64,000 bases of DNA from contig JAOAGQ010000050.1 of assembly GCA_026415675.1 (NCBI GenBank), positions 1 to 64,000 on the forward strand, written 5' to 3'. Origin of the DNA: Syntrophorhabdaceae bacterium. Its GTDB lineage: Bacteria; Desulfobacterota; Syntrophorhabdia; Syntrophorhabdales; Syntrophorhabdaceae. The position numbers and the translations under genes are program-made. Every line of letters begins with the position of its first letter. The first letter of the stretch is position 1. Below the pieces are notes generated by a model, which was given only the letters and a program-made list of their open reading frames with translations, searched no databases and was not told where the DNA came from. Positions 1 through 64,000 of this stretch are shown piece after piece.

Positions 1-1
1 G

Positions 2-400
2 AATACGACCCTTCAAGTACTCATAAGGCAGAGTGAACAGGACAAAAAAGAGATGGAGGAAAGGTTTGCCTCAAATATCATGACCCTGGTCCTCCCTTAT
101 GTGGAAAAAATTAAAAAAGGGCAACTCGATTCTATACAAAGGTTTTACCTCGATGTATTGGAGGCAAACCTGAATGAGATCCTCTCCCCTTTTCTATCCC
201 GTCTAAGTCACATAAAACTTACCCCGAAGGAGAAACAGATTTCAAACCTGATAAGGGAGGGTAAGACGATCAAAGAGATATCGGAGATTACCGGCATTTC
301 AAAAGGTACCGTGATTGCCCACAGGAACAACATAAGAAAAAAACTGAACCTTAAGAGAAAAAGAATAAATCTTCAATCATATCTGCAATCTATAGAATAA
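2..400 (+). CDS. LuxR-type helix-turn-helix regulator, C-terminal part
   Basis: The reading frame is open to the left edge, so the N-terminus lies outside the window; about 132 residues are visible. The last 60 residues form a LuxR/GerE DNA-binding domain (LTPKEKQISNLIREGKTIKE, then EISEITGISKGTVIAHRNN). The preceding segment (a basic linker, then a stretch around LVLPYVEKIKK) resembles the connector of PAS-LuxR proteins common in Deltaproteobacteria; a PAS sensor upstream is an inference. It would act as a cytoplasmic transcription factor with an unknown signal. An internal ATG at 53 exists but is unlikely to be the true start because homologous sequence continues upstream of it. Confidence 0.8.
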   Translation, partial: NTTLQVLIRQSEQDKKEMEERFASNIMTLVLPYVEKIKKGQLDSIQRFYLDVLEANLNEILSPFLSRLSHIKLTPKEKQISNLIREGKTIKEISEITGISKGTVIAHRNNIRKKLNLKRKRINLQSYLQSIE

Positions 401-480
401 TATTATATATATTGTACATAATTTATCCCCATTTATTCCCTATTTTAATTTGGTATGGTTTGTTTTAATATTTAACCGCT

Positions 481-504
481 GGGGATTACGGGGGGGTAAT
501 TCCC
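481..504. terminator. Candidate hairpin between convergent genes
   Basis: GGGGATTAC (481-489) can pair with GTAATTCCC (496-504) with one bulge. It lies between the LuxR-type gene and the end of the SDR gene, which converge here. The U-tract is poor, so termination activity is only a suggestion. Confidence 0.3.
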
Positions 505-1260
505 TTATAGATTATACCTCACGCATATCTCCTCATCCGTTGCAACCATTCCAGAGATACCCTTTCCTTTTTCAGAGGCAAGGAATAGACACGCCTTTAC
601 CATCATATCAGGGGTACTCCATTTCGATATATCCGCATCGGGGTTTAGGAGCATCATCCCTTCTGTAATCACAGCCCCTTTGGGTTTTACACAGTTTACC
701 CTGATCTTAAACCTCTCGAGTTCCATAGCGAGCCCTGTCGTTAACCTCTCAAGTCCTGCCTTTGAAACCCCGTAAACAACCCCTGTGCTTACAGAACCCT
801 TTGACTGGGCCTGGATGGAAGAGATATTAATTATAGAGCCTCCGCCATGCCCTATCATCACAGGCAATACGTATTTTACACACAGGAAGGGTCCTGTAAG
901 ATTTACCTTTAACACGAGTTCCCAGTGTTTTAATGTCATATCAAGGATGGACAGGGGGGCCGCTATCCCTGCGTTATTTATAAGGATGTCTATCCTCCCA
1001 AATTTCTCATACGCCCTCTCAACCATCCCCACCACATCCCCTTCCTTTGTGACGTCACACTTAACCGCAAGGGCAGAACCCCCTGACCGCTCTATTTCAA
1101 GGGCTGTTTCGTGTATTGTCCCTTTTAACCTTTCATTTTCGTGTTCTGTCCTCGCAGCCACAACAACGGATGCCCCTGCCCTTCCAAAACCTATTGCAAT
1201 GGCCTTACCTATGCCTCTACTCGCCCCTGTTATAATCGCTACCCTTCCTTTAAGATCCAT
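505..1260 (-). CDS. SDR-family NAD(P)-dependent oxidoreductase
   Basis: A 251-residue short-chain dehydrogenase. It has the cofactor glycine motif TGASRGIG (residues 11-18), NNAG (95-98), a catalytic Ser near 147 and the YxxxK pair (Y163, K167). Family members reduce or oxidise carbonyl/hydroxyl groups using NAD(P)H; the substrate cannot be read from the sequence. The C-terminus diverges from typical members after residue 230. A purine-rich ribosome site (GGAGG) precedes the ATG at 1260. The gene is divergent from the zinc alcohol dehydrogenase at 1404, which suggests they may share a pathway, but nothing proves it. Confidence 0.9.
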   Translation of the reverse strand: MDLKGRVAIITGASRGIGKAIAIGFGRAGASVVVAARTEHENERLKGTIHETALEIERSGGSALAVKCDVTKEGDVVGMVERAYEKFGRIDILINNAGIAAPLSILDMTLKHWELVLKVNLTGPFLCVKYVLPVMIGHGGGSIINISSIQAQSKGSVSTGVVYGVSKAGLERLTTGLAMELERFKIRVNCVKPKGAVITEGMMLLNPDADISKWSTPDMMVKACLFLASEKGKGISGMVATDEEICVRYNL

Positions 1261-1348
1261 CTTTTACCTCCGGAGATTTAACATATAAAGATTAAAACAT
1301 AGAAGGTATGAAATTTTCATCCTTTTCCTTTTATCGACCAAAGGGATA

Positions 1349-1378
1349 TTGCCTTATTTTTAAAAGGATTGATATAAT
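1349..1378 (+). promoter_or_regulatory. Sigma-70-type promoter of the zinc alcohol dehydrogenase
   Basis: A -35 TTGCCT (1349-1354) and a perfect -10 TATAAT (1373-1378) are separated by 18 nt. They lie 25 nt upstream of the ATG at 1404. Confidence 0.6.
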
Positions 1379-1403
1379 CTTTTACACAAAAGGAGGCCAC
1401 AAT

Positions 1404-2432
1404 ATGAAAGCAATGGTGATTAAAGGCATAATAAATCTGGAAAAAAACAGGGAACCTCTCGAACTCGTTGATATTCCAAAACCCGTACCTAAAAATAATG
1501 AGGTCTTGATCGAGGTCAACGCCTGTGGAGTCTGCCACACTGAGCTTGATGAGATAGAAGGAAGAACACCCCCTCCACGATTTCCTGTTATACCCGGCCA
1601 TCAGATCGTGGGTAGGGTGGTGGAGAAGGGAAAAGAGGTGAAAAGGTTGAAGGTGGGAGACAGAATTGGGGTGGGCTGGATCAATTCTGCCTGCGGGTCC
1701 TGTCCCTATTGTAAAGAGGGAAATGAAAATCTGTGCGATTTTTTTGTGGCAACCGGCAGGGATGTGCATGGAGGCTACGGAGAGTATGCCGTTGTTTCGG
1801 AAAAATTTGCCTTTAGAATACCTGATCACTTCTCCGATGTGGAAGCGGCGCCCCTTCTCTGTGCAGGGGCAATAGGGTACCGCTCCCTGCGCTTAACGAA
1901 CATGAAAGACGGGGATACCTTAGGTCTCATAGGGTTCGGGGCATCGGCACATATAGTCCTTAAAATGGCCAAACACCTGTACCCGAATTCCAAGGTGTTC
2001 GTCTTTGCAAGGAGTATCAACGAAAGGGCCTTTGCCATAGAACTGGGGGCATCCTGGGCAGGGGACATTGAAGATGTACCCCCGGAAGGGCTAAACTCAG
2101 CCATCGATACAACCCCTGTATGGAAGTCTGTGGTGGAAGGCTTGAGGCATCTAAAAAAAGGGGGAAGACTTGTGATCAATGCGATTCGAAAGGAGGACAT
2201 AGATAAAGAGTATTTGAAGGGAATTGATTATCCGACCCACATATGGATGGAGAAGGAGATAAAGAGTGTCGCCAATGTGTCCGGGAGGGATATAGGGGAA
2301 TTCCTTTTGCTTGCCGGAGAAATCCCCATTAAGCCCGAAATAGAGGTCTTCCCTCTGGAAGACGCAAACAGGGCTCTCATTGAACTGAAGGAGAGAAAGA
2401 TAAGAGGGGCAAAGGTTTTAAAGATAAAATAG
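1404..2432 (+). CDS. Zinc-dependent alcohol dehydrogenase (MDR superfamily)
   Basis: The ATG at 1404 is chosen because AAAGGAGG sits 8 nt upstream; an earlier in-frame ATG at 1308 lacks a site and adds non-homologous residues. The product is 342 residues. The catalytic zinc site is CGVCHTE (C41, H45) with GHQ near 66-68 in place of the usual GHE. The structural zinc lobe is C97, C100, C103, C111. A Rossmann segment begins near residue 170 (GLIGFGASAHI). Family members oxidise alcohols or reduce aldehydes with NAD(P). The GHE to GHQ change may alter zinc coordination. It has its own promoter and is divergent from the SDR gene. Confidence 0.88.
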   Translation: MKAMVIKGIINLEKNREPLELVDIPKPVPKNNEVLIEVNACGVCHTELDEIEGRTPPPRFPVIPGHQIVGRVVEKGKEVKRLKVGDRIGVGWINSACGSCPYCKEGNENLCDFFVATGRDVHGGYGEYAVVSEKFAFRIPDHFSDVEAAPLLCAGAIGYRSLRLTNMKDGDTLGLIGFGASAHIVLKMAKHLYPNSKVFVFARSINERAFAIELGASWAGDIEDVPPEGLNSAIDTTPVWKSVVEGLRHLKKGGRLVINAIRKEDIDKEYLKGIDYPTHIWMEKEIKSVANVSGRDIGEFLLLAGEIPIKPEIEVFPLEDANRALIELKERKIRGAKVLKIK

Positions 2433-2442
2433 GGCCTATTTT
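2426..2442. terminator. Short palindrome spanning two convergent stop codons
   Basis: AAAATAGGGCCTATTTT is a perfect palindrome covering the stop codons of the genes at 1404-2432 and 2436-2723. As RNA it could form a 6-bp A/U stem in either direction. It may be a weak bidirectional terminator. Confidence 0.3.
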
Positions 2443-2723
2443 ACCGAATTCCTTTTGCTCTCTATGGTTGCGTCTTTGTCCCGCCTGTCATCTACTTTGA
2501 GGTCTATAACCACCCTTTTTGCCCCTTCCTCTATATGGGCCTTATGGACCTTCTTTATAAGCTCGAAGAGGGCATCGAGGTCAGGGACTTCTATGGTTGT
2601 TGAAAGACCTCCGATCTCATACTTGTACCCCGATTCTTTTATAACCTGTACACCCTTTTTCACAAACCTGCTCAAACTTGTTCCTTCCCCTAAAGGGTAA
2701 ACGGAAAGCTGGGCAATAACCAT
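2436..2723 (-). CDS. MTH1187/YqgV family thiamine-binding protein
   Basis: A 95-residue protein matching the small ferredoxin-like-fold family (UPF0045). Visible features are the opening strand MVIAQLSVYPLGEG and the segment GGLSTTIEVPDLDALFELIK. Characterised members bind thiamine or derivatives, but the physiological role is unsettled. It has a good ribosome site (GGAGG) upstream of the ATG. It lies 63 nt downstream of the MFS gene on the same strand, so it could be the last gene of the operon starting at 11927, or be separately expressed. Confidence 0.85.
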   Translation of the reverse strand: MVIAQLSVYPLGEGTSLSRFVKKGVQVIKESGYKYEIGGLSTTIEVPDLDALFELIKKVHKAHIEEGAKRVVIDLKVDDRRDKDATIESKRNSVK

Positions 2724-2786
2724 AAGAATCCCTCCTATTTGGAATAGTCGAAGTTAATATATCCATCGAAGGGTAAACTGTCAATA

Positions 2787-4013
2787 TTAAACATCGTCTA
2801 TAAGGACCCCCTCCTTGAACGACTGCCTGAAGAAAAATAGCGCAAAACATCCCAGGCCCCCTATGATGAAACAGAGTTCTTTAAAACCAGAAATCGCCAT
2901 GATAGCCGAGGCAAGCATAGGGCCTGCGGCGTTTCCTGCAAATCTCGATGCGTTTAATAAACCTATTACCCCTCCCTCCTGTCTCCTTACAAACATCGAT
3001 ATTACAAGGGGGATGGAAGCGGACACAATCCCTGTCTGTAACATCCTCACCACAACAAAACTCACTATCCCCCCTGTAAAGGAAAGGGTACACTGGAGGA
3101 AAATACCTGAGATGATTAGAAATGTTATGACCTTTATGATCCTATCCCTTTTTGTCAATCTCGTGATAATAAAAGTTCCGATCACTGTGGATACCGTGTA
3201 TAACATCACAACGACCCCTGCGGTCTTCAACGCCCTCTCCCCTAAAATATTGAGTGTCTCCAGCACCTTGGGGAGGATGCTCGGGAGAAATACAAGCTGT
3301 ATCTGGACGATAAAACAGAGGATGAAGGCGAATACTATACCCCTATCGAGGGATCTATTCTTCTCCCTCTTCTTTCCTTTCGGGAGCTTAGGCACATCGG
3401 AGACTATGATCTGAGTCAAGATAAAGGAGATAATCAATAGGGCAGAACCACAAAAAAAGGCATTTCTGTATCCAAGGGATGCCGCAGCTATCGTACCCAA
3501 AGGTGGGCCCGATAACTGCCCCAGTGTAAGAAAGGACTGGAATAACCCAATGTTCGAAGATACTTTCTCCTTTGATGATGAGGAAGAGACGAGAATAAGA
3601 CCGATCGTTGAGACCCCCCCTAACATCCCCTGAAAGAACCTCAAGAGAAAGAGCATATGGATATCCGTTGTAAAGGCCATGAGGAAGAAAAATATCGCAT
3701 GGGCAATCTGTCCCCTCTGGTATAACATCTTTGGGCTCACCCTGTGGGCAAAAAGACCCCATAGGGGAGAGGCTATGGCGGTTAAAATACCGTTTATGCT
3801 CATAATCGCCCCTATCCATAACAGCGTCTTTTTTTCCGGATAAGGGCTTATCTTGAAGATATAAAACGGTAAAAAAATTGTAACAAAATTTATGGAGAAG
3901 GCGGTGATTGACTGAGAAAGAGAGATAAAGAACGCATTTTTCTGTCCCGGGTCTTTAAAATCACCCTTTTTTACAGGTAGCCATCGTTCAACGTGATAAG
4001 GGAAGGGCAACAT
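2787..4013 (-). CDS. Major facilitator superfamily transporter
   Basis: A 408-residue inner-membrane protein with about 12 hydrophobic segments in two halves and a basic cytoplasmic loop in the middle (around KLPKGKKREKNR). An MFS-like loop (WGLFAHRVSPKMLYQRGQ) follows the second helix. The family contains drug and metabolite exporters as well as importers, so direction and substrate are open. It begins 28 nt after tctA and may belong to the same transcript. If so, the operon encodes two transport systems, one possibly exporting a product. The ribosome site is weak and distant (AAGGGAG, about 18 nt upstream). Confidence 0.85.
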   Translation of the reverse strand: MLPFPYHVERWLPVKKGDFKDPGQKNAFFISLSQSITAFSINFVTIFLPFYIFKISPYPEKKTLLWIGAIMSINGILTAIASPLWGLFAHRVSPKMLYQRGQIAHAIFFFLMAFTTDIHMLFLLRFFQGMLGGVSTIGLILVSSSSSKEKVSSNIGLFQSFLTLGQLSGPPLGTIAAASLGYRNAFFCGSALLIISFILTQIIVSDVPKLPKGKKREKNRSLDRGIVFAFILCFIVQIQLVFLPSILPKVLETLNILGERALKTAGVVVMLYTVSTVIGTFIITRLTKRDRIIKVITFLIISGIFLQCTLSFTGGIVSFVVVRMLQTGIVSASIPLVISMFVRRQEGGVIGLLNASRFAGNAAGPMLASAIMAISGFKELCFIIGGLGCFALFFFRQSFKEGVLIDDV

Positions 4014-4041
4014 ATCAAGTCAGGTTATGCTCCCTTCAAGG

Positions 4042-5535
4042 TCACAAAACCTTTTTCGACCTGTTTATGAAATGCCCTACTATAGGGTAAATTGCAGAGA
4101 AGATTACCACAACCCACATAATCACACAGATACCCGAACCCCACAGGCCGCTTATATCCCCTTTAGATATGATAAGGGTCTGCCTCAAAGAACGTTCCAT
4201 AACAGGACCCAAGACAAGTCCTACCACAAGGGGGGCAGGTTCATACTGGTATTTCCTCATAAGAAAGCCTGCCACTCCTGATGCAAGCATCACCCACACA
4301 TCGAACATGGATGAGTTGTCCCCGTATGCACCGATGACGCAAAGGACAAGGACGGTGGGCATCAGATATTTAGGGGATACCCTTACTATCTTGGCGAAGA
4401 TACCAACAAGGGGGAGGTTAAGTATGAGGAGCATTAAATTACCCAAATAGAAGCTTCCTATTACGCCCCAGAAGACATCGGGTCGATCCTTTAGCAAAAA
4501 AGGGCCTGGAGTGACCCCATGGAGCAACATGCCCCCGAGGAGAACAGCCGTCGCCGGTGTAAAAGGTAAACCGAGGGAGAGAAGGGGAATCATGGCGCCC
4601 CCTGCTGCTGCGTTATTAGCAGATTCTGGCCCTGCCACACCCTCTATAGCACCCTTCCCGAACATATGTTTGAATTTTGATATACGCCTCTCAAGGCCGT
4701 ATGAGGCAAAGGCAGCCATTGTTGCCGCAGGTCCCGGGAGTAGACCTATAAAAAAACCCATTACAGAACCCCTCACTATGGGGGCAACAGACCTCTTTAT
4801 CTCTTCCCTGTTCGGGTATAATTCACGAAATTTAACAGGGAGCAACTCTACCTTCTCCTCTTTCTCAGCCATGATCGTCAGGACTTCTGCCACACCAAAG
4901 AGCCCCGTTGTGATAGCTATAAAGCTCACCCCTCCCTGGGCCGCATCGATACCGAAAGAGAAGCGTTCCACACCCCCTACAGGATCCATGCCGATTGTGG
5001 AGAGCACAAGCCCTACCATCATAAGTATAAGTGACTTTACCCTTGACTTTCCCGTAAGGTTTGAAAGAAGAACTATACCCAGTACCGTTAGAACGAAGTA
5101 CTCTGCAGGCCCAAAGGCAAGGGCAGAACGGGCAAGGAGGGGTGCAAAAAACTGGAGGGCTATCACGCTGAATGTCCCTGCGGCAAAAGAACCTATTGCA
5201 GCAATGGCAAGGGCTGCCCCGGCCCTTCCTTTCCTTGCCATTACATACCCATCAAGGGTAGTAACGACACTCGCAGGTTCCCCCGGTACATTTACGAGTA
5301 TGGAAGTCGTAGAACCGCCGTACATGGAACCGTAATAGATCCCTGCCAGCATGATCAACCCCGCTGTAGGCCCCAGCTTCAAAGTAAGGGGTATGACAAG
5401 GGCCATCGCCGCAGCGGGACCGAGTCCTGGCAATACCCCCACAAGGGTACCCACAACGGCACCGATGAAGCACGATACAAGGTTAACCGGCTGGAATGCG
5501 GTCAAAAGAGAGGATATTACAGAATGATCAAACAT
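4042..5535 (-). CDS. tctA: Tripartite tricarboxylate transporter, large permease TctA
   Basis: A 497-residue membrane protein of the TctA family. It carries the characteristic GVLPGLGPAAAMALVIPLT segment near residues 33-51 and the mirrored GLLPGPAATMAAFASYGLE segment near 263-281. About 12 membrane helices are predicted by eye. Together with TctB and TctC it forms a binding-protein-dependent secondary transporter that takes up carboxylates (citrate or other organic acids) using an ion gradient. The order tctC-tctB-tctA with 12-21 nt gaps is the canonical operon arrangement. Confidence 0.95.
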   Translation of the reverse strand: MFDHSVISSLLTAFQPVNLVSCFIGAVVGTLVGVLPGLGPAAAMALVIPLTLKLGPTAGLIMLAGIYYGSMYGGSTTSILVNVPGEPASVVTTLDGYVMARKGRAGAALAIAAIGSFAAGTFSVIALQFFAPLLARSALAFGPAEYFVLTVLGIVLLSNLTGKSRVKSLILMMVGLVLSTIGMDPVGGVERFSFGIDAAQGGVSFIAITTGLFGVAEVLTIMAEKEEKVELLPVKFRELYPNREEIKRSVAPIVRGSVMGFFIGLLPGPAATMAAFASYGLERRISKFKHMFGKGAIEGVAGPESANNAAAGGAMIPLLSLGLPFTPATAVLLGGMLLHGVTPGPFLLKDRPDVFWGVIGSFYLGNLMLLILNLPLVGIFAKIVRVSPKYLMPTVLVLCVIGAYGDNSSMFDVWVMLASGVAGFLMRKYQYEPAPLVVGLVLGPVMERSLRQTLIISKGDISGLWGSGICVIMWVVVIFSAIYPIVGHFINRSKKVL

Positions 5536-5547
5536 TGTTTCCGCCCT

Positions 5548-6021
5548 TTAAAAAAGAATCCCCCTCGGGAAGGAGACCTTAAGCCATACTTCAAAGAGTA
5601 TATAGCAAAAAATCACGATCCCCAGAGAGAGTGCTATAGGTCTCAAAAAATCCTTTGAACCCATGAGTCTACTTGATACAAAGACAAAAAGAAAGGTGGA
5701 GACAAAAAAACCCACCCATACCATCGCTAACAGGTATACAACAAAGACCGCGGTCATCTTTATAGGGCCTGCCTCACCCTTTGCCCTTTCGCATACACGG
5801 GTAAACCAGTAAGAGGCCTCATCCACGCATTCCTTTTCCGCTTCTTTTTTTCTATTTGTGTAACTTTTAATCGCCTCAAGGCCGGAGAAGAAGATGAGAA
5901 AGACCGAGATCAGAAATGGAAAAACCGCTGGCCCAGGACTCCCTATAGTGTCAAAGGGATATCTCAAACTATATACGAGAAAGAGGAGACCAAACAACAT
6001 CCATACAATACTGCTTCCCAT
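5548..6021 (-). CDS. tctB: Tripartite tricarboxylate transporter, small permease TctB
   Basis: A 157-residue protein with four hydrophobic segments. A charged cytoplasmic loop (YTNRKKEAEKECVDEA) separates the first two helices from the last two. Length and topology fit TctB, the small membrane subunit that partners TctA. It starts 21 nt after tctC and ends 12 nt before tctA. Confidence 0.9.
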   Translation of the reverse strand: MGSSIVWMLFGLLFLVYSLRYPFDTIGSPGPAVFPFLISVFLIFFSGLEAIKSYTNRKKEAEKECVDEASYWFTRVCERAKGEAGPIKMTAVFVVYLLAMVWVGFFVSTFLFVFVSSRLMGSKDFLRPIALSLGIVIFCYILFEVWLKVSFPRGILF

Positions 6022-6042
6022 CTTCTTCCTTACCTTCTTTTT

Positions 6043-7020
6043 TTATTTCAAGAGACCCGCCTCTGTCATGATCTCTTTTGTCAGTTTATCCTGTTCTGCG
6101 ACAAACTTCAAAAATGACGATGGATCCATATACTCCGCGGTTGTACCAACCGATGAGGTAAAGTCTATCCATTCTTTGCTCTCAACGGCCTTTTTTACTA
6201 TAGAGGAAAGTTTATCGATCACATTTTTTGGTGTGCCCTTCGGGGCTGCAAAACCCCTCCACTGGTCAAACACCAGATCCACCCCTGACTCTTTCATGGT
6301 CGGAACGTTTGGCCATATACTGATCCTTTTAGCGCTGCTTACCGCAAGAACCCTTACCTCTCCTGCCTTTACCTGGCTCAAAATCTCCGCAGGGTGCTGG
6401 CTTGATGCATCTATCTTACCGCCCATAAGGGATGCAACTGCAAGGCCTGTTCCAAAGGGTACATGGGTAACCTGGGCTTTTATCTTGGCCGCCATTGCAA
6501 CAGGAACCATATGGGTCACACTCCCCATACCGGAATTACCAATCGTCACCTTTCCGGGGTTCTGTTTTATATACGCCACGAACTCCTTGAAATCTTTCCA
6601 TGGGGCCGTCTTGTTAACGGCAATGGCTATGGTCTCGTAGCCTATGCCTGCTATGTGGTCGAAGGCCGTATAGTCAAAAGTTATCTGTTTCCTCGCCGAC
6701 AGGGTGTTTATCGCCCCTGAGTACCAGATCAGGGTATAACCATCGGGCTTTGCCCTTCTCACCTCGTTATAGGCTATCGCCCCTCCTGCCCCTGTCACAT
6801 TCCTTACAACCATAGGCTGACCCAAATCCCTGGAGATAATCTCGGCGAGTTTTCTCGCCTGTATATCTGCGGCACCACCGGCACCAAATGGATTTATTAG
6901 CTCCACCTGTTTTGTCGGCCAGTCATCCTTTGCGGCATGGGCTTGAAGACAGAGCTGTGTAAAAAATAGTGACGCAAAAAATAGAAAAAAAGCAATTTTT
7001 CTCCCTACTCTTCTTTTCAT
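6043..7020 (-). CDS. tctC: TctC/Bug family periplasmic substrate-binding protein
   Basis: The ATG at 7020 is chosen over an upstream start at 7092 because GGAGGAGACC directly precedes it and it opens a classic signal peptide (MKRRVGRK, a hydrophobic core, then AHA-A). The product is 325 residues. The mature part begins with WPTKQVELINPFGAGGAADI, the typical Bug-family N-terminus. It delivers the substrate to TctAB; Bug proteins bind carboxylates, amino acids or aromatic acids. The ligand here is unknown, though the neighbouring enzymes suggest a sugar acid or a related polyol acid. Confidence 0.93.
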   Translation of the reverse strand: MKRRVGRKIAFFLFFASLFFTQLCLQAHAAKDDWPTKQVELINPFGAGGAADIQARKLAEIISRDLGQPMVVRNVTGAGGAIAYNEVRRAKPDGYTLIWYSGAINTLSARKQITFDYTAFDHIAGIGYETIAIAVNKTAPWKDFKEFVAYIKQNPGKVTIGNSGMGSVTHMVPVAMAAKIKAQVTHVPFGTGLAVASLMGGKIDASSQHPAEILSQVKAGEVRVLAVSSAKRISIWPNVPTMKESGVDLVFDQWRGFAAPKGTPKNVIDKLSSIVKKAVESKEWIDFTSSVGTTAEYMDPSSFLKFVAEQDKLTKEIMTEAGLLK

Positions 7021-7076
7021 GGTCTCCTCCTTGAAAGTAGTTTTATGGTGAGCATCCCTCCTGAAGGAAGCATGCA

Positions 7077-7997
7077 CTAAATCGTTGCCCATGCCTCTTT
7101 TATAACCCTCTTTGTATTCGCTATCACAACCTCTGATGTCTCCTCTGCGAGGAGTGGTCTTACCTCCGCGCTCAACACAGGCCTTGTTTCAGGATTCAAG
7201 AGTTTCAGATTCAGAAGAAGCCGGAAGTAGTCTCTCACCTGAGGTGTATCTATCTCCCCTCCGGGCATTCCAAAACGGGGCTGGAGATCCCCATAGCCGG
7301 GATGCCTCTTATCCCTGAAGGCACAACTCCCTATATGAAAGTGCATGGGAAATTCCTTAACAAGGGGTATTGCCTCCTCAGGTGTCTCCCTTAATAGAGG
7401 AAAATGGGAAAGGTCAGCGAGGACACCAAAATTCTTGTATTCTTTATGGAGGACCGAGGCGACTTCCGCCGCATCCTTGAAATGGCCGATGAGAAAGCAT
7501 TTGTCTATGTCGTAGTCGAAGATCTTCATGTAGATCCCCATCTCCCCCTGAGAATTCGTGTACTCGCATATCTCCCTCAGAGAATCTATGAGGATCTTTT
7601 TTGCCTCCTCTTTTTTGCTCTCTTCAGGGTATTTCCCTGAAAAGACCCTCATGCAGGTTGCGCCAAGTTGAAAGGCCTCATCGACACCGTTTTTCATGGC
7701 GTTTATGGCTTTTTTTCTCTCTTTAGGGTCAAAGGAGTTGAGGTCTAACTTTTGACTGAACATCCTCGGCTGGTTTGCATAGCAGACCTCCATGTGGGAA
7801 CATTCGAGGAGCTTTTTTGCCTCATGCCGCACCTTCGGGTCTTTCATCCAACCGACCTCGACCGCTGTCCAGAAATCATCCTCTACTATCTTTCTCAAGG
7901 TCTCCACGATAGGGCCTTCTCCATTTGAAACCTGGGGATAGGCTTTGAAATGGACGATCCCGAGTTTCATATATCTGTAAATAGAAAAATTTTCCAT
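7077..7997 (-). CDS. Sugar phosphate isomerase/epimerase-like TIM-barrel protein
   Basis: A 306-residue protein of the xylose-isomerase-like TIM-barrel family (AP endonuclease 2-like fold). Typical pieces are LGIVHFKAYP at the first strand, TAVEVGW, GVLADLSHFPLLRET (metal-binding Asp/His), MHFHIGSCAF and LSAEVRPL near the end. Family members interconvert keto sugars or epimerise them using a divalent metal. AAGGAGGC precedes the ATG at 7997. It lies between the dehydrogenase and tctC genes in the operon, consistent with catabolism of an imported sugar-like acid; the actual substrate is unknown. Confidence 0.85.
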   Translation of the reverse strand: MENFSIYRYMKLGIVHFKAYPQVSNGEGPIVETLRKIVEDDFWTAVEVGWMKDPKVRHEAKKLLECSHMEVCYANQPRMFSQKLDLNSFDPKERKKAINAMKNGVDEAFQLGATCMRVFSGKYPEESKKEEAKKILIDSLREICEYTNSQGEMGIYMKIFDYDIDKCFLIGHFKDAAEVASVLHKEYKNFGVLADLSHFPLLRETPEEAIPLVKEFPMHFHIGSCAFRDKRHPGYGDLQPRFGMPGGEIDTPQVRDYFRLLLNLKLLNPETRPVLSAEVRPLLAEETSEVVIANTKRVIKEAWATI

Positions 7998-8020
7998 AAC
8001 GCCTCCTTAAACTTAATTAT

Positions 8021-9139
8021 CTATACCTTAACAACGACTTTTATCGCATCCTCTATCCTTTCCCTGAAGTACCTAAAGGCAGTGGGTAACTCCTCGAGAG
8101 AGAATGTATGGGTATGGATGAGCTTTGCATCGAACCTTTTCTGGGCCATAAGTGCTGCTGCCCTGTGGGTTGCACTATTCCCCTCTCCCCTTATACCGTA
8201 GACATAGATGTTATTTCTCACGAGCTTGGCGAGGTCGACAGGCACAGGCTGTCCTGGAAAGGCGGCGAGACATATCCTTCCCCCCCTATTTACCATATCC
8301 ATAGCCTCGTTCAGGGCATTCGGCGCCCCTGAGCACTCCATAACATAGTGGACACCTTTATTGTTCGTGATCCTCCTAACCGCTTCAACGGGGTCTTCCT
8401 TCTGTATGTTCACAACATAATCGGCACCGAGTTTGATCCCCATGTTAAGTCTGGAATCCCTCGTCCCTGTCAGAATAACAGGTTGGGCCCCGAGGGCCTT
8501 GCCGACGGCAACACTCATAAGTCCTATCGGACCAGGACCTGTCACCGCCAGAGACTGTCCTGCTATAAGACCCCCCAGTACATCGATACCATACATGGCG
8601 GTACCTGCGGTGACAATCAAGGTTGCCTCTTCATCGCTCATATCATCGGGGACATGGACAAGGGTGTTTATATGGTTTACAGCGTATTCGGCAAAGCCAC
8701 CGTCCGTTGTAAAACCGTTTGCCCTGTGCCCTTTGTTCTGCTCCCCATAGTTAAGTCCATAATTGAGGCAAGATGTGTACATCCCCATCCTGCACCTCTC
8801 ACAGCGTCCACACCCCGCATGTACCTCCACCGCTACCCTGTCTCCAATCTTATATTCGTCTACCCCACCTCCAAGCTCAACAACGGTACCCATATATTCA
8901 TGGCCCGGGGTAAAATTTTTGTTAAAGGGCAGGCCCCCCTCAATCCACGCAGGTAAACCCTTCGTCAGGATCTCCACGTCTGTTCCACATATGGCCACCG
9001 CATCAACCCTGATAAGGACTTCTCCATTACCGGGCCTTGGTACAGGTTTTTCCGTAAGGCGAAGCTCTTCCGGTCCATCTAAAACCCATGCCTTCATGGT
9101 CTTTGGAACGGATAACGATTTTTCTTTTAGTCCTTCCAT
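8021..9139 (-). CDS. Zinc-binding polyol/threonine-type dehydrogenase
   Basis: A 372-residue medium-chain dehydrogenase. The catalytic zinc ligands are in CGTD (C51) and GHE (H80, E81). The structural zinc ligands are C110, C113, C116 and C124. The NAD(P)-binding loop is GPGPIG. The overall pattern is like sorbitol, galactitol and L-threonine dehydrogenases, which oxidise a secondary hydroxyl. The first 14 residues may be extra, since a second Met at residue 15 also fits. The class II aldolase gene ends 4 nt before its start, so the two are probably translationally coupled. Confidence 0.88.
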   Translation of the reverse strand: MEGLKEKSLSVPKTMKAWVLDGPEELRLTEKPVPRPGNGEVLIRVDAVAICGTDVEILTKGLPAWIEGGLPFNKNFTPGHEYMGTVVELGGGVDEYKIGDRVAVEVHAGCGRCERCRMGMYTSCLNYGLNYGEQNKGHRANGFTTDGGFAEYAVNHINTLVHVPDDMSDEEATLIVTAGTAMYGIDVLGGLIAGQSLAVTGPGPIGLMSVAVGKALGAQPVILTGTRDSRLNMGIKLGADYVVNIQKEDPVEAVRRITNNKGVHYVMECSGAPNALNEAMDMVNRGGRICLAAFPGQPVPVDLAKLVRNNIYVYGIRGEGNSATHRAAALMAQKRFDAKLIHTHTFSLEELPTAFRYFRERIEDAIKVVVKV

Positions 9140-9143
9140 GACA

Positions 9144-9761
9144 TCATCCTTTCTTACTGACTTCTAAAATCTCGGTAAACAATGCTATCTTTGCCGTATC
9201 CTCAACTAGATCAGCGGTATAGAAGGCCGATTTTAAATCGGGCCCCAAGGTGAGAATCCCATGTTCTTTCATCAGGAATGCATTGACACTTTTAAATTTC
9301 ATGATACCTTCTTTAACAAAGTCGCATAATTCCCTGGAGCCAGGTAAGGCGCATTCTATGCATGGGACATCTTTCAAAGCGATCCTGCTATTTATTGTGA
9401 GAAGAGGAAGAGTCTCCCCTTTATTAGAAAACGCTGTGGCATAAGGGGGATGGAGATGGGCAACGGCACCTACATCGGGTCTTATCCGGTAAACAACAAG
9501 ATGGAAGGAAGTTTCCTTTGAAGGGTTAAAACCTAAAGGGTTTTCGAGGATGTTGCCCTCAAAATCCACAAGGAGGTTCATATCAGGTTCGATCTCCGCT
9601 AAAGAGATGCCTGTAGGTGTGATAAGAACGAGAGCCGAATCGGGGACTTTAACGCTGATATTTCCTCCTGTACCAGAGACCAAATGGCGCATATACGACC
9701 TTTTTGAATACTCCGCTATATCCTCTCTTAATTTTTTAATAACCTCATTTTTCGTCGACAT
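9144..9761 (-). CDS. Class II aldolase/adducin family protein
   Basis: A 205-residue class II aldolase-domain protein of the fuculose-1-phosphate aldolase type. Visible marks are GTGGNISVK near residue 30, the AHLHPPYATAFS metal-binding segment (His pair) near 100 and the third His in MKEHGILTLG. These zinc enzymes cleave or epimerise phosphorylated sugars, or decarboxylate sugar acids. No sugar kinase is seen in the operon, so the substrate may be non-phosphorylated. It overlaps the upstream UPF0261 gene by 17 nt. Confidence 0.9.
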   Translation of the reverse strand: MSTKNEVIKKLREDIAEYSKRSYMRHLVSGTGGNISVKVPDSALVLITPTGISLAEIEPDMNLLVDFEGNILENPLGFNPSKETSFHLVVYRIRPDVGAVAHLHPPYATAFSNKGETLPLLTINSRIALKDVPCIECALPGSRELCDFVKEGIMKFKSVNAFLMKEHGILTLGPDLKSAFYTADLVEDTAKIALFTEILEVSKKG

Positions 9762-10995
9762 CCCTTACCCCTTCCTTTCTCATGATATTGACGAGAAGAT
9801 CAACACATTGCTCAACAAACTCCCTATCATTTATATGGGCATCAACCTCTAAAACGGTTATACCATTCCTCAGATTCTTTTTTAAAGCCTTTACGAATAC
9901 ATCATAGCTCCCCTGGCTGAATAAAGGCCCGCCCTTTGCTCCGTATACAGACCATCCTCTTTTGGGAACCACAACGGCAACAGGACCTTTTGCTATGTTT
10001 AGCCTCTCGGCCATCACGTATGCGGTCTTCTTCAGTTCTGCCGTTGATGCCTTCACATTCGCATTGTAAGGATTGTGCATATATATCTTTCTCTTTCTAA
10101 GGGTAAAAGGTATGGTTTCGTATGGACCAAAACATAAATATTCCATGCCCCCCAGGGAGACCACCTGGGGTATGCCCACATCCCCTGCAGCTTTAAGCCT
10201 CCCAGGGTTTACAGGTACATAGATTCCCTTCCCCGATATCTCCTCCGTCAACTCATGGGGTGTTAAATCAAGGACACCGTGGATAAAACCCTCGTAAATA
10301 AGCTCTTCCATCGCAGAACCTCCGGCCCCTGACGCATGAAAGGGGATGGGCTGAAAACCGGATCTTGAAATCAACTCCACCGCATAGCGTGCAGCCTTTT
10401 CCGTATTACCCAGGGCGGTAATGGCAATATTGGGTTTATGGTAAACCTTTTCAAACATTTCACCGTATTCAACCATACCTATTACGGCTGCAACGGCATT
10501 GGCGAGAACTGTCCTTGTGAGAGGGTTTGGACCCCCCAAAAAATCTCCTACGGAAAAGACGACGTTTATATCTTTACACCCTATATAGGGTCTTATATTC
10601 CCCGAGGCAACGGTGGAGATGAGATACTTTGGAAAGCCAAAGGGCAATGCCTTGAGCGCCATTGCCCCTATAGCCGTTCCCTGATTGCCACCGAAACCTA
10701 TTACACCATCGAGAAGCCTATTTTTGTAAAGATGAAGAAGGATATTCCGGGCCCCTATACCCATAGCCTCGATGACCCTATCCCTCTTCTCTTTTTCGAT
10801 CAACTCGTCTAAATCATAGCCTGCCCAGGAAGCCACATCCCTGTTTGGAATATCAGGTATTGTCCCGGGGGGACCAACAGGGCCAACATCTATAACCGTT
10901 GCCCTGTATCCCCTATCTTCGATGAGCTTCTTCATAAAGGCCACTTCCCTGCCTTTGGTATCGAGGGTACCGAGTATGGCTATACACTTCTTCAT
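9745..10995 (-). CDS. UPF0261 / Tm-1-like ATP-binding domain protein
   Basis: A 416-residue protein of the UPF0261 (Tm-1-like) family. It opens with KKCIAILGTLDTKGREVAFM and has the glycine-rich segment GVIGFGGNQGTA and the FHASGAGGSAMEELI loop. The plant relative Tm-1 binds ATP; bacterial members are usually of unknown function and sit in catabolic clusters. I chose the ATG at 10995 because homologues begin at this point; a TTG at 11061 would add 22 residues and overlap the previous gene. Its position between creatininase-type and aldolase-type enzymes suggests a catalytic step in the same pathway. Confidence 0.85.
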   Translation of the reverse strand: MKKCIAILGTLDTKGREVAFMKKLIEDRGYRATVIDVGPVGPPGTIPDIPNRDVASWAGYDLDELIEKEKRDRVIEAMGIGARNILLHLYKNRLLDGVIGFGGNQGTAIGAMALKALPFGFPKYLISTVASGNIRPYIGCKDINVVFSVGDFLGGPNPLTRTVLANAVAAVIGMVEYGEMFEKVYHKPNIAITALGNTEKAARYAVELISRSGFQPIPFHASGAGGSAMEELIYEGFIHGVLDLTPHELTEEISGKGIYVPVNPGRLKAAGDVGIPQVVSLGGMEYLCFGPYETIPFTLRKRKIYMHNPYNANVKASTAELKKTAYVMAERLNIAKGPVAVVVPKRGWSVYGAKGGPLFSQGSYDVFVKALKKNLRNGITVLEVDAHINDREFVEQCVDLLVNIMRKEGVRDVDEK

Positions 10996-11033
10996 CGTTT
11001 GATCATCATGTAGCCAAAAGTATTTTAAATCTC

Positions 11034-11927
11034 TTATCCCTTCCAGAAACGGCCCGGCCAATCCCTCTTTTCATCAGGTACTTTAAAGTCAAACTTTTTT
11101 ACTTCTTCAAGAAAGGCGGCGAGGTGATCGCTTATCCTTTCAAAGACCGCCTCACCCTGCTCGATGCTCGAACGGAGGGGGTTGCCTATGGTCGCGGTAT
11201 CTGAGTACTCATGGTGGAGCATAGGGACAAATATATTTTCAGAACCCTGGAAGATTACCGTGTTTGTTCCATCCTTCTTCGAGAAATTGGGTCCCATCCA
11301 TCTCGGGGCATGGGCCCTGTCGGGTTTTGCCCTTTCCATAAAAATAGAACCCTCGTAAATGCCCTTCTCCTTCATATAGGCCATACATGTGGATGTTTCC
11401 AGTTCCCCTGCATGCCAGCCCGGGGTCTCCTCAGGAGGCCCTGTCATAAGATCTGCCACAACAGCACACTCCCTTTCTGTAGGGGTTTTGTAGTAAGCGC
11501 AGAAACAGCCTGTCTCTGCCCTTAATGTACGGAGTACTTCTCCCTGGGCCCCCATATTTGTTCCGTGGTGGGATACATAGACGAGCTTGTTAAAACCTGC
11601 GAAGATCAGGCTCCTTCCTATGGCATAGAGGACCTGTCTGTATACCTCTGCAGGTAGGGAGACTGTCCCTGTTCCCCATCCCGGTTCACCCATATGGTGA
11701 GGGGAGAGGCCGAAGGGTAAAAGGGGTGTGTAGAGGACATCGGCCTTCTTTGCAGCCCTTTCAACACTGCCCATCGTCGTGTAGGAGTCTACACCTAAGG
11801 GAACATGGTGTCCATGCTTCTCGCAGCTACCGATAGGTATCATGATCACATCGTTGCCACTCTTTAAGTGTTCTGCAACGTCCGTCCAGGGAAGCTCCAT
11901 AATGTCGTATTTTTTTAATTTTCCCAT
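11034..11927 (-). CDS. Creatininase-family amidohydrolase
   Basis: A 297-residue protein of the creatininase family. The metal site is visible in GSCEKHGHHVPLGVDS (E36, H38 or H40, D47), in VSHHGTN (H120-H121) and in HAGELETS. Family members hydrolyse cyclic amides or formamides (creatinine, FAPy intermediates) or trim peptides (mycofactocin MftE). This protein is longer than the usual ~250 residues. As first gene of the operon, it may open a lactam or lactone ring or release an amide before the aldolase and dehydrogenase steps; this is inference. AAAGGAG precedes the ATG. Confidence 0.88.
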   Translation of the reverse strand: MGKLKKYDIMELPWTDVAEHLKSGNDVIMIPIGSCEKHGHHVPLGVDSYTTMGSVERAAKKADVLYTPLLPFGLSPHHMGEPGWGTGTVSLPAEVYRQVLYAIGRSLIFAGFNKLVYVSHHGTNMGAQGEVLRTLRAETGCFCAYYKTPTERECAVVADLMTGPPEETPGWHAGELETSTCMAYMKEKGIYEGSIFMERAKPDRAHAPRWMGPNFSKKDGTNTVIFQGSENIFVPMLHHEYSDTATIGNPLRSSIEQGEAVFERISDHLAAFLEEVKKFDFKVPDEKRDWPGRFWKG

Positions 11928-11954
11928 CTCTATTCTCCTTTCTTAAACTAATAA

Positions 11955-11972
11955 ATGGTAAACCTTTTCCAT
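11955..11972. promoter_or_regulatory. LacI-type operator of the catabolic operon
   Basis: ATGGTAAACCTTTTCCAT is an imperfect inverted repeat (ATGGTAAA against ATGGAAAA on the other strand). Thirteen of 14 core bases match the element at 13020-13033 in front of the LacI-family gene. It lies directly downstream of the -10 box, where a bound repressor would block initiation. Confidence 0.7.
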
Positions 11973-12001
11973 AATATGTAATAAATCGGGATGATTGTCA
12001 A
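11973..12001 (-). promoter_or_regulatory. Promoter of the creatininase/aldolase/TctCBA operon
   Basis: On the minus strand a perfect -35 TTGACA (12001-11996) is followed after 17 nt by CATATT (11978-11973) as a -10. The -35 box overlaps the end of the LacI-family gene. The box is part of the 13-nt element CTTGACAATCATC, which recurs at two other promoters in this window. Confidence 0.6.
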
Positions 12002-13002
12002 GAATTTTTTTTACCATTCTCTGTTGAGCCTCTTATTATAAGATTCGTACTGAACCATCTCATCCTCTCCGAATTTTTTTCCGATATGATATTCACAAGC
12101 ATCTCCATCGCCGCAATACCCACCTGGTACATGGGTATCTCTATAGTGGTCAAAGGGGGGTCTATAAAAGAGGTGATGGGTATGTTATCAAAACCCACAA
12201 TAGCAACATCCTCCGGGATTCTAAGCCCCAAATCCTTTGCAGCCCTTATCGCACCGATTGCCATCTGGTCGTTTGCTGTAAAGATTGCGGTCGCCTTCTT
12301 CTCATAAATCAATTCCTTTGCTATTAGATAACCGCTACTCGGTGTTAGATCCCCGTTCTTTATCAAAGTTCGGTCTACCCTGTATCCTGCCTGGGTAAGG
12401 GCGGTCTTATATCCCTCGAACCTCTCCTTCGCCGTTGTTGAGTTATTTGGACCGCTTATATAGCCGATCCTCCTGTGACCTAAGTCTATCAGATGTTTTG
12501 TCGCCTTTGATGCACCCCCCACGTTATCTATCGCAATAACAGGGAAATCTACATTATGTCTTCCGATAACAACCACCCTTTCTTTTAGTTCCCCAAGGGC
12601 AGACAAAACCTCCTCTTCATCGATGGTGCCCCCGCTGAATATAATGCCATCGGCAGATTTTTCCCTTAAAAAAAGTATATGTTTTATGATCCGTTCCTTA
12701 TTTCTATCGGTATTTAAAAGCATAATCCCATAACCGTGCACATCGGCAATGTCCTGGATACCCCTTACTATTTCCGCATAATATGGGTTTGAAATATCAG
12801 GTATTATAATACCTGCTGTCATCGTCTTTTTCATAAGCAGACCCTTTGCGAGGGCATTGGGTCTGTAATCGAGCTCTTTTATCGCTGCGAGCACCTTCTC
12901 TTTTGTCGCTTGATTGACCTTGTGGCGGCTGTTGTTCACAACCCTGGATACGGTTGCGATGGATACCCCTGCCTTTTGAGCTACATCGATTATATTTGCC
13001 AT
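11998..13002 (-). CDS. LacI-family transcriptional regulator
   Basis: A 334-residue LacI/GalR repressor. The N-terminal helix-turn-helix (NIIDVAQKAGVSIATVSRVV) and hinge (YRPNALAKGL) are followed by a periplasmic-binding-protein-like sensor domain (VIGRHNVDFPVIAIDNVGGA; IGYISGP; AIVGFDNIPI). It should bind a small effector, probably the operon substrate or an intermediate, and release DNA. Two matching operators support both self-regulation and control of the operon that begins 70 nt downstream. Confidence 0.93.
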   Translation of the reverse strand: MANIIDVAQKAGVSIATVSRVVNNSRHKVNQATKEKVLAAIKELDYRPNALAKGLLMKKTMTAGIIIPDISNPYYAEIVRGIQDIADVHGYGIMLLNTDRNKERIIKHILFLREKSADGIIFSGGTIDEEEVLSALGELKERVVVIGRHNVDFPVIAIDNVGGASKATKHLIDLGHRRIGYISGPNNSTTAKERFEGYKTALTQAGYRVDRTLIKNGDLTPSSGYLIAKELIYEKKATAIFTANDQMAIGAIRAAKDLGLRIPEDVAIVGFDNIPITSFIDPPLTTIEIPMYQVGIAAMEMLVNIISEKNSERMRWFSTNLIIRGSTENGKKNS

Positions 13003-13019
13003 TCTTCAGTCCTTTAGAA

Positions 13020-13033
13020 GGTAAACCTTTACC
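13020..13033. promoter_or_regulatory. LacI-type operator in front of the regulator gene
   Basis: GGTAAACCTTTACC is an inverted repeat of 6-bp arms around a central CC, located just upstream of the regulator start and over the expected transcription start. It matches the operator at 11955-11972 in 13 of 14 core bases, which supports autoregulation. Confidence 0.7.
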
Positions 13034-13038
13034 ATAAA

Positions 13039-13066
13039 ATTATGATATTATTTACCCCAAAGTCAA
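13039..13066 (-). promoter_or_regulatory. Promoter of the LacI-family regulator gene
   Basis: On the minus strand, -35 TTGACT (13066-13061) and -10 CATAAT (13044-13039) are separated by 16 nt. The operator begins 5 nt downstream of the -10 box, the same geometry as at the operon promoter. Confidence 0.55.
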
Positions 13067-13096
13067 GAGCTAAGTATAATGGTACCCGATTTTATC

Positions 13097-14005
13097 TTAT
13101 TTATCTCTCCCCCAGCGTCTATGAACCCAGAACCATTCCTCGGGCTTTTTTATGATGATGGACTCAAGAAAAGAGTTTATCTTCCTTGTGTTTTTATATA
13201 TAAGCTCCTCCACGTTTCCGTCTCTCTCCATTTCGATCGGTTCATTACATACGATCCTATATCTCAGAAAACCGATCCTCTCGAGATAAAGAGGGATTAT
13301 CAAGGCCCCTGTTTTCATACCTATCGCCGCCACCCCTTTATTTGTAGGGACTTTTTCTCCAAAGAATTCCACATATACACATTTTGACCTCTTTTCCCTC
13401 TGGTCCGCGAGGATGGCCACTATCTTTTTCTCTCTTAGGTACCTCATCACATCCTTTGCGGTGTTTGCATTTGGTATGATCTTCAAACCTGTGGATGCCC
13501 TCAAGCTGTTCAAAAGCGTGTTGATCCTGTTATGGTATTTTAAGGGGCGGGCCAGGGCAACCACTTCATTTTTCACAAATGCCGAGGCGACACCCATGAT
13601 CTCCCAATTTCCATAATGAAAAACAAGGGCTATCATCCCCTTATCGAGATCCACCACCCTGTCTATGTATTCTCTGTTTACAATGGTAAATCTATCTTTG
13701 TATCTTTCTTTTGGTATGTAAGGAATATTGAGGAGCTCAATGAAATTTACACCGAGGTTTTTAAAACATCTCTTTGCTATCCCTTTTACCTTTTTCCCTT
13801 CTGATTCGGGAAAGGCCTTTCTTATGTTCTTTATGGCCACAACCCTCCTCTCCTTCAAACATAGATATGCAAGATGGCCGAGAAAAACGCCCAAAACATA
13901 TCTACCCCTCTCGGGGAGAAGTCTTATCATCTGCTGGAACATGCGGATACACAAAATCACAAGATAATCAGGCAATTCCAGGAGCAAATTATGGATTTTG
14001 TGCAT
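13097..14005 (-). CDS. LpxL/HtrB-type lysophospholipid acyltransferase
   Basis: A 302-residue membrane-associated acyltransferase of the lipid A biosynthesis family. The catalytic HX4D/E-type motif appears as FHYGNWE, followed by the substrate-binding QREK segment and WFWVHRRW near the C-terminus. Homologues transfer a secondary acyl chain onto Kdo2-lipid IVA at the inner membrane. No clear ribosome site precedes the ATG at 14005, so the start is uncertain; a downstream Met is possible. It closes a cluster containing ispH, rpsA and cmk. Confidence 0.88.
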   Translation of the reverse strand: MHKIHNLLLELPDYLVILCIRMFQQMIRLLPERGRYVLGVFLGHLAYLCLKERRVVAIKNIRKAFPESEGKKVKGIAKRCFKNLGVNFIELLNIPYIPKERYKDRFTIVNREYIDRVVDLDKGMIALVFHYGNWEIMGVASAFVKNEVVALARPLKYHNRINTLLNSLRASTGLKIIPNANTAKDVMRYLREKKIVAILADQREKRSKCVYVEFFGEKVPTNKGVAAIGMKTGALIIPLYLERIGFLRYRIVCNEPIEMERDGNVEELIYKNTRKINSFLESIIIKKPEEWFWVHRRWGRDK

Positions 14006-14049
14006 GTAATTACGGAATGTTACAAAATTATCGGTTGGCCACAGGGGTT

Positions 14050-14229
14050 TTATCCGCCTTTTGATATGTCTATCGCCTCATCGATGAGCATAACAGGGAT
14101 CTCTTCTCTTATCGGATACATAAGTTTACAGGCATCGCAGACCAGCCCATCCTCATTTTCCGTGAGTCTTATATCTCCCTTACATTTAGGGCAACAGAGT
14201 ATATCGAGAAGCTCTCTATTTAAGGCCAT
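14050..14229 (-). CDS. Trm112/YcaR family zinc-ribbon protein
   Basis: A 59-residue protein. Its sequence opens MALNRELLDILCCPKCKGDI and carries a second cysteine pair (CDACK) plus the family ending YPIREEIPVMLIDEA, which is typical of the Trm112/UPF0434 family. In E. coli, YcaR lies beside lpxK. Trm112-type proteins bind zinc and activate methyltransferases in other organisms; the bacterial function is unclear. It lies between rpsA (stop 14252) and the acyltransferase. The start has GGAGGAG 9-14 nt upstream. Confidence 0.9.
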   Translation of the reverse strand: MALNRELLDILCCPKCKGDIRLTENEDGLVCDACKLMYPIREEIPVMLIDEAIDISKGG

Positions 14230-14251
14230 GTTTGCTCTCCTCCTGATAGGC

Positions 14252-15973
14252 TTATGGTGAACCTTTATCGGCCTCGTTCATTTTCATAGCCGGTACCAGA
14301 ATCTCTCCGAGGGTTGAAAAGGCACTCTCTTCTTTGGTGTATGCCTCTATGTTCTTCTGCTCTTCCCGCTTTTTTAAGGCCTTCGTGCTCAACGCTATCC
14401 GTTTCTCCTGTTCGTCTATGTTGAGAATAACAGCCCTTACCTTATCCTCTATCTTAAATATATCAGAGGGGTGTTTCCCCTTGCTATCCTCCATCTCGGA
14501 GAGATGTATCAGACCCTCGATACCCTCCTCTATCTCTACGAAAGCACCGAAATCTGTTATGCTCGTTACATACCCTTCAACCACTTCCCCGACATGATGG
14601 CGAGAGGCCACGCCCTTCCAGGGGTTCTCCTTCAACTGTTTTATACTCAAAGAAAACTTTTTCTGCCCCTTATCTACATTTATCACAAGGGCTTCCACCG
14701 CACTTCCCTTCCTGAATACCTCTGAAATCGCCCTTTTTCTCCTTGACCAGGAGATCTCAGACATATGGACAAGCCCATCTATACCGTTTCCTATCCCAAC
14801 GAACATTCCGAATTCTGTTATATTCTTCACCTTTCCCTTAACTATAGAGCCTGGGGGATACTGCTTCTCAAGCTCATCCCAGGGATCCGGCAACAACTGT
14901 TTTAAACCGAGGGATATCCTCTTCTTTTCTTTGTCTATCCCAAGGACAACAAGGTCGAGCCAGTCCCCTTTTTTCACTATCTTTGCCGGGTTTTTTATCC
15001 TTTTGTCCCAGCTCATCTCGCTTATATGGAGCAGGCCTTCAACACCCTGTTCAAGCTCTACAAAGGCCCCGTAATCTACTATGCTGACAACCTTTCCCCT
15101 TACTTTCTTGTCCACCCCATACTTTTCCTCAATCTTGAGCCACGGATCCTGCTTCAACTGCTTTATGCTTACCCCCACCTTTTCCTTTTCCGGGTCCAAT
15201 TCTATAATCTTTACCTTTACCTCATCTCCGACCCTTAAGTATTCTTTGGGGTGGGTGATTCTGCCCCAGGTGATCTCGTTCATATGGAGGAAACCATCGA
15301 CACCGCCTAAATCTATAAACGCACCGTAATCGGTTAGATTCCTTACTATACCGTACAAGGTCTGGTCCATCTTTGCATTTTTCCAGAACTCCTTCTTTTT
15401 CCTCTCCTTCTCTTCTTCCATAAATATCCTGCGGGATAGTATGATGTTGTTCTTCCGCTGATTTACTTTCAGGACTTTGAATTTCAAATGTCTGCCTACA
15501 AATGATGCAGGGTTTTTAACAGGTTTTACATCAACCTGGGATATGGGCAGGAAGGCATTGACACCGATATCCACTATGAACCCCCCCTTTACCTCCGATA
15601 TTATATCCCCTTCCACGGGGATACCCTCTTCGAGAGCTTTATTTACCCGCTCCCAGGTGCGGATGTAGTCTGCCCTTTGTTTTGAAAGGAGAAGCAGTCC
15701 AAACTCTTTCTCCCGCCCCACTATCATCACTTCTACATCATCATCGATATGTACCTTGGGCTTTCCCTCTTTATCCAGAAATTCGTTTATAGAGAGCTTA
15801 CCTTCCGATTTTAAACCTACATCCACAATGACAGTATCCCCTGTAATGTTGATCACCCTACCTTTTAGAATACTGCCGTTCTGGAGACTCTTCATCGAGG
15901 TCTCATAGAGTTCCTTCATCTCCTCCGTTGTGTTTTCCCCTTGTGCTGCTGTTTCAGGTCCATCTGGCGCCAT
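14252..15973 (-). CDS. rpsA: 30S ribosomal protein S1
   Basis: A 573-residue protein with six S1 RNA-binding repeats, beginning near residues 35, 120, 205, 292, 378 and 465 (for example GKVVSIVDYGAFVELEQGVE and GYVTSITDFGAFVEIEEGIE). S1 recruits and unfolds mRNA on the small ribosomal subunit. The N-terminus has a short acidic extension, then the first two repeats that usually dock on the ribosome. The cmk-ispH-rpsA order is common in Deltaproteobacteria. A second S1-repeat protein is encoded at 38111-39568. Confidence 0.95.
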   Translation of the reverse strand: MAPDGPETAAQGENTTEEMKELYETSMKSLQNGSILKGRVINITGDTVIVDVGLKSEGKLSINEFLDKEGKPKVHIDDDVEVMIVGREKEFGLLLLSKQRADYIRTWERVNKALEEGIPVEGDIISEVKGGFIVDIGVNAFLPISQVDVKPVKNPASFVGRHLKFKVLKVNQRKNNIILSRRIFMEEEKERKKKEFWKNAKMDQTLYGIVRNLTDYGAFIDLGGVDGFLHMNEITWGRITHPKEYLRVGDEVKVKIIELDPEKEKVGVSIKQLKQDPWLKIEEKYGVDKKVRGKVVSIVDYGAFVELEQGVEGLLHISEMSWDKRIKNPAKIVKKGDWLDLVVLGIDKEKKRISLGLKQLLPDPWDELEKQYPPGSIVKGKVKNITEFGMFVGIGNGIDGLVHMSEISWSRRKRAISEVFRKGSAVEALVINVDKGQKKFSLSIKQLKENPWKGVASRHHVGEVVEGYVTSITDFGAFVEIEEGIEGLIHLSEMEDSKGKHPSDIFKIEDKVRAVILNIDEQEKRIALSTKALKKREEQKNIEAYTKEESAFSTLGEILVPAMKMNEADKGSP

Positions 15974-15982
15974 ATGTTCCCC

Positions 15983-16807
15983 CTATAGTTTTTTTACAAA
16001 TCTCTCCACACTGTCGAGTATATGATCAGGGGTCGATGTGCCCCCTGTAATACCTATTTTATTTACCCCTTTAAACCATTCGGGATCTATCTCTGCTTCG
16101 GTCTCTATGTGGTACGCCTTACAGTTTTCTCTCTTCACGGTTTCATATAGTTTTGTGGTGTTTGAGCTATTTTTTCCGCCTATTATCAGCATTATATCCA
16201 CCATAGAGGCAAGGCTTGCAGCCTCCTTCTGTCTTGTCTCCGTGCTTTCACAAATCGTGTTATATACCCTCAATTCTTCCACTTCTTCCACCAATCTACT
16301 GACGATATTGAAAAAGGATTCTCTACCATGCGTTGTCTGGCTTACCACACCAACCTTTTTTGCCTTAATCGGGGTAGGTTTCTCCAATACAATACCATTA
16401 TTATGTAAATAACTCAACACACTTTTTACCTCGGGGTGTTCCCTATCGCCAACGATCACCACCTTGTATCTATTTTTTTCAAGAAACATCGCCTTCTTTC
16501 TTACCCTCTTCACAAAAGGACAGGTGGCATCTATAAAATTGAGACCTTTTTCCCTTATATACTCCTCCTCTTCCTTTTTGATCCCGTGGGTACGAAAGAC
16601 AACAGTCCCCTCTCTTACCTCCCTTAAATCTTCTATGGGGATTATCCCTTTTTCTTTCAGCATTTCCACCATCTGGGGGTTATGGATGATGGGCCCTAAA
16701 GTGTAAATCCTTCCCTTTTCTTTCTCCGCCTCTGCCATCACCATATCGATGGCCCTTCTTACACCGAAGCAGAAACCTATATGTCTTGTCTTTAAAACCT
16801 CCATCAT
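15983..16807 (-). CDS. ispH: 4-hydroxy-3-methylbut-2-enyl diphosphate reductase
   Basis: A 274-residue iron-sulfur enzyme for the last step of the methylerythritol phosphate pathway, making IPP and DMAPP. Conserved cysteines are in GFCFGVRRA (C13), in ATCPFVKR (about C95) and in NTICESTETRQ (about C190). The substrate-binding segments FRTHG and GGTSTPDH are present. The ATG overlaps the cmk stop codon by 4 nt, so translation is probably coupled. Nine nucleotides separate it from rpsA. Confidence 0.96.
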   Translation of the reverse strand: MMEVLKTRHIGFCFGVRRAIDMVMAEAEKEKGRIYTLGPIIHNPQMVEMLKEKGIIPIEDLREVREGTVVFRTHGIKKEEEEYIREKGLNFIDATCPFVKRVRKKAMFLEKNRYKVVIVGDREHPEVKSVLSYLHNNGIVLEKPTPIKAKKVGVVSQTTHGRESFFNIVSRLVEEVEELRVYNTICESTETRQKEAASLASMVDIMLIIGGKNSSNTTKLYETVKRENCKAYHIETEAEIDPEWFKGVNKIGITGGTSTPDHILDSVERFVKKL

Positions 16808-17475
16808 TTCACCATCGGTAAGATATATTTTAGCATCTCTTCAACGACACCATTGATATCAAGCCTTGTGGTATCGATATATACGCTATCTTTAGGCCTT
16901 ACAAGAGGGGCCAACTCCCTCTGAGAATCCTGCCTGTCCCTTATCGATATCTCCTCTTTCACGGTGTCGATGTTAGCCTCTTTCCCCTTTTCTTTTAGCT
17001 CAAGATGCCTTCGTCTTGCCCTTTCTTCGTGGTCTGCATCGAGGAAGAACTTTACATGGGCATCGGGAAAGACAACGCTCCCCGTGTCCCTTCCCTCGAG
17101 GACTACCCCTCCTGGCCTTCCAATCTCTCTCTGTTTTCCGGTAAGATACTCCCTGACCTTTCTATTCTGGGAGAGTTTAGAGGCAATAAGGGAGATTTCC
17201 GGCTCCCTGATCTTCTCAGATATATCTTCCTTACGGTAAAAAACAGAAGCGGTATCGTCGAAATGGAATTCCAGATCAAGACCATTCAAAAACGTTTCCA
17301 TCCGTCCATCATCGATGGATTCCAGAGAATATCCTGAAGCAACGAAGGCGTATGCAACGCCCCTGTACATTGCCCCTGTGTCAATGTATCGATAACCTAA
17401 AATCTTGGCCAGTATACGGGATACCGTACTCTTTCCTACCCCGCTTGGCCCATCGATGGTTATGATGATACCCAA
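16804..17475 (-). CDS. cmk: Cytidylate kinase
   Basis: A 223-residue nucleoside monophosphate kinase that phosphorylates CMP and dCMP. It has the P-loop GPSGVGKSTVS (residues 9-19), the CMP-binding YIDTGAMYRGVAYA segment, EGRDTGSVVFPDA and the basic lid DHEERARRRHLE. Length matches the family. It heads the run cmk-ispH-rpsA-Trm112-acyltransferase on the minus strand. Confidence 0.96.
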   Translation of the reverse strand: MGIIITIDGPSGVGKSTVSRILAKILGYRYIDTGAMYRGVAYAFVASGYSLESIDDGRMETFLNGLDLEFHFDDTASVFYRKEDISEKIREPEISLIASKLSQNRKVREYLTGKQREIGRPGGVVLEGRDTGSVVFPDAHVKFFLDADHEERARRRHLELKEKGKEANIDTVKEEISIRDRQDSQRELAPLVRPKDSVYIDTTRLDINGVVEEMLKYILPMVK

Positions 17476-17530
17476 CCTATCTCTCCTTAAAAGATTTTCA
17501 AATCTATATCTAATTTTTTGTTGCCCTAAA

Positions 17531-18601
17531 CTACAAAATCCTGTAGCGCCTCTTGAGGGCCTCTATAAATCTTTGGTTCTCCTCTATTTTTCCTATAGAA
17601 ACCCTAACATATTCCGGTAAACCATATGGGCCCATCCACCGTACGACTACCCGATCTTCGTATAGCATCTCGGTCAATACTCGGGCATTATCATCCTTGA
17701 ACAGGATAAAATTGGCCTCTGTGGGCACATAGGATATACCCATCTCTTTGAAGGCATTATATAAAAATGCCTTTCCTTTTCTATTGTTTTCAAGGACCAT
17801 TTCGAGGTGATGCTGGTCTTCTATAGCTCCAAGGGCGCCGGCGATGGCAAGGGCATTGACACTGAATGGTTGCTGGGTCCTTTCCATATATGATATTAGG
17901 GATGCCTCAGCTAACCCATATCCTATCCGGAGACCGGCAAGGGCATACGCCTTTGAGAATGTTCTGAGTATTACTACGGGGTAATCCTTGGTGAATCTAT
18001 GGGATCGGGGAAAATTTTTACTATCTGTAAACTCACCGTAAGCCTCATCGACAACAACGAGGATCTCATCGGGGAGTTCATTTAAAAACCTTACAAATTC
18101 CTCCTCTTCGAAGATCGTCCCTGTCGGGTTTAATGGATTATTGAGAAAGATGATCCTTGTTCTTTTGTCAGTAGCCTTGAGTAAACTATCCAATTTTACC
18201 TTCATCCCCTCAAGGGGCACTTTAACGACCCTGTAACCGTATATCTTCGATGCGATCTCGTAGAAGGCAAAGCAAGGCTCTGTAACTATGACCACATCCC
18301 TATCCGGGGATCGGGCTGCCTTGAGCACAAGCTCTATCAGTTCATCGGAACCGTCACCGAGCACAACATTTTCCGGGGCAAGACCGTATCTTTCCCCTAA
18401 AACCTTTTTAAGCTCGTATTCCCCCCCTGGATATCTGTTCACAGAAAAAAGGGCATCGAGAATCGCGGAGATCGCCTTAGGGGATGGGGGGTAAGGATTT
18501 TCATTTGAGGCGAGCTTTATCCAGCCGTTATCGGTGCCGTATTTTTTTGCCTTAGGATAAAAGGGAATCTGTCCTATCTTCCCATCGATCGTGAGCTTCA
18601 T
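17531..18601 (-). CDS. hisC: Histidinol-phosphate aminotransferase
   Basis: A 356-residue PLP-dependent aminotransferase of fold type I. The N-terminal LASNENPYPPSPKA segment, the NNPLNPTG motif, DEAYGEF and the PLP lysine in RTFSKAYALAGLRIGYG all fit HisC. It interconverts imidazole-acetol phosphate and histidinol phosphate. The start codon overlaps the stop of the upstream PHP phosphatase gene (TAATG), which supports a shared function in histidine synthesis. A role with other aromatic keto acids cannot be excluded. Confidence 0.92.
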   Translation of the reverse strand: MKLTIDGKIGQIPFYPKAKKYGTDNGWIKLASNENPYPPSPKAISAILDALFSVNRYPGGEYELKKVLGERYGLAPENVVLGDGSDELIELVLKAARSPDRDVVIVTEPCFAFYEIASKIYGYRVVKVPLEGMKVKLDSLLKATDKRTRIIFLNNPLNPTGTIFEEEEFVRFLNELPDEILVVVDEAYGEFTDSKNFPRSHRFTKDYPVVILRTFSKAYALAGLRIGYGLAEASLISYMERTQQPFSVNALAIAGALGAIEDQHHLEMVLENNRKGKAFLYNAFKEMGISYVPTEANFILFKDDNARVLTEMLYEDRVVVRWMGPYGLPEYVRVSIGKIEENQRFIEALKRRYRIL

Positions 18602-19248
18602 TACAGTATCTTCTCCACGAGTTTCGCCGCGTTTTTCTGCATGTTCTTGAAGTCTTCCACCGTCAGCCCTGCCCCGAGGGCGATACGGAGGGCCTCTTCT
18701 TCTGTGACAAGATCCAATGGACTATGGGAATCGGTATCAAGGATAAGGTTAGCCCCTGTCTTAATTGCGATCTTTGCCACGTGGCCATTTGAGAGGGAAT
18801 GGCCTTTTCTCGTGCTTATCTCAAGGAGCACCCCCTTTTCTTTAGCGAGGAGGGCATCTTCCTCCTTTATCAATCCAGGATGGGCAAGGATATCGGCCCC
18901 TGCCTCTATAGCTGCCCTGTTTGTCCCTTCCGCAACAGGTTCTGAGAGTGTCTCTCCGTGGACGACCACATAGGATATCCCCAGACCTCTTGCATAAGAG
19001 ATGATATCCCCTATAAGCTTCGGGGGAACGTGGGTTATCTCAACACCTGGGATAACCGTTATACCTTCGTGGTATACAGAAAAATCTTTTAATTTCCTGA
19101 TGCCCCTTACTATATTATCGATATTCGTGTGGTCTACGTGGTCTGATATTCCGAGGACTTTATAACCCTTTACCTTTGCCCTCCTTATGAGTTCGGCAGG
19201 AATGAGTTCACCATCACTTAGAAATGAATGGGTATGGAGGTCTATCAT
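18601..19248 (-). CDS. PHP-domain phosphatase, histidinol phosphate phosphatase-like
   Basis: A 215-residue PHP-domain protein. Metal-binding motifs are DLHTHSFLSDGE at the N-terminus, GISDHVDHTN, PGVEITHVPP and LDTDSHSPLD near the end. Stand-alone PHP proteins hydrolyse phosphoesters; those beside hisC usually act as histidinol phosphatase, and the 1-nt overlap with hisC fits that role. Substrate assignment is by context. Confidence 0.85.
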   Translation of the reverse strand: MIDLHTHSFLSDGELIPAELIRRAKVKGYKVLGISDHVDHTNIDNIVRGIRKLKDFSVYHEGITVIPGVEITHVPPKLIGDIISYARGLGISYVVVHGETLSEPVAEGTNRAAIEAGADILAHPGLIKEEDALLAKEKGVLLEISTRKGHSLSNGHVAKIAIKTGANLILDTDSHSPLDLVTEEEALRIALGAGLTVEDFKNMQKNAAKLVEKIL

Positions 19249-19257
19249 TTCACCCCC

Positions 19258-19755
19258 CTACATTTTATATTTACCAAAGTCATCCGGAGAGAGGCTCTCG
19301 AGTACCTCTTCCCAATCGGTAGAATCCGCCACAACCTTATCTCCTTTTGTAGAGAGGTCTATTTTTGCAGACTTCTTGATCACCGCTTCCTCTACAAAGA
19401 TCGGTGCGTTTGTCCTAAGGGCTATAGCGATGGCGTCGCTTGGCCTTGAATCTATTATCAACCTCTTTCTATCCACATCCAGGTGTATGAGGGCGTAGTA
19501 CGTATTATCCTTCAAATCGTTCACCTCAATTTTCACCACCTTAACCCCCAGGTTATCGAGTATATTCTTTATCAGGTCATGGGTCATAGGTCTCGGGGTG
19601 CCTATATTTTCAAGGGCGGTAGCAATGCTTGAGGCCTCAAGAAGACCGATCCAGATAGGTAGAACGTCCTTATCCTCGAGATCTTTAAGTAAGATAATAG
19701 GCGTATTGGTAAATGGATCAACCGTGATGCCTGCAACCTTCATTTCTTTGAGCAT
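19258..19755 (-). CDS. Bifunctional nuclease family protein
   Basis: A 165-residue protein of the DUF151/bifunctional nuclease family: VAGITVDPFTNTPIILLKD at the start, VLPIWIGLLEASSIATALE, then IDSRPSDAIAIALR. Homologues have been reported to have DNase and RNase activity, but the bacterial role is poorly defined. The ATG at 19755 is preceded by GGAGGT with 5 nt spacing, which favours it over a start at 19803. The first 38 nt overlap the 3' end of miaB. The C-terminus is acidic. Confidence 0.9.
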   Translation of the reverse strand: MLKEMKVAGITVDPFTNTPIILLKDLEDKDVLPIWIGLLEASSIATALENIGTPRPMTHDLIKNILDNLGVKVVKIEVNDLKDNTYYALIHLDVDRKRLIIDSRPSDAIAIALRTNAPIFVEEAVIKKSAKIDLSTKGDKVVADSTDWEEVLESLSPDDFGKYKM

Positions 19756-21124
19756 GTAATACCTCCATATTTTTTTCGGGAAGAACCTCTCCCTTTTTGC
19801 CATCGATTGCTTCCATCTGTTGATAAACCGGCCTTCCCTTAAGGGAGTTTGCGTATCCCTTTAGTATTTCCACATCTATCAAGTTCCCAATCATTCCCCG
19901 CTCTCCCGGTAAGTTTACGATTTTGTTTGTCCTTGTCCTCCCCGTATATTCCTCGCCCCCGTTTTTACTCTTACCCTCTATGAGGATCTGAACAACAGAC
20001 CCCTCCATTGCCCTGTTTTTCTTCAATGTAATCGCCTTTTGTGTGTCTTGGAGAACCTTAAGCCTTGATAAAGCCTCCTCTCTCGGCACGGTCATCTCCA
20101 GTGACCAGGCTAATGTATACTTCCTTGGAGAATAGACAAAAGAAAATAGCCCATCGAATTCTACATCCCTTATAAGCTCCATGGTCTTTTCAAAATCCTG
20201 TTCATCCTCCCCCGGGAAACCTACGATACAATCCGCGGTAATTGCTATATGGGGTACCCTGTTTCTAAGCAAATCGATCTTCCTTCTATAATCTTCTGAC
20301 GTATACCCCCTGTTCATAGATTCCAATATCTTATCAGAACCTGACTGGAAGGGAAGGTGTATATGTTCACAGAGTTTTTCAAGGTCTCCAAAACAGTTTA
20401 TCAATGCATCGGAGAGGTCTTTAGGGTGGGATGTGACGAATCTAATACGTTCAATCCCCTCTATCTTATTTATGGCTTTCAAAAGCTCGGGGAAACCCAT
20501 ATCTGATGTGCCTTTATTGTAAGAGTTCACATTCTGCCCGAGAAGGGTTACCTCCTTAACCCCACTCTCTGCGAGTCCCCTCACTTCCTTTATGATATCC
20601 TCACTCCTCCTGCTTACCTCCCTGCCCCTCACGTAGGGAACTATACAGTAACTGCAGAAGTTATTACAACCCTTCATTATGGAGACATAGGCCTTTACAT
20701 CTCTTTCAGTCCTATCAGGTATGGAAATATAGATCGGGGCCCCCCCGTTTTCAGAAAAATCGAAATGTTTACCCTTTTCGATTGAGTTTTTTATGGCCGT
20801 CTCTATCTTTCCTATATTCGATGGGCCCAAAGAGAAATCTATGAAGGGGACCCTGTTTAGAATCCCCTCCTTCTCAAGCTGGGCGATACATCCCGTAACC
20901 CCTAATATGGTCCCTTTTTTCGATTTTATCCGCTTCAGCCTACCCATTAAGCTGTAAAACTTCTCTTCCGCCTTCTTCCTCACACAACACGTATTAACTA
21001 TTACTACCTCGGCCTCTTCTGCATCGAATACCTGCTCATGGCCTCGAGATGCGAGGAGATACGCCATCTTTTCAGAATCATGTTCGTTCATCTGACAGCC
21101 AAAGGTCTCGATACAGAACTTCAT
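19718..21124 (-). CDS. miaB: tRNA-2-methylthio-N6-dimethylallyladenosine synthase
   Basis: A radical SAM methylthiotransferase. It has the N-terminal UPF0004 domain with cysteines in ETFGCQMNEHDSEK, NTCCVRK and GVTGCIAQ. The radical SAM cluster is CNNFCSYCIVPYVRGRE and the C-terminal TRAM domain covers the last ~65 residues. It adds a methylthio group to i6A37 of tRNAs reading UNN codons. The start is either the ATG at 21124 or a TTG at 21130, the latter being better spaced (5 nt) from AGGAG. The C-terminal ~25 residues extend past the usual TRAM end and overlap the next gene. Confidence 0.94.
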   Translation of the reverse strand: MKFCIETFGCQMNEHDSEKMAYLLASRGHEQVFDAEEAEVVIVNTCCVRKKAEEKFYSLMGRLKRIKSKKGTILGVTGCIAQLEKEGILNRVPFIDFSLGPSNIGKIETAIKNSIEKGKHFDFSENGGAPIYISIPDRTERDVKAYVSIMKGCNNFCSYCIVPYVRGREVSRRSEDIIKEVRGLAESGVKEVTLLGQNVNSYNKGTSDMGFPELLKAINKIEGIERIRFVTSHPKDLSDALINCFGDLEKLCEHIHLPFQSGSDKILESMNRGYTSEDYRRKIDLLRNRVPHIAITADCIVGFPGEDEQDFEKTMELIRDVEFDGLFSFVYSPRKYTLAWSLEMTVPREEALSRLKVLQDTQKAITLKKNRAMEGSVVQILIEGKSKNGGEEYTGRTRTNKIVNLPGERGMIGNLIDVEILKGYANSLKGRPVYQQMEAIDGKKGEVLPEKNMEVLHAQRNEGCRHHG

Positions 21125-21138
21125 TGCCAAAAAAACTC

Positions 21139-22251
21139 CTACTCCGCCTTTTCCCTTATATAAAACTTAGGTCCCAATTTTTGCATCTTCTGGACTATAC
21201 CGCCATATTCGAGTTCTGAGTAGGGCAGCATCGCAGCCCCGGAAAATCCCTGCTCCCTTATCTCCGTTGCCTTTCTCGAGACCTTTGCCCTTATGTAATC
21301 CCAGTAAGGGTGGTCAAAGGCATCGGCAGGCTCCGTAAGTTTACCGTTATGTACACAGAATCCTAAAGCACACACAACAGGAGGGCCATCGAAATAAGAG
21401 ACGCTGGAGTTCATCTTCACGGGCATCAATGGACCGGTATGGCTACCCCTCATAAAACCGGCAACATAATGGCCTATATTGAAAGGGGCGAGGGCCTCTC
21501 CTGTGGCAGGGAATGGACCCTGAACCCTAACGAGCATTACGGGGTCATCCTTACCTGTATATTTTCCAGCAATGTTGTGTAGCCTTGTTGTGCTTACCAC
21601 CGCCGCTATCTCCCCTGTCTCCCTTGACCATACGGACTCAACAACAAAACGTTCATTATCCCTAAGCAGCGCTGCGATATCATAGAGTTCTTCAGGGGCG
21701 TTGAGTTCAATTATCCGGTCCCCTTCCGTATGGTTTACATCCATGATCACAAATTTAAACCCCTTTGCCATGTTGGGGGAGAGTATGAGACCTGAGTTAT
21801 ACATGGGATCTGCGAACATAAGATAGAGGGGAAGGTTGTATGCCCCGGGATCCGTCTTGTCGGCGGCAAAAAATAGAAACGGTTCGTTCGGCCTTTCGAC
21901 GAATTCCATCTCCGCCACAGCAGGACCCATCCCCCTTATATTTCCAGAAAATGAATCTTTCAACAAATCCTGGCCAGCCCCATAGAGACCCTGGGATTTG
22001 GCCACCTCTGTCCCTGCCAGAAAAGCATCCCAGGCGAGTTTATGAACTTCCTCACTCCCGATCCCGTGTTTGTGGGAAAAGAGGATCGCCATATCGTCAC
22101 CGGTATGGCTTACAAAATAGTCGCTTACAATACCTTTACCCTCTTTTTCGATAAATTCCTCCACCTTTTTGAACAAAGGTGTACTTGGTTTAATGTGACC
22201 CCCGAGACTGCCAATATCCGCTTTAATGATTGATAATGTGGTTTTGTTCAT
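21139..22251 (-). CDS. Archaeal-type fructose-1,6-bisphosphate aldolase/phosphatase
   Basis: A 370-residue protein of the bifunctional FBP aldolase/phosphatase family (type V FBPase). Signatures are SIIKADIGSLGGHI at the N-terminus, SHTGDDMAILFSHKHG, MFADPMYNSGLIL and FMRGSHTGPLMPV followed by FDGPPVV. It condenses DHAP and glyceraldehyde 3-phosphate and dephosphorylates the product, giving unidirectional gluconeogenesis. This enzyme is typical of archaea and deep-branching or anaerobic autotrophic bacteria. GGAGGAG precedes the ATG, and the first 29 nt overlap the end of surE. Confidence 0.93.
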   Translation of the reverse strand: MNKTTLSIIKADIGSLGGHIKPSTPLFKKVEEFIEKEGKGIVSDYFVSHTGDDMAILFSHKHGIGSEEVHKLAWDAFLAGTEVAKSQGLYGAGQDLLKDSFSGNIRGMGPAVAEMEFVERPNEPFLFFAADKTDPGAYNLPLYLMFADPMYNSGLILSPNMAKGFKFVIMDVNHTEGDRIIELNAPEELYDIAALLRDNERFVVESVWSRETGEIAAVVSTTRLHNIAGKYTGKDDPVMLVRVQGPFPATGEALAPFNIGHYVAGFMRGSHTGPLMPVKMNSSVSYFDGPPVVCALGFCVHNGKLTEPADAFDHPYWDYIRAKVSRKATEIREQGFSGAAMLPYSELEYGGIVQKMQKLGPKFYIREKAE

Positions 22252-23005
22252 GCACTCCTCCTCTTCTCATTAAACATTTTTTAAAATATTCCATTGACTC
22301 ACTATTTGTCATATCAAGCTCAAGGGGTGATATGGAAACAAACCCCCTCTTTACCGCATAAAAGTCGGTTCCCTCTACCATTTCGAAATCATCTCCACCA
22401 CCGGCTATCCAGTAGTACTTATACCCCCTGGGATCCATTCTTTCCAGTACTGTATCATTATAAACCCTTTTTCCAAGCCTTGTCACCATAAAACCATTTA
22501 TCTTGTCTTTTTGTATGTTTGGTATATTCACGTTTAAAAATGTGTGATATGGGAAGGGGCGATTTTTTAACATCTCTATCAACTCTCCCACGATCAGGGA
22601 GGCATCGTGAAAGTGAAAATCCTTTCTCCCATCTATGGAGATGGCAAGGGATGGGATATTGGATAACGCAGCCTCTTCTGCCGCTGCCACGGTTCCGGAA
22701 TAATGGACATCCTGACCCATATTTGGTCCTCTATTTATGCCGGATATTACAAAATCGGGTTTTTCGGGGAGGAGTATCTTAAGCCCCAGAAGAACACAGT
22801 CTGCAGGAGTACCGTTACTCGAAAAAATATGCCCCCCCACCTCTTTTAATCTCAGGGGTTTGTGGAGGGTGATACCATGGGCAACACAGGTCCTCTCCTT
22901 CTCAGGGGCCACCACATATACGGTATGCCCCTTAGAAAGGTACTCTTTCAACACCAAAAGCCCCTCCGAATGGACACCGTCATCGTTGGTCAGAAGGATT
23001 AACAA
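22223..23005 (-). CDS. surE: 5'/3'-nucleotidase SurE
   Basis: A metal-dependent phosphatase with LLTNDDGVHSEGL at the very start, SSNGTPADCV and SGINRGPNMGQDVHYSGT. I place the start at a TTG (23005) preceded by AAGGA with 7 nt spacing, giving 260 residues. A longer frame from 23131 runs through the tRNA-Pro gene and is not credible. SurE dephosphorylates nucleoside monophosphates and short polyphosphates, often under stress. Confidence 0.93.
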   Translation of the reverse strand: MLILLTNDDGVHSEGLLVLKEYLSKGHTVYVVAPEKERTCVAHGITLHKPLRLKEVGGHIFSSNGTPADCVLLGLKILLPEKPDFVISGINRGPNMGQDVHYSGTVAAAEEAALSNIPSLAISIDGRKDFHFHDASLIVGELIEMLKNRPFPYHTFLNVNIPNIQKDKINGFMVTRLGKRVYNDTVLERMDPRGYKYYWIAGGGDDFEMVEGTDFYAVKRGFVSISPLELDMTNSESMEYFKKCLMRRGGVHEQNHIINH

Positions 23006-23046
23006 AAGACTTTCCTTAGCTATTATAAAATACTTACAAAATAAAA

Positions 23047-23122
23047 TCGGGGCGACGGGATTTGAACCTGCGACCTCCTGCACCCCAAGCAGGTGCGCTA
23101 AACCATGCTGCGCTACGCCCCG
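23047..23122 (-). tRNA. tRNA-Pro (anticodon GGG)
   Basis: A 7-bp acceptor stem (CGGGGCG/CGCCCCG), a D arm (GCGC/GCGC), an anticodon stem CCTGC/GCAGG with loop TTGGGGT (anticodon GGG) and a T loop TTCAAAT are all visible. The discriminator is A and no CCA is encoded. The T stem GCAGG/CCCGT contains one A-C mismatch at its third pair. It reads CCC and CCU codons. Confidence 0.93.
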
Positions 23123-23245
23123 ATGTTCCAAATATTACAGGATATTTATAAAAAAGTCTACTCAAAAATTTGTGGCATCCTTGCCATGGCCCATTGAAAG
23201 TATCCGAAATATATGCTATTTTATCCCCAAAAAAGGAGGATAAAA

Positions 23246-23377
23246 ATGGCATCCAACACAAAAAAGACAGAAAACATAAGAAGAAGAAAGAGGGCTTCTC
23301 TCGGCAAGAAGAGAAAAAAGGTGATGTCCAAGTCATCTACACCTCCCTTTCCTGTACACATAGAGAAGAATGAATAG
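23246..23377 (+). CDS. 43-residue basic protein
   Basis: The ATG at 23246 has a strong site (AAAGGAGGATAAAA) directly upstream. The 43-residue product is rich in Lys and Arg (NTKKTENIRRRKRASLGKKR at its N-terminal half) and ends TPPFPVHIEKNE. Short proteins of this pattern (basic stretch, then TPxFPVH) are, as I recall, common in Deltaproteobacteria and have no assigned function; RNA binding would fit the charge. Its last 8 nt overlap the radical SAM start (ATGAATAG), implying translational coupling. Confidence 0.75.
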   Translation: MASNTKKTENIRRRKRASLGKKRKKVMSKSSTPPFPVHIEKNE

Positions 23378-24524
23378 ATCTTTACGTTACGAGATAGGAC
23401 CTATCAGGCCTCCCAGTGAGGCCTATAGTCTTTTAATAAGGTTCACCCGTAACTGCCCTTGGAATAAGTGTGCCTTCTGTTCCCTTTATAAGGGGAGAAG
23501 GTTTCAGAAGAGAACCCTTGATGAGATTAAAAGGGATATAGATACGATAAAGCAAATCAAAGAGGAGATAAAAGAACTCTCCTGGCGTATGGGAACTGCC
23601 GGTAATCTCGATGAATCTATTTTAGAGAAAATATATACCCCCGGCAGTTACAATGAGTGTTTTAGATCTACTGCCCTCTGGTTATACTTTGGGGGAAAAA
23701 ATGTGTTTATCCAGGATGCGAACTCCCTTGCCATGGATCCCGGGGTTTTCACCGAAGCGTTGGTTTACCTTAAAAAAACCTTCCCCCACATTGAAAGGGT
23801 AACATCCTATGCAAGGTCAAGAACCATCGCAAAAAGATGGACCGTTGAGGCGCTTTCGGCAGCTAAGGAAGCGGGGCTTACGAGACTCCATGTGGGATTG
23901 GAATCGGGCAGTGATTTTTTACTAAAATACATGGATAAAGGGGTGACCCGAGAAGAGCATATAGAGGCAGGGAGGAAGGTCAAAGAGGCGGGGATCGAAC
24001 TCTCCGAATACGTGATCCTCGGCATGGGAGGGAAGCGTTGGTGGAGAGAGCATGCGATTTTGACCGCAGAGACATTAAACGAAATAGACCCTGATTTTAT
24101 AAGATTCAGAACGTTAAAGGTCTTAAAAGAGATGCCCCTATATGAAAGGGTTGAAAGAAAAGATTTTCTCCTTTCCACAGAGGAAGATATACTCCTCGAG
24201 GAGAAGGAACTCATCGAGCACCTCGAGGGGATAGGTAGTTATGTGAAAAGTGACCATATTCTAAATCTCCTTGAAGAGGTGGACGGAAAACTCCCCGATG
24301 AAAAGGAGAAGTTACTCTCTGTGATTGACCGGTACTTCACTTTAAGCGAAGAAGAGAGGCTCGTCTACAGGTTTGGAAGAAGGGCAGGGATTTACCGGGG
24401 TTTAGATGACCTAAAGGATGAACTCACCTATCATAAACTCAAAAAACAGATTCGGGAGATGGAAGACAGAGAACCTGGGAGTTTAGAAAAGGCCCTCTCC
24501 CTTCTACTGGAAAATTATATCTGA
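23370..24524 (+). CDS. Radical SAM protein
   Basis: A 384-residue radical SAM enzyme. The cluster-binding motif is unusual: NCPWNKCAFC gives Cys spacing CX4CX2C rather than CX3CX2C. Downstream, HVGLESGSDFLLKYMDKGVT is a typical SAM-binding/strand-four segment of Elp3/B12-like radical SAM proteins. The C-terminal third is charged and helical with no domain I recognise. The reaction is unknown. Its start is embedded in the end of the 43-residue basic protein gene. Confidence 0.85.
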   Translation: MNRSLRYEIGPIRPPSEAYSLLIRFTRNCPWNKCAFCSLYKGRRFQKRTLDEIKRDIDTIKQIKEEIKELSWRMGTAGNLDESILEKIYTPGSYNECFRSTALWLYFGGKNVFIQDANSLAMDPGVFTEALVYLKKTFPHIERVTSYARSRTIAKRWTVEALSAAKEAGLTRLHVGLESGSDFLLKYMDKGVTREEHIEAGRKVKEAGIELSEYVILGMGGKRWWREHAILTAETLNEIDPDFIRFRTLKVLKEMPLYERVERKDFLLSTEEDILLEEKELIEHLEGIGSYVKSDHILNLLEEVDGKLPDEKEKLLSVIDRYFTLSEEERLVYRFGRRAGIYRGLDDLKDELTYHKLKKQIREMEDREPGSLEKALSLLLENYI

Positions 24525-24545
24525 TAAACACCGCCTATTTATTCC

Positions 24546-24574
24546 TTGACAAAACATATAATTTTAAGTTTAAT
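24546..24574 (+). promoter_or_regulatory. Sigma-70 promoter of the leader RNA and aminotransferase operon
   Basis: A perfect -35 TTGACA (24546-24551) and a -10 TTTAAT (24569-24574) are separated by the ideal 17 nt. Transcription would start near 24582, leaving about 185 nt of untranslated leader before the aminotransferase start. Confidence 0.65.
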
Positions 24575-24675
24575 AAATATATTATGGCTATGTTCGGTAC
24601 GTGCACATTTTACGGTTTTTACTTTTACTTTAGAGGCTTGCACCCGGGCATAGTTTTGCTTTGAAAAAAGCAAAA

Positions 24676-24706
24676 GGCCATGGGTGCAAAATCCATGGCC
24701 TTTTTT
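24676..24706 (+). terminator. Terminator/attenuator 1 in the leader
   Basis: GGCCATGG (24676-24683) pairs with CCATGGCC (24693-24700), extended by A-U pairs, and is followed directly by TTTTTT. The 5' arm and loop contain the 3' strand of P1. Confidence 0.8.
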
Positions 24707-24712
24707 GTTTGA

Positions 24713-24742
24713 GGCCATGGCGATAGGGCTATGGCCTTTTTT
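24713..24742 (+). terminator. Terminator/attenuator 2 in the leader
   Basis: GGCCAT (24713-24718) pairs with ATGGCC (24731-24736), followed by TTTTTT. It reuses the GGCCAT sequence of terminator 1, so cross-pairing between the two is possible. The T-tract ends 12 nt before the ribosome site GGGAGG. Confidence 0.65.
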
Positions 24743-24765
24743 GTTATATAAAGAGGGAGGACTTG

Positions 24766-25953
24766 ATGATAGTTTCCAAAAAAATGATGAGGCTTATAAA
24801 GGATCAGGAGGGCTGGACGAGGAAGATGTTCGAAGAAGGGTTGAGGATGAAAAGAACCCTCGGAGAGGATAAAGTATATGATTTTTCTCTGGGGAACCCC
24901 GATATTGAACCTCCCGATGGCCTCAATAAAGCGATGGCCGATATGCTTCTAAACGGTGAAAAAGGGATGCACAGATATATGGAGAATAGTGGTTACCTAG
25001 GGGTAAGGGAAGAGATAGCGCGATACCTTTCAAGACACTATGGGTTGAACTTTGAGGCAAAACATGTATTTATGACCGTTGGCTGTGCCGGTGGCATAAA
25101 CATCATCTTCAAGAGCATGCTCAACAGGGGGGATGAGGTGATCGTCCCTAACCCTTTCTTCTGGGAATTCAAAAATTATATCGAGAACTACGGGGCTATA
25201 ATGAAACTGGTCGATACAACGGAGGATTTTCAACTCGACGTGGACAGGATAGGATCGGCCATAACAAAAAAGACGAGGGTGGTTCTTATAAATAGCCCCA
25301 ATAACCCCACAGGCGTTGTTTACAGAGAAGAGAAATTAAGAGAACTCGCCACACTCTTATATGAGAAGAGGGAAGAGGGACAGGAAATTTATCTCGTGGC
25401 CGATGAGGCGTATAAGAAGATAGTATACGACGGGATTTCCCTGCCAAATCTCTTCGATATATATGACCTTGTGATCACCGTCACATCCCACTCGAAAGAC
25501 CTTGCTTTACCCGGAGAACGGATAGGTTACATCGCCATATCCCCAAAGATCAAAGAGGTGGATACCCTTGTTTCTGGCCTAATCATCTCGATCAGGGCCC
25601 TGGGCTTTGTCAATGCCCCTGCCCTATTCCAAAGGGTCGTTGGTAGATTTCAGGATAGTTCGGTGGATATCAAGGAGTATCAGAGAAAGAGGGATACCAT
25701 ATACGATACATTAATACAAGCCGGATTCGATTGTGTAAAGCCTGATGGCGCCTTCTACCTGTTCCCAAAATCACCCATAAAGGATGAGGTCTCCTTTGTC
25801 ATGAGGATGCAGAGAGAGGAGAGGATCCTCGTTGTCCCCGGAAGGGGCTTTGGAAAAAAGGGCTATTTCCGGATAGCATACTGTGTACCCTATGAAAAGA
25901 TTATAGCTGCATCGGACGGCTTTATAAGGGCCGGAAAAAGATATTTCTCATAG
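24766..25953 (+). CDS. PLP-dependent class I/II aminotransferase (first of pair)
   Basis: A 395-residue fold-type I aminotransferase. NNPTGVVY, DEAYKKIVY, the PLP lysine in SHSKDLALPGERIGY and the C-terminal FRIAYCV are visible. The ATG at 24766 is preceded by GGGAGG; a TTG at 24763 is also in frame. The family contains aspartate/alanine-type enzymes; the substrate is unknown. It follows the structured leader RNA and is followed 15 nt later by a close paralogue, suggesting a recent tandem duplication and joint regulation. Confidence 0.9.
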   Translation: MIVSKKMMRLIKDQEGWTRKMFEEGLRMKRTLGEDKVYDFSLGNPDIEPPDGLNKAMADMLLNGEKGMHRYMENSGYLGVREEIARYLSRHYGLNFEAKHVFMTVGCAGGINIIFKSMLNRGDEVIVPNPFFWEFKNYIENYGAIMKLVDTTEDFQLDVDRIGSAITKKTRVVLINSPNNPTGVVYREEKLRELATLLYEKREEGQEIYLVADEAYKKIVYDGISLPNLFDIYDLVITVTSHSKDLALPGERIGYIAISPKIKEVDTLVSGLIISIRALGFVNAPALFQRVVGRFQDSSVDIKEYQRKRDTIYDTLIQAGFDCVKPDGAFYLFPKSPIKDEVSFVMRMQREERILVVPGRGFGKKGYFRIAYCVPYEKIIAASDGFIRAGKRYFS

Positions 25954-25968
25954 AGAGAGGTGCGTTAT

Positions 25969-27153
25969 ATGGTGATTTCAAAAAATATAGCGGAATCGAT
26001 GAAAAGTTCATCCTGGATAAGGGCGATGTTTGAAGAAGGGGAAAGGCTTAAGAAAAAATACGGGCCTGAGAATGTATACGATTTTACCCTCGGTAACCCG
26101 ATTGCCGAACCCCCTGCCCAGCTTAAAGAAGAGTTGATCAAGGTTGCAACATCGAACAAAAGGGGTATGCACCGCTACATGACCAACAGTGGTTATGAAG
26201 AGGTGAGAGAAGAGATAGCGACCTTTATGAGAGAAGCCTCAGGTCTTAATTTCGGAAAAGAGCATATTATAATGACCGTAGGGGCAGCAGGGGGTATCAA
26301 CGTGGTATTAAAGTCCCTGCTTGATCCAGGAGATGAGGTGATCGTCCCCAATCCATTTTTTGTGGAATTCATGTTCTATATTGGTAATCACGCCGGTGTT
26401 ATGAAACTTGTCGACACAAAGGAGGACTTTCACCTCGATATCGATAATATTGAAAAGGCGATAACAGAGAGGACTAAAGCGATAATAATAAATTCTCCCC
26501 ATAACCCTACAGGGGTTGTGTACAACGAGGATGAACTGAATCGCCTCGCATCCCTTTTAAGGGAAAGAAGGAAAAAGGGGCACAGGATTTTTATCATATC
26601 CGACGAGGCCTATAGAAAAATTTTATACGATAATATCAAATTTCCGAATATGTTCAACATCTATGAAGATACAATAACGGTTACTTCCCACTCAAAAGAC
26701 CTTGCTCTACCCGGGGAGCGGATAGGTTATATAGCCATATCCCCCATCATGGATAATGCCCAATCCCTTATAGATGCCGCGATTTTTTCAAACAGGATCC
26801 TCGGGTTCATAAACGCCCCGGCCATAATGCAGAGGCTCGTCGCCAAATTCCAGAAGAATAGCGTAGACATAGGGGATTATCAGAGAAAAAGGGATGCCAT
26901 ATACCAGATACTGATAGATGCAGGTTTCGAGGTGGTCAAGCCATCAGGGGCATTTTACATATTTCCCAAGGCACCCATAGAGGACGATATCAAGTTTGTA
27001 AAGGATTTACAGAAGCACCATGTTCTTGCCGTCCCTGGCATAGGTTTTGGAAAAAGCGGGTATTTCAGGCTTGCCTACTGTGTCGAAATGGATGTGATCG
27101 AAAAATCGAGACCCTATTTCAAAGAGGTGATGGCGAGTTATAGAGGGAGATAA
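25969..27153 (+). CDS. PLP-dependent class I/II aminotransferase (second of pair)
   Basis: A 394-residue paralogue of the preceding protein, aligned over its whole length: the start (ISKN versus VSKK), HRYM.NSGY, NSPHNPTGVVY, DEAYRKILY and SHSKDLALPGERIGYIAISP are shared. The PLP lysine lies in SHSKDLALPG. The ATG at 25969 has GAGAGG upstream with 8 nt spacing and is preferred over a GTG at 25960. Two copies side by side may differ in amino donor or keto acid, or may form a heterodimer; neither is shown by the sequence. Confidence 0.9.
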   Translation: MVISKNIAESMKSSSWIRAMFEEGERLKKKYGPENVYDFTLGNPIAEPPAQLKEELIKVATSNKRGMHRYMTNSGYEEVREEIATFMREASGLNFGKEHIIMTVGAAGGINVVLKSLLDPGDEVIVPNPFFVEFMFYIGNHAGVMKLVDTKEDFHLDIDNIEKAITERTKAIIINSPHNPTGVVYNEDELNRLASLLRERRKKGHRIFIISDEAYRKILYDNIKFPNMFNIYEDTITVTSHSKDLALPGERIGYIAISPIMDNAQSLIDAAIFSNRILGFINAPAIMQRLVAKFQKNSVDIGDYQRKRDAIYQILIDAGFEVVKPSGAFYIFPKAPIEDDIKFVKDLQKHHVLAVPGIGFGKSGYFRLAYCVEMDVIEKSRPYFKEVMASYRGR

Positions 27154-27161
27154 TATAGCTT

Positions 27162-27878
27162 TTAACGGAGAGAGATCCTCTCCGTTTCTATATTATCCTC
27201 AAAGGTTTTTGCAAGCTCCTCCCTGTCCATCCCCTCCCTTAAAAGGCCTGGGGAATGGGGAAAGATCCCGAGAATAGGTATATCCATACACCGCCTTAAC
27301 GCATCGGGGTTTGTCTTTGTAGCGAGATCCACCTTGCCATCGGTGTTATTGAGGATGACCCCTATGATTTTTATATTCCTTGACTGAAGGTACCTGCATG
27401 TAAGGAGGGTATGGTTTATAGTCCCCAGGGAGAGCCTCGATACAACGATCACCTCTGCCCCCCAGCTTTCGATCAGATCAGCAAAAAAGAAATTCTTTAC
27501 AATGGGGACGAGTATCCCACCTGCCCCTTCGACAACCACGATATCATGGTTCTTCTTTATTTTGTTGAATATCCTGTTTACGATATCCAGATCTATCTTC
27601 ACATGTTCAAGATAGGCTGCAACCTCGGGGGCAAGGGGAGCTTCGAATGTGTAAGGGCTAATGTCATCAAGGTCATCGGTACTCCCCGAGGCCTCTTTAA
27701 GGCATATCGCATCCCAGGGAAGGAGGTCTTTGTTTGTCTTTGAAAGACCTGATTCAAAAGGCTTCATGACCCCTACGTTAAGCCCTTTCTTGACCGAAAG
27801 ATATGCGGCAAAACAGGACGCTACCGTCGTTTTGCCGACCCCTGTATCCGTTCCTGTTATAAATATAGTCTTTGTCAT
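27162..27878 (-). CDS. bioD: Dethiobiotin synthetase
   Basis: A 238-residue ATP-dependent carboxylase that closes the ureido ring of dethiobiotin. The P-loop is GTDTGVGKTTV (residues 8-18), followed by MKPFESGL with the conserved Lys and VVEGAGGILVP. No other bio gene is in the window. The ATG overlaps the stop codon of the DUF350 gene by 4 nt, so the two are probably co-translated. The gene converges with the second aminotransferase. Confidence 0.93.
   Translation of the reverse strand: MTKTIFITGTDTGVGKTTVASCFAAYLSVKKGLNVGVMKPFESGLSKTNKDLLPWDAICLKEASGSTDDLDDISPYTFEAPLAPEVAAYLEHVKIDLDIVNRIFNKIKKNHDIVVVEGAGGILVPIVKNFFFADLIESWGAEVIVVSRLSLGTINHTLLTCRYLQSRNIKIIGVILNNTDGKVDLATKTNPDALRRCMDIPILGIFPHSPGLLREGMDREELAKTFEDNIETERISLR
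27165..27187. terminator. Hairpin at the end of bioD
   Basis: ACGGAGAG (27165-27172) pairs perfectly with CTCTCCGT (27178-27185) across a 5-nt loop, followed by TTT on the plus strand. It lies between convergent genes and overlaps the bioD 3' end, so it probably ends the aminotransferase transcript. Confidence 0.55.
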
Positions 27879-28084
27879 CTTACAACCGTGGATAATAGTA
27901 TTGCCAGCCCTATAAATAAAGCGGCACAGATTAGTGCAAGTCCAGTGTTATTATCTTCAGATATGCGCTTCTCAAAGTCCGTTGTAAAAGTGGCACCTAT
28001 CACCTTTAAGGAGATTAGAGCTATGATAAGGTAAACCGCAGCGTATACAAACATCTCGATTATATTTCCCAGAGACCTCCACAT
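27875..28084 (-). CDS. DUF350-family small membrane protein
   Basis: A 69-residue protein with two hydrophobic segments (around MFVYAAVYLIIALISLKVIG and ICAALFIGLAILLSTVV) separated by the polar stretch FEKRISEDNNTGLAL. This is the usual architecture of a single DUF350 repeat. Function is unknown. It sits between rex and bioD with gaps of 9 and -4 nt and is probably co-transcribed with both. Confidence 0.8.
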   Translation of the reverse strand: MWRSLGNIIEMFVYAAVYLIIALISLKVIGATFTTDFEKRISEDNNTGLALICAALFIGLAILLSTVVR

Positions 28085-28093
28085 ACCTTATCC

Positions 28094-28738
28094 TCAATTA
28101 TTCGTTAAATGGTATACGAGATTGTCAAGGGCTGCGGTGAAAAAAAGGTTCATAGACTTTACAGGCTCCGGTGTTCTGATGGGGGCTGGAGAGAAATTGA
28201 GTATACCCCTTATATTTGCCTCAACGAGAAGGTCTGCAACCTTCTGTGCCTCCTGGGGAGGGGTTGTGATAATCCCTATCTCGATCTTCCTCGCCTCTAT
28301 CACCTCTTTCAGCCTGTCTATATGCAGTATCTCAACGGGCCTCCCCATCCTTTCCGAAATATGGCCTATCACCTTTGATGGGTCGATATCAAATGCAGCC
28401 ACTATCCTGTAATTCTGTTTTAGGAAGTCCTTATAAACAAGAAGGGCGCTTCCCATATTCCCGATGCCTATTACAGCTATTCTCCACTCCCTGTTTATAC
28501 CTAAAATCTCTTTTATATGGTCTTTCAGTTCTTTTATGTTATAGCCCATCCCTCTTATACCAAACTCTCCAAAATAGGCAAAATCCTTTCTTACCTGGGC
28601 GGCATTCACATTACATATGGTGGCAAGATGGGAACTCGATGCCACCTTCTCCCCCTTTGCCTCAAGGTCTTCAAGGCATTTTAAATAGTTGGACAATCTC
28701 CTTATAGTTGCCTCTGGTATCTTCGGGTATTTGGCCAT
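28094..28738 (-). CDS. rex: Redox-sensing transcriptional repressor Rex
   Basis: The ATG at 28738 opens MAKYPKIPEATIRRLSNYLK, the usual Rex start; a longer frame from 28798 is unlikely. The 214-residue protein has an N-terminal winged helix (NAAQVRKDFAYFGEFGIRG) and a Rossmann domain with GIGNMGSALL. Rex senses the NADH/NAD+ ratio and represses fermentation or respiration genes. I could not find a clear Rex-type palindrome (TTGTGA/TTGTTAA-like) in the 200 nt upstream. Confidence 0.94.
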   Translation of the reverse strand: MAKYPKIPEATIRRLSNYLKCLEDLEAKGEKVASSSHLATICNVNAAQVRKDFAYFGEFGIRGMGYNIKELKDHIKEILGINREWRIAVIGIGNMGSALLVYKDFLKQNYRIVAAFDIDPSKVIGHISERMGRPVEILHIDRLKEVIEARKIEIGIITTPPQEAQKVADLLVEANIRGILNFSPAPIRTPEPVKSMNLFFTAALDNLVYHLTNN

Positions 28739-28942
28739 ATCCACACCTAAAAAATAATTTATCCTATCTTTTCTAACAGTTATTGAGCGGTTTTGCAAGA
28801 GAAAAATTTATCAAGCTCTCCCTTGTCGATCTTTCCTTTTTTCTACCCAACCACTTTTGGACTTTTCTCTTTGGAAAAATCCTTAGAAAATATATGGACA
28901 TAGGGATAAAATTATGGCATTTTAAAAAAGTAGGTCAGGGAA

Positions 28943-29722
28943 ATGGCATCGTATATACCCGAATATCCTATAGCATTTTGGTTTTCCGCTTCTATAGCAG
29001 TAATCCTTATAGGAATTGCAAAGGCAGGTTTTGCCGGGGGGGTAAGTGTCCTCGCAATACCTCTCGTATCCTTGACCATAAGCGTCCCTGAGGCAGCGGC
29101 CCTTCTTCTACCGCTTTTGATTCTGACCGATATTCTTGCCTTTTTTTATTACAGAAGAGATTTTGACAGACGTTGTATAAAGATACTCTTACCCGGGGCC
29201 ATGATAGGTATATCTGCAGGGGGTATGCTCTTCAGCTTTTTTATCGGTAAAGATTATATACTTAAAATGTGCATAGGCATCCTTGCGGTACTGTTTGTTC
29301 TCTTTCAGATATCCCGCATGTACATCATGGGTATCATGGAAAAACATAGACCCCACTCTTTAGAAGGCTTACTTATGGGGGCCTTCTCAGGTTTCACCTC
29401 CACGATAGCCCATGCAGGGGGCCCTCCTCTGGCCATGTTTCTTCTGCCGCAGAAGATGCCTAAAGACTTATACGTTGGTACAACAGCCGTCTTTTTTGCT
29501 GTTACAAATGTGCTTAAGCTCATACCTTACAGCATACTCGGTATCTTGAAAGTAGGAAATATCGCAACAATAGCCTTGCTCTCTCCACTATGTTATGTAG
29601 GGGTCCGTCTTGGGGTTTACCTTAACCGTCACTTCACGGAGAGATGGTTCAATGTTCTCATATACACCATACTCTTTATTTCAGGGATACAGCTTATCTG
29701 GGTAGGGATCAGCCACCTGTAG
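28943..29722 (+). CDS. TSUP (TauE/SafE) family membrane transporter
   Basis: A 259-residue integral membrane protein with about eight hydrophobic segments in two halves. It has the family segments GIAKAGFAGGVSVLAIPLVS near residue 22 and GGPPLAMFLLPQKMP in the second half. Members are thought to move sulfonates, sulfite or related anions, often as exporters; the substrate here is unknown. Its stop codon is 2 nt before the gspA start, so the two are likely co-expressed although no functional link is known. Confidence 0.88.
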   Translation: MASYIPEYPIAFWFSASIAVILIGIAKAGFAGGVSVLAIPLVSLTISVPEAAALLLPLLILTDILAFFYYRRDFDRRCIKILLPGAMIGISAGGMLFSFFIGKDYILKMCIGILAVLFVLFQISRMYIMGIMEKHRPHSLEGLLMGAFSGFTSTIAHAGGPPLAMFLLPQKMPKDLYVGTTAVFFAVTNVLKLIPYSILGILKVGNIATIALLSPLCYVGVRLGVYLNRHFTERWFNVLIYTILFISGIQLIWVGISHL

Positions 29723-29724
29723 TT

Positions 29725-31350
29725 ATGTACGAAAAATTCTTTGGGCTTGAGAAAAAACCATTTTCCCTTGTACCTGACCCCCAGTACTTTTATATGAGTA
29801 CCGGTCATCGGGAAGCCCTGGCCCATCTGATATACGGCATAAACAGTAACGGCGGTTTTGTGCTCTTAACAGGGGAGGTCGGCACCGGGAAGACCACGGT
29901 ATGCCGTCGTATGATAGAGATGCTCCCTGAGGATACGGAAGTTGCCTTTATCCTTAATCCAAAATTGACAGTGGAGGAGCTTCTGGCAACGATATGTGAT
30001 GAGTTTTCAATAAATTACCCAAAAGACAATAAAAGTATCAAGGTCTTTGTCGACCTGATAAATACATACCTTTTAAAACTCCACGGAGAGGGGAAAAAGG
30101 CCGTGCTCATCCTTGAGGAGGCCCAGAATCTCACCCCCGAGGTCTTAGAACAGATAAGGCTTCTCACCAATCTTGAGACGAAAGAGAAGAAACTCCTCCA
30201 GATGGTGCTGATTGGTCAGCCCGAGCTAAAGGAGATGCTCTCTAAACCCTATTTACGCCAACTCTCCCAGAGGATCACCGCAAGGTATCATCTCGGTTCC
30301 CTCTCAGAGGAAGAGGTCTCCGAGTATGTCAACTACAGGCTCTCGATGGCAGGCCTTATAAGGGGGGAGATCTTTCCCCGGAAGACGTTGAAAAGGTTAT
30401 ACAGTTTGAGCAAAGGGATACCGAGGCTTATAAATATCATCTGTGACAGGGCCCTCCTTGGGGCCTATGTACAGGGGAAGGAGAAGGTCGATTTAGAGAC
30501 GTTAAACCAGGCCGCTTTGGAGGTTTCCGGGGAAAATCGGGTTACCCATAATAGAAAAAATATTTTTTTCGGCCTGCCCATTTTGGGCATAACCATACTT
30601 CTAATCGTCCTTGTGGTCTCATACATAATACCAGGTTCAGGGGTAAAACATTTTTTGTCCCATTATTTATCTTCAAAAAAGGTGCTAATCGAAGAACAAA
30701 AGGGTGGAGAAGGGGCTAAAGGTCCTGTAAAAGATACCATCTTAACTGGATATGAAGGTATAAGTACAGATGAGACGAAGCTCTATGCATACGAAACCCT
30801 TTCAAAGATATGGAATTTAAGCTACATAAGAGATCCATCCTCACCGTTCTGCGAGCAGGTTAAGGCCTATGGTCTTTTGTGTCTACAGAGTAGGGATAGC
30901 CTAAATAGCCTTATTAATATGAATCGACCTGCTGTCCTTAAGTTTATGGACGAGAATAACAGGATTTTCTATGGCACCCTCTATGCGCTGAAGGGGGAAA
31001 GATACAATTTGATGGTAGGACAAAAAAAACTGGAATTAGAAAGAGAGGAGTTATTAAAATCCTGGACAGGGGAATACCTCCTCCTCTGGTCCCCTCCTGA
31101 AGGATACTCAACCGAATTTAGACCAGGGGCAAAAGGTAAGATTGTTGAGTGGCTTGAGAGGCAGCTTGCGATATTAAACGGGAAAAAAGATGTGAAGACA
31201 ACGGGGATATATAAGGGGGAACTGATAAACCAGATTAAGAAATTGCAGTTGAAGGCAGGGATTACCCCTGATGGTATCGTTGGCCCCAAGACCTTGATGG
31301 TCCTTAAGGATCTGTCGAAAAACGATGATCCCAAATTAAAATACGATTAA
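29725..31350 (+). CDS. gspA: GspA/ExeA-type AAA ATPase with peptidoglycan-binding domain
   Basis: A 541-residue protein starting at the ATG at 29725, where homologues begin (MYEKFFGLEKKPFSLVPDP). The cytoplasmic AAA domain has a Walker A motif LTGEVGTGKTTVCRR and a Walker B-like ILEEAQNL. One membrane segment lies near residues 275-295 (GLPILGITILLIVLVVSYII). The periplasmic part carries a C39-peptidase-like, probably inactive region and a C-terminal peptidoglycan-binding domain (LQLKAGITPDGIVGPKTL). With GspB it helps insert the type II secretin through the cell wall. No gspC-M genes are in the window. Confidence 0.9.
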   Translation: MYEKFFGLEKKPFSLVPDPQYFYMSTGHREALAHLIYGINSNGGFVLLTGEVGTGKTTVCRRMIEMLPEDTEVAFILNPKLTVEELLATICDEFSINYPKDNKSIKVFVDLINTYLLKLHGEGKKAVLILEEAQNLTPEVLEQIRLLTNLETKEKKLLQMVLIGQPELKEMLSKPYLRQLSQRITARYHLGSLSEEEVSEYVNYRLSMAGLIRGEIFPRKTLKRLYSLSKGIPRLINIICDRALLGAYVQGKEKVDLETLNQAALEVSGENRVTHNRKNIFFGLPILGITILLIVLVVSYIIPGSGVKHFLSHYLSSKKVLIEEQKGGEGAKGPVKDTILTGYEGISTDETKLYAYETLSKIWNLSYIRDPSSPFCEQVKAYGLLCLQSRDSLNSLINMNRPAVLKFMDENNRIFYGTLYALKGERYNLMVGQKKLELEREELLKSWTGEYLLLWSPPEGYSTEFRPGAKGKIVEWLERQLAILNGKKDVKTTGIYKGELINQIKKLQLKAGITPDGIVGPKTLMVLKDLSKNDDPKLKYD

Positions 31351-31364
31351 AAAAGGGGTTTGGT

Positions 31365-32045
31365 GTGTCTTACATACTTGAGGCATTAAAAAAGGCGGAG
31401 AAACAGAGGGAAAATAAAGGTTTTGAAAAACCTTTAACCTTTTCTTATACGGATCCAGAACGGGTCAAAAAAAGGGTCGTATGGCCGTACCTATTGATGG
31501 CCGTCCTTTTTTTAAATGCGATCGTTCTCTTTTTGATATTTGGCCCTGGGGAACAGGAAAAAATCGGGGCAAGACAAAGAGAACCGAAAAACCTGTTAAA
31601 GGCGGAGGGCAAACCTTCAGGCGATATTAAGGAGAGTTTTTCATACCAACGCCATATGGAGAGGATACCCGTATCCTCCCAGGATAAAAAAATACCGCCA
31701 TCTATCGAAAATGACAATGGAAAGGCATCCACGCCGAATACTACTTTTTCATCGGTTGAGAAAAATACCCCTTCTCCTCAAGAGCCCCTCCAGAAAGAAA
31801 GGGAAAGGCTATTTTTACTCGAGGAACTCCCATTGTCTATAAGGAAGGAACTGCCCGATTTCAGGATATCGGGCCATGCTTATAGCGACGATAGAAGAAC
31901 AAGAGTTGTCAGAATCAATGAGAAGATCCTCGTTGAGGGACAGTACCTCCTTCCTGAGATAAAACTGGAGGAGATCACAAGGGATGGGGTGATCTTTCTA
32001 TATAAAAGCACCCGTTTTCTCGTAAAACTAAACGAAAACAGATAA
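31365..32045 (+). CDS. gspB: General secretion pathway protein B-like
   Basis: A 226-residue bitopic protein using a GTG start. The hallmark MSYILEALKKAEKQRE begins the protein, followed by a membrane helix near residues 39-60 (WPYLLMAVLFLNAIVLFLIF), a polar Pro/Ser-rich periplasmic linker and a C-terminal GspB domain (FRISGHAYSDDRRTRVVRIN). It pairs with GspA 14 nt upstream to assemble the secretin. Confidence 0.9.
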   Translation: MSYILEALKKAEKQRENKGFEKPLTFSYTDPERVKKRVVWPYLLMAVLFLNAIVLFLIFGPGEQEKIGARQREPKNLLKAEGKPSGDIKESFSYQRHMERIPVSSQDKKIPPSIENDNGKASTPNTTFSSVEKNTPSPQEPLQKERERLFLLEELPLSIRKELPDFRISGHAYSDDRRTRVVRINEKILVEGQYLLPEIKLEEITRDGVIFLYKSTRFLVKLNENR

Positions 32046-32058
32046 TTTTCCACAACAC

Positions 32059-32085
32059 TTAATTAAAACTGACTTCTGCCGATAA
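32059..32085 (+). promoter_or_regulatory. Sigma-28 (FliA)-type promoter of the chemoreceptor gene
   Basis: A perfect -10 GCCGATAA (32078-32085) lies 15 nt after TTAA (32059-32062), close to the FliA consensus TAAA-N15-GCCGATAA. It lies 51 nt upstream of the chemoreceptor ATG. Confidence 0.6.
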
Positions 32086-32136
32086 TAGCAATAAAAAAAG
32101 ATACCTTTTGGCCGAGACTGGCCTTCTGGAGGATAC

Positions 32137-34611
32137 ATGACTATCAAAACTAAACTTACGCTTAATGTATGTATCGTCATCGGTGTAATTATAGCCGTTG
32201 TATTGGGAAGTGTTATAGGAATGGGCTTTGTGAAGACAAGGCTCTACGATTTAACGGAGAAGAGTACCCCCTTTCAAACAAGGAGCATGGAGGCCCAGAG
32301 GGCTATCCATGCGGCAACGGCAGACCTCATAAAAGTCAGTTCCGCGATAAACCCGAATGAGCTTTCAAGATATAGAGACGAGGCACAGAAAAGTCTCGAG
32401 CAGGTAAAAAAGGCAGAAGAGGCTTTAGAGAACCTAACGGGCGATAAAAAGGATAGTGCCTATAATGAGTTAAGATCATCGGCAGAGAAGCTCTATGCAG
32501 TTATGGGGGAGAGGCTTAAGATAGAAGAAGAGGCGACAAGAGGGAACAACGAGATCAGAGAAAGGTTGCAAGATGTGTCACAGAGGTTAAAAGGACTGGA
32601 CCAGAAGATAAGGGCCCTCCAGTCGACCCGTTCCTCCATATATAAAAGTTCCCTCGAGGCGACAAATACCATAGCGGATCGACTAAGGGAGGTAGAGGGT
32701 CTCAAACTAAGGATGAAGGATATCCAGATACTTCTATATGAGATAGACCACTGTGAGAATAAAGATGCCCTTGATGTCCTTAAATTGAAGGCCCAGAACG
32801 AATCGGCCCTCGCCAAATCAATAGCGGAGACCCTTTCGAAAGATGCAAAGGGTACAAGGGCAGGGGCCCTCCATGAGGAGATAGGGGGGTTAGGGGAGAT
32901 GTTTGTGAAACTCATAGACCTTAAAGCCCGATTACTCGATAGAGCAAACGGTGATACAAAACAGAAATACGACGAAATAAAGTACGAGTTGATTACCCGC
33001 TCCACAGCCTCTCTCCTTATCATCGATACGGATGTAAGCAGTGCATCGGATAGATACAGTAAAGAAGTATCTAATCAGGCAGCGATATTCGGTCAGGTAA
33101 ACAAATCTACATCCGTTCAGTTTGGCACTTCAGAACTCATCTCCCTTGGTCTATCCGTTGAAGGTCTCGCAACGAGATTATTCACAGCAACCACCGCAAA
33201 GGAGACGGAAGACCTCGAGAACACCCTAATGGAAACATTTGCCCGTATCGAAAAGACCGGTAAATCCCTTGACATTACACTAAACGAACTGAAGGCTCAA
33301 GAGGAGAAAAAGATGCTTTCAAGTGCCTTGGGAGGTCTAAACACGATGAAGGGCATCCTCTTAGGTAAGGATGGTATCATTGAAAAGGTGAAGACGAGGC
33401 TCACCATGAAGGAGAAAGCGGCGGCGACGATGGAAGAGCTCCGTACCATTGTGTTAAAGCATGCGGAGATAGCCAAAAAGACCATGTCTACAGCAAGGGG
33501 TGCCCAGGAGCAATCGATAGCGGAGGTCAATAAGGTAGTCCGTTATTCCACTCTATCTATAGTTGCCATAGGTATCGTTGCAACCCTCTTCGGTATAGTT
33601 TTTAGTACATGGATATACAGATCCATCTCATACCCTATAAGAAGATTGATAAACGTCGCTGAAGAGATAGCCTCGGGCAACCTCTCCCATGAGATGGATG
33701 TCTCATCCCGGGATGAGATAGGGCAGGTTGAGGCGTCGATGGCAAAGATGGTTACAGCCCTGAAAGATATAGTAGGAAAGATAAGATCCGCCACATCGAG
33801 CCTCGCTACAAGTTCAGAGGAACTCTCCGCAACAGCCCGTTCTCTCGACAAAGGTTCAGAGCAACAGGCGGAAAGGGTGGAACAGGTAGCCGGGGCAATG
33901 GAGGAGATGTCCCAGACCACAGAGGATGTGGCAAAGAATGCATCGGAGACCGCGGATGCGGCAAAAACCATGGAAAGGATAGCGATGGACGGAAGGGGTA
34001 TAGTTCATGCAAGTGGCACACAACTGAATCTTTTCATCGATAAGGTAAATGAATCGGCAAGACAGGTGGAATCCTTAAGCAAAAGCTCCCAGGAGATAAA
34101 TAACATCGTTGATCTGATAAGAGAGATAGCGGACCAGACGAACCTTCTCGCCTTAAATGCGGCGATCGAGGCGGCAAGGGCCGGGGAAAACGGCAGGGGT
34201 TTCGCTGTGGTTGCCGATAACGTAAAGCAGTTATCAGAAAAGACCGTATCTGCTGCAAACGAAATCGCCCAGATGATAGCAAATATGCAGTCCGAGATAG
34301 GAAATTCCGTCTCCACCATGAAAGAGCAGAAGGAGTCGGTAGGAAGGGTGTCGGGACAGATAAACGAGATACTCTCCGCGATCGACAATATAGTCTCATA
34401 CGTAGGGCGGGTTGTGGATATGGTAAACAGGATTGCTGTAGCCATGACGGAACAGTCCTCCGCTGCAAACGAGGTATCCCAGAATATGGAGAATATAGCG
34501 AGCATCACCCATCAGTTGAGAGGTTCTTCAACGGAGATGAGACAGACCGCGGAGGAGTTATCGAAGATCGCCTTTGAATTGAATAATACGGCAGGGTGGT
34601 TTAAGGTATAA
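32137..34611 (+). CDS. Methyl-accepting chemotaxis protein
   Basis: An 824-residue transducer, longer than typical enteric receptors. A membrane helix near residues 10-32 and another near 467-490 enclose a ~430-residue, mostly helical sensing region rich in Lys/Glu heptads. HAMP follows ([18 protein letters not shown]), then the signalling domain with the hairpin tip [20 protein letters not shown] and [16 protein letters not shown]. It signals through CheW/CheA to the flagellar motor. The C-terminus lacks a CheR-docking pentapeptide. GGAGG precedes the ATG and a sigma-28-like promoter lies upstream. Confidence 0.95.
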
Positions 34612-34654
34612 AAGGTCGATTTTTTCTGAGAATTATTATAACATATATGACTCG

Positions 34655-35104
34655 ATGGCTTTGGATGATATCGACAGGAGTATCATAAACATCCTCCAGG
34701 AGGAATTTCCTCTTGTTTCAAGGCCTTTTGCCGAAATAGCAGATTTCTTGCATATCGAAGAGGAGGAGGTCCTCGAAAGGGTAAAACGTCTTAAAAAGGC
34801 AGGCTATATACGGAGGATCGGCCCTGTTCTGGAGAGAAAAAAACTGATGTATGCAAGCACCCTCTGTGGGGTGAGGGTGAAAGAAGAGAAGCTGGAAGCC
34901 TTTATAGAGGAGTTAAATAGACATCAAGGTGTCACCCATAACTATGAGAGGGATGGGGACCTCAATATCTGGTTCACCATAACATCAAGGACAAAAGAAC
35001 AGATACAATCCTTTCTGTCGGAGCTTGAGAAGAAATACGATGTGGTGATCTACAGGTTCCCTGAAAAAAAGACGTTCAAGATAAAGACTTTTTTCCCGGT
35101 GTAG
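34655..35104 (+). CDS. AhbA/AhbB-like siroheme decarboxylase subunit (Lrp/AsnC fold)
   Basis: A 149-residue protein with an N-terminal winged helix-turn-helix (DDIDRSIINILQEEFPLVSR) and a C-terminal RAM-like domain carrying GVTHNYERDGDLNIWFT. The GVTHNYxR motif is typical of AhbA/AhbB/NirD-type siroheme decarboxylases, which remove acetate side chains on the way to heme or d1 heme. These enzymes usually work as AhbAB pairs, but no partner gene is nearby. It could alternatively be an Lrp-like regulator, though the motif argues against that. Confidence 0.75.
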   Translation: MALDDIDRSIINILQEEFPLVSRPFAEIADFLHIEEEEVLERVKRLKKAGYIRRIGPVLERKKLMYASTLCGVRVKEEKLEAFIEELNRHQGVTHNYERDGDLNIWFTITSRTKEQIQSFLSELEKKYDVVIYRFPEKKTFKIKTFFPV

Positions 35105-35192
35105 GATAGGCATCGGTTGGTAAAATCATTTCCGGCATAGTTGAGTATCTATTAAAAATGTTAAAAGTGAGCATACCGGAGAGGACGATAAA

Positions 35193-37772
35193 ATGGACAG
35201 AAACGGGGAAAAACATAAAAATGTCTTTTTGATAGACGGCCATTCTTTCCTTTACAGGGCCTTTTACGCAACCCCATACCTTTCAAACTCAAAAGGTATG
35301 CCAACAAATGCCATATACGGTTTTATTATTATGTTGAAGAGGCTGATCGAGGAGCATAAACCCGACAGTCTCGTCGTGGTCTTCGATTCGGCAGGTCCAT
35401 CCTTCAGGGAAAACATCTTCAATCAATATAAGGCCCAGAGACCATCCATGCCCGATAATCTATCTATACAGATACCCTACCTAAAGAGGATTATCCAGGC
35501 CATGGGGTTGCCCTGCTTTGAAAAAGAAGGTTATGAGGCAGACGATGTTATAGGAACCATAATCTCCAGGTTAAAAACCCATAATGTTCATCTCTATATT
35601 GCCACCGGAGATAAGGATATGATGCAACTCGTAGGGGGAAATGTCTTTATAGTAGACACGATGAAAAACCAGTTAATCGGTGAAAAAGAAGTTATAGATA
35701 AGTTTGGGGTAAAACCCGAACTGATTGTCGATTACCTTGCCCTCTGCGGAGACCCCTCAGATAATATACCAGGGGTACCAGGCATAGGAGAAAAGACCGC
35801 GAGGGAATTGGTTAATACACATGGACCTATAGAGAAAATATATAGTGAAATAGATACGTTGAAAAAGCGTGCTGTAAAGGAAAGGCTCCTCTCGGGGAAA
35901 GAACTCGCCTTTATGAGCCGTCAGCTTGCTATGATCAAGACGGATGTTCCCATCGATATCGATTTTATTTTACTTAAGAAAAATGAGGCCGATGAAGATA
36001 CCCTTCGGAGCCTATACAGAGAGCTTGAGTTTGCCTCCCTTTACAGGGAGATGAAAAAGGAACAGTCAGAGGTAAGGCAGGTGTTGGAAAAGGGTTTTTC
36101 CGAGATTGTAAAGGGGCGCCTTGCCCTTATGGTTAAGCTCCAGAGAGTTACATCGAACGAACACGCATTAGAAGGTTTTGCCGTATACGACGGTGAAGGA
36201 ATCTATATCTCAAAAAACCAAAACGAACTCTTTGAGCTAATCAATTCTGAAAGCAGGATTATCACCTATAACCTAAAGCCAATATTGCTCTATCTGTATA
36301 AAACATCGGCCGACTCCGGGGGTAAAATAGGTGTACCCTCCCCAATAGACACGGATAGATTCTTTGACACCATGCTCGCCTCATATCTTATTAACCCTTT
36401 ACGGAAAGATTTTAACCTCGATACACTGGTCGAAGAATTTTTAGAAATCGGGATTTCTAAAAGCGATTGTAACGGATTTTTAAAAGAGGGGGTTCAGACT
36501 CTATTTAGGCTTGAGGAGACCCTATCGGAGAGACTTAAAAATGACGGACTTTATGAACTCTTCTATACTGTAGAGATGCCTTTGACGGCTGTTCTTGCCC
36601 AGATGGAGTCAATCGGCGTAAAGGTCGACAGGGTTATGCTCAACGAACTGTCGAGGGATTTTGACAGAAGACTAAACCAGATCATGAAGACCATATATAA
36701 CCTCTCCGGGGAGCCCTTCAATATAAACTCACCCCAGCAACTCTCCAAAATACTCTTCGAAAAACTGGGACTTCAGCCTATAAAAAAGACAAAGACAGGT
36801 TTTTCTACAGACACAGAGGTTCTTGAGACCCTATCCATCCATCACCCCCTGCCAGGGGAAATATTGAGATACCGAACCCTTTCTAAACTGAAAAATACTT
36901 ATGTGGATGTTCTTCCTACCCTGATAAACCCAAAAACAGGGCGGGTCCATACCTCTTTCAACCAGATGGTCGTTGCAACGGGGAGGCTAAGTAGCAGTGA
37001 TCCTAATCTACAGAATATCCCTGTAAGGGGAGAGGAAGGCCGAAAGATAAGGGAAGCCTTTGTTCCCGAGGGGGGTTTCACCCTACTCTCCTCCGACTAT
37101 TCCCAGATTGAACTCAGGATACTCGCCCATCTATCGAACGACAGAGAGCTCATCGATGCCTTTCTAAAGGGGGAAGATATCCATACAAAAGTGGCGTGTG
37201 AGGTCTTCGGCGTGACCCCCGAGGGGGTGACCTCTGAAATGAGAAGAACCGCCAAGGTGATAAACTTTGGTATCATCTACGGGATGAGCGGATACGGTCT
37301 TGCAAAGGAGCTGAATATATCCCAAAGAGAAGCCCAGGCATATATAGACGGATATTTTGCCCTCCATAAAGGGGTCAGAGAATACATCGATAGGGTTATT
37401 GAGGAGGGAAGAAAAAATGGCTATGTTAGAACCATGTTTGGGAGGATAAGGCTCATTCCTGAGATCAATAACCCTGATCCTGCGGTAAGACAATTAGGGG
37501 AGAGAACCGCGATGAACACCCCTATACAGGGCACGGCGGCAGACATCATAAAGATCGCCATGATCAATATCGAGAGGGAGATAAGAAGAAAGGGTCTTTT
37601 ATCCCGCCTCATCCTCCAGATACACGATGAGCTTCTCTTTGAGGTAAAGGATGAGGAGCTAAACATCATGGAACAGATGGTTAAGGAAAAGATGGAACAT
37701 GCCGCGGAGCTCTCTATTCCCCTTAAAGTATCAATAGGTAAAGGTAAAAATTGGGCAGAGGCCCATAGTTAG
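35193..37772 (+). CDS. polA: DNA polymerase I
   Basis: An 859-residue family A polymerase. The 5'-nuclease domain covers residues 1-290 (LIDGHSFLYRAFYA, GDKDMMQLV, GVPGIGEKTA). The polymerase domain at the C-terminus has DYSQIELRILAH, RRTAKVINFGIIYGMSGYG and QIHDELLFEV. The middle segment aligns with the 3'-5' exonuclease, but I cannot see the DxE motif or the second metal-binding Asp, so proofreading is probably lost, as in several bacterial PolA proteins. It serves in Okazaki fragment maturation and repair. Confidence 0.95.
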   Translation: MDRNGEKHKNVFLIDGHSFLYRAFYATPYLSNSKGMPTNAIYGFIIMLKRLIEEHKPDSLVVVFDSAGPSFRENIFNQYKAQRPSMPDNLSIQIPYLKRIIQAMGLPCFEKEGYEADDVIGTIISRLKTHNVHLYIATGDKDMMQLVGGNVFIVDTMKNQLIGEKEVIDKFGVKPELIVDYLALCGDPSDNIPGVPGIGEKTARELVNTHGPIEKIYSEIDTLKKRAVKERLLSGKELAFMSRQLAMIKTDVPIDIDFILLKKNEADEDTLRSLYRELEFASLYREMKKEQSEVRQVLEKGFSEIVKGRLALMVKLQRVTSNEHALEGFAVYDGEGIYISKNQNELFELINSESRIITYNLKPILLYLYKTSADSGGKIGVPSPIDTDRFFDTMLASYLINPLRKDFNLDTLVEEFLEIGISKSDCNGFLKEGVQTLFRLEETLSERLKNDGLYELFYTVEMPLTAVLAQMESIGVKVDRVMLNELSRDFDRRLNQIMKTIYNLSGEPFNINSPQQLSKILFEKLGLQPIKKTKTGFSTDTEVLETLSIHHPLPGEILRYRTLSKLKNTYVDVLPTLINPKTGRVHTSFNQMVVATGRLSSSDPNLQNIPVRGEEGRKIREAFVPEGGFTLLSSDYSQIELRILAHLSNDRELIDAFLKGEDIHTKVACEVFGVTPEGVTSEMRRTAKVINFGIIYGMSGYGLAKELNISQREAQAYIDGYFALHKGVREYIDRVIEEGRKNGYVRTMFGRIRLIPEINNPDPAVRQLGERTAMNTPIQGTAADIIKIAMINIEREIRRKGLLSRLILQIHDELLFEVKDEELNIMEQMVKEKMEHAAELSIPLKVSIGKGKNWAEAHS

Positions 37773-37815
37773 AGCACCATCCGGTTTGAAAGGCAGGGCC
37801 TTCTTTTTGCGTAGT

Positions 37816-38058
37816 CTAATTTAGTATATAGTAACTGGCAGGTATCTTTTTCTTGCAGACAGGACATATGGGCTCAATCAATGTGTATGTCTTTCCGAAT
37901 ACGTCCACCTTTTTAAAGAAAACGCCGGGGGCGTCATATATATCCTTTTCGTTATATACCTTTCCACATTCACAGACAGGTATCTCCTGTCTTATCGTCT
38001 GTCCGTGAAATGCCTGCTCAGCGTACATATTTACCAGTTGTCTCTCTTTCCCAGTCAT
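37816..38058 (-). CDS. Small zinc-ribbon-like protein
   Basis: An 80-residue protein I do not recognise. It contains CECGK near residue 29 and CPVCKKK near residue 68, a four-cysteine arrangement that would bind one metal. The middle is mixed polar/hydrophobic, without a membrane segment. The gene is alone between polA (converging) and the S1-repeat gene, 53 nt downstream of the latter's end region. Function is unknown. Confidence 0.65.
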   Translation of the reverse strand: MTGKERQLVNMYAEQAFHGQTIRQEIPVCECGKVYNEKDIYDAPGVFFKKVDVFGKTYTLIEPICPVCKKKIPASYYILN

Positions 38059-38110
38059 ATTTGAAATATAAGGCCTACACCATTAAATTTCAATATACCG
38101 GAAAAAAAAT

Positions 38111-39568
38111 TTAAGACCCCCTGTTTAAGTGTATTTTCAATAGCTCCCCAAGACTACCGAGCTTCTTTTCACCTTCGCTTTGCCCCTTTGCGGCATTTAG
38201 GTGTTGGTCTACCATATTTCTCTCCTCTATACTCTCTGCCGCTACCCTGCTCAAGGTGATCTTTCTCTGCTCTCTGTTTACCCCTATCACCCCTACCTTT
38301 AACCTTGTCCCCGGGGGATAGGCCTTTTTCATGTTTGTACCCTTAGGTAGCCCAGTTTCAGAGTTGGGGAGTAGCCCTGTTAAACCATTATCGAGCTTTA
38401 TGAATATGCCATAGGGCATCACCTGCTCCACCACCCCATCAAGGAGTTCCCCTTCCTCGGGTAGTTCGGGCTCCTCCTTGTAAGGATTTTCAAGGGATAA
38501 AGAGATTTTTCGCCCCTCCCCATTTATGGATAGAATATACGCCTCAATTGTTTGTCCCTCCTCGAGCACCTCCTTCGGGTGCTTTATACGCCTTCCCGCC
38601 TCGATATTCGATATGTGGAGAAGCCCCTCTATTCCAGGCTCAAGACTCACAAACGCACCAAAAGAGGTGATCTTTACGACCCTACCCTTTATCTTATCCC
38701 CGACATTATACCTTTCCTCTATATTCTTCCAGGGATCCTCCTTTAATGCTTTAAGGCTCAAGGTAAGCCGGTTTTTCTCCCAATCTATCCCTATTACCTT
38801 TACAATCAATTCTTGCCCTCTCGAATAGACATCCTCCGGCCTTTCGTTTCTATCCCAGCCCAACTCACTTACAGGAATAAGGCCATCCACCCCTTTCAAA
38901 TCTACAAAAATACCAAAACTATGGATTGATTTTATAGTACCTGTAAGCTCCATACCGACAAAAAGGGTCTTTTTGATCTCTTCTATAGCCTCCTGTCTCT
39001 CCTGCTCAAGGACAGCCCTTCTTGAAAGGACTATATTCTTACCGTCCTCTTCAAAGCCAATCACCTTAAAGGGGAAGGTCTCCCCTATATATGTTTCCCC
39101 TTCTTTATTTGGCTTTATGTCAATCTGAGAGATGGGGCAAAAACATTTAACCCCCCCTACCATCACCTCAAAACCACCTTTTATGGAGGATTTTACCTTC
39201 CCCGATACAGGGAGGTCGGCATGATACGCATCCCGTATGCCTTTTAAATCTATCGTTGAGTATCCGTGGAGTCGGGTCGTAAATCTCTTTACCCCATCCT
39301 TCACGTGTATGAAAAAGGCATCTATCTCATCCCCTTCTTTAATGGATAAAGGCTCCTCCCCAGCTTTAAACTCTTTCACATCTATCACACCTTCTGTCTT
39401 TCCTCCAAGGTCAATATACACATAATCTTTTGTTATGCTAATCACATATGCCTTAACCTTCTGGCCAGGTTCAAGCCAAAAAGACACTTTGCCCTCTTTT
39501 TCAAGAAGGGCTTTAAAATCCTCATCTTCCGGGGTATGCGTATCGGGCTTTAAAATTTCATCAACCAT
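38111..39568 (-). CDS. S1 RNA-binding repeat protein (RpsA paralogue)
   Basis: A 485-residue protein with five S1 repeats, for example GTIKSIHSFGIFVDLKGVDG and GRVVKITSFGAFVSLEPGIE; the last repeat is GVVEQVMPYGIFIKLDNGLT. It resembles ribosomal protein S1 but is shorter than the six-repeat RpsA encoded at 14252, which is more likely the true S1. It may be a translation or RNA-decay factor, or an alternative S1. The last ~30 residues (LGSLGELLKIHL) resemble the tail of RpsA (STLGEILVP). Confidence 0.85.
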   Translation of the reverse strand: MVDEILKPDTHTPEDEDFKALLEKEGKVSFWLEPGQKVKAYVISITKDYVYIDLGGKTEGVIDVKEFKAGEEPLSIKEGDEIDAFFIHVKDGVKRFTTRLHGYSTIDLKGIRDAYHADLPVSGKVKSSIKGGFEVMVGGVKCFCPISQIDIKPNKEGETYIGETFPFKVIGFEEDGKNIVLSRRAVLEQERQEAIEEIKKTLFVGMELTGTIKSIHSFGIFVDLKGVDGLIPVSELGWDRNERPEDVYSRGQELIVKVIGIDWEKNRLTLSLKALKEDPWKNIEERYNVGDKIKGRVVKITSFGAFVSLEPGIEGLLHISNIEAGRRIKHPKEVLEEGQTIEAYILSINGEGRKISLSLENPYKEEPELPEEGELLDGVVEQVMPYGIFIKLDNGLTGLLPNSETGLPKGTNMKKAYPPGTRLKVGVIGVNREQRKITLSRVAAESIEERNMVDQHLNAAKGQSEGEKKLGSLGELLKIHLNRGS

Positions 39569-39692
39569 TTAATAATCTCCTTAATTTTTTTTGCAGTTTT
39601 ATACCTATGACAATTTTATCGGGGGCATCCTTAATTTATTTCTTGTTGACTAAATAATACTATCTTATCGCCAGAAAGTCCATAAGGTAAGA

Positions 39693-39718
39693 AGGGCGAT
39701 AAAACATCGTTTCGCCCT
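39693..39718 (-). terminator. Hairpin downstream of the DUF5661-like gene
   Basis: AGGGCGA (39693-39699) and TCGCCCT (39712-39718) are perfect complements with a 12-nt loop. On the minus strand the hairpin is followed by TTCTTACCTT, a weak T-rich tail. It lies 13 nt after the stop at 39731. Confidence 0.5.
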
Positions 39719-39730
39719 ATTCTAACCTTT

Positions 39731-40105
39731 TCACTTCTTCTCCTTCCAGTACGCTTCGGCCTCTTTTTCCATCTTCTCAAGTCTTGTATAGTAGTCGGGA
39801 AATTCCTCAAGGTGATCCATCGATATCTCCAGGGCCCTCATCTTATTATTCGTATGTTCCAGTTCCACCTCTATACCCATAAGTAACTGCTGGAGGTCAT
39901 ATTTGGTAATAGGTTTTCCATCTGCCTTTCCTCCTTTGATACCATCCTTAAAATTCTTTATATCTATACCGTAACTCTTCTTTATGGCGGCCCGGTATTC
40001 TTCGAATTTTTTAGGATCCTCTGCCTTTTGTGCCATAACAAACATAGGAAAAACAAGGGCAATGACCAATGAGACGACAACACCTATAAAAATCTTTTTA
40101 TCCAT
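39731..40105 (-). CDS. Exported DUF5661-like protein
   Basis: A 124-residue protein. Residues 1-25 form a signal peptide (KKIFIGVVVSLVIALVFPMF, then MAQK). The mature part has EVELEHTNNKMRALEISMDH and LEEFPDYYTRLEKME, which resemble the DUF5661 pattern (E.EHT...A.DHL.E.PDYYTRL). No catalytic residues are evident. It should be periplasmic; function is unknown. GGAGG precedes the ATG at 40105. Confidence 0.7.
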   Translation of the reverse strand: MDKKIFIGVVVSLVIALVFPMFVMAQKAEDPKKFEEYRAAIKKSYGIDIKNFKDGIKGGKADGKPITKYDLQQLLMGIEVELEHTNNKMRALEISMDHLEEFPDYYTRLEKMEKEAEAYWKEKK

Positions 40106-40147
40106 CTCCTCTTCCTCCTATTTGATTAGATTTATAAAAAACATTTT

Positions 40148-41128
40148 TTAAACCTCTATCTCCATTCCATCGTGGGCAATATCTATCTTCAACGGATAAG
40201 ATTCGGCATATATCTTTAGATATGTCCTCGTATCCTGGAGAAATGCATCGAGTTCCTCATCGGTCATGGTGGGTTCGTTATGAAATATACACAGGTGCTT
40301 TACCCGGGACTTAACGCTTAACTCAACGGCCACGATATTATTCGAATGACCCCAGTTCTCCTTTGTGGATATAGCATCGAGAAGCTGGTATTGGGCATCA
40401 AATATCAAGAGATCCGCACCTTCAAAAAAAGACAGGAAAGGGTAGCGATCTCCATAAGCCTCGTCCTTATGCTCTGAATCCGTTGAATATACGATGGTTT
40501 TCCCATCTTTTTCGAATCTATAACCGAAAGAGTCACCGGGGTGATTCTGGATCATCCCTTTTACATTTAACCCTCCTATCCGGTATGTCTCCCCACTTTT
40601 CAATGTATGAAACCTGATCTCCCCCTTGAGGTATCCCAACGGGACAGGGAAAAAGGGGCTATTCTGTTGGAGTTTAAAGGCCTGTTCTAAGTTATCGTGC
40701 ATGCCGTATATATTTATCACGTTTCCCCTGATATAGGCTGGTATAAAGAATGGAAATCCCTGTATGTGGTCCCAGTGTAGATGGGATATGAATATGTGGA
40801 ATATCCCCTTCTTTTTCATATCCCCCTTTCCGGCCTCTTTCATTATCGAATTTCCTAAATCCCTTATCCCTGTCCCCGCATCGCAGATGATGTACTCATC
40901 CACTCCGTCTATTTCAACACAGGATGTATTTGTTCCGTATGTCCCCACCGTTGAGAAGGGAAGCGTTCCCCTTGAAAGGGCATCCGATAAGAACATATCT
41001 ATCTCTTTATCTGTAGAAAGTCTCATGCCCTGGACCGCTTTGATAAGCTTTACGAGTTTTGACTTGATCGCCTCCTTCCTAAAAGATGAAGGCAAAGACC
41101 CCCTTGTACCCCAGAATAAAACCCTCAT
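40148..41128 (-). CDS. Metallo-beta-lactamase-fold hydrolase
   Basis: A 326-residue MBL-fold protein, intact in its metal site: SHLHWDHIQGF (HxHxDH), VKGMIQNHPGDSFGYRF, YSTDSEHKDEAYG and WGHSNNIVAVEL. The start MRVLFWGTRGSLPSSF is typical of an MBL subgroup that includes phosphodiesterase-like enzymes. The substrate could be a cyclic nucleotide or another phosphodiester. The gene follows an exported EF-hand protein and precedes the DUF5661-like gene on the same strand. Confidence 0.85.
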   Translation of the reverse strand: MRVLFWGTRGSLPSSFRKEAIKSKLVKLIKAVQGMRLSTDKEIDMFLSDALSRGTLPFSTVGTYGTNTSCVEIDGVDEYIICDAGTGIRDLGNSIMKEAGKGDMKKKGIFHIFISHLHWDHIQGFPFFIPAYIRGNVINIYGMHDNLEQAFKLQQNSPFFPVPLGYLKGEIRFHTLKSGETYRIGGLNVKGMIQNHPGDSFGYRFEKDGKTIVYSTDSEHKDEAYGDRYPFLSFFEGADLLIFDAQYQLLDAISTKENWGHSNNIVAVELSVKSRVKHLCIFHNEPTMTDEELDAFLQDTRTYLKIYAESYPLKIDIAHDGMEIEV

Positions 41129-41171
41129 CTATCTCCCCCAGAATCTCGTCCCTCAACTACCACAAAAAATA

Positions 41172-41849
41172 TTAATCCCTCTTCCTTAAAAGTTGTCTTT
41201 TGAGCTCTTTATACTCATCCTCGTTCAATACGTTATCCCTGTTCTTATCGTATCCCCTGAATGTCTCTATTGTTAGATCTGATACTATGGCACTCAACTC
41301 GGCAGGGGTGATCCTTCCATCCCCGTTATTATCAACATCCCTGAACTCGTAACTCCCCGTCCTTGCCGTTATTCTCACCGGTCTTTGACCCTGATATGCC
41401 GCTTTGACCCTTTTACCATCGATACTTGGCTCTGAAACCCTCTTCCCGTTTACAATGGTCGGGGGTTCCTTGTCTTTAACATCAGACCGTCCCTCTTTTG
41501 TGATGATCGTGCCATTAGCATAATATGAGATAAAGAGGGTATCACCGATCTTTATCTGTTCAACATCCCTATATCCCTTCAGGACGGGGTTTGCAATATC
41601 AAACGTTACAATTATCCCTCTGTTTTTCAAGGAGATGGTTTTACCCCCCGCATCTACCGCTATTACGGTGCCTTTAAAATCTCCTTTAGTCTTTGCCCTG
41701 ATCCTTACTTCGGGTTTTGTTGAATCGTCTTTTCTTCCATTCTCCCTTGCCTTGTTGTTATTCAACTGTGAAAAGCATGAAGGGGTGTAGAGGGTAAAAA
41801 GAAACGGTATGGCCAAAAGAGCTATAATAAAAATACGTCCATTTATCAT
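41172..41849 (-). CDS. Exported EF-hand calcium-binding protein
   Basis: A 225-residue protein with an N-terminal signal peptide (IFIIALLAIPFLFTLY) followed by a Cys that might be lipidated or simply cleaved. The middle contains a KOW/S1-like beta region (GTVIAVDAGGKTISLKNRG). The C-terminus carries two canonical EF-hand loops (DNNGDGRITPAE and DKNRDNVLNEDE), each with Asp/Asn at positions 1, 3, 5 and Glu at 12. It should bind Ca2+ in the envelope. Its partner is unknown. Confidence 0.75.
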   Translation of the reverse strand: MINGRIFIIALLAIPFLFTLYTPSCFSQLNNNKARENGRKDDSTKPEVRIRAKTKGDFKGTVIAVDAGGKTISLKNRGIIVTFDIANPVLKGYRDVEQIKIGDTLFISYYANGTIITKEGRSDVKDKEPPTIVNGKRVSEPSIDGKRVKAAYQGQRPVRITARTGSYEFRDVDNNGDGRITPAELSAIVSDLTIETFRGYDKNRDNVLNEDEYKELKRQLLRKRD

Positions 41850-41919
41850 CTTAATTTTTTTACCCTTTTTATATGGGGATGTTCAACAAAAATTTTGTAA
41901 ACAGGATGTCAGGCGCCTC

Positions 41920-42717
41920 TCAGTAAAAGTTTTTATTTTGGGGGCCGTTTCTTGAATTGTAGCCGAGTTCCTTTGATATGGCCTGAGCCGCCTCTTTTAG
42001 TTCATCTATGATCTTTACTACGGAGCCTTCTTTTATCTGGAAACCGGGCTGGGTTGCCCCTATTGCAGCAACCACTTTGCCAGAAAAATCGACGATAGGA
42101 ACCCCTATCCCTGTAAGCCCTTCTATGATTTCATCGACCTCTATGTAATAACCGCAACGCCTTGTCTCGTCAAGCCTCTTTAGTATCTCCTCGATGTCTG
42201 TCACCGTCTTCTCTGTGATTTTAGTGGGGGGAAAGAGTTTAAAGAGCCTCCTCCTCTCCTCGTCGTCCATATAGGCCACAAGGGTCATACCGAGCATCCC
42301 GTAGTAGGGAGGTCTTTTAAGGCCCGAATGGGATGTAACCCTTATTATGCTGTCCCCTTCTCTTTTGTCTATATAGAGGAGATGGTCATCCTTTATCACA
42401 CCGAGGAGTATCGTTGCCTTGAGGCTACTCGATAGCGCATCCATATAACGGGCTGCCGCCTTCCTGATAGAGAGAGAGGAGTAGACGATACCGCCTAATT
42501 CAAATAATCTTAAGCCGAGACTGTATTTATTCTGAATCTCATCGTATCTCAGCAAACCGGCCTTCTCGAGGGACTTCAGTATTCTAAATAGAGTAGTCTT
42601 CGGAAGGCCGGTCTTTTTCTTTATCTCGGCAAAGGAAAAACTGTTTTCCTTGAATGTGTAGAGATCGAGTATGGATATGACCTTCTCTATGACCTTTATA
42701 TTGCCTATCTGTTCCAT
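41920..42717 (-). CDS. IclR-family transcriptional regulator (distal to CoA ligase)
   Basis: A 265-residue IclR-type regulator: the N-terminal winged helix-turn-helix (FAEIKKKTGLPKTTLFRILK) is followed by the effector-binding domain (GYYIEVDEIIEGLTGIGVPI). It is the third gene of the apparent operon CoA ligase - 51-residue protein - IclR. It is paralogous to the IclR gene at 44347, which is divergent from the same operon. Effectors of the family are often aromatic or short-chain acids, in line with the CoA ligase neighbour. Confidence 0.9.
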   Translation of the reverse strand: MEQIGNIKVIEKVISILDLYTFKENSFSFAEIKKKTGLPKTTLFRILKSLEKAGLLRYDEIQNKYSLGLRLFELGGIVYSSLSIRKAAARYMDALSSSLKATILLGVIKDDHLLYIDKREGDSIIRVTSHSGLKRPPYYGMLGMTLVAYMDDEERRRLFKLFPPTKITEKTVTDIEEILKRLDETRRCGYYIEVDEIIEGLTGIGVPIVDFSGKVVAAIGATQPGFQIKEGSVVKIIDELKEAAQAISKELGYNSRNGPQNKNFY

Positions 42718-42749
42718 ACATTATTCGATCTCAAAAAACAGTCTATCCT

Positions 42750-42905
42750 TTACTCCTCCCACATCGCTGTGGCGAATTTCAGCAAGTAGACAAACACAAG
42801 GATGATGGATGCATTCTTTACGATACTATTGTTCTCCGGCGCGAGAGATTTCAATCTCAATGCGCTTTCCTCTATCTTTTTTATCTCTTTTCTTATCTCT
42901 TCCAT
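42750..42905 (-). CDS. 51-residue membrane microprotein
   Basis: A 51-residue ORF starts at 42905, and its ATG overlaps the stop of the CoA ligase gene by 1 nt (TGATG). GAGAGGTGG lies upstream at good distance. The N-terminal half is a charged amphipathic helix (EEIRKEIKKIEESALRLKSL); the C-terminal half is a single membrane-like segment (ASIILVFVYLLKFATAM). I do not recognise a family. Coupled translation suggests it is made in step with the ligase and could anchor or modulate it at the membrane, which is only an inference. Confidence 0.65.
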   Translation of the reverse strand: MEEIRKEIKKIEESALRLKSLAPENNSIVKNASIILVFVYLLKFATAMWEE

Positions 42906-44215
42906 CAGTGGCCACCTCTCAAATCTTTGAATCTTTTTGCTTTAAGGTCATAACGGGGTAAGGTCCCCGCAGGCTCAATTTTTACCTTACAGGTGAGGTT
43001 TGTCTTGATCTTATGTCCCTCAGCGAGTCTCTTGGCTATGGATGCCGCTTGCTCTTCACTCAGACTGGGATCCACCTCTATCCTTAAGGTGATTTCATCC
43101 ATTATGTCCTGTCTCGTTACAACGATTTCATACTCCACGATTTCCGGGAATTCAGATCTTATCAACTGTTCAACCGTTTTCGGGGAGAAGAGAACGCCCC
43201 TGATCTTCCTTATGTCATCCACCCTTCCCACTATCTCCATCATCTTCTTCGATGTTCTGCCACAGGGACAGTTATCAGGGCCTTTAACCGCCACATCGTT
43301 TGTGTTGAACCGGATCACAGGAAAAGACTTTCTTCCAAGAGGGGTGATGACGATAACGCCCTGTTCCCCCACATCCACCTCCCGGGAGAGGGTCTCCCTG
43401 TCGAGCATTTCAACGAGGAAGAAGGGCTCAACGATATGCAGGCCTTTCTGTTCTTCGCACATCCCTGCAAAACCGCATGTCTCGGTACTCCCTATATGGT
43501 CAAACATCTTGCATCCATAGAGGCCTTCGATTCTCAATCGGGTTGCTTCAGGGAGGGGTTCTCCTGCACCGAGGGCCCGCTCGATCCCGAGGGATTTTGG
43601 GTCAATCCCCATCTCCATCGCCTCTTTTGCTATGTTTAGAAGATATGTGGGTGTTCCGGCCATGGCGTTTGCCTTAAGCTCTATGATCTTGTTCACCCTT
43701 CCCTTTGTATCAAGGGCACCCCCTGGCACCACCTCACACCCTATCTTCTCTGCGGCATAGTGTGCCTCCCAGAATGCTACGTACACATTATAACCAAAAG
43801 GTAAGAATATCCTATGCCTCGGTCTAAAACCTGCCATCCATAATATGTGACACCATGATTCGATCCTCCACTGCCAGCTCTCATAGGATTCAGGCACATA
43901 GACAGGCCTGCCCGTTGTGCCACTTGTTTGCCTGAATGTAGACACCTCTTCAATGGGGACACCAAGGATCCCCCCATAGGGGAAGGGGTCTACATCCTCC
44001 TGCCACTTCCGTAGCTCCTCTTTGTAAGTAAAGGGCACCTTTTTAATATCTTCAACGGTTTTGATGTCCTCCACTTCTATGCCCTTTAACTTTTCTTTGT
44101 AGAGGTTCGAATGGTTCTTTGCATAGGACAGGATATTTTTAAAATATTTGAATTCAATCCTGTCCAACTCCTCCCTGGGGAGGGTTTCCGTGTAGGAATT
44201 CCAGTACTTGTTCAT
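42905..44215 (-). CDS. Phenylacetate-CoA ligase-like (AMP-forming) enzyme
   Basis: A 436-residue adenylate-forming enzyme of the PaaK type. FRQTSGTTGRPVYVPESYES (P-loop-like A3), AGTPTYLLNIAKEAM, DHIGSTETCGFAGMCEEQ (A5) and NTNDVAVKGPDNCPCGR are present. It converts a carboxylic acid plus CoA and ATP to an acyl-CoA. Phenylacetate or an arylacetic/aryl acid is plausible but not shown; no paa or aromatic-ring genes are nearby. A promoter and an operator-like palindrome lie upstream, next to a divergent IclR gene. Confidence 0.9.
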   Translation of the reverse strand: MNKYWNSYTETLPREELDRIEFKYFKNILSYAKNHSNLYKEKLKGIEVEDIKTVEDIKKVPFTYKEELRKWQEDVDPFPYGGILGVPIEEVSTFRQTSGTTGRPVYVPESYESWQWRIESWCHILWMAGFRPRHRIFLPFGYNVYVAFWEAHYAAEKIGCEVVPGGALDTKGRVNKIIELKANAMAGTPTYLLNIAKEAMEMGIDPKSLGIERALGAGEPLPEATRLRIEGLYGCKMFDHIGSTETCGFAGMCEEQKGLHIVEPFFLVEMLDRETLSREVDVGEQGVIVITPLGRKSFPVIRFNTNDVAVKGPDNCPCGRTSKKMMEIVGRVDDIRKIRGVLFSPKTVEQLIRSEFPEIVEYEIVVTRQDIMDEITLRIEVDPSLSEEQAASIAKRLAEGHKIKTNLTCKVKIEPAGTLPRYDLKAKRFKDLRGGH

Positions 44216-44232
44216 AGCTTATCACTCCTTTC

Positions 44233-44249
44233 GGTTCACAATGTGGACC
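44233..44249. promoter_or_regulatory. IclR-type operator upstream of the CoA ligase
   Basis: GGTTCACAATGTGGACC is a 17-nt palindrome with one wobble pair (GGTtCACA-A-TGTGgACC). It lies 18 nt upstream of the ligase start, between the predicted transcription start and the ribosome site. The size and form suit an IclR-type repressor. Confidence 0.55.
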
Positions 44250-44270
44250 ACTGTTTCTAATTTCAACGTT

Positions 44271-44299
44271 AATCTAAAAAACTGGCCGATGATTGTCAA
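44271..44299 (-). promoter_or_regulatory. Promoter of the CoA ligase operon
   Basis: On the minus strand, a perfect -35 TTGACA (44299-44294) is followed after 17 nt by TAGATT (44276-44271). The -35 lies in the 13-nt element CTTGACAATCATC, also found at 11990-12002 and 47181-47193. Confidence 0.55.
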
Positions 44300-44346
44300 G
44301 AAAATTGTGCTTAAAATCACAAGACGTGTTATAATTAAAGGGATCT

Positions 44347-45120
44347 ATGGAGAAGTCCCAGTACACAATAAAGGTACTCGAAAAGGCGATCAGGATTCTC
44401 GACTGCTATACCCACGGAGAAAACTCCTTCACCCTCGATGAGATTACAAAAAGGACAAAGCTCTCAAAACCCACCGTCTTTAGGATCCTAAAGACATTAG
44501 AACAGAATGGCTTTTTACGTTATACAAAGACGGATGAGACATACCGTCTCGGCTTAAGGCTCCTCGACCTAGGTAGTATTGTATATACTTCAAGCCCTGT
44601 GAGAAAACCGGCATCAAAACATCTCGATCACTTAAGCGAAACATTAAAATATACCATCCTCGTAGGGGTCATCCTCGATGGTCAGTTTATGTACATAGAT
44701 AAAAGGGAGATGGGGAACGGTCTTAAGCTGCCTGCGTATTTGGGGGCAAGGAGAAGGCCTGAAGATAATGCCCTGGGTATGATACTTCTTGCCCATATGG
44801 AAGAAGAGCTAAGGGAAGAGATATTGAAAGAGGGTATAAAAGAGAAGGGACTCAAGAAGGCTGAGGCGCGATTAGCAAAGATAACAGAGAGATTAACTGA
44901 GGCCCGTATCAGGGGATACTATATTGAGCACGGGGAGTTTATAGATGGTATATCGAGCATTGCCGTTCCCATATGGGGTCATGGGAATAAGGTAGTAGCG
45001 GCCCTTGGAGTCTCTCTTCCTACAAAAAATACAGATGGTATTCAAATCGATGCTATCATAAGGGAGCTTATCCACACATCGAACCTCATATCAGAGGAGA
45101 TAAAAAACTCAACCCATTGA
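44347..45120 (+). CDS. IclR-family transcriptional regulator (divergent from CoA ligase)
   Basis: A 257-residue IclR-type regulator with a helix-turn-helix (LDEITKRTKLSKPTVFRILK) and an effector domain (GYYIEHGEFIDGISSIAVPI). A perfect -10 TATAAT (44330-44335) lies only 11 nt upstream of the ATG, so the mRNA leader is very short. It is divergent from the CoA ligase operon, 131 nt away, the classical position for its regulator. Its relation to the paralogue at 41920 is unclear. Confidence 0.9.
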   Translation: MEKSQYTIKVLEKAIRILDCYTHGENSFTLDEITKRTKLSKPTVFRILKTLEQNGFLRYTKTDETYRLGLRLLDLGSIVYTSSPVRKPASKHLDHLSETLKYTILVGVILDGQFMYIDKREMGNGLKLPAYLGARRRPEDNALGMILLAHMEEELREEILKEGIKEKGLKKAEARLAKITERLTEARIRGYYIEHGEFIDGISSIAVPIWGHGNKVVAALGVSLPTKNTDGIQIDAIIRELIHTSNLISEEIKNSTH

Positions 45121-45123
45121 CCT

Positions 45124-46848
45124 TCAGGAAGGCTTTTCCCTTTTTCTTCTCAGTATCTCTATAACCTCCTCCTTTTCCTTTGTATTTAAGATATCCCTTT
45201 TCTCCTGCCAACCCTTTCTTGCAATATTGATCCCGAACTTCACATCTTCTATCCCCAGGGCGGAATGGGCATCGGGGTTTATAGAGACCATAACCCCTTT
45301 CTCTTTCGCATATTTTAGATACCGCCAGTCGATATCAAGTCTGTAGGGACTCGCATTCAACTCTATGATTACACCATTCTCATATGCGGAATCTATAATC
45401 CGCCTCATATCGACCTCATAGCCGTCCCTCGATAAGAGGAGCCTTCCCGTTGGGTGTCCGAGCATCGTTGTATATTTATTCTCAAGGGCCTTGATAATCC
45501 TTCTCTCCTGGTCTTCCTTTTTTAAGTTAAAGGCGGAATGAATCGAGGCGATAACAAAATCGAACCCCTTCAGTACCTCCTCATCATAATCGAGGGAACC
45601 GTCGGGGTGGATATCACTCTCTATACCTTTGAATATGTGAAAATCAGGGTTTTTTCTGTTTAGTCTGTCTATGATCTCCCATTGTTTAAAGATCGCATCT
45701 TTTTTAAGCCCTCTCGCATAGTAGGCGGTCTGACTGTGATCGGATATGCCGATATAGGAAAATCCCATCTTTTTTGCAACCTCTGCGAGGCGCTCGATAG
45801 GGTCTATCCCATCACTCAATTCTGTGTGGATATGGAATGTGCCTCTAATATCTGAGAGTTTAACAAGTTCGGGGAGGCTTCCTTTTTCAGATGCCTCTAT
45901 TTCCCCTGTATCCTCTCTCAGTTCAGGGGGGATATAGTCAAGCCCGTGCATCCTATAGATCTCCTCTTCGCTTCTGCAGCTTATAAATCTCTCCCCTTCA
46001 AAAAGGCCGTATTCGTTTAACTTCCAGCCCCTCTTCTTCGATAAACCCCTCATCCTCACGTTGTGCTCTTTGCTCCCCGTAAAATACATGAGGGCATAGG
46101 GAAAGGCCTCCTTTTTAACAACCCTTAAGTCCGCCTCAATCCCCGATTTAAGACGGCAGGAGGTCTTTGTATCACCCTGAAGCATCACAGAATCGACTTC
46201 AGGCAGGCTTGTGAAAAAAGACGATATTGAATGGTAGTCATCCCCTGCCACAAGGATGTCTATGTCTTTTACAACCTCTTTTCTCCGCCTTATACTCCCA
46301 CATATCTCAACAAAACCATCATCTACTCTCTCTAAAAACCGTTCCTTTATCCTCTCCGCTTCGGGGAATACCTCACCGAAGAGGAACTCCCCCTTATGTT
46401 TTTTCAAAAATTCAATCCCTTTTAAGATCTTTTCCTGTGTCTTCTGTCCAAAGCCCGGCAGGTTAATCAATCTGTTTTCCATACAGGCGTATTCAAGCTC
46501 ACCGATATTCCTTATACCGAGTTCATCGTATAAAACTTTTATTTTTTTGGGGCCAAGGTTGGGTACAGCGATCAGTTCAAGGAGGGATTCGGGGACCTCT
46601 TTTTTTAACTCCTCCAAGTATTCTATCTTTCCCTTTTCCAAGTACTCCTCTATCCTAGACGCTATGGTCTCCCCTATGCCTTTTATCTCCTTTAACTTTT
46701 GTTTATCTATCATCTCTTCTATATTGTCCATACCGGAGATGATCTTTGCCGCATTATGGTAAGCCCTCGCCTTAAAAGGATTCTCCCCCTTGATCTCAAG
46801 GAGGGTACCTATCTCTTCCAGGATTTCGGGGATGGATTTTGATCTCAT
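45124..46848 (-). CDS. polX: Family X DNA polymerase with PHP domain (PolX)
   Basis: A 574-residue protein. The N-terminal helix-hairpin-helix region (LKEIKGIGETIASRI, VPNLGPKKIK, LPGFGQKTQEKI) leads to a nucleotidyltransferase core (CGSIRRRKEVVKDIDILVAG, with Asp-x-Asp at DID). The C-terminal PHP domain has FHIHTELSDG, GISDHSQTA, GIESDIHPDG and SINPDAHS. Bacterial PolX fills short gaps in repair and has an intrinsic Mn-dependent 3'-5' exonuclease in the PHP domain. Confidence 0.93.
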   Translation of the reverse strand: MRSKSIPEILEEIGTLLEIKGENPFKARAYHNAAKIISGMDNIEEMIDKQKLKEIKGIGETIASRIEEYLEKGKIEYLEELKKEVPESLLELIAVPNLGPKKIKVLYDELGIRNIGELEYACMENRLINLPGFGQKTQEKILKGIEFLKKHKGEFLFGEVFPEAERIKERFLERVDDGFVEICGSIRRRKEVVKDIDILVAGDDYHSISSFFTSLPEVDSVMLQGDTKTSCRLKSGIEADLRVVKKEAFPYALMYFTGSKEHNVRMRGLSKKRGWKLNEYGLFEGERFISCRSEEEIYRMHGLDYIPPELREDTGEIEASEKGSLPELVKLSDIRGTFHIHTELSDGIDPIERLAEVAKKMGFSYIGISDHSQTAYYARGLKKDAIFKQWEIIDRLNRKNPDFHIFKGIESDIHPDGSLDYDEEVLKGFDFVIASIHSAFNLKKEDQERRIIKALENKYTTMLGHPTGRLLLSRDGYEVDMRRIIDSAYENGVIIELNASPYRLDIDWRYLKYAKEKGVMVSINPDAHSALGIEDVKFGINIARKGWQEKRDILNTKEKEEVIEILRRKREKPS

Positions 46849-46883
46849 TGGGGGATATCTTTCTTGGGAATGGGGATGGGTCT

Positions 46884-47087
46884 TTATGCCTTTACCCTGT
46901 AGCCGGCCTTTTCTATGGCGGCCTCAATATCTTCCTTTTTCAGTCTTGTTTCATCGTACCTAACTGACGCACTCCCTATGGATACATCAACCTCCTCAAT
47001 ACCCCCTAATGCGTTCAGGGCCTTTTTTACCGCCATCACACAGTGCTGGCAACTCATGCCATCTATCTTGATTTTAGCTTCTGCCAT
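46884..47087 (-). CDS. Heavy-metal-binding (CopZ-like) protein
   Basis: A 67-residue HMA-domain protein. The metal site is GMSCQHCVMAV (CxxC). It probably binds Cu(I) or a similar ion as a chaperone. No metal-transporting P-type ATPase is in the window, so its client is unknown. GGAGG precedes the ATG. The stop is 35 nt before the PolX start, on the same strand. Confidence 0.9.
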   Translation of the reverse strand: MAEAKIKIDGMSCQHCVMAVKKALNALGGIEEVDVSIGSASVRYDETRLKKEDIEAAIEKAGYRVKA

Positions 47088-47172
47088 AAAACACCTCCTG
47101 ATATTTGTTTCTCTAATTATATGTCTTTTGCGGGGTAATTACAAGGAAGGCGATAGGGTATAATTTTGTACT

Positions 47173-47209
47173 CCCCGATACTTGACAATCATCGGGGATA
47201 GAATAAAAT
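47173..47209 (+). promoter_or_regulatory. Promoter of the M48 protease gene with an inverted repeat across the -35
   Basis: A -35 TTGACA (47182-47187) and -10 TAAAAT (47204-47209) are 16 nt apart. The -35 box lies in the spacer of a perfect inverted repeat, CCCCGAT (47173-47179) and ATCGGGG (47191-47197), a likely operator. Confidence 0.55.
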
Positions 47210-47240
47210 ATTCAGACATACAATTCGTTAAGGAGACGCT

Positions 47241-48707
47241 ATGGTTACCCTTAAAAAGAACCACCACCATAAAATTAAGGTTTTATTTCTCCTCCTGGTA
47301 TTTTTCATGCTTTCAGTTTTGATCGGTTGTGCCACAAACCCTGTTACAGGGAAGAGTCAACTAATGTTCCTCTCGGAAGAACAGGAGATTCAAATGGGAA
47401 AAGACATATACCCTAACGCCATCTGGGAGGGAGAGGGGGGAGGGGGAGAATATAGGGACGATAGGTTGAAAGCCTACCTCAAAAACATAGTGTTGGATAT
47501 ACACAGGGTTTCCCATAGACCGAATCTCCCTTTGGATTTTGCCATTCAGAATAGCTCTGTCCCCAATGCCTGGGCCATACCCGGCCATGTGGTCATAACA
47601 AGGGGGCTCCTCTCCGCCCTCGATAACGAAGGGGAGTTTGCCTTTGTTATGGGGCATGAGATGGGACATGTGGCCGCCCGTCATTCTGCAAGTCAGGTAT
47701 CCTGGAGCATTTTCCATCAAGCGATATTGACCGGGGCAGGTATCGCCCTCTCGGGGAGCGACTATTCGGATCTCGCCCTGATGGCAGGTTCTCTGGGGAG
47801 TAGTCTTCTCTTATTAAAATACAGTAGAAACGATGAGCTCGAAGCGGATAGGCTTGGCCTGGAATATATGTCAAAGCTCGGTTATGATCCAAATAATGCG
47901 GTGAGTGCCCACAGGAACCTCGAGAAGGTCTCCAACGAGTATCTTAAGTCACTGAACAAAGGGACGCAGGAGAGGGGTTTCTTTGAAGAGCTCCTGTCAA
48001 CACATCCAAGGACATCGAGAAGGATAGAGGAGATCCAAAGTCTTATCAAGCAAACCCCATTATACTCAAAAAGGGGTGATGGCTCAAACAGGGAGCAGTT
48101 TCAATCGATGATAGGAGGGATAAAGAAGTCAAACGAAAACTATATCGCCAATTACGATAAAGCGGTTCAGGAATACAAAAACAACAGAATCGATGAGGCG
48201 TTAAAACTTGTGAATAAGGCCATTTCCAACGATCCGTCCCAGGCTCCCTTCTACACGTTATTGGGCTATATTTTGATAAAAAAGAAGGATTACGGGGGTG
48301 CAGAAAAGCAGTTTGACAGGGCCCTTCAGATCGACAATAACTACCAACCTGCCATAAGGGGCAAGGGTATATTACACAATATGCGGGATAACTATGGGGA
48401 GAGCATAGGCTACCTGAAAAGAAGTCTCGCCCTCTTTCCTGGAGATACAACGAGTAAATACTATCTCGGCATGAGTTACTATAAAACAGGGGATTTCAGG
48501 TCAGCTGTAACTCAACTTAAACCTGTTGCAGAGGCTTGGCAAAAACACCCTACCATATACGGTTTACTCGGTATATGTTACGAAAAATTAAACGACATCA
48601 ACTCAGCCTACAGGGCATATAACCTCCAGATTAAAGTTGCCCCCAACAACGAGATGGGCAAATGGGCCTCGCAGAGGATAGGTGTCCTTAAAACGAGGAT
48701 AAGATAG
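47241..48707 (+). CDS. M48-family metalloprotease lipoprotein with TPR repeats
   Basis: A 488-residue envelope protein of the BepA type. The signal peptide ends at a lipobox-like segment SVLIGC with Cys near residue 30. The zinc protease motif is GHEMGHVAARHS (HExxH), with the third ligand in NDELEADRLG. The C-terminal part contains about four TPR repeats (for example FYTLLGYILIKKKDYGGAEK and AIRGKGILHNMRDNYGESIG). BepA-type enzymes degrade or assist outer-membrane proteins and LPS assembly. AAGGAGA precedes the ATG. Confidence 0.92.
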   Translation: MVTLKKNHHHKIKVLFLLLVFFMLSVLIGCATNPVTGKSQLMFLSEEQEIQMGKDIYPNAIWEGEGGGGEYRDDRLKAYLKNIVLDIHRVSHRPNLPLDFAIQNSSVPNAWAIPGHVVITRGLLSALDNEGEFAFVMGHEMGHVAARHSASQVSWSIFHQAILTGAGIALSGSDYSDLALMAGSLGSSLLLLKYSRNDELEADRLGLEYMSKLGYDPNNAVSAHRNLEKVSNEYLKSLNKGTQERGFFEELLSTHPRTSRRIEEIQSLIKQTPLYSKRGDGSNREQFQSMIGGIKKSNENYIANYDKAVQEYKNNRIDEALKLVNKAISNDPSQAPFYTLLGYILIKKKDYGGAEKQFDRALQIDNNYQPAIRGKGILHNMRDNYGESIGYLKRSLALFPGDTTSKYYLGMSYYKTGDFRSAVTQLKPVAEAWQKHPTIYGLLGICYEKLNDINSAYRAYNLQIKVAPNNEMGKWASQRIGVLKTRIR

Positions 48708-48794
48708 CGATTATACCTTAAGCTTTTAGGATACATGTTATAATAAACCTTTCGGGAGATAAGCTACCGGAAGAGAATTGTACTGAGAGGGAAC

Positions 48795-50054
48795 ATGGAA
48801 AAGATAAGGACATTGAGGGGATTCAGGGACATCTTCGGGGAGGAGATGGAAAAATTCAGGATTATCGAGGATACATCGAGGCATTATTTTAAACTCCTCG
48901 GTTTTAACGAGATAGAAATACCTGCACTGGAAAAAACAGAACTCTTCACGAGGAGCATAGGTGATGCGACGGACATTGTGGAAAAGGAGATGTTCACTTT
49001 TGTGGATGCCGGGGGAGACTCTCTGACGTTAAGGCCTGAGGCAACAGCAGGGGTTGTACGTTTCTACCTTCAGGAAGGCATGTATGTAAAGGAGAGGGTG
49101 AGCAAACTCTTCACGATAGGTTCTATGTTTCGCCACGAAAGACCCCAGAAGGGCCGATTCCGTCAGTTTCACCAGATAGATGTTGAGGTCTTCGGTGTCT
49201 CGGATCCATTTATAGATGCCGAACTACTATGGCTTATCTCATTGATACTGGATAAACTTATGCTCGAGGGATACTCCATTGAGGTAAACAGTGTGGGGTG
49301 TAGAGTATGCAGGAACGGGTTCAGAGACAAGGTTGTGGCCTATTTTGAGACGAAAAGGGATATGTTGTGCGAGGACTGCTTAAGGCGACTCGAAAGGAGC
49401 CCCCTGAGGATCTTTGACTGTAAAAAAGAGGGTTGTATAAAGGCCACAGAAGAATCCCCCTTTCTCTTTGATAGCCTCTGCAAGGATTGTAATGAACACT
49501 TCGACAGTTTTCTCGACTATCTTGGACAATTCAAGATTAAGGCAACATTAAATAAGAGACTTGTGAGAGGTCTCGACTATTATACAAAGACGGTCTTTGA
49601 AGTAACCTCTGAGAATCTTGGGGCTCAAAAGGCCTTTATCGCCGGAGGCAGATACGATAATCTCGTTGAAGAGATGGGGGGGCCTCCGATCCCTGGTATC
49701 GGCTTTGCGATAGGTGTTGAGAGGCTAAGCCTCATCACCTCAGCCAGGAGGCCCTCGGAAGTTCCCCTGACCTATCTCGCCTACCTCGGTAAGGATGCGA
49801 AAAGATATATTGTACCCATTCTTGAGAGGTTTGTCTCATCCGGTTACAGACTCTTTTATTCCTATGAAGAGAAATCGTTAAAATCCCAGATGCGCTATGC
49901 TGACAGCTTGAATGCAGAGTTTGTCCTAATACTCGGAGAGGATGAGATAAAAAAGAACTTGATCATATTAAGAAGTATGAGGGGAAAATGGCAGAAGGAG
50001 GTGCCCCTTAACCCCGATTCAATCCTTAAGGAGGTTATCTCCTCTACCCTTTAA
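48795..50054 (+). CDS. hisS: Histidyl-tRNA synthetase
   Basis: A 419-residue class II aminoacyl-tRNA synthetase. It has the HisRS start RTLRGFRDIFGEEMEKF, motif 2 FRHERPQKGRFRQFHQIDVE, the histidine-A loop LVRGLDYYTKTVFEV and motif 3 GFAIGVERLSLI. The C-terminal anticodon-binding domain covers the last ~90 residues. The end overlaps the convergent gate-domain gene by 11 nt. Confidence 0.96.
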   Translation: MEKIRTLRGFRDIFGEEMEKFRIIEDTSRHYFKLLGFNEIEIPALEKTELFTRSIGDATDIVEKEMFTFVDAGGDSLTLRPEATAGVVRFYLQEGMYVKERVSKLFTIGSMFRHERPQKGRFRQFHQIDVEVFGVSDPFIDAELLWLISLILDKLMLEGYSIEVNSVGCRVCRNGFRDKVVAYFETKRDMLCEDCLRRLERSPLRIFDCKKEGCIKATEESPFLFDSLCKDCNEHFDSFLDYLGQFKIKATLNKRLVRGLDYYTKTVFEVTSENLGAQKAFIAGGRYDNLVEEMGGPPIPGIGFAIGVERLSLITSARRPSEVPLTYLAYLGKDAKRYIVPILERFVSSGYRLFYSYEEKSLKSQMRYADSLNAEFVLILGEDEIKKNLIILRSMRGKWQKEVPLNPDSILKEVISSTL

Positions 50055-50463
50055 TGATGCGACTCTTATAGAGAAGATAGGTAAGGATTATAGCGAGGGC
50101 AAACCTGAAAACGATCAACACGAAACCGTTTGCCCCTATAACAACAAATATCAGGGTATCTTCTATCATAGCATGACATATGGAGAGAAAAAGGAGTATA
50201 AGAAAGGCCTCCTTTTTGCCCATGTTTGATGCCCTGATCGAGTGGATTATGACCCCTGCCCCGTATGTGAGGCCTATGATAATACCGGTGATCAAAGGTA
50301 CAAACCCTCTCCCTGTGATTCCAAGAAACGATACCCCTTTCTTTTGAAAGATCGACTCTTTACCCTTCAAAAACTCATATGATATGGAAAGGGGGAGGAT
50401 GATGAACAGGAGTTTAACGGTAAGGATGATGGAATTTTTAAGGGCTACAAGAATAATTTCCAT
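50044..50463 (-). CDS. Nucleoside-recognition/gate-domain membrane protein (small)
   Basis: A 139-residue, very hydrophobic protein with about four membrane segments (for example FVPLITGIIIGLTYGAGVII and LFLSICHAMIEDTLIFVVI). The ICHAMIEDTL segment is typical of the gate domain family. It overlaps the preceding gate protein by 19 nt. Together they form a split pair reminiscent of SpmA/SpmB, whose function is also not clearly defined. No spore genes are present. Confidence 0.75.
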   Translation of the reverse strand: MEIILVALKNSIILTVKLLFIILPLSISYEFLKGKESIFQKKGVSFLGITGRGFVPLITGIIIGLTYGAGVIIHSIRASNMGKKEAFLILLFLSICHAMIEDTLIFVVIGANGFVLIVFRFALAIILTYLLYKSRIIKG

Positions 50464-50879
50464 AACAGATCCAGTATAACCCCTGAGGCGAGGCTCAAAA
50501 TAACCCGGACAAAAAGAAATACCCAGCCGTTTACTCCTGTCTTATGGGTAACCGGGGTCTCAACGGTAAGACTGTGGGAAATGCCAAGCATTAGGGCCAT
50601 GGTCGTAATCTCCTTGGTGCCCAGATCAAGGGGGGTGAGAACGGCGATTGCGGCGTAGAGGTTTATCAAATAACCTGCGAGAAGCCCTAAGGCCGCCTCC
50701 CCGGGGAGGCCAAAAAGACCCATAAAAGGTTTAAAAAATCTGCTTATGATCTCTATTAAACCGAAATGTTTTATGAGTTCAATGGCAATATAACAGGGTA
50801 TGATCACCTTGACCATCAGGTAAACAATGGCGATCCCGTTTAAAAAGCCTTTCTTTATATTGCTATATACATAGTTCAT
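50445..50879 (-). CDS. Nucleoside-recognition/gate-domain membrane protein (partner)
   Basis: A 144-residue hydrophobic protein with about four membrane helices. It carries the gate-domain GISHSLTVETPVT segment, the counterpart of ICHAMIEDTL in the next protein. Its start overlaps the end of the FadL-type gene by 4 nt and its end overlaps the second gate gene by 19 nt, so all three are probably co-translated. Substrate or function is unknown. Confidence 0.75.
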   Translation of the reverse strand: MNYVYSNIKKGFLNGIAIVYLMVKVIIPCYIAIELIKHFGLIEIISRFFKPFMGLFGLPGEAALGLLAGYLINLYAAIAVLTPLDLGTKEITTMALMLGISHSLTVETPVTHKTGVNGWVFLFVRVILSLASGVILDLLWKLFL

Positions 50880-52075
50880 AGATTATAACCGATACTTAAA
50901 AATCCTACAGAGGCGATTCCCCTATATGAACCTTTGAGTTCCTGAAGGTTCGATCTCTTCCCCTCGAAAAGAGTAAGCTGATAGCCAATATCCATATACC
51001 ATGGACCGTGTTTGAATCCTCCCCCTGTTGTAAATATGTGGCGGTTACTATCGGGGAGTTCTGGTCCCATACTCCTTTTAGGGACAGGACTTTTGTCTAA
51101 CATATACCCCCCTCTGATCTCAAAGGCCTTTTTCACCCCATAGTTTACACCAAAGGCAAAACTGGGTGTATTAAACCAGCCTTTTCTTAAGAGGGCATTT
51201 GCTGTACCGTCTTCGGATGTAATCCTATAGCTACTCATGGACGACCATCCTGTGTACAATAGATTGGCTTCCATGGTTAAAGGGCCTGCACTCTTTGCAA
51301 CACCAATGCTAAAGAGAAAAGGGAACGTAAAGGATGACCTCGCTTTTGTGCTTGAAGATGTAAGGGGAGGGGGAAGGAAAAGATTCGCCTTTCCCCTGTA
51401 AATTATCCGGGAAGGGCTTCTGTATGTTAAGGAAAGTCTATATTGGTTGGGGAGGTATAAGGTCGCGGCCCCGTTTAAACCTATCCCCTCCCCATCTCCT
51501 TTTAGCCTCATCTCTCCATCACCTAGGCCCATTAACGAAAGATTTACCCCATTCTTCATCTTCACAGAGCTTGTTATATAAGAAAACCCTCCCCCTATAG
51601 AGAGATACTCATTCACCCTGTATGCAAAGACAGGGTTTATATATGTGCTTTTTATCTCTGCGAGTTTTGTAATATATCTCCCCGCCCATTTATCAGGCCA
51701 CTCAGTTGATAGACCGAAGGGGGAGAAAAGCCCTACCCCAAAAGAAAAATTTTCTTCTCCATATTTCCCGTAGAAATAGGGAATATGGTAGGTCTTTGAC
51801 TTTGTGTGGAATCTCTTTCCCGTTAACGGATCCTTATAGAGTATCTCGGGATGGATCATTGTCTCCCCCGCAGAGAAACCCACCCCTTTTTTGTTCAACA
51901 TTAATGAGGGGTTATAGAAGACGGAGGATGGGTTATCCACTGAGGAGATCGCGGCCATACCCATCCCGTTAACCTTTGCATCCTGGTTATATATGAGAAA
52001 GGCGGCCCCGAAAAGGGGTATAGGGAAGAGAAGAATTAGCTTGGGTATTAAAAACATAAGTACAACGGGGATCAT
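50876..52075 (-). CDS. FadL/TodX-type outer-membrane transporter
   Basis: I use the ATG at 52075 (399 residues); an upstream TTG at 52114 has no ribosome site. A signal peptide (IPVVLMFLIPKLILLFPIP, then FGAA) is followed by DAKVNGMGMAAISSVDNPSS, the FadL N-terminal signature where the hatch begins. The rest is beta-strand-rich with alternating aromatic residues and ends in SVGFLSIGYNL, a C-terminal strand. Members form monomeric barrels that take up hydrophobic compounds such as fatty acids or aromatics. It heads an operon with two gate-domain proteins. Confidence 0.88.
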   Translation of the reverse strand: MIPVVLMFLIPKLILLFPIPLFGAAFLIYNQDAKVNGMGMAAISSVDNPSSVFYNPSLMLNKKGVGFSAGETMIHPEILYKDPLTGKRFHTKSKTYHIPYFYGKYGEENFSFGVGLFSPFGLSTEWPDKWAGRYITKLAEIKSTYINPVFAYRVNEYLSIGGGFSYITSSVKMKNGVNLSLMGLGDGEMRLKGDGEGIGLNGAATLYLPNQYRLSLTYRSPSRIIYRGKANLFLPPPLTSSSTKARSSFTFPFLFSIGVAKSAGPLTMEANLLYTGWSSMSSYRITSEDGTANALLRKGWFNTPSFAFGVNYGVKKAFEIRGGYMLDKSPVPKRSMGPELPDSNRHIFTTGGGFKHGPWYMDIGYQLTLFEGKRSNLQELKGSYRGIASVGFLSIGYNL

Positions 52076-52114
52076 GATAGTAATCTTTTTATAATGACGC
52101 TTTAAAAAAAACAA

Positions 52115-52475
52115 CGATAAATTTCTGACTTTTTTTCAAAAAATCTATTGAGTGTTTGCGAAATAATGAGTATGCTTAAATATATAAGTGCTATACCGTA
52201 CACTTGTTAGGGGCAGGGAATAAGAAATTGCATGTTTTTATCTCGATAGGCGAAGGGGAAAAAAGACTTTCAATCCGGTATTTACCTTTAAATCCTGAGA
52301 AAAGAGAAACAGGGAAATATCTCTATCGGCAAATAAGATTAACGGACATAGCCTCACCATTCACCACTTATATAAAAAATTATGTTGATTTATTGAATAG
52401 ATTTGATTATTAAAATATTTTAATTTATTTGCACATGGTAATTGTGTAAAATATAGACGAAAGGAGGTGAAGATA
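52115..52475. other. Noncoding AT-rich gap between FadL-type and lipoprotein genes
   Basis: About 360 nt without a supported gene. It carries the divergent start regions of the FadL-type gene and the small lipoprotein gene. A possible promoter (TTGCAC at 52429 and TATAGA at 52452, 17 nt apart) precedes the lipoprotein, but it would start transcription inside the ribosome site. A 69-residue frame with a TTG start (52204-52413) has no ribosome site and no recognised similarity. I see no stable structure here. Confidence 0.6.
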
Positions 52476-52655
52476 ATGAAAAAATTTATGGTGTTACTTA
52501 TGGCTGTTACTTTCTTTGCCAGTTTTGCCTTGATGGGTTGTGGTCCTTCCTCAGAGCCACCCAAACCGGCACCAAAGGAAGAGGCAAAACCTGCAGCGCC
52601 ACCGCCTGAGCCACCTAAGGCAGAGCCAGCCAAGGCAGAGCCAGCCAAAAAATAG
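52476..52655 (+). CDS. Small Pro/Ala/Lys/Glu-rich lipoprotein
   Basis: A 59-residue protein beginning at the ATG at 52476, with AAGGAGGTG upstream. A signal peptide (KKFMVLLMAVTFFASF) leads to the lipobox LMGC, after which the mature protein is a repetitive, disordered chain of Pro, Ala, Glu and Lys (PKAEPAKAEPAKK, with a 15-nt direct repeat in the DNA). It may act as a flexible tether in the periplasm. It is followed by a strong hairpin and then pal. Confidence 0.8.
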   Translation: MKKFMVLLMAVTFFASFALMGCGPSSEPPKPAPKEEAKPAAPPPEPPKAEPAKAEPAKK

Positions 52656-52672
52656 TGGTTGACGGTTTGTAT

Positions 52673-52704
52673 GGGTATATCCTTGTCTATTCAAGGATAT
52701 ACCC
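52673..52704 (+). terminator. Strong hairpin between the small lipoprotein and pal
   Basis: GGGTATATCCTTG (52673-52685) pairs perfectly with CAAGGATATACCC (52692-52704) across a 6-nt loop. The tail (CGTTTACTATTT) is only moderately U-rich, so the hairpin may partly terminate or stabilise the transcript, giving more lipoprotein than Pal. Confidence 0.6.
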
Positions 52705-52731
52705 CGTTTACTATTTAGAAAGGAGTGAAAC

Positions 52732-53298
52732 ATGAGGGTAAAATCATTGATGATAATATTTTCGGTTATTCTTTTGGGACTTTCTTTAAGTGGCTGTGGA
52801 TGTTTTATGCAACAGATAAAAGGTGAAACCCCACCTCCTCCTGCCCCAAGCGCCCAGGTGGTTCCCCCCGAAGTAAAACCCGTTGTCCCCGTTGTCCCTG
52901 TTCCACCAAGCCCTCCCCAGATCTCAGAACCGGTAAAACCAGAAGCGCCAAAACCGGTTGCTGCCCCTGTATTAAAGGACATCAACTTTGACTTTGACAA
53001 ATATAACATAAGGGCAAAGGATGCAGAAATACTGAAGAATAATTTGGAATGGTTTAACGCCAATAAAGGAAAAAAAGTAAGGATAGAGGGTCATTGTGAT
53101 GAAAGAGGTACCATTGAATACAACCTCGTGCTGGGTCAGAAAAGGGCTGACTCAACCAAGGCGTATCTCGTAAATCTCGGTGTTGATCCTAACCTTCTTG
53201 AAACCGTGAGCTATGGAAAGGAAAGACCCCTCGACCCAGGACACAACGAGGATGCATGGGCGAAAAACAGAAGGGCACATTTTTTGCCCCTCCAGTAA
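52732..53298 (+). CDS. pal: Peptidoglycan-associated lipoprotein
   Basis: A 188-residue outer-membrane lipoprotein. The signal peptide ends at LSLSGC. A Pro/Val-rich linker covers residues 30-80. The OmpA domain begins near DINFDFDKYNIR and contains VRIEGHCDERGTIEYNLVLG, the peptidoglycan-binding loop typical of Pal. It links the outer membrane to the cell wall. No tolQRAB genes are in the window. GAAAGGAGTG precedes the ATG. Confidence 0.93.
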   Translation: MRVKSLMIIFSVILLGLSLSGCGCFMQQIKGETPPPPAPSAQVVPPEVKPVVPVVPVPPSPPQISEPVKPEAPKPVAAPVLKDINFDFDKYNIRAKDAEILKNNLEWFNANKGKKVRIEGHCDERGTIEYNLVLGQKRADSTKAYLVNLGVDPNLLETVSYGKERPLDPGHNEDAWAKNRRAHFLPLQ

Positions 53299-53302
53299 AG
53301 CG

Positions 53303-54361
53303 TTGAGTAAGGGGGGGGTAAAAAAAAGTAACCTCCCTCTTACTATAGATGTTGAGACAATATCAAGGTATCTAAACCTAAATCAGGATGAGATAGAAGG
53401 GATCGTAGACGCCTCAAACATTTTTCCCTTTAAATTATCAGCATTTTATTTAAACCTTATCGACAGGGATGACCCCTACTGTCCGATAAGAAGACAGGCC
53501 ATACCCTCTATAGAAGAACTTTCTGAAGGCGGAGATATGGATCCCTTCAATGAATCTCAAATGTCCCATACACCCTTTTTCATAAAAAGATACCCGAAAA
53601 GGGGTGTCCTCCTTACCAGTCTTACCTGCGCGGTGCACTGCCGATTCTGTAATAGAAGAAGGGTAGTGGGAAAAACCCCTTTTAATGTAACCTTCCTTGA
53701 GGAGAGTTTCCGGCATATAGAAAAAGACAGGGAAATAGAGGAGGTCATCTTATCCGGAGGGGATCCTTTTATGCTCTCCCCTGAAGAACTGGGCTATGTA
53801 ATAGATAGACTGAAAGGGGCAGACCACATAAAAAATTTAAGGATAAGCTCCCGGATCCCCGTTGTCTCCCCTGACAGAATTACCCCGGATACGGTCACCA
53901 CTCTGAAAAAAAGATCCCCCCTTTGGATAGTGATACATATAAACCATCCCAAGGAGATTACCCCTGAATTCGATGATGTGGTTAGAAGATTCAGGGAGGG
54001 AGGCCTCATGATGGTGAGTCAGACTGTACTCTTAAGAGGTGTAAATGATTGCCCCCATATACTGGCCCGACTCTTTGAACAACTCGTATATAGAGGCATA
54101 AAACCCTATTACCTATTCCAGATCGATGAAGTCCAGGGGGTCTCCCACTTTAAGGTAAAGATTAAAAGGGGTATTGAGATTATGAGGTCTTTAAGACAGA
54201 TGATTTCAGGCCTTGCCATCCCACACTATGTAATTGACCTCAAAGGCGGTCTTGGTAAAGCCCCTGTTGACTACCGATATATAAAGGGAAGAAAAGGGGG
54301 AATCATACATGCCGAAGGGGTAACGGGGAAGTTAGGTACCTACATTGATGACGGTATATAG
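53303..54361 (+). CDS. KamA/EpmB-like radical SAM aminomutase family protein
   Basis: Roughly 352 residues, depending on the start. I place it at a TTG (53303) after the pal stop; an ATG at 53249 inside pal would add 18 residues. The N-terminal segment DDPYCPIRRQAIPSIEELSE and the cluster CAVHCRFCNRRR (CX3CX2C) are hallmarks of lysine 2,3-aminomutase-like enzymes. HFKVKIKRGIEIMRSLR and VDLKGGLGKAPVD complete the PLP/SAM region. Substrates range from lysine to elongation factor P; no efp or epmA is nearby, so the reaction is open. Confidence 0.85.
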   Translation: MSKGGVKKSNLPLTIDVETISRYLNLNQDEIEGIVDASNIFPFKLSAFYLNLIDRDDPYCPIRRQAIPSIEELSEGGDMDPFNESQMSHTPFFIKRYPKRGVLLTSLTCAVHCRFCNRRRVVGKTPFNVTFLEESFRHIEKDREIEEVILSGGDPFMLSPEELGYVIDRLKGADHIKNLRISSRIPVVSPDRITPDTVTTLKKRSPLWIVIHINHPKEITPEFDDVVRRFREGGLMMVSQTVLLRGVNDCPHILARLFEQLVYRGIKPYYLFQIDEVQGVSHFKVKIKRGIEIMRSLRQMISGLAIPHYVIDLKGGLGKAPVDYRYIKGRKGGIIHAEGVTGKLGTYIDDGI

Positions 54362-54412
54362 AGGATTTGCAAGGGATGTAGGGATGCCCAGAAACCCATC
54401 GTATATATAGTG

Positions 54413-54997
54413 CTACTCGTCTTTTTCTTTCTCAAAAGACTTAAATATCGCCATAAAGTAGTGTATAGCGGAATAGACACTGAAAAATAGTGCACCGTAG
54501 AGGGATATATGTCCCAGGTTGTGGATAACGACGTTCAACTGGTGAAAGGGGGTGTAGAAAAGGACACAACCTATCCCTATCAACTGTAAGGTAGTCTTCA
54601 ATTTACCCGCGAAAGATGGGTATATGTCTACCCCTTCCATCGCATAGAAGGACCTGAGGCCATTTATAAGAAACTCTCTACATACGAGGATCAGTGTAAT
54701 CCACAGGGGTATTAATCTGTAATGGGAAAGGGTTATAAGAACAGAAGATATGAGGAGTTTGTCCGCTATTGGGTCGAGATAGAGACCAAACTTCGATGTG
54801 AGGCTTAACTTTCTCGCCAGGAAACCATCTAAACCGTCGGTGATCCCTGCTATTATGAAAAGAAGACAGGAGGCGAATAGATATTCCTCTTCCTGCGTTG
54901 ATATCAGTATCACTATTAGGGGGATAAAGAGTATCCTGATTATACTCAACCTGTTAGGGAGTATCCAGATTGAAGCCTTTTCATCTTTAACCTTCAT
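54413..54997 (-). CDS. pgsA: CDP-diacylglycerol-glycerol-3-phosphate 3-phosphatidyltransferase
   Basis: A 194-residue membrane enzyme of the CDP-alcohol phosphotransferase family. The signature DGLDGFLARKLSLTSKFG followed by LDPIADK matches DG-x2-AR-x8-G-x3-D-x3-D. About five hydrophobic helices are visible. It makes phosphatidylglycerol phosphate. The start overlaps the end of the lytic transglycosylase gene by 11 nt. Confidence 0.92.
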   Translation of the reverse strand: MKVKDEKASIWILPNRLSIIRILFIPLIVILISTQEEEYLFASCLLFIIAGITDGLDGFLARKLSLTSKFGLYLDPIADKLLISSVLITLSHYRLIPLWITLILVCREFLINGLRSFYAMEGVDIYPSFAGKLKTTLQLIGIGCVLFYTPFHQLNVVIHNLGHISLYGALFFSVYSAIHYFMAIFKSFEKEKDE

Positions 54998-55571
54998 TGG
55001 ATTTTTTGATCTTTCTGTAGTTTTCTTTTACCCTTTTTATAAAGGTTCTCGTCTCCTCTATCGGGGGGACCCTCATATTATGTTCCATCACCCTTTTCGG
55101 TCCTGCATTATACGCTGCGAGAACGAGATCTAGGTTACCCTGAAAGACCTCATCGAGGAATTTTAAATATTTTATACCCCCCTCGATGTTGTCATCAGGG
55201 CTATATGGATCACGAATCTTTAAAAAATTTGCGGTCTCAGGCATAATCTGCATTAAGCCTTGTGCACCCTTCTTCGACCTTGCATAAGGGTTGAAATTCG
55301 ATTCTGCCTTCATCACCGCCTTTACGAGATGGGGGTCTATGCCATAAACCGAAGAGTACTGATGGATAATGGAATCGTATCTATTCTGGTTTGGTTCGTA
55401 CGGCACCACCTGTACATCCTTATCCGGTATAACCACGTGGTACCTCTTCCCTACCGGTACCACATTTGTAAAATGATAAACCCCTCTCTCATCAACATAC
55501 CCGTATATACCCCCAAAAACAAAGGTGGGCAGCATTAAAAATATTAGAACAGTAAACGCCCTCGTTAACAT
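54987..55571 (-). CDS. Lytic transglycosylase with DUF4124-like N-terminus
   Basis: A 194-residue exported protein. The signal peptide ends near VFGGIYG. Residues 22-45 (YGYVDERGVYHFTNVVPVG) match the DUF4124 pattern. The SLT domain has the catalytic Glu in KAVMKAESNFNP, then GAQGLMQIMPETA and VLAAYNAGPKRV. It cuts peptidoglycan glycan strands. Its end overlaps pgsA by 11 nt. Confidence 0.9.
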   Translation of the reverse strand: MLTRAFTVLIFLMLPTFVFGGIYGYVDERGVYHFTNVVPVGKRYHVVIPDKDVQVVPYEPNQNRYDSIIHQYSSVYGIDPHLVKAVMKAESNFNPYARSKKGAQGLMQIMPETANFLKIRDPYSPDDNIEGGIKYLKFLDEVFQGNLDLVLAAYNAGPKRVMEHNMRVPPIEETRTFIKRVKENYRKIKKSNEG

Positions 55572-55632
55572 GGTCTTATTTTCTTAAACTTTTCTCCTTA
55601 TGTCAAGACCTTGGTTTTCCATCGAACAAAAA

Positions 55633-57606
55633 TTAACTATGGCAGGGAAAAGAGAGGGTGAATGTGGTACCTTCCCCTTCTTTACTCTCAACCCCTATAT
55701 CCCCTCCGTGTCTCTTTATAATCTCGTGGGCGATAAAAAGACCGAGACCCATCCCCTTTCCCTGTTCTTTTGTGGTGAAAAAAGGTTTAAAAATGTCCTT
55801 GATGATCTCCTTCTTTATCCCACTCCCGTTATCCTTTATACTGCAGATAACCTTCTCTGCCGAAGGATTTTCTGTTTGGATCAAGATCTTACCTCCCCCC
55901 TCCCCGAGGGAGTCTATACCGTTTTTTATGATATTTATAAAAACCTGGCATAGCCTTGAGGCATCCCCTGTAATAATACTCTTTTTGGCATTGTAACTTT
56001 TTTCAACGGTAACACCGCTCTTCTTCAACTGGGGGGCCAATATCCTTAAAGTATCATCTATCGGGCCGTGGATATCCACGAGGCTGTCCATACTCTCTTT
56101 CTGTCTTGCCGCATCGAGGAGACTCCTCACTATATCCCTTACCCTTTTGAGCTCATTCAATGAGAAAATTAGGTCTTCTTTTAATTCTTCCTTCCCCTCG
56201 AGATGGTCTATATGGTACTCAAGGGTACTCATGACCCCTGCGATAGGGTTATTCATCTCGTGGGCAACCCCTGCGGCGAGACGACCAACGGCAGCCAAAC
56301 TTTCACTCTGGATTAGGGCCTTCGTCCTTTCCTCCACGACTCTTTCGAGGGTACTGGAGAATTCCTGCAGTTTTCGATAGGCATGGGCATTATCAAAGGC
56401 AAGGGCAGTATGGTTGGCAAGGATCGTGAGCATCTCTATCTCTCCCTCTGTAAAAAGACTCAAATCCTTTTTCTCCCCGAGGAGGATCAGGCTGGGGTAT
56501 TCCTTTGAAGGTATACCTATAGCCAATCTAAAACCCCTTGCCCACATCTCTTCCTTTTCGTTTAAGAAATAGAATGGTTCATCCTGGGACCTCGGGACCA
56601 TCTTTATATCGCAGTGTTCAAGGGAAAACATATCGTAGAGCCTCTTTTTGATCCTCTCTTTTATCTCCTCTATATCGAATAGGGAGAGAATCTCATAACT
56701 CAACTCCTTAATGGCCTTCTGATTTTTTATAAAACCCTGCTGGAGGAGATGGATGAAAAAAGCCTGAAACCTCTCCTTTGCAAGATAGATTAATAAAAAA
56801 GTCAGGACCATCGCGGTTATATAAGGTATCTCCTGACCGACGGCACCTCCTAACAGACCTTTTATCAAACTCGCAACGCCTATGAAAAAACCTATGGAGA
56901 CTAAAAAGAGGACTGTAAAAATGATCCCTCTATTTAAAAATATCTTCCACTCCATCACGTCATGCTTGAATATCGCATAGCCGAGAAGAGACATGGGGAT
57001 AAACACGAAATTCCCTATAGGGTATATCTCGATACCCTTCATAACGATCACGTCAAAATGGTTCACAAAGGCAGCGAGACCAAAACTGAGGATGATATAC
57101 TTTATTCTCGTCTTTTTTATAGACGATTTTTCCTCTTTTAAGCCTTTAAACAGGAGGAAGAGGGATAGAAAAAGGCTTATCGCACTGAATAGGCCAAATA
57201 CATAGAAAAGGGGACCGGATATGGCGAAAAAACCGAAAAAGAACCTCTGTACCCCGGTTAGGTACAATCGATGCTGGGTAAGGGGTATTAGACAAAAAGA
57301 GACGAAATAAAGGATTTTTACAACGGTAAGCCATCTTTTTTGGCCTGTAACCATGATGGTAAAGTGGAGATAAAGGGGGATGATAAAGACGAGAAACGCA
57401 TGGTCAACTCTACTTATCCTTATGGCGGTATCTCCCCTTTCTACAATTGTTAAAATAGCCTTATCCATATTTAGAAGACAGCCCAAAAGGCAGATAAAGG
57501 CGAAAAGAAGATTTGTCCTCGAACCCCTTGATTTAAAAAGGCCCATCAGAAAGAGTATGAAGAGTATTATTGAGCTTAGAATCGGAGGGATTGAGTATAA
57601 ATCCAT
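55633..57606 (-). CDS. Membrane-bound sensor histidine kinase
   Basis: A 657-residue protein. Residues 1-250 hold about seven to eight membrane helices, like the 7TM N-terminal module of some sensor kinases. A GAF-like segment follows (residues 300-420). The kinase part has the phospho-acceptor His in AAGVAHEMNNPIAGVM (about residue 450), N box QVFINIIKNGIDSL, G1 DNGSGI and G2 GMGLGLFIAHEI. No response regulator is adjacent. The stimulus is unknown. Its start is 106 nt from that of glgC, divergently. Confidence 0.92.
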   Translation of the reverse strand: MDLYSIPPILSSIILFILFLMGLFKSRGSRTNLLFAFICLLGCLLNMDKAILTIVERGDTAIRISRVDHAFLVFIIPLYLHFTIMVTGQKRWLTVVKILYFVSFCLIPLTQHRLYLTGVQRFFFGFFAISGPLFYVFGLFSAISLFLSLFLLFKGLKEEKSSIKKTRIKYIILSFGLAAFVNHFDVIVMKGIEIYPIGNFVFIPMSLLGYAIFKHDVMEWKIFLNRGIIFTVLFLVSIGFFIGVASLIKGLLGGAVGQEIPYITAMVLTFLLIYLAKERFQAFFIHLLQQGFIKNQKAIKELSYEILSLFDIEEIKERIKKRLYDMFSLEHCDIKMVPRSQDEPFYFLNEKEEMWARGFRLAIGIPSKEYPSLILLGEKKDLSLFTEGEIEMLTILANHTALAFDNAHAYRKLQEFSSTLERVVEERTKALIQSESLAAVGRLAAGVAHEMNNPIAGVMSTLEYHIDHLEGKEELKEDLIFSLNELKRVRDIVRSLLDAARQKESMDSLVDIHGPIDDTLRILAPQLKKSGVTVEKSYNAKKSIITGDASRLCQVFINIIKNGIDSLGEGGGKILIQTENPSAEKVICSIKDNGSGIKKEIIKDIFKPFFTTKEQGKGMGLGLFIAHEIIKRHGGDIGVESKEGEGTTFTLSFPCHS

Positions 57607-57711
57607 AACGATATTCTGAAATTACAATAAGTTATCACCATGTTCAAGAAAATTCTTTACTTTTGCGATAATTGATGTTGACAATATAGGATATAAGAGC
57701 TTGGAGGGATT

Positions 57712-58938
57712 ATGAAGACGAGAATCCTGTATGATACGGTCTCTTTTATCCTCGCCGGGGGAGCCGGGGTACGTTTGCATCCCCTCACAAAAGACAGGGC
57801 AAAACCTGCCGTTCCATTTGGAGGTAAATACAGGGTGATCGATTTTACTCTGAGTAACTGTATCAATTCGGGTATCAGGAAGATATTTGTCCTCCCCCAA
57901 TACAAATCCCACTCCCTCATAGGCCATACAAGGGATGCATGGAATATACTGAGTCCTGAACTGGGGGAGTTTATCACCCACCTCTCCCCCCAGATGAGGG
58001 TCGGGGAAGACTGGTATAAGGGAACGGCCGATGCGGTATACCAGAATCTCTTTCATCTGGAAAGAATCGATGCGGAACACGTCCTGATTTTATCGGGGGA
58101 CCATATATACAAGATGGATTACAGCCATTTCATCAGGTATCACCACCAGAAGAAGGCGGATCTCACCATCTCCGCCATCGAGGTAGATATAAAAGAGGCA
58201 AAACGTTTCGGGGTTGTTCAGGCGGATAACACAGGAAGGGTATGGGGTTTCGAGGAGAAACCGGAGCATCCTAAACCCATACCGGGAAAACCGGATAAAG
58301 TCTTTGTCTCCATGGGTGTGTACGTCTTTAACAGGGATATACTGATCGACATTCTCAACGAGGATGCAAAAAGACCGACATCCCATGACTTTGGAAAGGA
58401 TATCATCCCCTATATGATCTCTAAAAACAAAGTCTATGTGTACAGGTTTGGGATGGGGAAGGCCAAAGATGCAAGCTACTGGAGAGACATAGGAACCATA
58501 GATGCATACTGGCATGCCAACATGGATCTCGCCTCTGTCAGTCCTATCTTTAACCTATACGACAAGAACTGGCCTATAAGGACATATGAAGGTCAGTATC
58601 CTCCTGCAAAGACGGTATTCGCCGATGAAGATAAAGGAAGGGCAGGGAAGGCCCTGGACTCTATCATATGTAGTGGTGTAATCATAAGCGGTGGAAGGGT
58701 TGAGAGGTCTATCCTCTCCCCTGGGGTCAGGGTGAATAGCTACGCAGATGTGTCGGAGTCGATACTCTTCCACGATGTTCATGTTGGGATGAAGGCGAAG
58801 ATCAAAAAGGCGATCATAGAGAAGAGGGTCCGTATCCCCGATGGGATGAGGATCGGCTACGATTTAGAAAAAGATAGAGAAAAGTTCTATGTCTCAGAAG
58901 GGGGCGTGGTGGTCGTCACACAAGACGATATAAAATAG
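57712..58938 (+). CDS. glgC: Glucose-1-phosphate adenylyltransferase
   Basis: A 408-residue ADP-glucose pyrophosphorylase, the committed enzyme of glycogen synthesis. Signatures are LAGGAGVRLHPLTKDRAKPA (the nucleotide-binding loop), FGGKYRVIDFTLSNCINSGI and LSGDHIYKMDYSHF. The C-terminal left-handed beta-helix contains ISGGRVERSILSPGVRVN. No other glg gene is in the window, so it may serve a distant locus. GGAGG precedes the ATG. Confidence 0.94.
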   Translation: MKTRILYDTVSFILAGGAGVRLHPLTKDRAKPAVPFGGKYRVIDFTLSNCINSGIRKIFVLPQYKSHSLIGHTRDAWNILSPELGEFITHLSPQMRVGEDWYKGTADAVYQNLFHLERIDAEHVLILSGDHIYKMDYSHFIRYHHQKKADLTISAIEVDIKEAKRFGVVQADNTGRVWGFEEKPEHPKPIPGKPDKVFVSMGVYVFNRDILIDILNEDAKRPTSHDFGKDIIPYMISKNKVYVYRFGMGKAKDASYWRDIGTIDAYWHANMDLASVSPIFNLYDKNWPIRTYEGQYPPAKTVFADEDKGRAGKALDSIICSGVIISGGRVERSILSPGVRVNSYADVSESILFHDVHVGMKAKIKKAIIEKRVRIPDGMRIGYDLEKDREKFYVSEGGVVVVTQDDIK

Positions 58939-58941
58939 ATG

Positions 58942-59910
58942 TTAAGCCCTCCTTGAGAGTATATGCTCAGGTATGGATAGAAGGGCTTCCCTGTAAGGAG
59001 ACGGTGGAAATTGCATTATACTTGTCTTTGCCTTCTCGGTGAATATCCTTGCCTTCTCCGATGTATATTCGATGCCACCGTATTTGGATATTAGATCAAA
59101 TGCCTTTGAAAATTCTTTAGCGGTAATGTTGCCCTTATTCAAAAGACGCTCGATGAGCTTTTTCTCCTTTTCCGTGGCCTGCCCGATCGCATGGATCAGG
59201 GGAAGTGTAACTTTTCCCTCTTTCAGATCCGTACCGATCTTTTTACCGAACACCTCATCGTAAGATGTGTAATCGAGGATATCGTCGGTCAATTGAAAGG
59301 CCATACCGAGGTTATACCCAAAATCCTTGAGAAAACCCCTTGTATCGGGGTCCGCTTTACCCAGAATCGACCCTATTTCACAGGCAGCGGAGAAGAGTAT
59401 CGCTGTCTTATTACCTATGATCTCAAAATATTCCTCCTCCTTCGTTGTTATATCGGAGGTCTTAACAAGCTCGAGTATCTCCCCTTCGGATAGGAGTTTT
59501 GTTGTCCGGGCCATCACTTTTACTATCTCCAGGTTATCCTCTTCCCCCATCAGTTCGAAAGACTTAGCGTAGAGAAAATCACCTACAAGGACACTCGCCT
59601 CATTGCCCCAGATTGTATTTGCCGTCGAGGTCCCCCTCCTTGTCTTTGCATTATCCACAACATCGTCGTGGAGTAAGGTGGCGGTATGGATGAACTCAAC
59701 GATGGCGGCATAGGTTATGTATTTTTCCCCTTTATATCCGCACATTTTAGAACATAGTATCACGAGGATAGGCCTTATCCTCTTTCCTCCTGCTTTTATT
59801 ATATAGTTAACGATCTCTTTGATGAAACCTACCCTTGTTGTTACAAGCTTTTCGATGGACTCCTCAAGCCTTTTTAGGTCTTCCTCAACGAATTTCAAAA
59901 CCTTTTCCAT
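58942..59910 (-). CDS. Polyprenyl diphosphate synthase
   Basis: A 322-residue trans-prenyltransferase. The first aspartate-rich motif is LLHDDVVDNAKTRRG, the second QLTDDILDY, and the GGKRIRPIL start is present. Residues before the first motif suggest a longer-chain synthase (octaprenyl or similar) making the side chain of menaquinone or ubiquinone. Its 3' end lies 3 nt from that of glgC, which converges. Confidence 0.92.
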   Translation of the reverse strand: MEKVLKFVEEDLKRLEESIEKLVTTRVGFIKEIVNYIIKAGGKRIRPILVILCSKMCGYKGEKYITYAAIVEFIHTATLLHDDVVDNAKTRRGTSTANTIWGNEASVLVGDFLYAKSFELMGEEDNLEIVKVMARTTKLLSEGEILELVKTSDITTKEEEYFEIIGNKTAILFSAACEIGSILGKADPDTRGFLKDFGYNLGMAFQLTDDILDYTSYDEVFGKKIGTDLKEGKVTLPLIHAIGQATEKEKKLIERLLNKGNITAKEFSKAFDLISKYGGIEYTSEKARIFTEKAKTSIMQFPPSPYREALLSIPEHILSRRA

Positions 59911-59912
59911 TT

Positions 59913-60704
59913 TTATTCCTCGATATGGTAGTAAGATTCCACTTCACCTGTATAAGCCCCGTCCCTGTATATAAAAAGGGGCTTCTCAACAATCGTTTCC
60001 ATACCTCCTTCTTTTACAAACTCTGAAAGAAAAAGGTTCGCCTTCTCCTCCTGGCGGGGGTGAACAAACCTTATCCTTTTTAAAGTAAGCCTCTCCCTGT
60101 GGGACGTTGTTATCAGTTCCTCCAGCCTCCTGACAGGGTATATGGTATACAACCTCCCCTTTCTGTTCAGTATAGAGGAGGATATAGAGATAAACGTCTT
60201 TATATCAAGGGTAGCCTCGTATCGTGCAATAAGTCTTGACAATTTAGGACTCCTCCTCCCCGAATCTTCTTTTGTGTATGGGGGATTTGAGACTATAACC
60301 TGTATCTTCCTCTCCCTCAACGTCTCCGAAAGAGGGCGGATGTCACCGTGGATGAATTGAACATTGGGGCAGTCATTTATCACCCTGTTCTTAATCGCCA
60401 CATCAAAGAGTTCTTTTTGTATCTCAACGCCAACCATGGGGTTTCTGTAACCTCTCTTTGTGAGGTATAAAGGTATAATACCACAGCCCGTACCAATATC
60501 CAACAGAGTTTCATATCTTTTCAGCGTCAGGAAATTCGCAAGAAGTATGGAATCTATAGAAAATCTGTAACAGTCAACCCTCTGGATCACCTTTAGTCTG
60601 TCATGGCAGAGGGTCTCAAGGGTCTCGTTCTCCTGAAGGGGTATAATCTCCCTCTCTATACCTTCGGCATGGGATAGGGTTCTACTCATATCTATAAAAG
60701 ACAA
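59913..60704 (-). CDS. TrmN6-like SAM-dependent methyltransferase
   Basis: A 263-residue class I methyltransferase. The start has DRLKVIQRVDCYRFSIDSIL, typical of tRNA1(Val) A37 N6-methyltransferase family proteins. The SAM-binding glycine motif is LDIGTGCGIIP and the catalytic motif is VSNPPYTKEDSG. It overlaps the DUF1015 gene by 23 nt and ends 2 nt before the polyprenyl synthase start. Confidence 0.88.
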   Translation of the reverse strand: MSFIDMSRTLSHAEGIEREIIPLQENETLETLCHDRLKVIQRVDCYRFSIDSILLANFLTLKRYETLLDIGTGCGIIPLYLTKRGYRNPMVGVEIQKELFDVAIKNRVINDCPNVQFIHGDIRPLSETLRERKIQVIVSNPPYTKEDSGRRSPKLSRLIARYEATLDIKTFISISSSILNRKGRLYTIYPVRRLEELITTSHRERLTLKRIRFVHPRQEEKANLFLSEFVKEGGMETIVEKPLFIYRDGAYTGEVESYYHIEE

Positions 60705-61902
60705 GGCCTGTAGGAATCTTAGGATAAAAGAAGGTCGATTTCGGGGGCATAAATAGTTTATGATCCGCTATCTCTTTTACCTCTTCAACCCTTGTCGGGG
60801 GAAGAAAAAAGGCCATATCGAAGACCCCTCTTTTTATATGCTCCACTGAACCATGCAGATTCTGTGTGAAGGAGATCTCCTCATCGGCAAGGTCAAGGAT
60901 ATTCTTCAAGATCCCTTTGTGAAGAATATTCACCCTCAGTCTTTTTAGAATTTCGTGTTCATCTTCAGAGACCGGTACAGATGCCTTTGTCTCAAGGATA
61001 TAAAAGTTTGATGGATCCTCCTTGCAGTACATGATAAAGACAGGTCTTTCAGCATAATTTAATATCTCCTGTTCGAGGTCTAAAACACCCTTATCGGAGA
61101 AGGCCCTCTTTCTTATATCTACATGTTCTCCGAGTCTTCTAAGAATAGTCGAGATACCAAGCTGCCTCTTCAGTTTTATCACCCTGTGGTAGGGGAGGAT
61201 AACTAACCCTGTGCCATACATATTGGTGAGATAGATCGGGATATACGGCAGGTTCAACTTATAGGAGACGGATAACCTGTGATGGCCATCGGCTATGTAC
61301 ACCTTTTTATCCTCCATAAGCTGGATAAGCAAATCCATCTCATCGGACGATACCATTTTATAGAACCTGTTTCTTATATGATCCTCATCGATAAAGTCAA
61401 ACATAACTTTCTTCTCTGAATCTTTTAATATCCCTTCAATATCCCCCTTTTTATCCTCGTAAAGTCCAAATATATGGCTTGTGTACATCTTCAACGTCTT
61501 GATGAGCCGTTCCCTGTCCTCTTTTGCCTTAGGCTTTGTCTCTTCGTGGGTAAGGATCCTTTTTTCGTCGAGTCTGTTTAAGGCGATAAAACCCCTTCTC
61601 AGGTAATTCTTTCCATTCAAAGAGAACTCCTGCTCGTAGATATATATCGTTTCTTCCTTCTCTTCTATTAGCACCCTCTCTTCAAGCCATTCATCGAGCA
61701 CCCTCTTTGCGTTGTTGTATTTATCGAGAGGTCTCCTCTGGATGGGTAGCTCAAGTCTCACGGCATTATATTCACTCTTTTTATGGTATGCCCTGATATT
61801 TGATATGACATCATAGGGGGGACAGACACAGAGGGAGATATCCTTCACCCTGTCTAAATTATAGACGATACCCTTTATTCTCCTTATCCCATTCTCTTCC
61901 AT
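60682..61902 (-). CDS. DUF1015-family protein
   Basis: A 406-residue protein. The signature N-terminus RIKGIVYNLDRVKD, then CVCPPYDVIS, and the later YIADGHHRLSVSY are all typical of DUF1015. The DGHHR segment resembles the active site of ParB/Srx-like and free-serine kinases (SerK/SbnI); serine kinase activity is a possibility, not shown. It heads the run DUF1015-TrmN6-polyprenyl synthase. Confidence 0.88.
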   Translation of the reverse strand: MEENGIRRIKGIVYNLDRVKDISLCVCPPYDVISNIRAYHKKSEYNAVRLELPIQRRPLDKYNNAKRVLDEWLEERVLIEEKEETIYIYEQEFSLNGKNYLRRGFIALNRLDEKRILTHEETKPKAKEDRERLIKTLKMYTSHIFGLYEDKKGDIEGILKDSEKKVMFDFIDEDHIRNRFYKMVSSDEMDLLIQLMEDKKVYIADGHHRLSVSYKLNLPYIPIYLTNMYGTGLVILPYHRVIKLKRQLGISTILRRLGEHVDIRKRAFSDKGVLDLEQEILNYAERPVFIMYCKEDPSNFYILETKASVPVSEDEHEILKRLRVNILHKGILKNILDLADEEISFTQNLHGSVEHIKRGVFDMAFFLPPTRVEEVKEIADHKLFMPPKSTFFYPKIPTGLVFYRYE

Positions 61903-61954
61903 TTTTTGAATGTGTTATCACGAAAGATTAATTAAAGTCAAAGCCTTTTCTCTT

Positions 61955-62506
61955 TTATATATCCCCTATCCTTGTTCGTACAAGGATGAACCTATTCTCA
62001 TCACCCCCTAAGATCGCCTTAAATATAGAACCATCGTTAACCCCTCTCGGTATCCTTATTCTATACCCCTTTTTCACTCTTCCGAGAAGAAGAACCACAT
62101 ACCTCTCCGCCCCTTTATGTGCCTCCTCCCTGGTCAACACCACATCAAGAATCTGGCCTATTTTTACATTAAGGTATAGCTTCTGGGCAAAACCTTTAGG
62201 CCTTCTGGCAAAGATATTACCCCTTCCCCTTTTATTTTTTCCGGCCCTTTCTTTTGTATTGTTTTGATCCATTTCCCTCGGGGGCCTGTATGTACGGTCA
62301 TACTCCAACCTCTTTTCAGGGTCTATAAGTACAGAATAGGCAACCCCAATGGATTTAAACTTTTCCTCTGCCTGAGGGTCCTGGGGGTGCCGGTCGGGAT
62401 GGTACTTTAGGGCAAGTCTTCTATAGGCCTTTTTTATCTCTAAAGAAGAGGCATCTCGTGGTACACCCAAAACAATGTAATAATCAATTACCTTCTCAAA
62501 TCCCAC
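61955..62506 (-). CDS. DnaJ-domain protein
   Basis: A 183-residue protein with a GTG start. The J domain covers residues 8-70 ([20 protein letters not shown], with HPD in KYHPDRHPQ). A basic linker follows ([20 protein letters not shown]). The C-terminal ~80 residues are not the usual DnaJ domain but resemble its last part ([19 protein letters not shown]). It should recruit DnaK. It overlaps the MBL-fold gene by 11 nt. Confidence 0.85.
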
Positions 62507-63350
62507 AGGTTAATTCTCTGTATATTCTTCTTATGGCGATACCGAGGGCCTTTTCATACCCTTTGAATCTCTTATATTGCGGTAGTTCGATTACGTTTAA
62601 TGTCTCCTCCAGGGAGGCCCTTTTATCAATCTGCCCTTTTACCGCTTCCCTTACGTCTTTTAAGATTTGCCAGTGCCGCCTCAAACCTGCCCTTGTCTCC
62701 CCCAGATCCTCCGGGAGAAAACCATGCCCTGGCACAAAGATATCCACAGGGAGTTTCTCTATCTTTTCTATGGTCTCCATCCACTCTGCACTGTATCCAT
62801 CTGTAATATAAGGAAATTCCTCGTAATTGAAAATCTCACTCAAAAAAGCGATTCTGTCTTCCGGGACATACACTATGGAATCGCCATCGGTATGGGCCCT
62901 TCCCATATAAAGTACCTTTATCTCTTTTCCCCCTGAATATATAGTGATCCCATCTCTGTATGTGATATGGGGGATACTATCTATCCTCTCTTTATGGGAG
63001 GCACCATTTAGTACCCTCAATAGACCTGTCCTATAGTTTTCGTGCCCAACCCTCAACACATCCCGGTATACACCGTTTCCCCCTGTGAAGGGTCTGTGGT
63101 ATGTACAGGAGATGAGATAACGAACAGGTCTATCTGTTACATTTGAGATGGCCTTTCTTACATTCTCCGCTATCTCATAGGACCCTAAGGCATCTATAAC
63201 GATCGTTTCTTCTTCTGTTACGATCACACCGCTATTGAATGTGGAAGAGACCCCGGGGGTATCATCCGTATGGAGGTATACATAGTACCCCGGTTTTATC
63301 TCCTTCAAGCCTGGTGTACGGTCAGGGGTAATGTTGGAAGGGGTTCCCAT
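62496..63350 (-). CDS. MBL-fold protein with degenerate metal site
   Basis: A 284-residue protein from the ATG at 63350 (a longer frame from 63407 overlaps the previous gene). The MBL fold is visible ([45 protein letters not shown]). The first zinc motif, normally HxHxDH, reads [10 protein letters not shown], so only one of its ligands remains, whereas the later His residues (AHTDGD, PGHG) are kept. The D of motif 3 is replaced by E (LSEIF). It may bind one metal or none and could be a non-hydrolytic or altered enzyme. Confidence 0.85.
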
Positions 63351-63354
63351 ATCT

Positions 63355-63597
63355 TTATCTTTTCTTTCCCCCGAAGAGATAGAGGAAACCAAAAAGACCG
63401 CAGACAAGGCCTACAATAAGGGATAGAAAGCCTGTCAAAGTACCTCCTGCGTATACCATGTAAGCGAACATTAAAAGGGCAACGGAGATAAACCCGATGC
63501 CCTTTATCCTGTCCATCCTGTTTGATCCCTTTTTGGTTATTCTATGTGTCTCTTTCTTCTCTTTTTTACCTTTTTTCCTCTGTCCCTTCTTCACCAT
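63355..63597 (-). CDS. Small membrane protein with basic N-terminus
   Basis: An 80-residue protein. The first 27 residues are Lys/Arg-rich; then come two hydrophobic segments (IGFISVALLMFAYMVYAGG and FLSLIVGLVCGLFGFLYLF). The basic end should stay inside. Homology and function are unknown. It ends 4 nt before the MBL-fold start at 63350. Confidence 0.6.
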   Translation of the reverse strand: MVKKGQRKKGKKEKKETHRITKKGSNRMDRIKGIGFISVALLMFAYMVYAGGTLTGFLSLIVGLVCGLFGFLYLFGGKKR

Positions 63598-63624
63598 ATC
63601 AGGCCCCTATGAAACGGGGAAGTA

Positions 63625-63798
63625 TCAGGCGCCCTTTTTGTTCATTCTTTTGATGTTAAAGGGTTTACATTTTTTGTGTCTCCATAACCCTTTACCGACA
63701 GTAATACCCTCTTCGATTCTAATGGACTTTTTGCATATGTAACAGATATACCTCCTCATTTCATCGAAGAGCAGGTCTTGAATATATATGGGCTCCAT
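63625..63798 (-). CDS. 57-residue zinc-finger-like protein
   Basis: The ATG at 63798 is preferred over a GTG at 63807, with GAAGGGTG upstream. The protein has CYICKKS near residue 19 and HKKC near residue 41, so a Cys/His metal site (CxxC, then HxxC) is likely. No family is recognised. It lies 27 nt upstream of the small membrane protein gene. Confidence 0.6.
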   Translation of the reverse strand: MEPIYIQDLLFDEMRRYICYICKKSIRIEEGITVGKGLWRHKKCKPFNIKRMNKKGA

Positions 63799-63857
63799 CT
63801 TCTTCACCCTTCAATAATATAACCTATGGAGAGGAATTTCAAGGTAATAAGATGGTT

Positions 63858-64000
63858 TTACTTCTTTTTATCCTTAATAGAAGCCACTATAGGTTTGAAA
63901 CCTTCCAGTTCTGCAAGAATCTCTTTTTTGTACTCCTCCCCTGTCTTGAAATCAACGATGGGGCCATCCAGTTTATCCATTATATCGATCACCTTTGGAT
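63858..64000 (-). CDS. C-terminal end of an unidentified protein, possibly TctC/Bug-like
   Basis: The frame is open to the right edge; only 47 residues are visible. They include DKLDGPIVDFKTGEEYKKEI and a Lys-rich tail. The charged pattern (GEEYKKEILAELE) resembles the C-terminus of TctC/Bug-family binding proteins, but this is weak. The gene continues upstream, outside the window. Confidence 0.5.
   Translation of the reverse strand, partial: PKVIDIMDKLDGPIVDFKTGEEYKKEILAELEGFKPIVASIKDKKK

Follow-up and report, generated by a model that had tools for sequence, protein, structure and literature searches.

The leader of a two-gene aminotransferase operon in the window (the whole stretch of DNA analysed, 64,000 nucleotides in length) is very probably a ribosome-mediated transcription attenuator of the trp/phe type, which would sense charged tRNA-Phe and tRNA-Tyr and control both genes, a reading drawn from the sequences of this leader and its relatives. 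The initial annotation had recognised in this region a transcription switch with mutually exclusive helices, and this part is retained, together with the attenuator that it named as one option, while its preference for a riboswitch or a free sRNA is not. The promoter, the P1 helix, the inner helix within it and both terminators all lie where that annotation had put them; it had overlooked a leader peptide ORF that starts between the promoter and P1 and ends within the inner hairpin's loop. The features of the locus, numbered by regions where they take part in alternative pairings, are the following:

24546-24574, + strand: promoter, consisting of TTGACA (24546-24551), a 17-nt spacer and TTTAAT (24569-24574), read from the sequence
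24584-24664, + strand: leader peptide ORF of 26 codons, MAMFGTCTFYGFYFYFRGLHPGIVLL, with ATG at 24584 and stop TGA at 24662-24664, from frame conservation
24608-24631, + strand: regulatory codon tract TTT TAC GGT TTT TAC TTT TAC TTT, encoding F Y G F Y F Y F, from codon conservation
24638-24645, + strand: region 2, the 5' strand of P1 (antiterminator), TTGCACCC, codons Leu-His-Pro, pairing with region 3
24654-24675, + strand: inner hairpin within P1, whose loop holds the leader stop (24662-24664), from folding
24672-24708, + strand: terminator 1 (3:4), the first GGCCATGG hairpin, stem and U-tract, from a terminator scan
24676-24689, + strand: region 3, made of the 5' arm of terminator 1 (24676-24683) and the 3' strand of P1 (24682-24689), from pairing
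24693-24700, + strand: region 4, CCATGGCC, the 3' arm of terminator 1 and alternative partner of region 5, from pairing, swap and covariation tests
24711-24744, + strand: terminator 2 (5:6) with U-tract, from a terminator scan
24766-25953, + strand: gene 1, class I/II PLP aminotransferase of the PRK06836 family, ATG at 24766, from profile matches
25969-27153, + strand: gene 2, paralogous PRK06836 aminotransferase, from a profile match and relatives

The reading of the downstream genes as an aminotransferase followed by its paralogue holds, since profiles assign both to the PRK06836 family; gene 1 matches NF005305 with 521 bits (cutoff 376) and also PF00155, and the two genes are neighbours in relatives too. 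Among the solved sequences nearest to the two PRK06836 aminotransferases there is an aromatic aminotransferase, from which the substrate is not readable. Elsewhere in the window, positions 52608-52648 carry a short tandem repeat with 2.7 copies of a 15-nt unit, GAGCCACCCAAGGCA. Homologous leaders were gathered from the DNA ahead of the first aminotransferase gene of relatives, and about 60 distinct sequences share the architecture; they are carried by Syntrophorhabdus, other Syntrophorhabdales, Syntrophaceae, metagenome-assembled genomes (MAGs) labelled Deltaproteobacteria or Thermodesulfobacteriota, and one labelled Spirochaetes; no such leader was seen with the remoter homologues in Chloroflexi, Nitrospinota and others. 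The Spirochaetes case (L072, MAG Zod_Metabat.878) has a 65%-identical aminotransferase and a Tyr-rich leader, MNAYIHIFRNYIYYS, whose stop precedes region 2, and its occurrence reflects either transfer or contamination or misbinning.

The leader frame is open in all 40 leaders compared, with no stop at all, against 7/40 and 6/40 for the other two frames, which hold 63 and 51 stops. Codons -8 to -4 before the His-Pro pair are F or Y in 34 to 40 of the 40 leaders and the two residues interchange (F at -4 in 39/40, Y/F at -5 in 38/40, F/Y at -6 in 40/40, Y/F at -7 in 39/40); the substitution of Phe by Tyr and vice versa at conserved codons marks the tract as a regulatory one that reads both amino acids. 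Frame and codons together thus give what an attenuator possesses, a short ORF, predicted to be translated, with regulatory codons matching the pathway. As far as geometry goes, the placement of these codons relative to region 2 and P1 is also that of an attenuator: the F codon at -4 begins 9 nt upstream of region 2, from which we infer that a ribosome stalled on the F/Y tract would leave region 2 mostly or wholly free, and the stop codon falls past the end of region 2, by 1 nt in 10 leaders and by 16 nt in 25, and lies within P1 in every measured leader but one, so that a ribosome completing the peptide would block P1. The exception, L027 (genome G006), has TGG in place of the leader stop TGA and a frame of 59 codons that runs across the terminators, while the near-identical leader L044 retains TGA; the loss of the stop is either decay or a sequencing error.

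P1 pairs TTGCACCC (24638-24645) with GGGTGCAA (24682-24689) in 8 of 8 positions, and because its 3' strand overlaps terminator 1, P1 and terminator 1 exclude each other, as had been proposed. Covariation in P1, on which the initial annotation had staked its proposal, is found as compensatory changes between clades: region 2 encodes Leu-His-Pro (TTG CAC CC), Gly-His-Pro (GGT CAC CC) or Ala-His-Pro (GCT CAC CC) according to the clade, region 3 follows it as GGGTGCAA, GGGTGACC or GGGTGAGC, and three outer pairs are altered on both sides (TTGCACCC/GGGTGCAA, GGTCACCC/GGGTGACC, GCTCACCC/GGGTGAGC), the two outermost being counted by anchored pairing where MAFFT gaps were misplaced. The inner six pairs are paired in 99.3% of cells. 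The leader therefore has an antiterminator that covaries and is exclusive with an intrinsic terminator, as expected of an attenuator. Within P1, the inner 9-bp helix (24654-24662 with 24667-24675) varies in sequence among relatives; the GAAA tetraloop that was described as closing it is present in the window, but it is not conserved and its G and first A belong to the TGA stop, half of the motif thus being stop codon, which rules out its use as a tertiary-contact motif.

That P1 and its internal loop bind an amino or keto acid, making the leader a metabolite-binding riboswitch, is most improbable, even though a helix mutually exclusive with terminator 1 ahead of an aminotransferase gene would suit such a switch and the aspC and trpB motifs, found near aminotransferase or trpB genes, have been published as riboswitch candidates (PMC11109978). 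The conserved structured ligand core by which a metabolite riboswitch is recognised was not found: the internal loop, whose conservation the first reading had looked to, lies in a P1 interior that is variable in length and sequence and lacks a conserved unpaired core, only the F/Y codons, CACCC/GGGTG and the stems of the terminators being conserved. What is conserved upstream of P1, moreover, is a frame made of F/Y codons, and kindred leaders with W or F/Y/W codons stand before other genes; this conserved frame in the homologues was the reason for dropping the riboswitch. An Rfam search at two thresholds bore out the earlier impression, formed by eye, that the leader belongs to no class: no family reaches the gathering score on the leader, PyrR (25.8 bits vs 54) and trpB (RF04312, 19.8 vs 59) staying at chance level, and at that threshold only a tRNA is found in the window, and nothing except a tRNA in 15 related loci. 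The former, a tRNA gene (RF00005) at 23047-23122 on the - strand, is the sole Rfam match in the 64 kb.

In the Syntrophorhabdales, translation of the leader peptide is predicted to start at or very near the 5' end of the transcript. The leader ATG lies about 9 nt past the -10 box in the window and 6-9 nt past it in 36 of 40 leaders (two of the 40 from outside the Syntrophorhabdales), which for a sigma-70 promoter would place it at about +1 to +4; the promoter spacer is of 17 nt in 34/40. A Shine-Dalgarno (SD)-like site precedes the leader ATG in 0/38 Syntrophorhabdales leaders versus 38/38 for the aminotransferase gene. The short distance between -10 box and ATG and the absence of an SD therefore predict leaderless leader peptides, and such a start, no more than about 3 nt from the predicted +1, would fit the spacing well. 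The DAHP synthase (16) and TrpB-like (23) leaders of the window's genome and its relatives start at 35-40 nt from the -35 box, whereas in the other group (Syntrophaceae and relatives) the ATG is 43-65 nt from the start of the -35 box in 18/19 leaders and an SD-like site is found in 17/19. Leaders predicted to begin at the transcript end (Syntrophorhabdales) and SD-led leaders (Syntrophaceae and relatives) are cleanly separated on the same switch, which lends itself to comparing modes of initiation in attenuation.

These elements suggest the following mechanism. The RNA would begin with the leader AUG or just upstream of it, and the ribosome would load without a Shine-Dalgarno sequence. When Phe or Tyr is scarce, it would stall on the FYGFYFYF codons immediately before region 2, so that P1 would form first and leave the 3' arm of terminator 1 free; this arm could then capture, by 4:5 pairing, the 5' arm of terminator 2. 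With both terminators switched off, RNA polymerase would continue, allowing the aminotransferases to be made. When charged Phe- and Tyr-tRNAs are ample, the ribosome would reach the stop inside P1, P1 would be blocked and terminators 1 and 2 would fold. In the window's leader, a helix between the 5' region and region 2 would also favour termination if no ribosome is present. This 1:2 helix is near chance in many relatives (mean z -1.3) but strong in the window and some others, namely the L008-L015 group, and it was set aside as a conserved element.

Folding is consistent with this scheme. With a predicted energy of -71.4 kcal/mol, the 172-nt RNA lies far below its shuffles, which give -44.0 +/- 4.3 (z = -6.3); the full RNA of the window folds with both terminators and, taken from region 2 on, with P1 and 4:5 (-51.0 kcal/mol). 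When region 2 is free, P1 is dominant in 55/56 leaders as soon as region 3 has been transcribed, the two states are nearly balanced (30 vs 26) when the end of terminator 1 is reached, and P1 with 4:5 is dominant in 55/56 once region 5 has emerged; when region 2 is masked, terminators 1 and 2 form and dominate in 49/61 leaders.

Terminator-like sites in the 500-bp region number 4, against 0.6 expected. The arms of terminator 1 (24676-24683 and 24693-24700) are paired in 100% of cells (50 leaders) and those of terminator 2 (24713-24720 and 24729-24736) in 98.5%, with two-sided changes at 4 pairs; jointly, 99.2% of cells are paired and covariation is 0.194 versus 0.132 in shuffles, a value that 0/500 shuffles reach, although shuffles, like the swaps described below, leave some effects of relatedness in. 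An automated arm search finds terminator 2 in all but two of 64 leaders, of which L018 is truly without it and L125 has a hairpin outside the search criteria. A strong promoter and two terminators would also suit a free sRNA with its end at either terminator and acting mainly in trans, and the trpL attenuator RNA of Sinorhizobium meliloti is both leaderless and trans-acting (PMC7298713); nevertheless, such a main function is very improbable, given that about 60 leaders lie immediately ahead of the aminotransferase operon and that cis-regulation explains both the exclusion between antiterminator and terminator and the choice of codons. A short RNA is to be expected anyway as a product of attenuation.

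Within the attenuator, a terminator downstream of the switch would be self-defeating unless controlled as well. We somewhat favour the view that the 3' arm of terminator 1 disables terminator 2 by pairing with it (the 4:5 relay). In the window, region 4 (CCATGGCC) is complementary to region 5 (GGCCATGG) over a perfect 8 bp. The 4:5 arms pair better within a genome than when swapped between genomes (p = 0.006 in the Syntrophorhabdales and p = 0.037 in the other group), while the control pair 3:6 shows no effect in the same test (p = 0.16 and 0.81). L033 and L040 have the arms CTCATGGCC and GGCCATGAG, whose match suits 4:5 more than the older stem, and tandem terminators with 4:5 complementarity recur, with other stem sequences, in the TrpB-like and in some DAHP synthase (aroF) leaders. 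A little short of even in probability is the alternative, otherwise compatible with the attenuator, that terminator 2 is a mere back-up and no relay exists; all these matched arms speak against it, as does the fact that a constitutive terminator past the switch would blunt it. In its favour, the Syntrophaceae 4:5 helix is imperfect, with a bulge or mismatch (13/50 cells at one pair), L018 does without terminator 2, and most aroF leaders have one terminator. At equilibrium, furthermore, the stability of terminator 2 exceeds that of 4:5 in most leaders (the latter is ahead in 8/33 with P1 formed), so that dominance of 4:5 at equilibrium, which holds for the window, was rejected as a general property and the relay would require co-transcriptional kinetics. 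If true, such a relay would be an economical sharpening of an attenuator.

Leaders of the same kind precede other aromatic amino-acid genes. In the window's genome, a leader with the peptide MNRKYECGMEITFRNYFGFWYFYSMPHPCPF lies before DAHP synthase, with a terminator (L002, C16:15539-15611, - strand), and a Trp leader, MMRGKKVYSMVWWWQ, with two terminators, lies before a TrpB-like (PRK12391) gene (L003, C74, about 21090-21250, - strand). Over the window's genome and its relatives, F/Y/W leaders precede DAHP synthase in 16/16 loci and W-rich leaders the TrpB-like gene in 23/28. That the codons match the product of each pathway lends independent support to the attenuator, and the same match points to a role of both PRK06836 aminotransferases in Phe/Tyr transamination. 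The chances are about equal for and against the broader proposal of a clade-wide aromatic attenuator regulon in Syntrophorhabdales, comprising PRK06836 aminotransferases, DAHP synthase and TrpB-like genes, with leaderless leader peptides and many switches in which two serial terminators would be released by one stall through a 2:3 / 4:5 relay. Two further observations concern single loci. L002 contains a 13-bp GTGTGGCATGGAG:CTCCATGCCACAC helix that resembles a 1:2 helix, and a Phe-rich leader with the same P1/terminator core, MMNYFSTKSFFFFSFRRVHPCL (L200, G010 C33:46284-46348, - strand), precedes a gene that by eye resembles an MBL-fold hydrolase and is a possible extra member of the regulon.

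The present reading puts a testable sensor and input, charged Phe and Tyr tRNA, in place of a riboswitch guess, suggests a metabolic role in aromatic amino-acid transamination for a generically named aminotransferase family and maps an aromatic attenuator regulon, as proposed above, in mostly uncultured syntrophic bacteria. The leaderless start combined with two terminators is a variant, each feature alone having a precedent: in the literature searched, no description was found of this combination or of these operons, and the literature on attenuators in Deltaproteobacteria or Syntrophorhabdus and on tandem terminators yielded no matching description.

The pheA and pheST leaders of Escherichia coli are the Phe attenuators of gamma-proteobacteria, with a Phe-rich translated leader and an antiterminator overlapping a rho-independent terminator. 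The leader described here resembles them in its short Phe-rich peptide, in an antiterminator lying over a terminator and in the aromatic amino-acid genes concerned, but it mixes Phe with Tyr, targets PRK06836 genes, lacks an SD and has two terminators; the Rfam Phe leader covariance model gave no match on it. In the his attenuator of Salmonella and E. coli, a chain of helices A:B, C:D and E:F alternates with B:C and D:E, the last hairpin alone being a terminator. The leader described here has a similar chain of alternatives, with a proposed relay, but 3:4 and 5:6 are each terminator-like.

Classical attenuators of Actinobacteria reuse a motif, gGCC-rGCy-GGCC, in competing helices, conserved over long distances, in a work that also mentions phenylalanine control by attenuators and the pheST operon (PMC1262725). 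A short motif is similarly reused here (CCATGGGTG / CCATGG), in other taxa, genes and sequences. The aspC and trpB (RF04312) motifs are found upstream of aminotransferase or trpB-type genes, aspC being described as a three-stem junction and trpB as maybe an attenuator (PMC11109978); the former is set apart from the present leader by its description, and the trpB model stays below its cut-off of 59 both on the window (19.8 bits) and on the aroF leader (30.5). Finally, the trpL RNA of Sinorhizobium (rnTrpL) begins with the AUG of its leader peptide, i.e., it is leaderless, and an extra role in trans has been reported for rnTrpL and the peptide peTrpL (PMC7298713). The leader peptide of the window, with its predicted leaderless start, would be alike in this respect; it differs in that S. 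meliloti trpL reads Trp and controls trpE(G), whereas here Phe/Tyr codons precede an aminotransferase operon of another lineage. In the window's genome, a Trp leader with the same layout lies before the TrpB-like gene.
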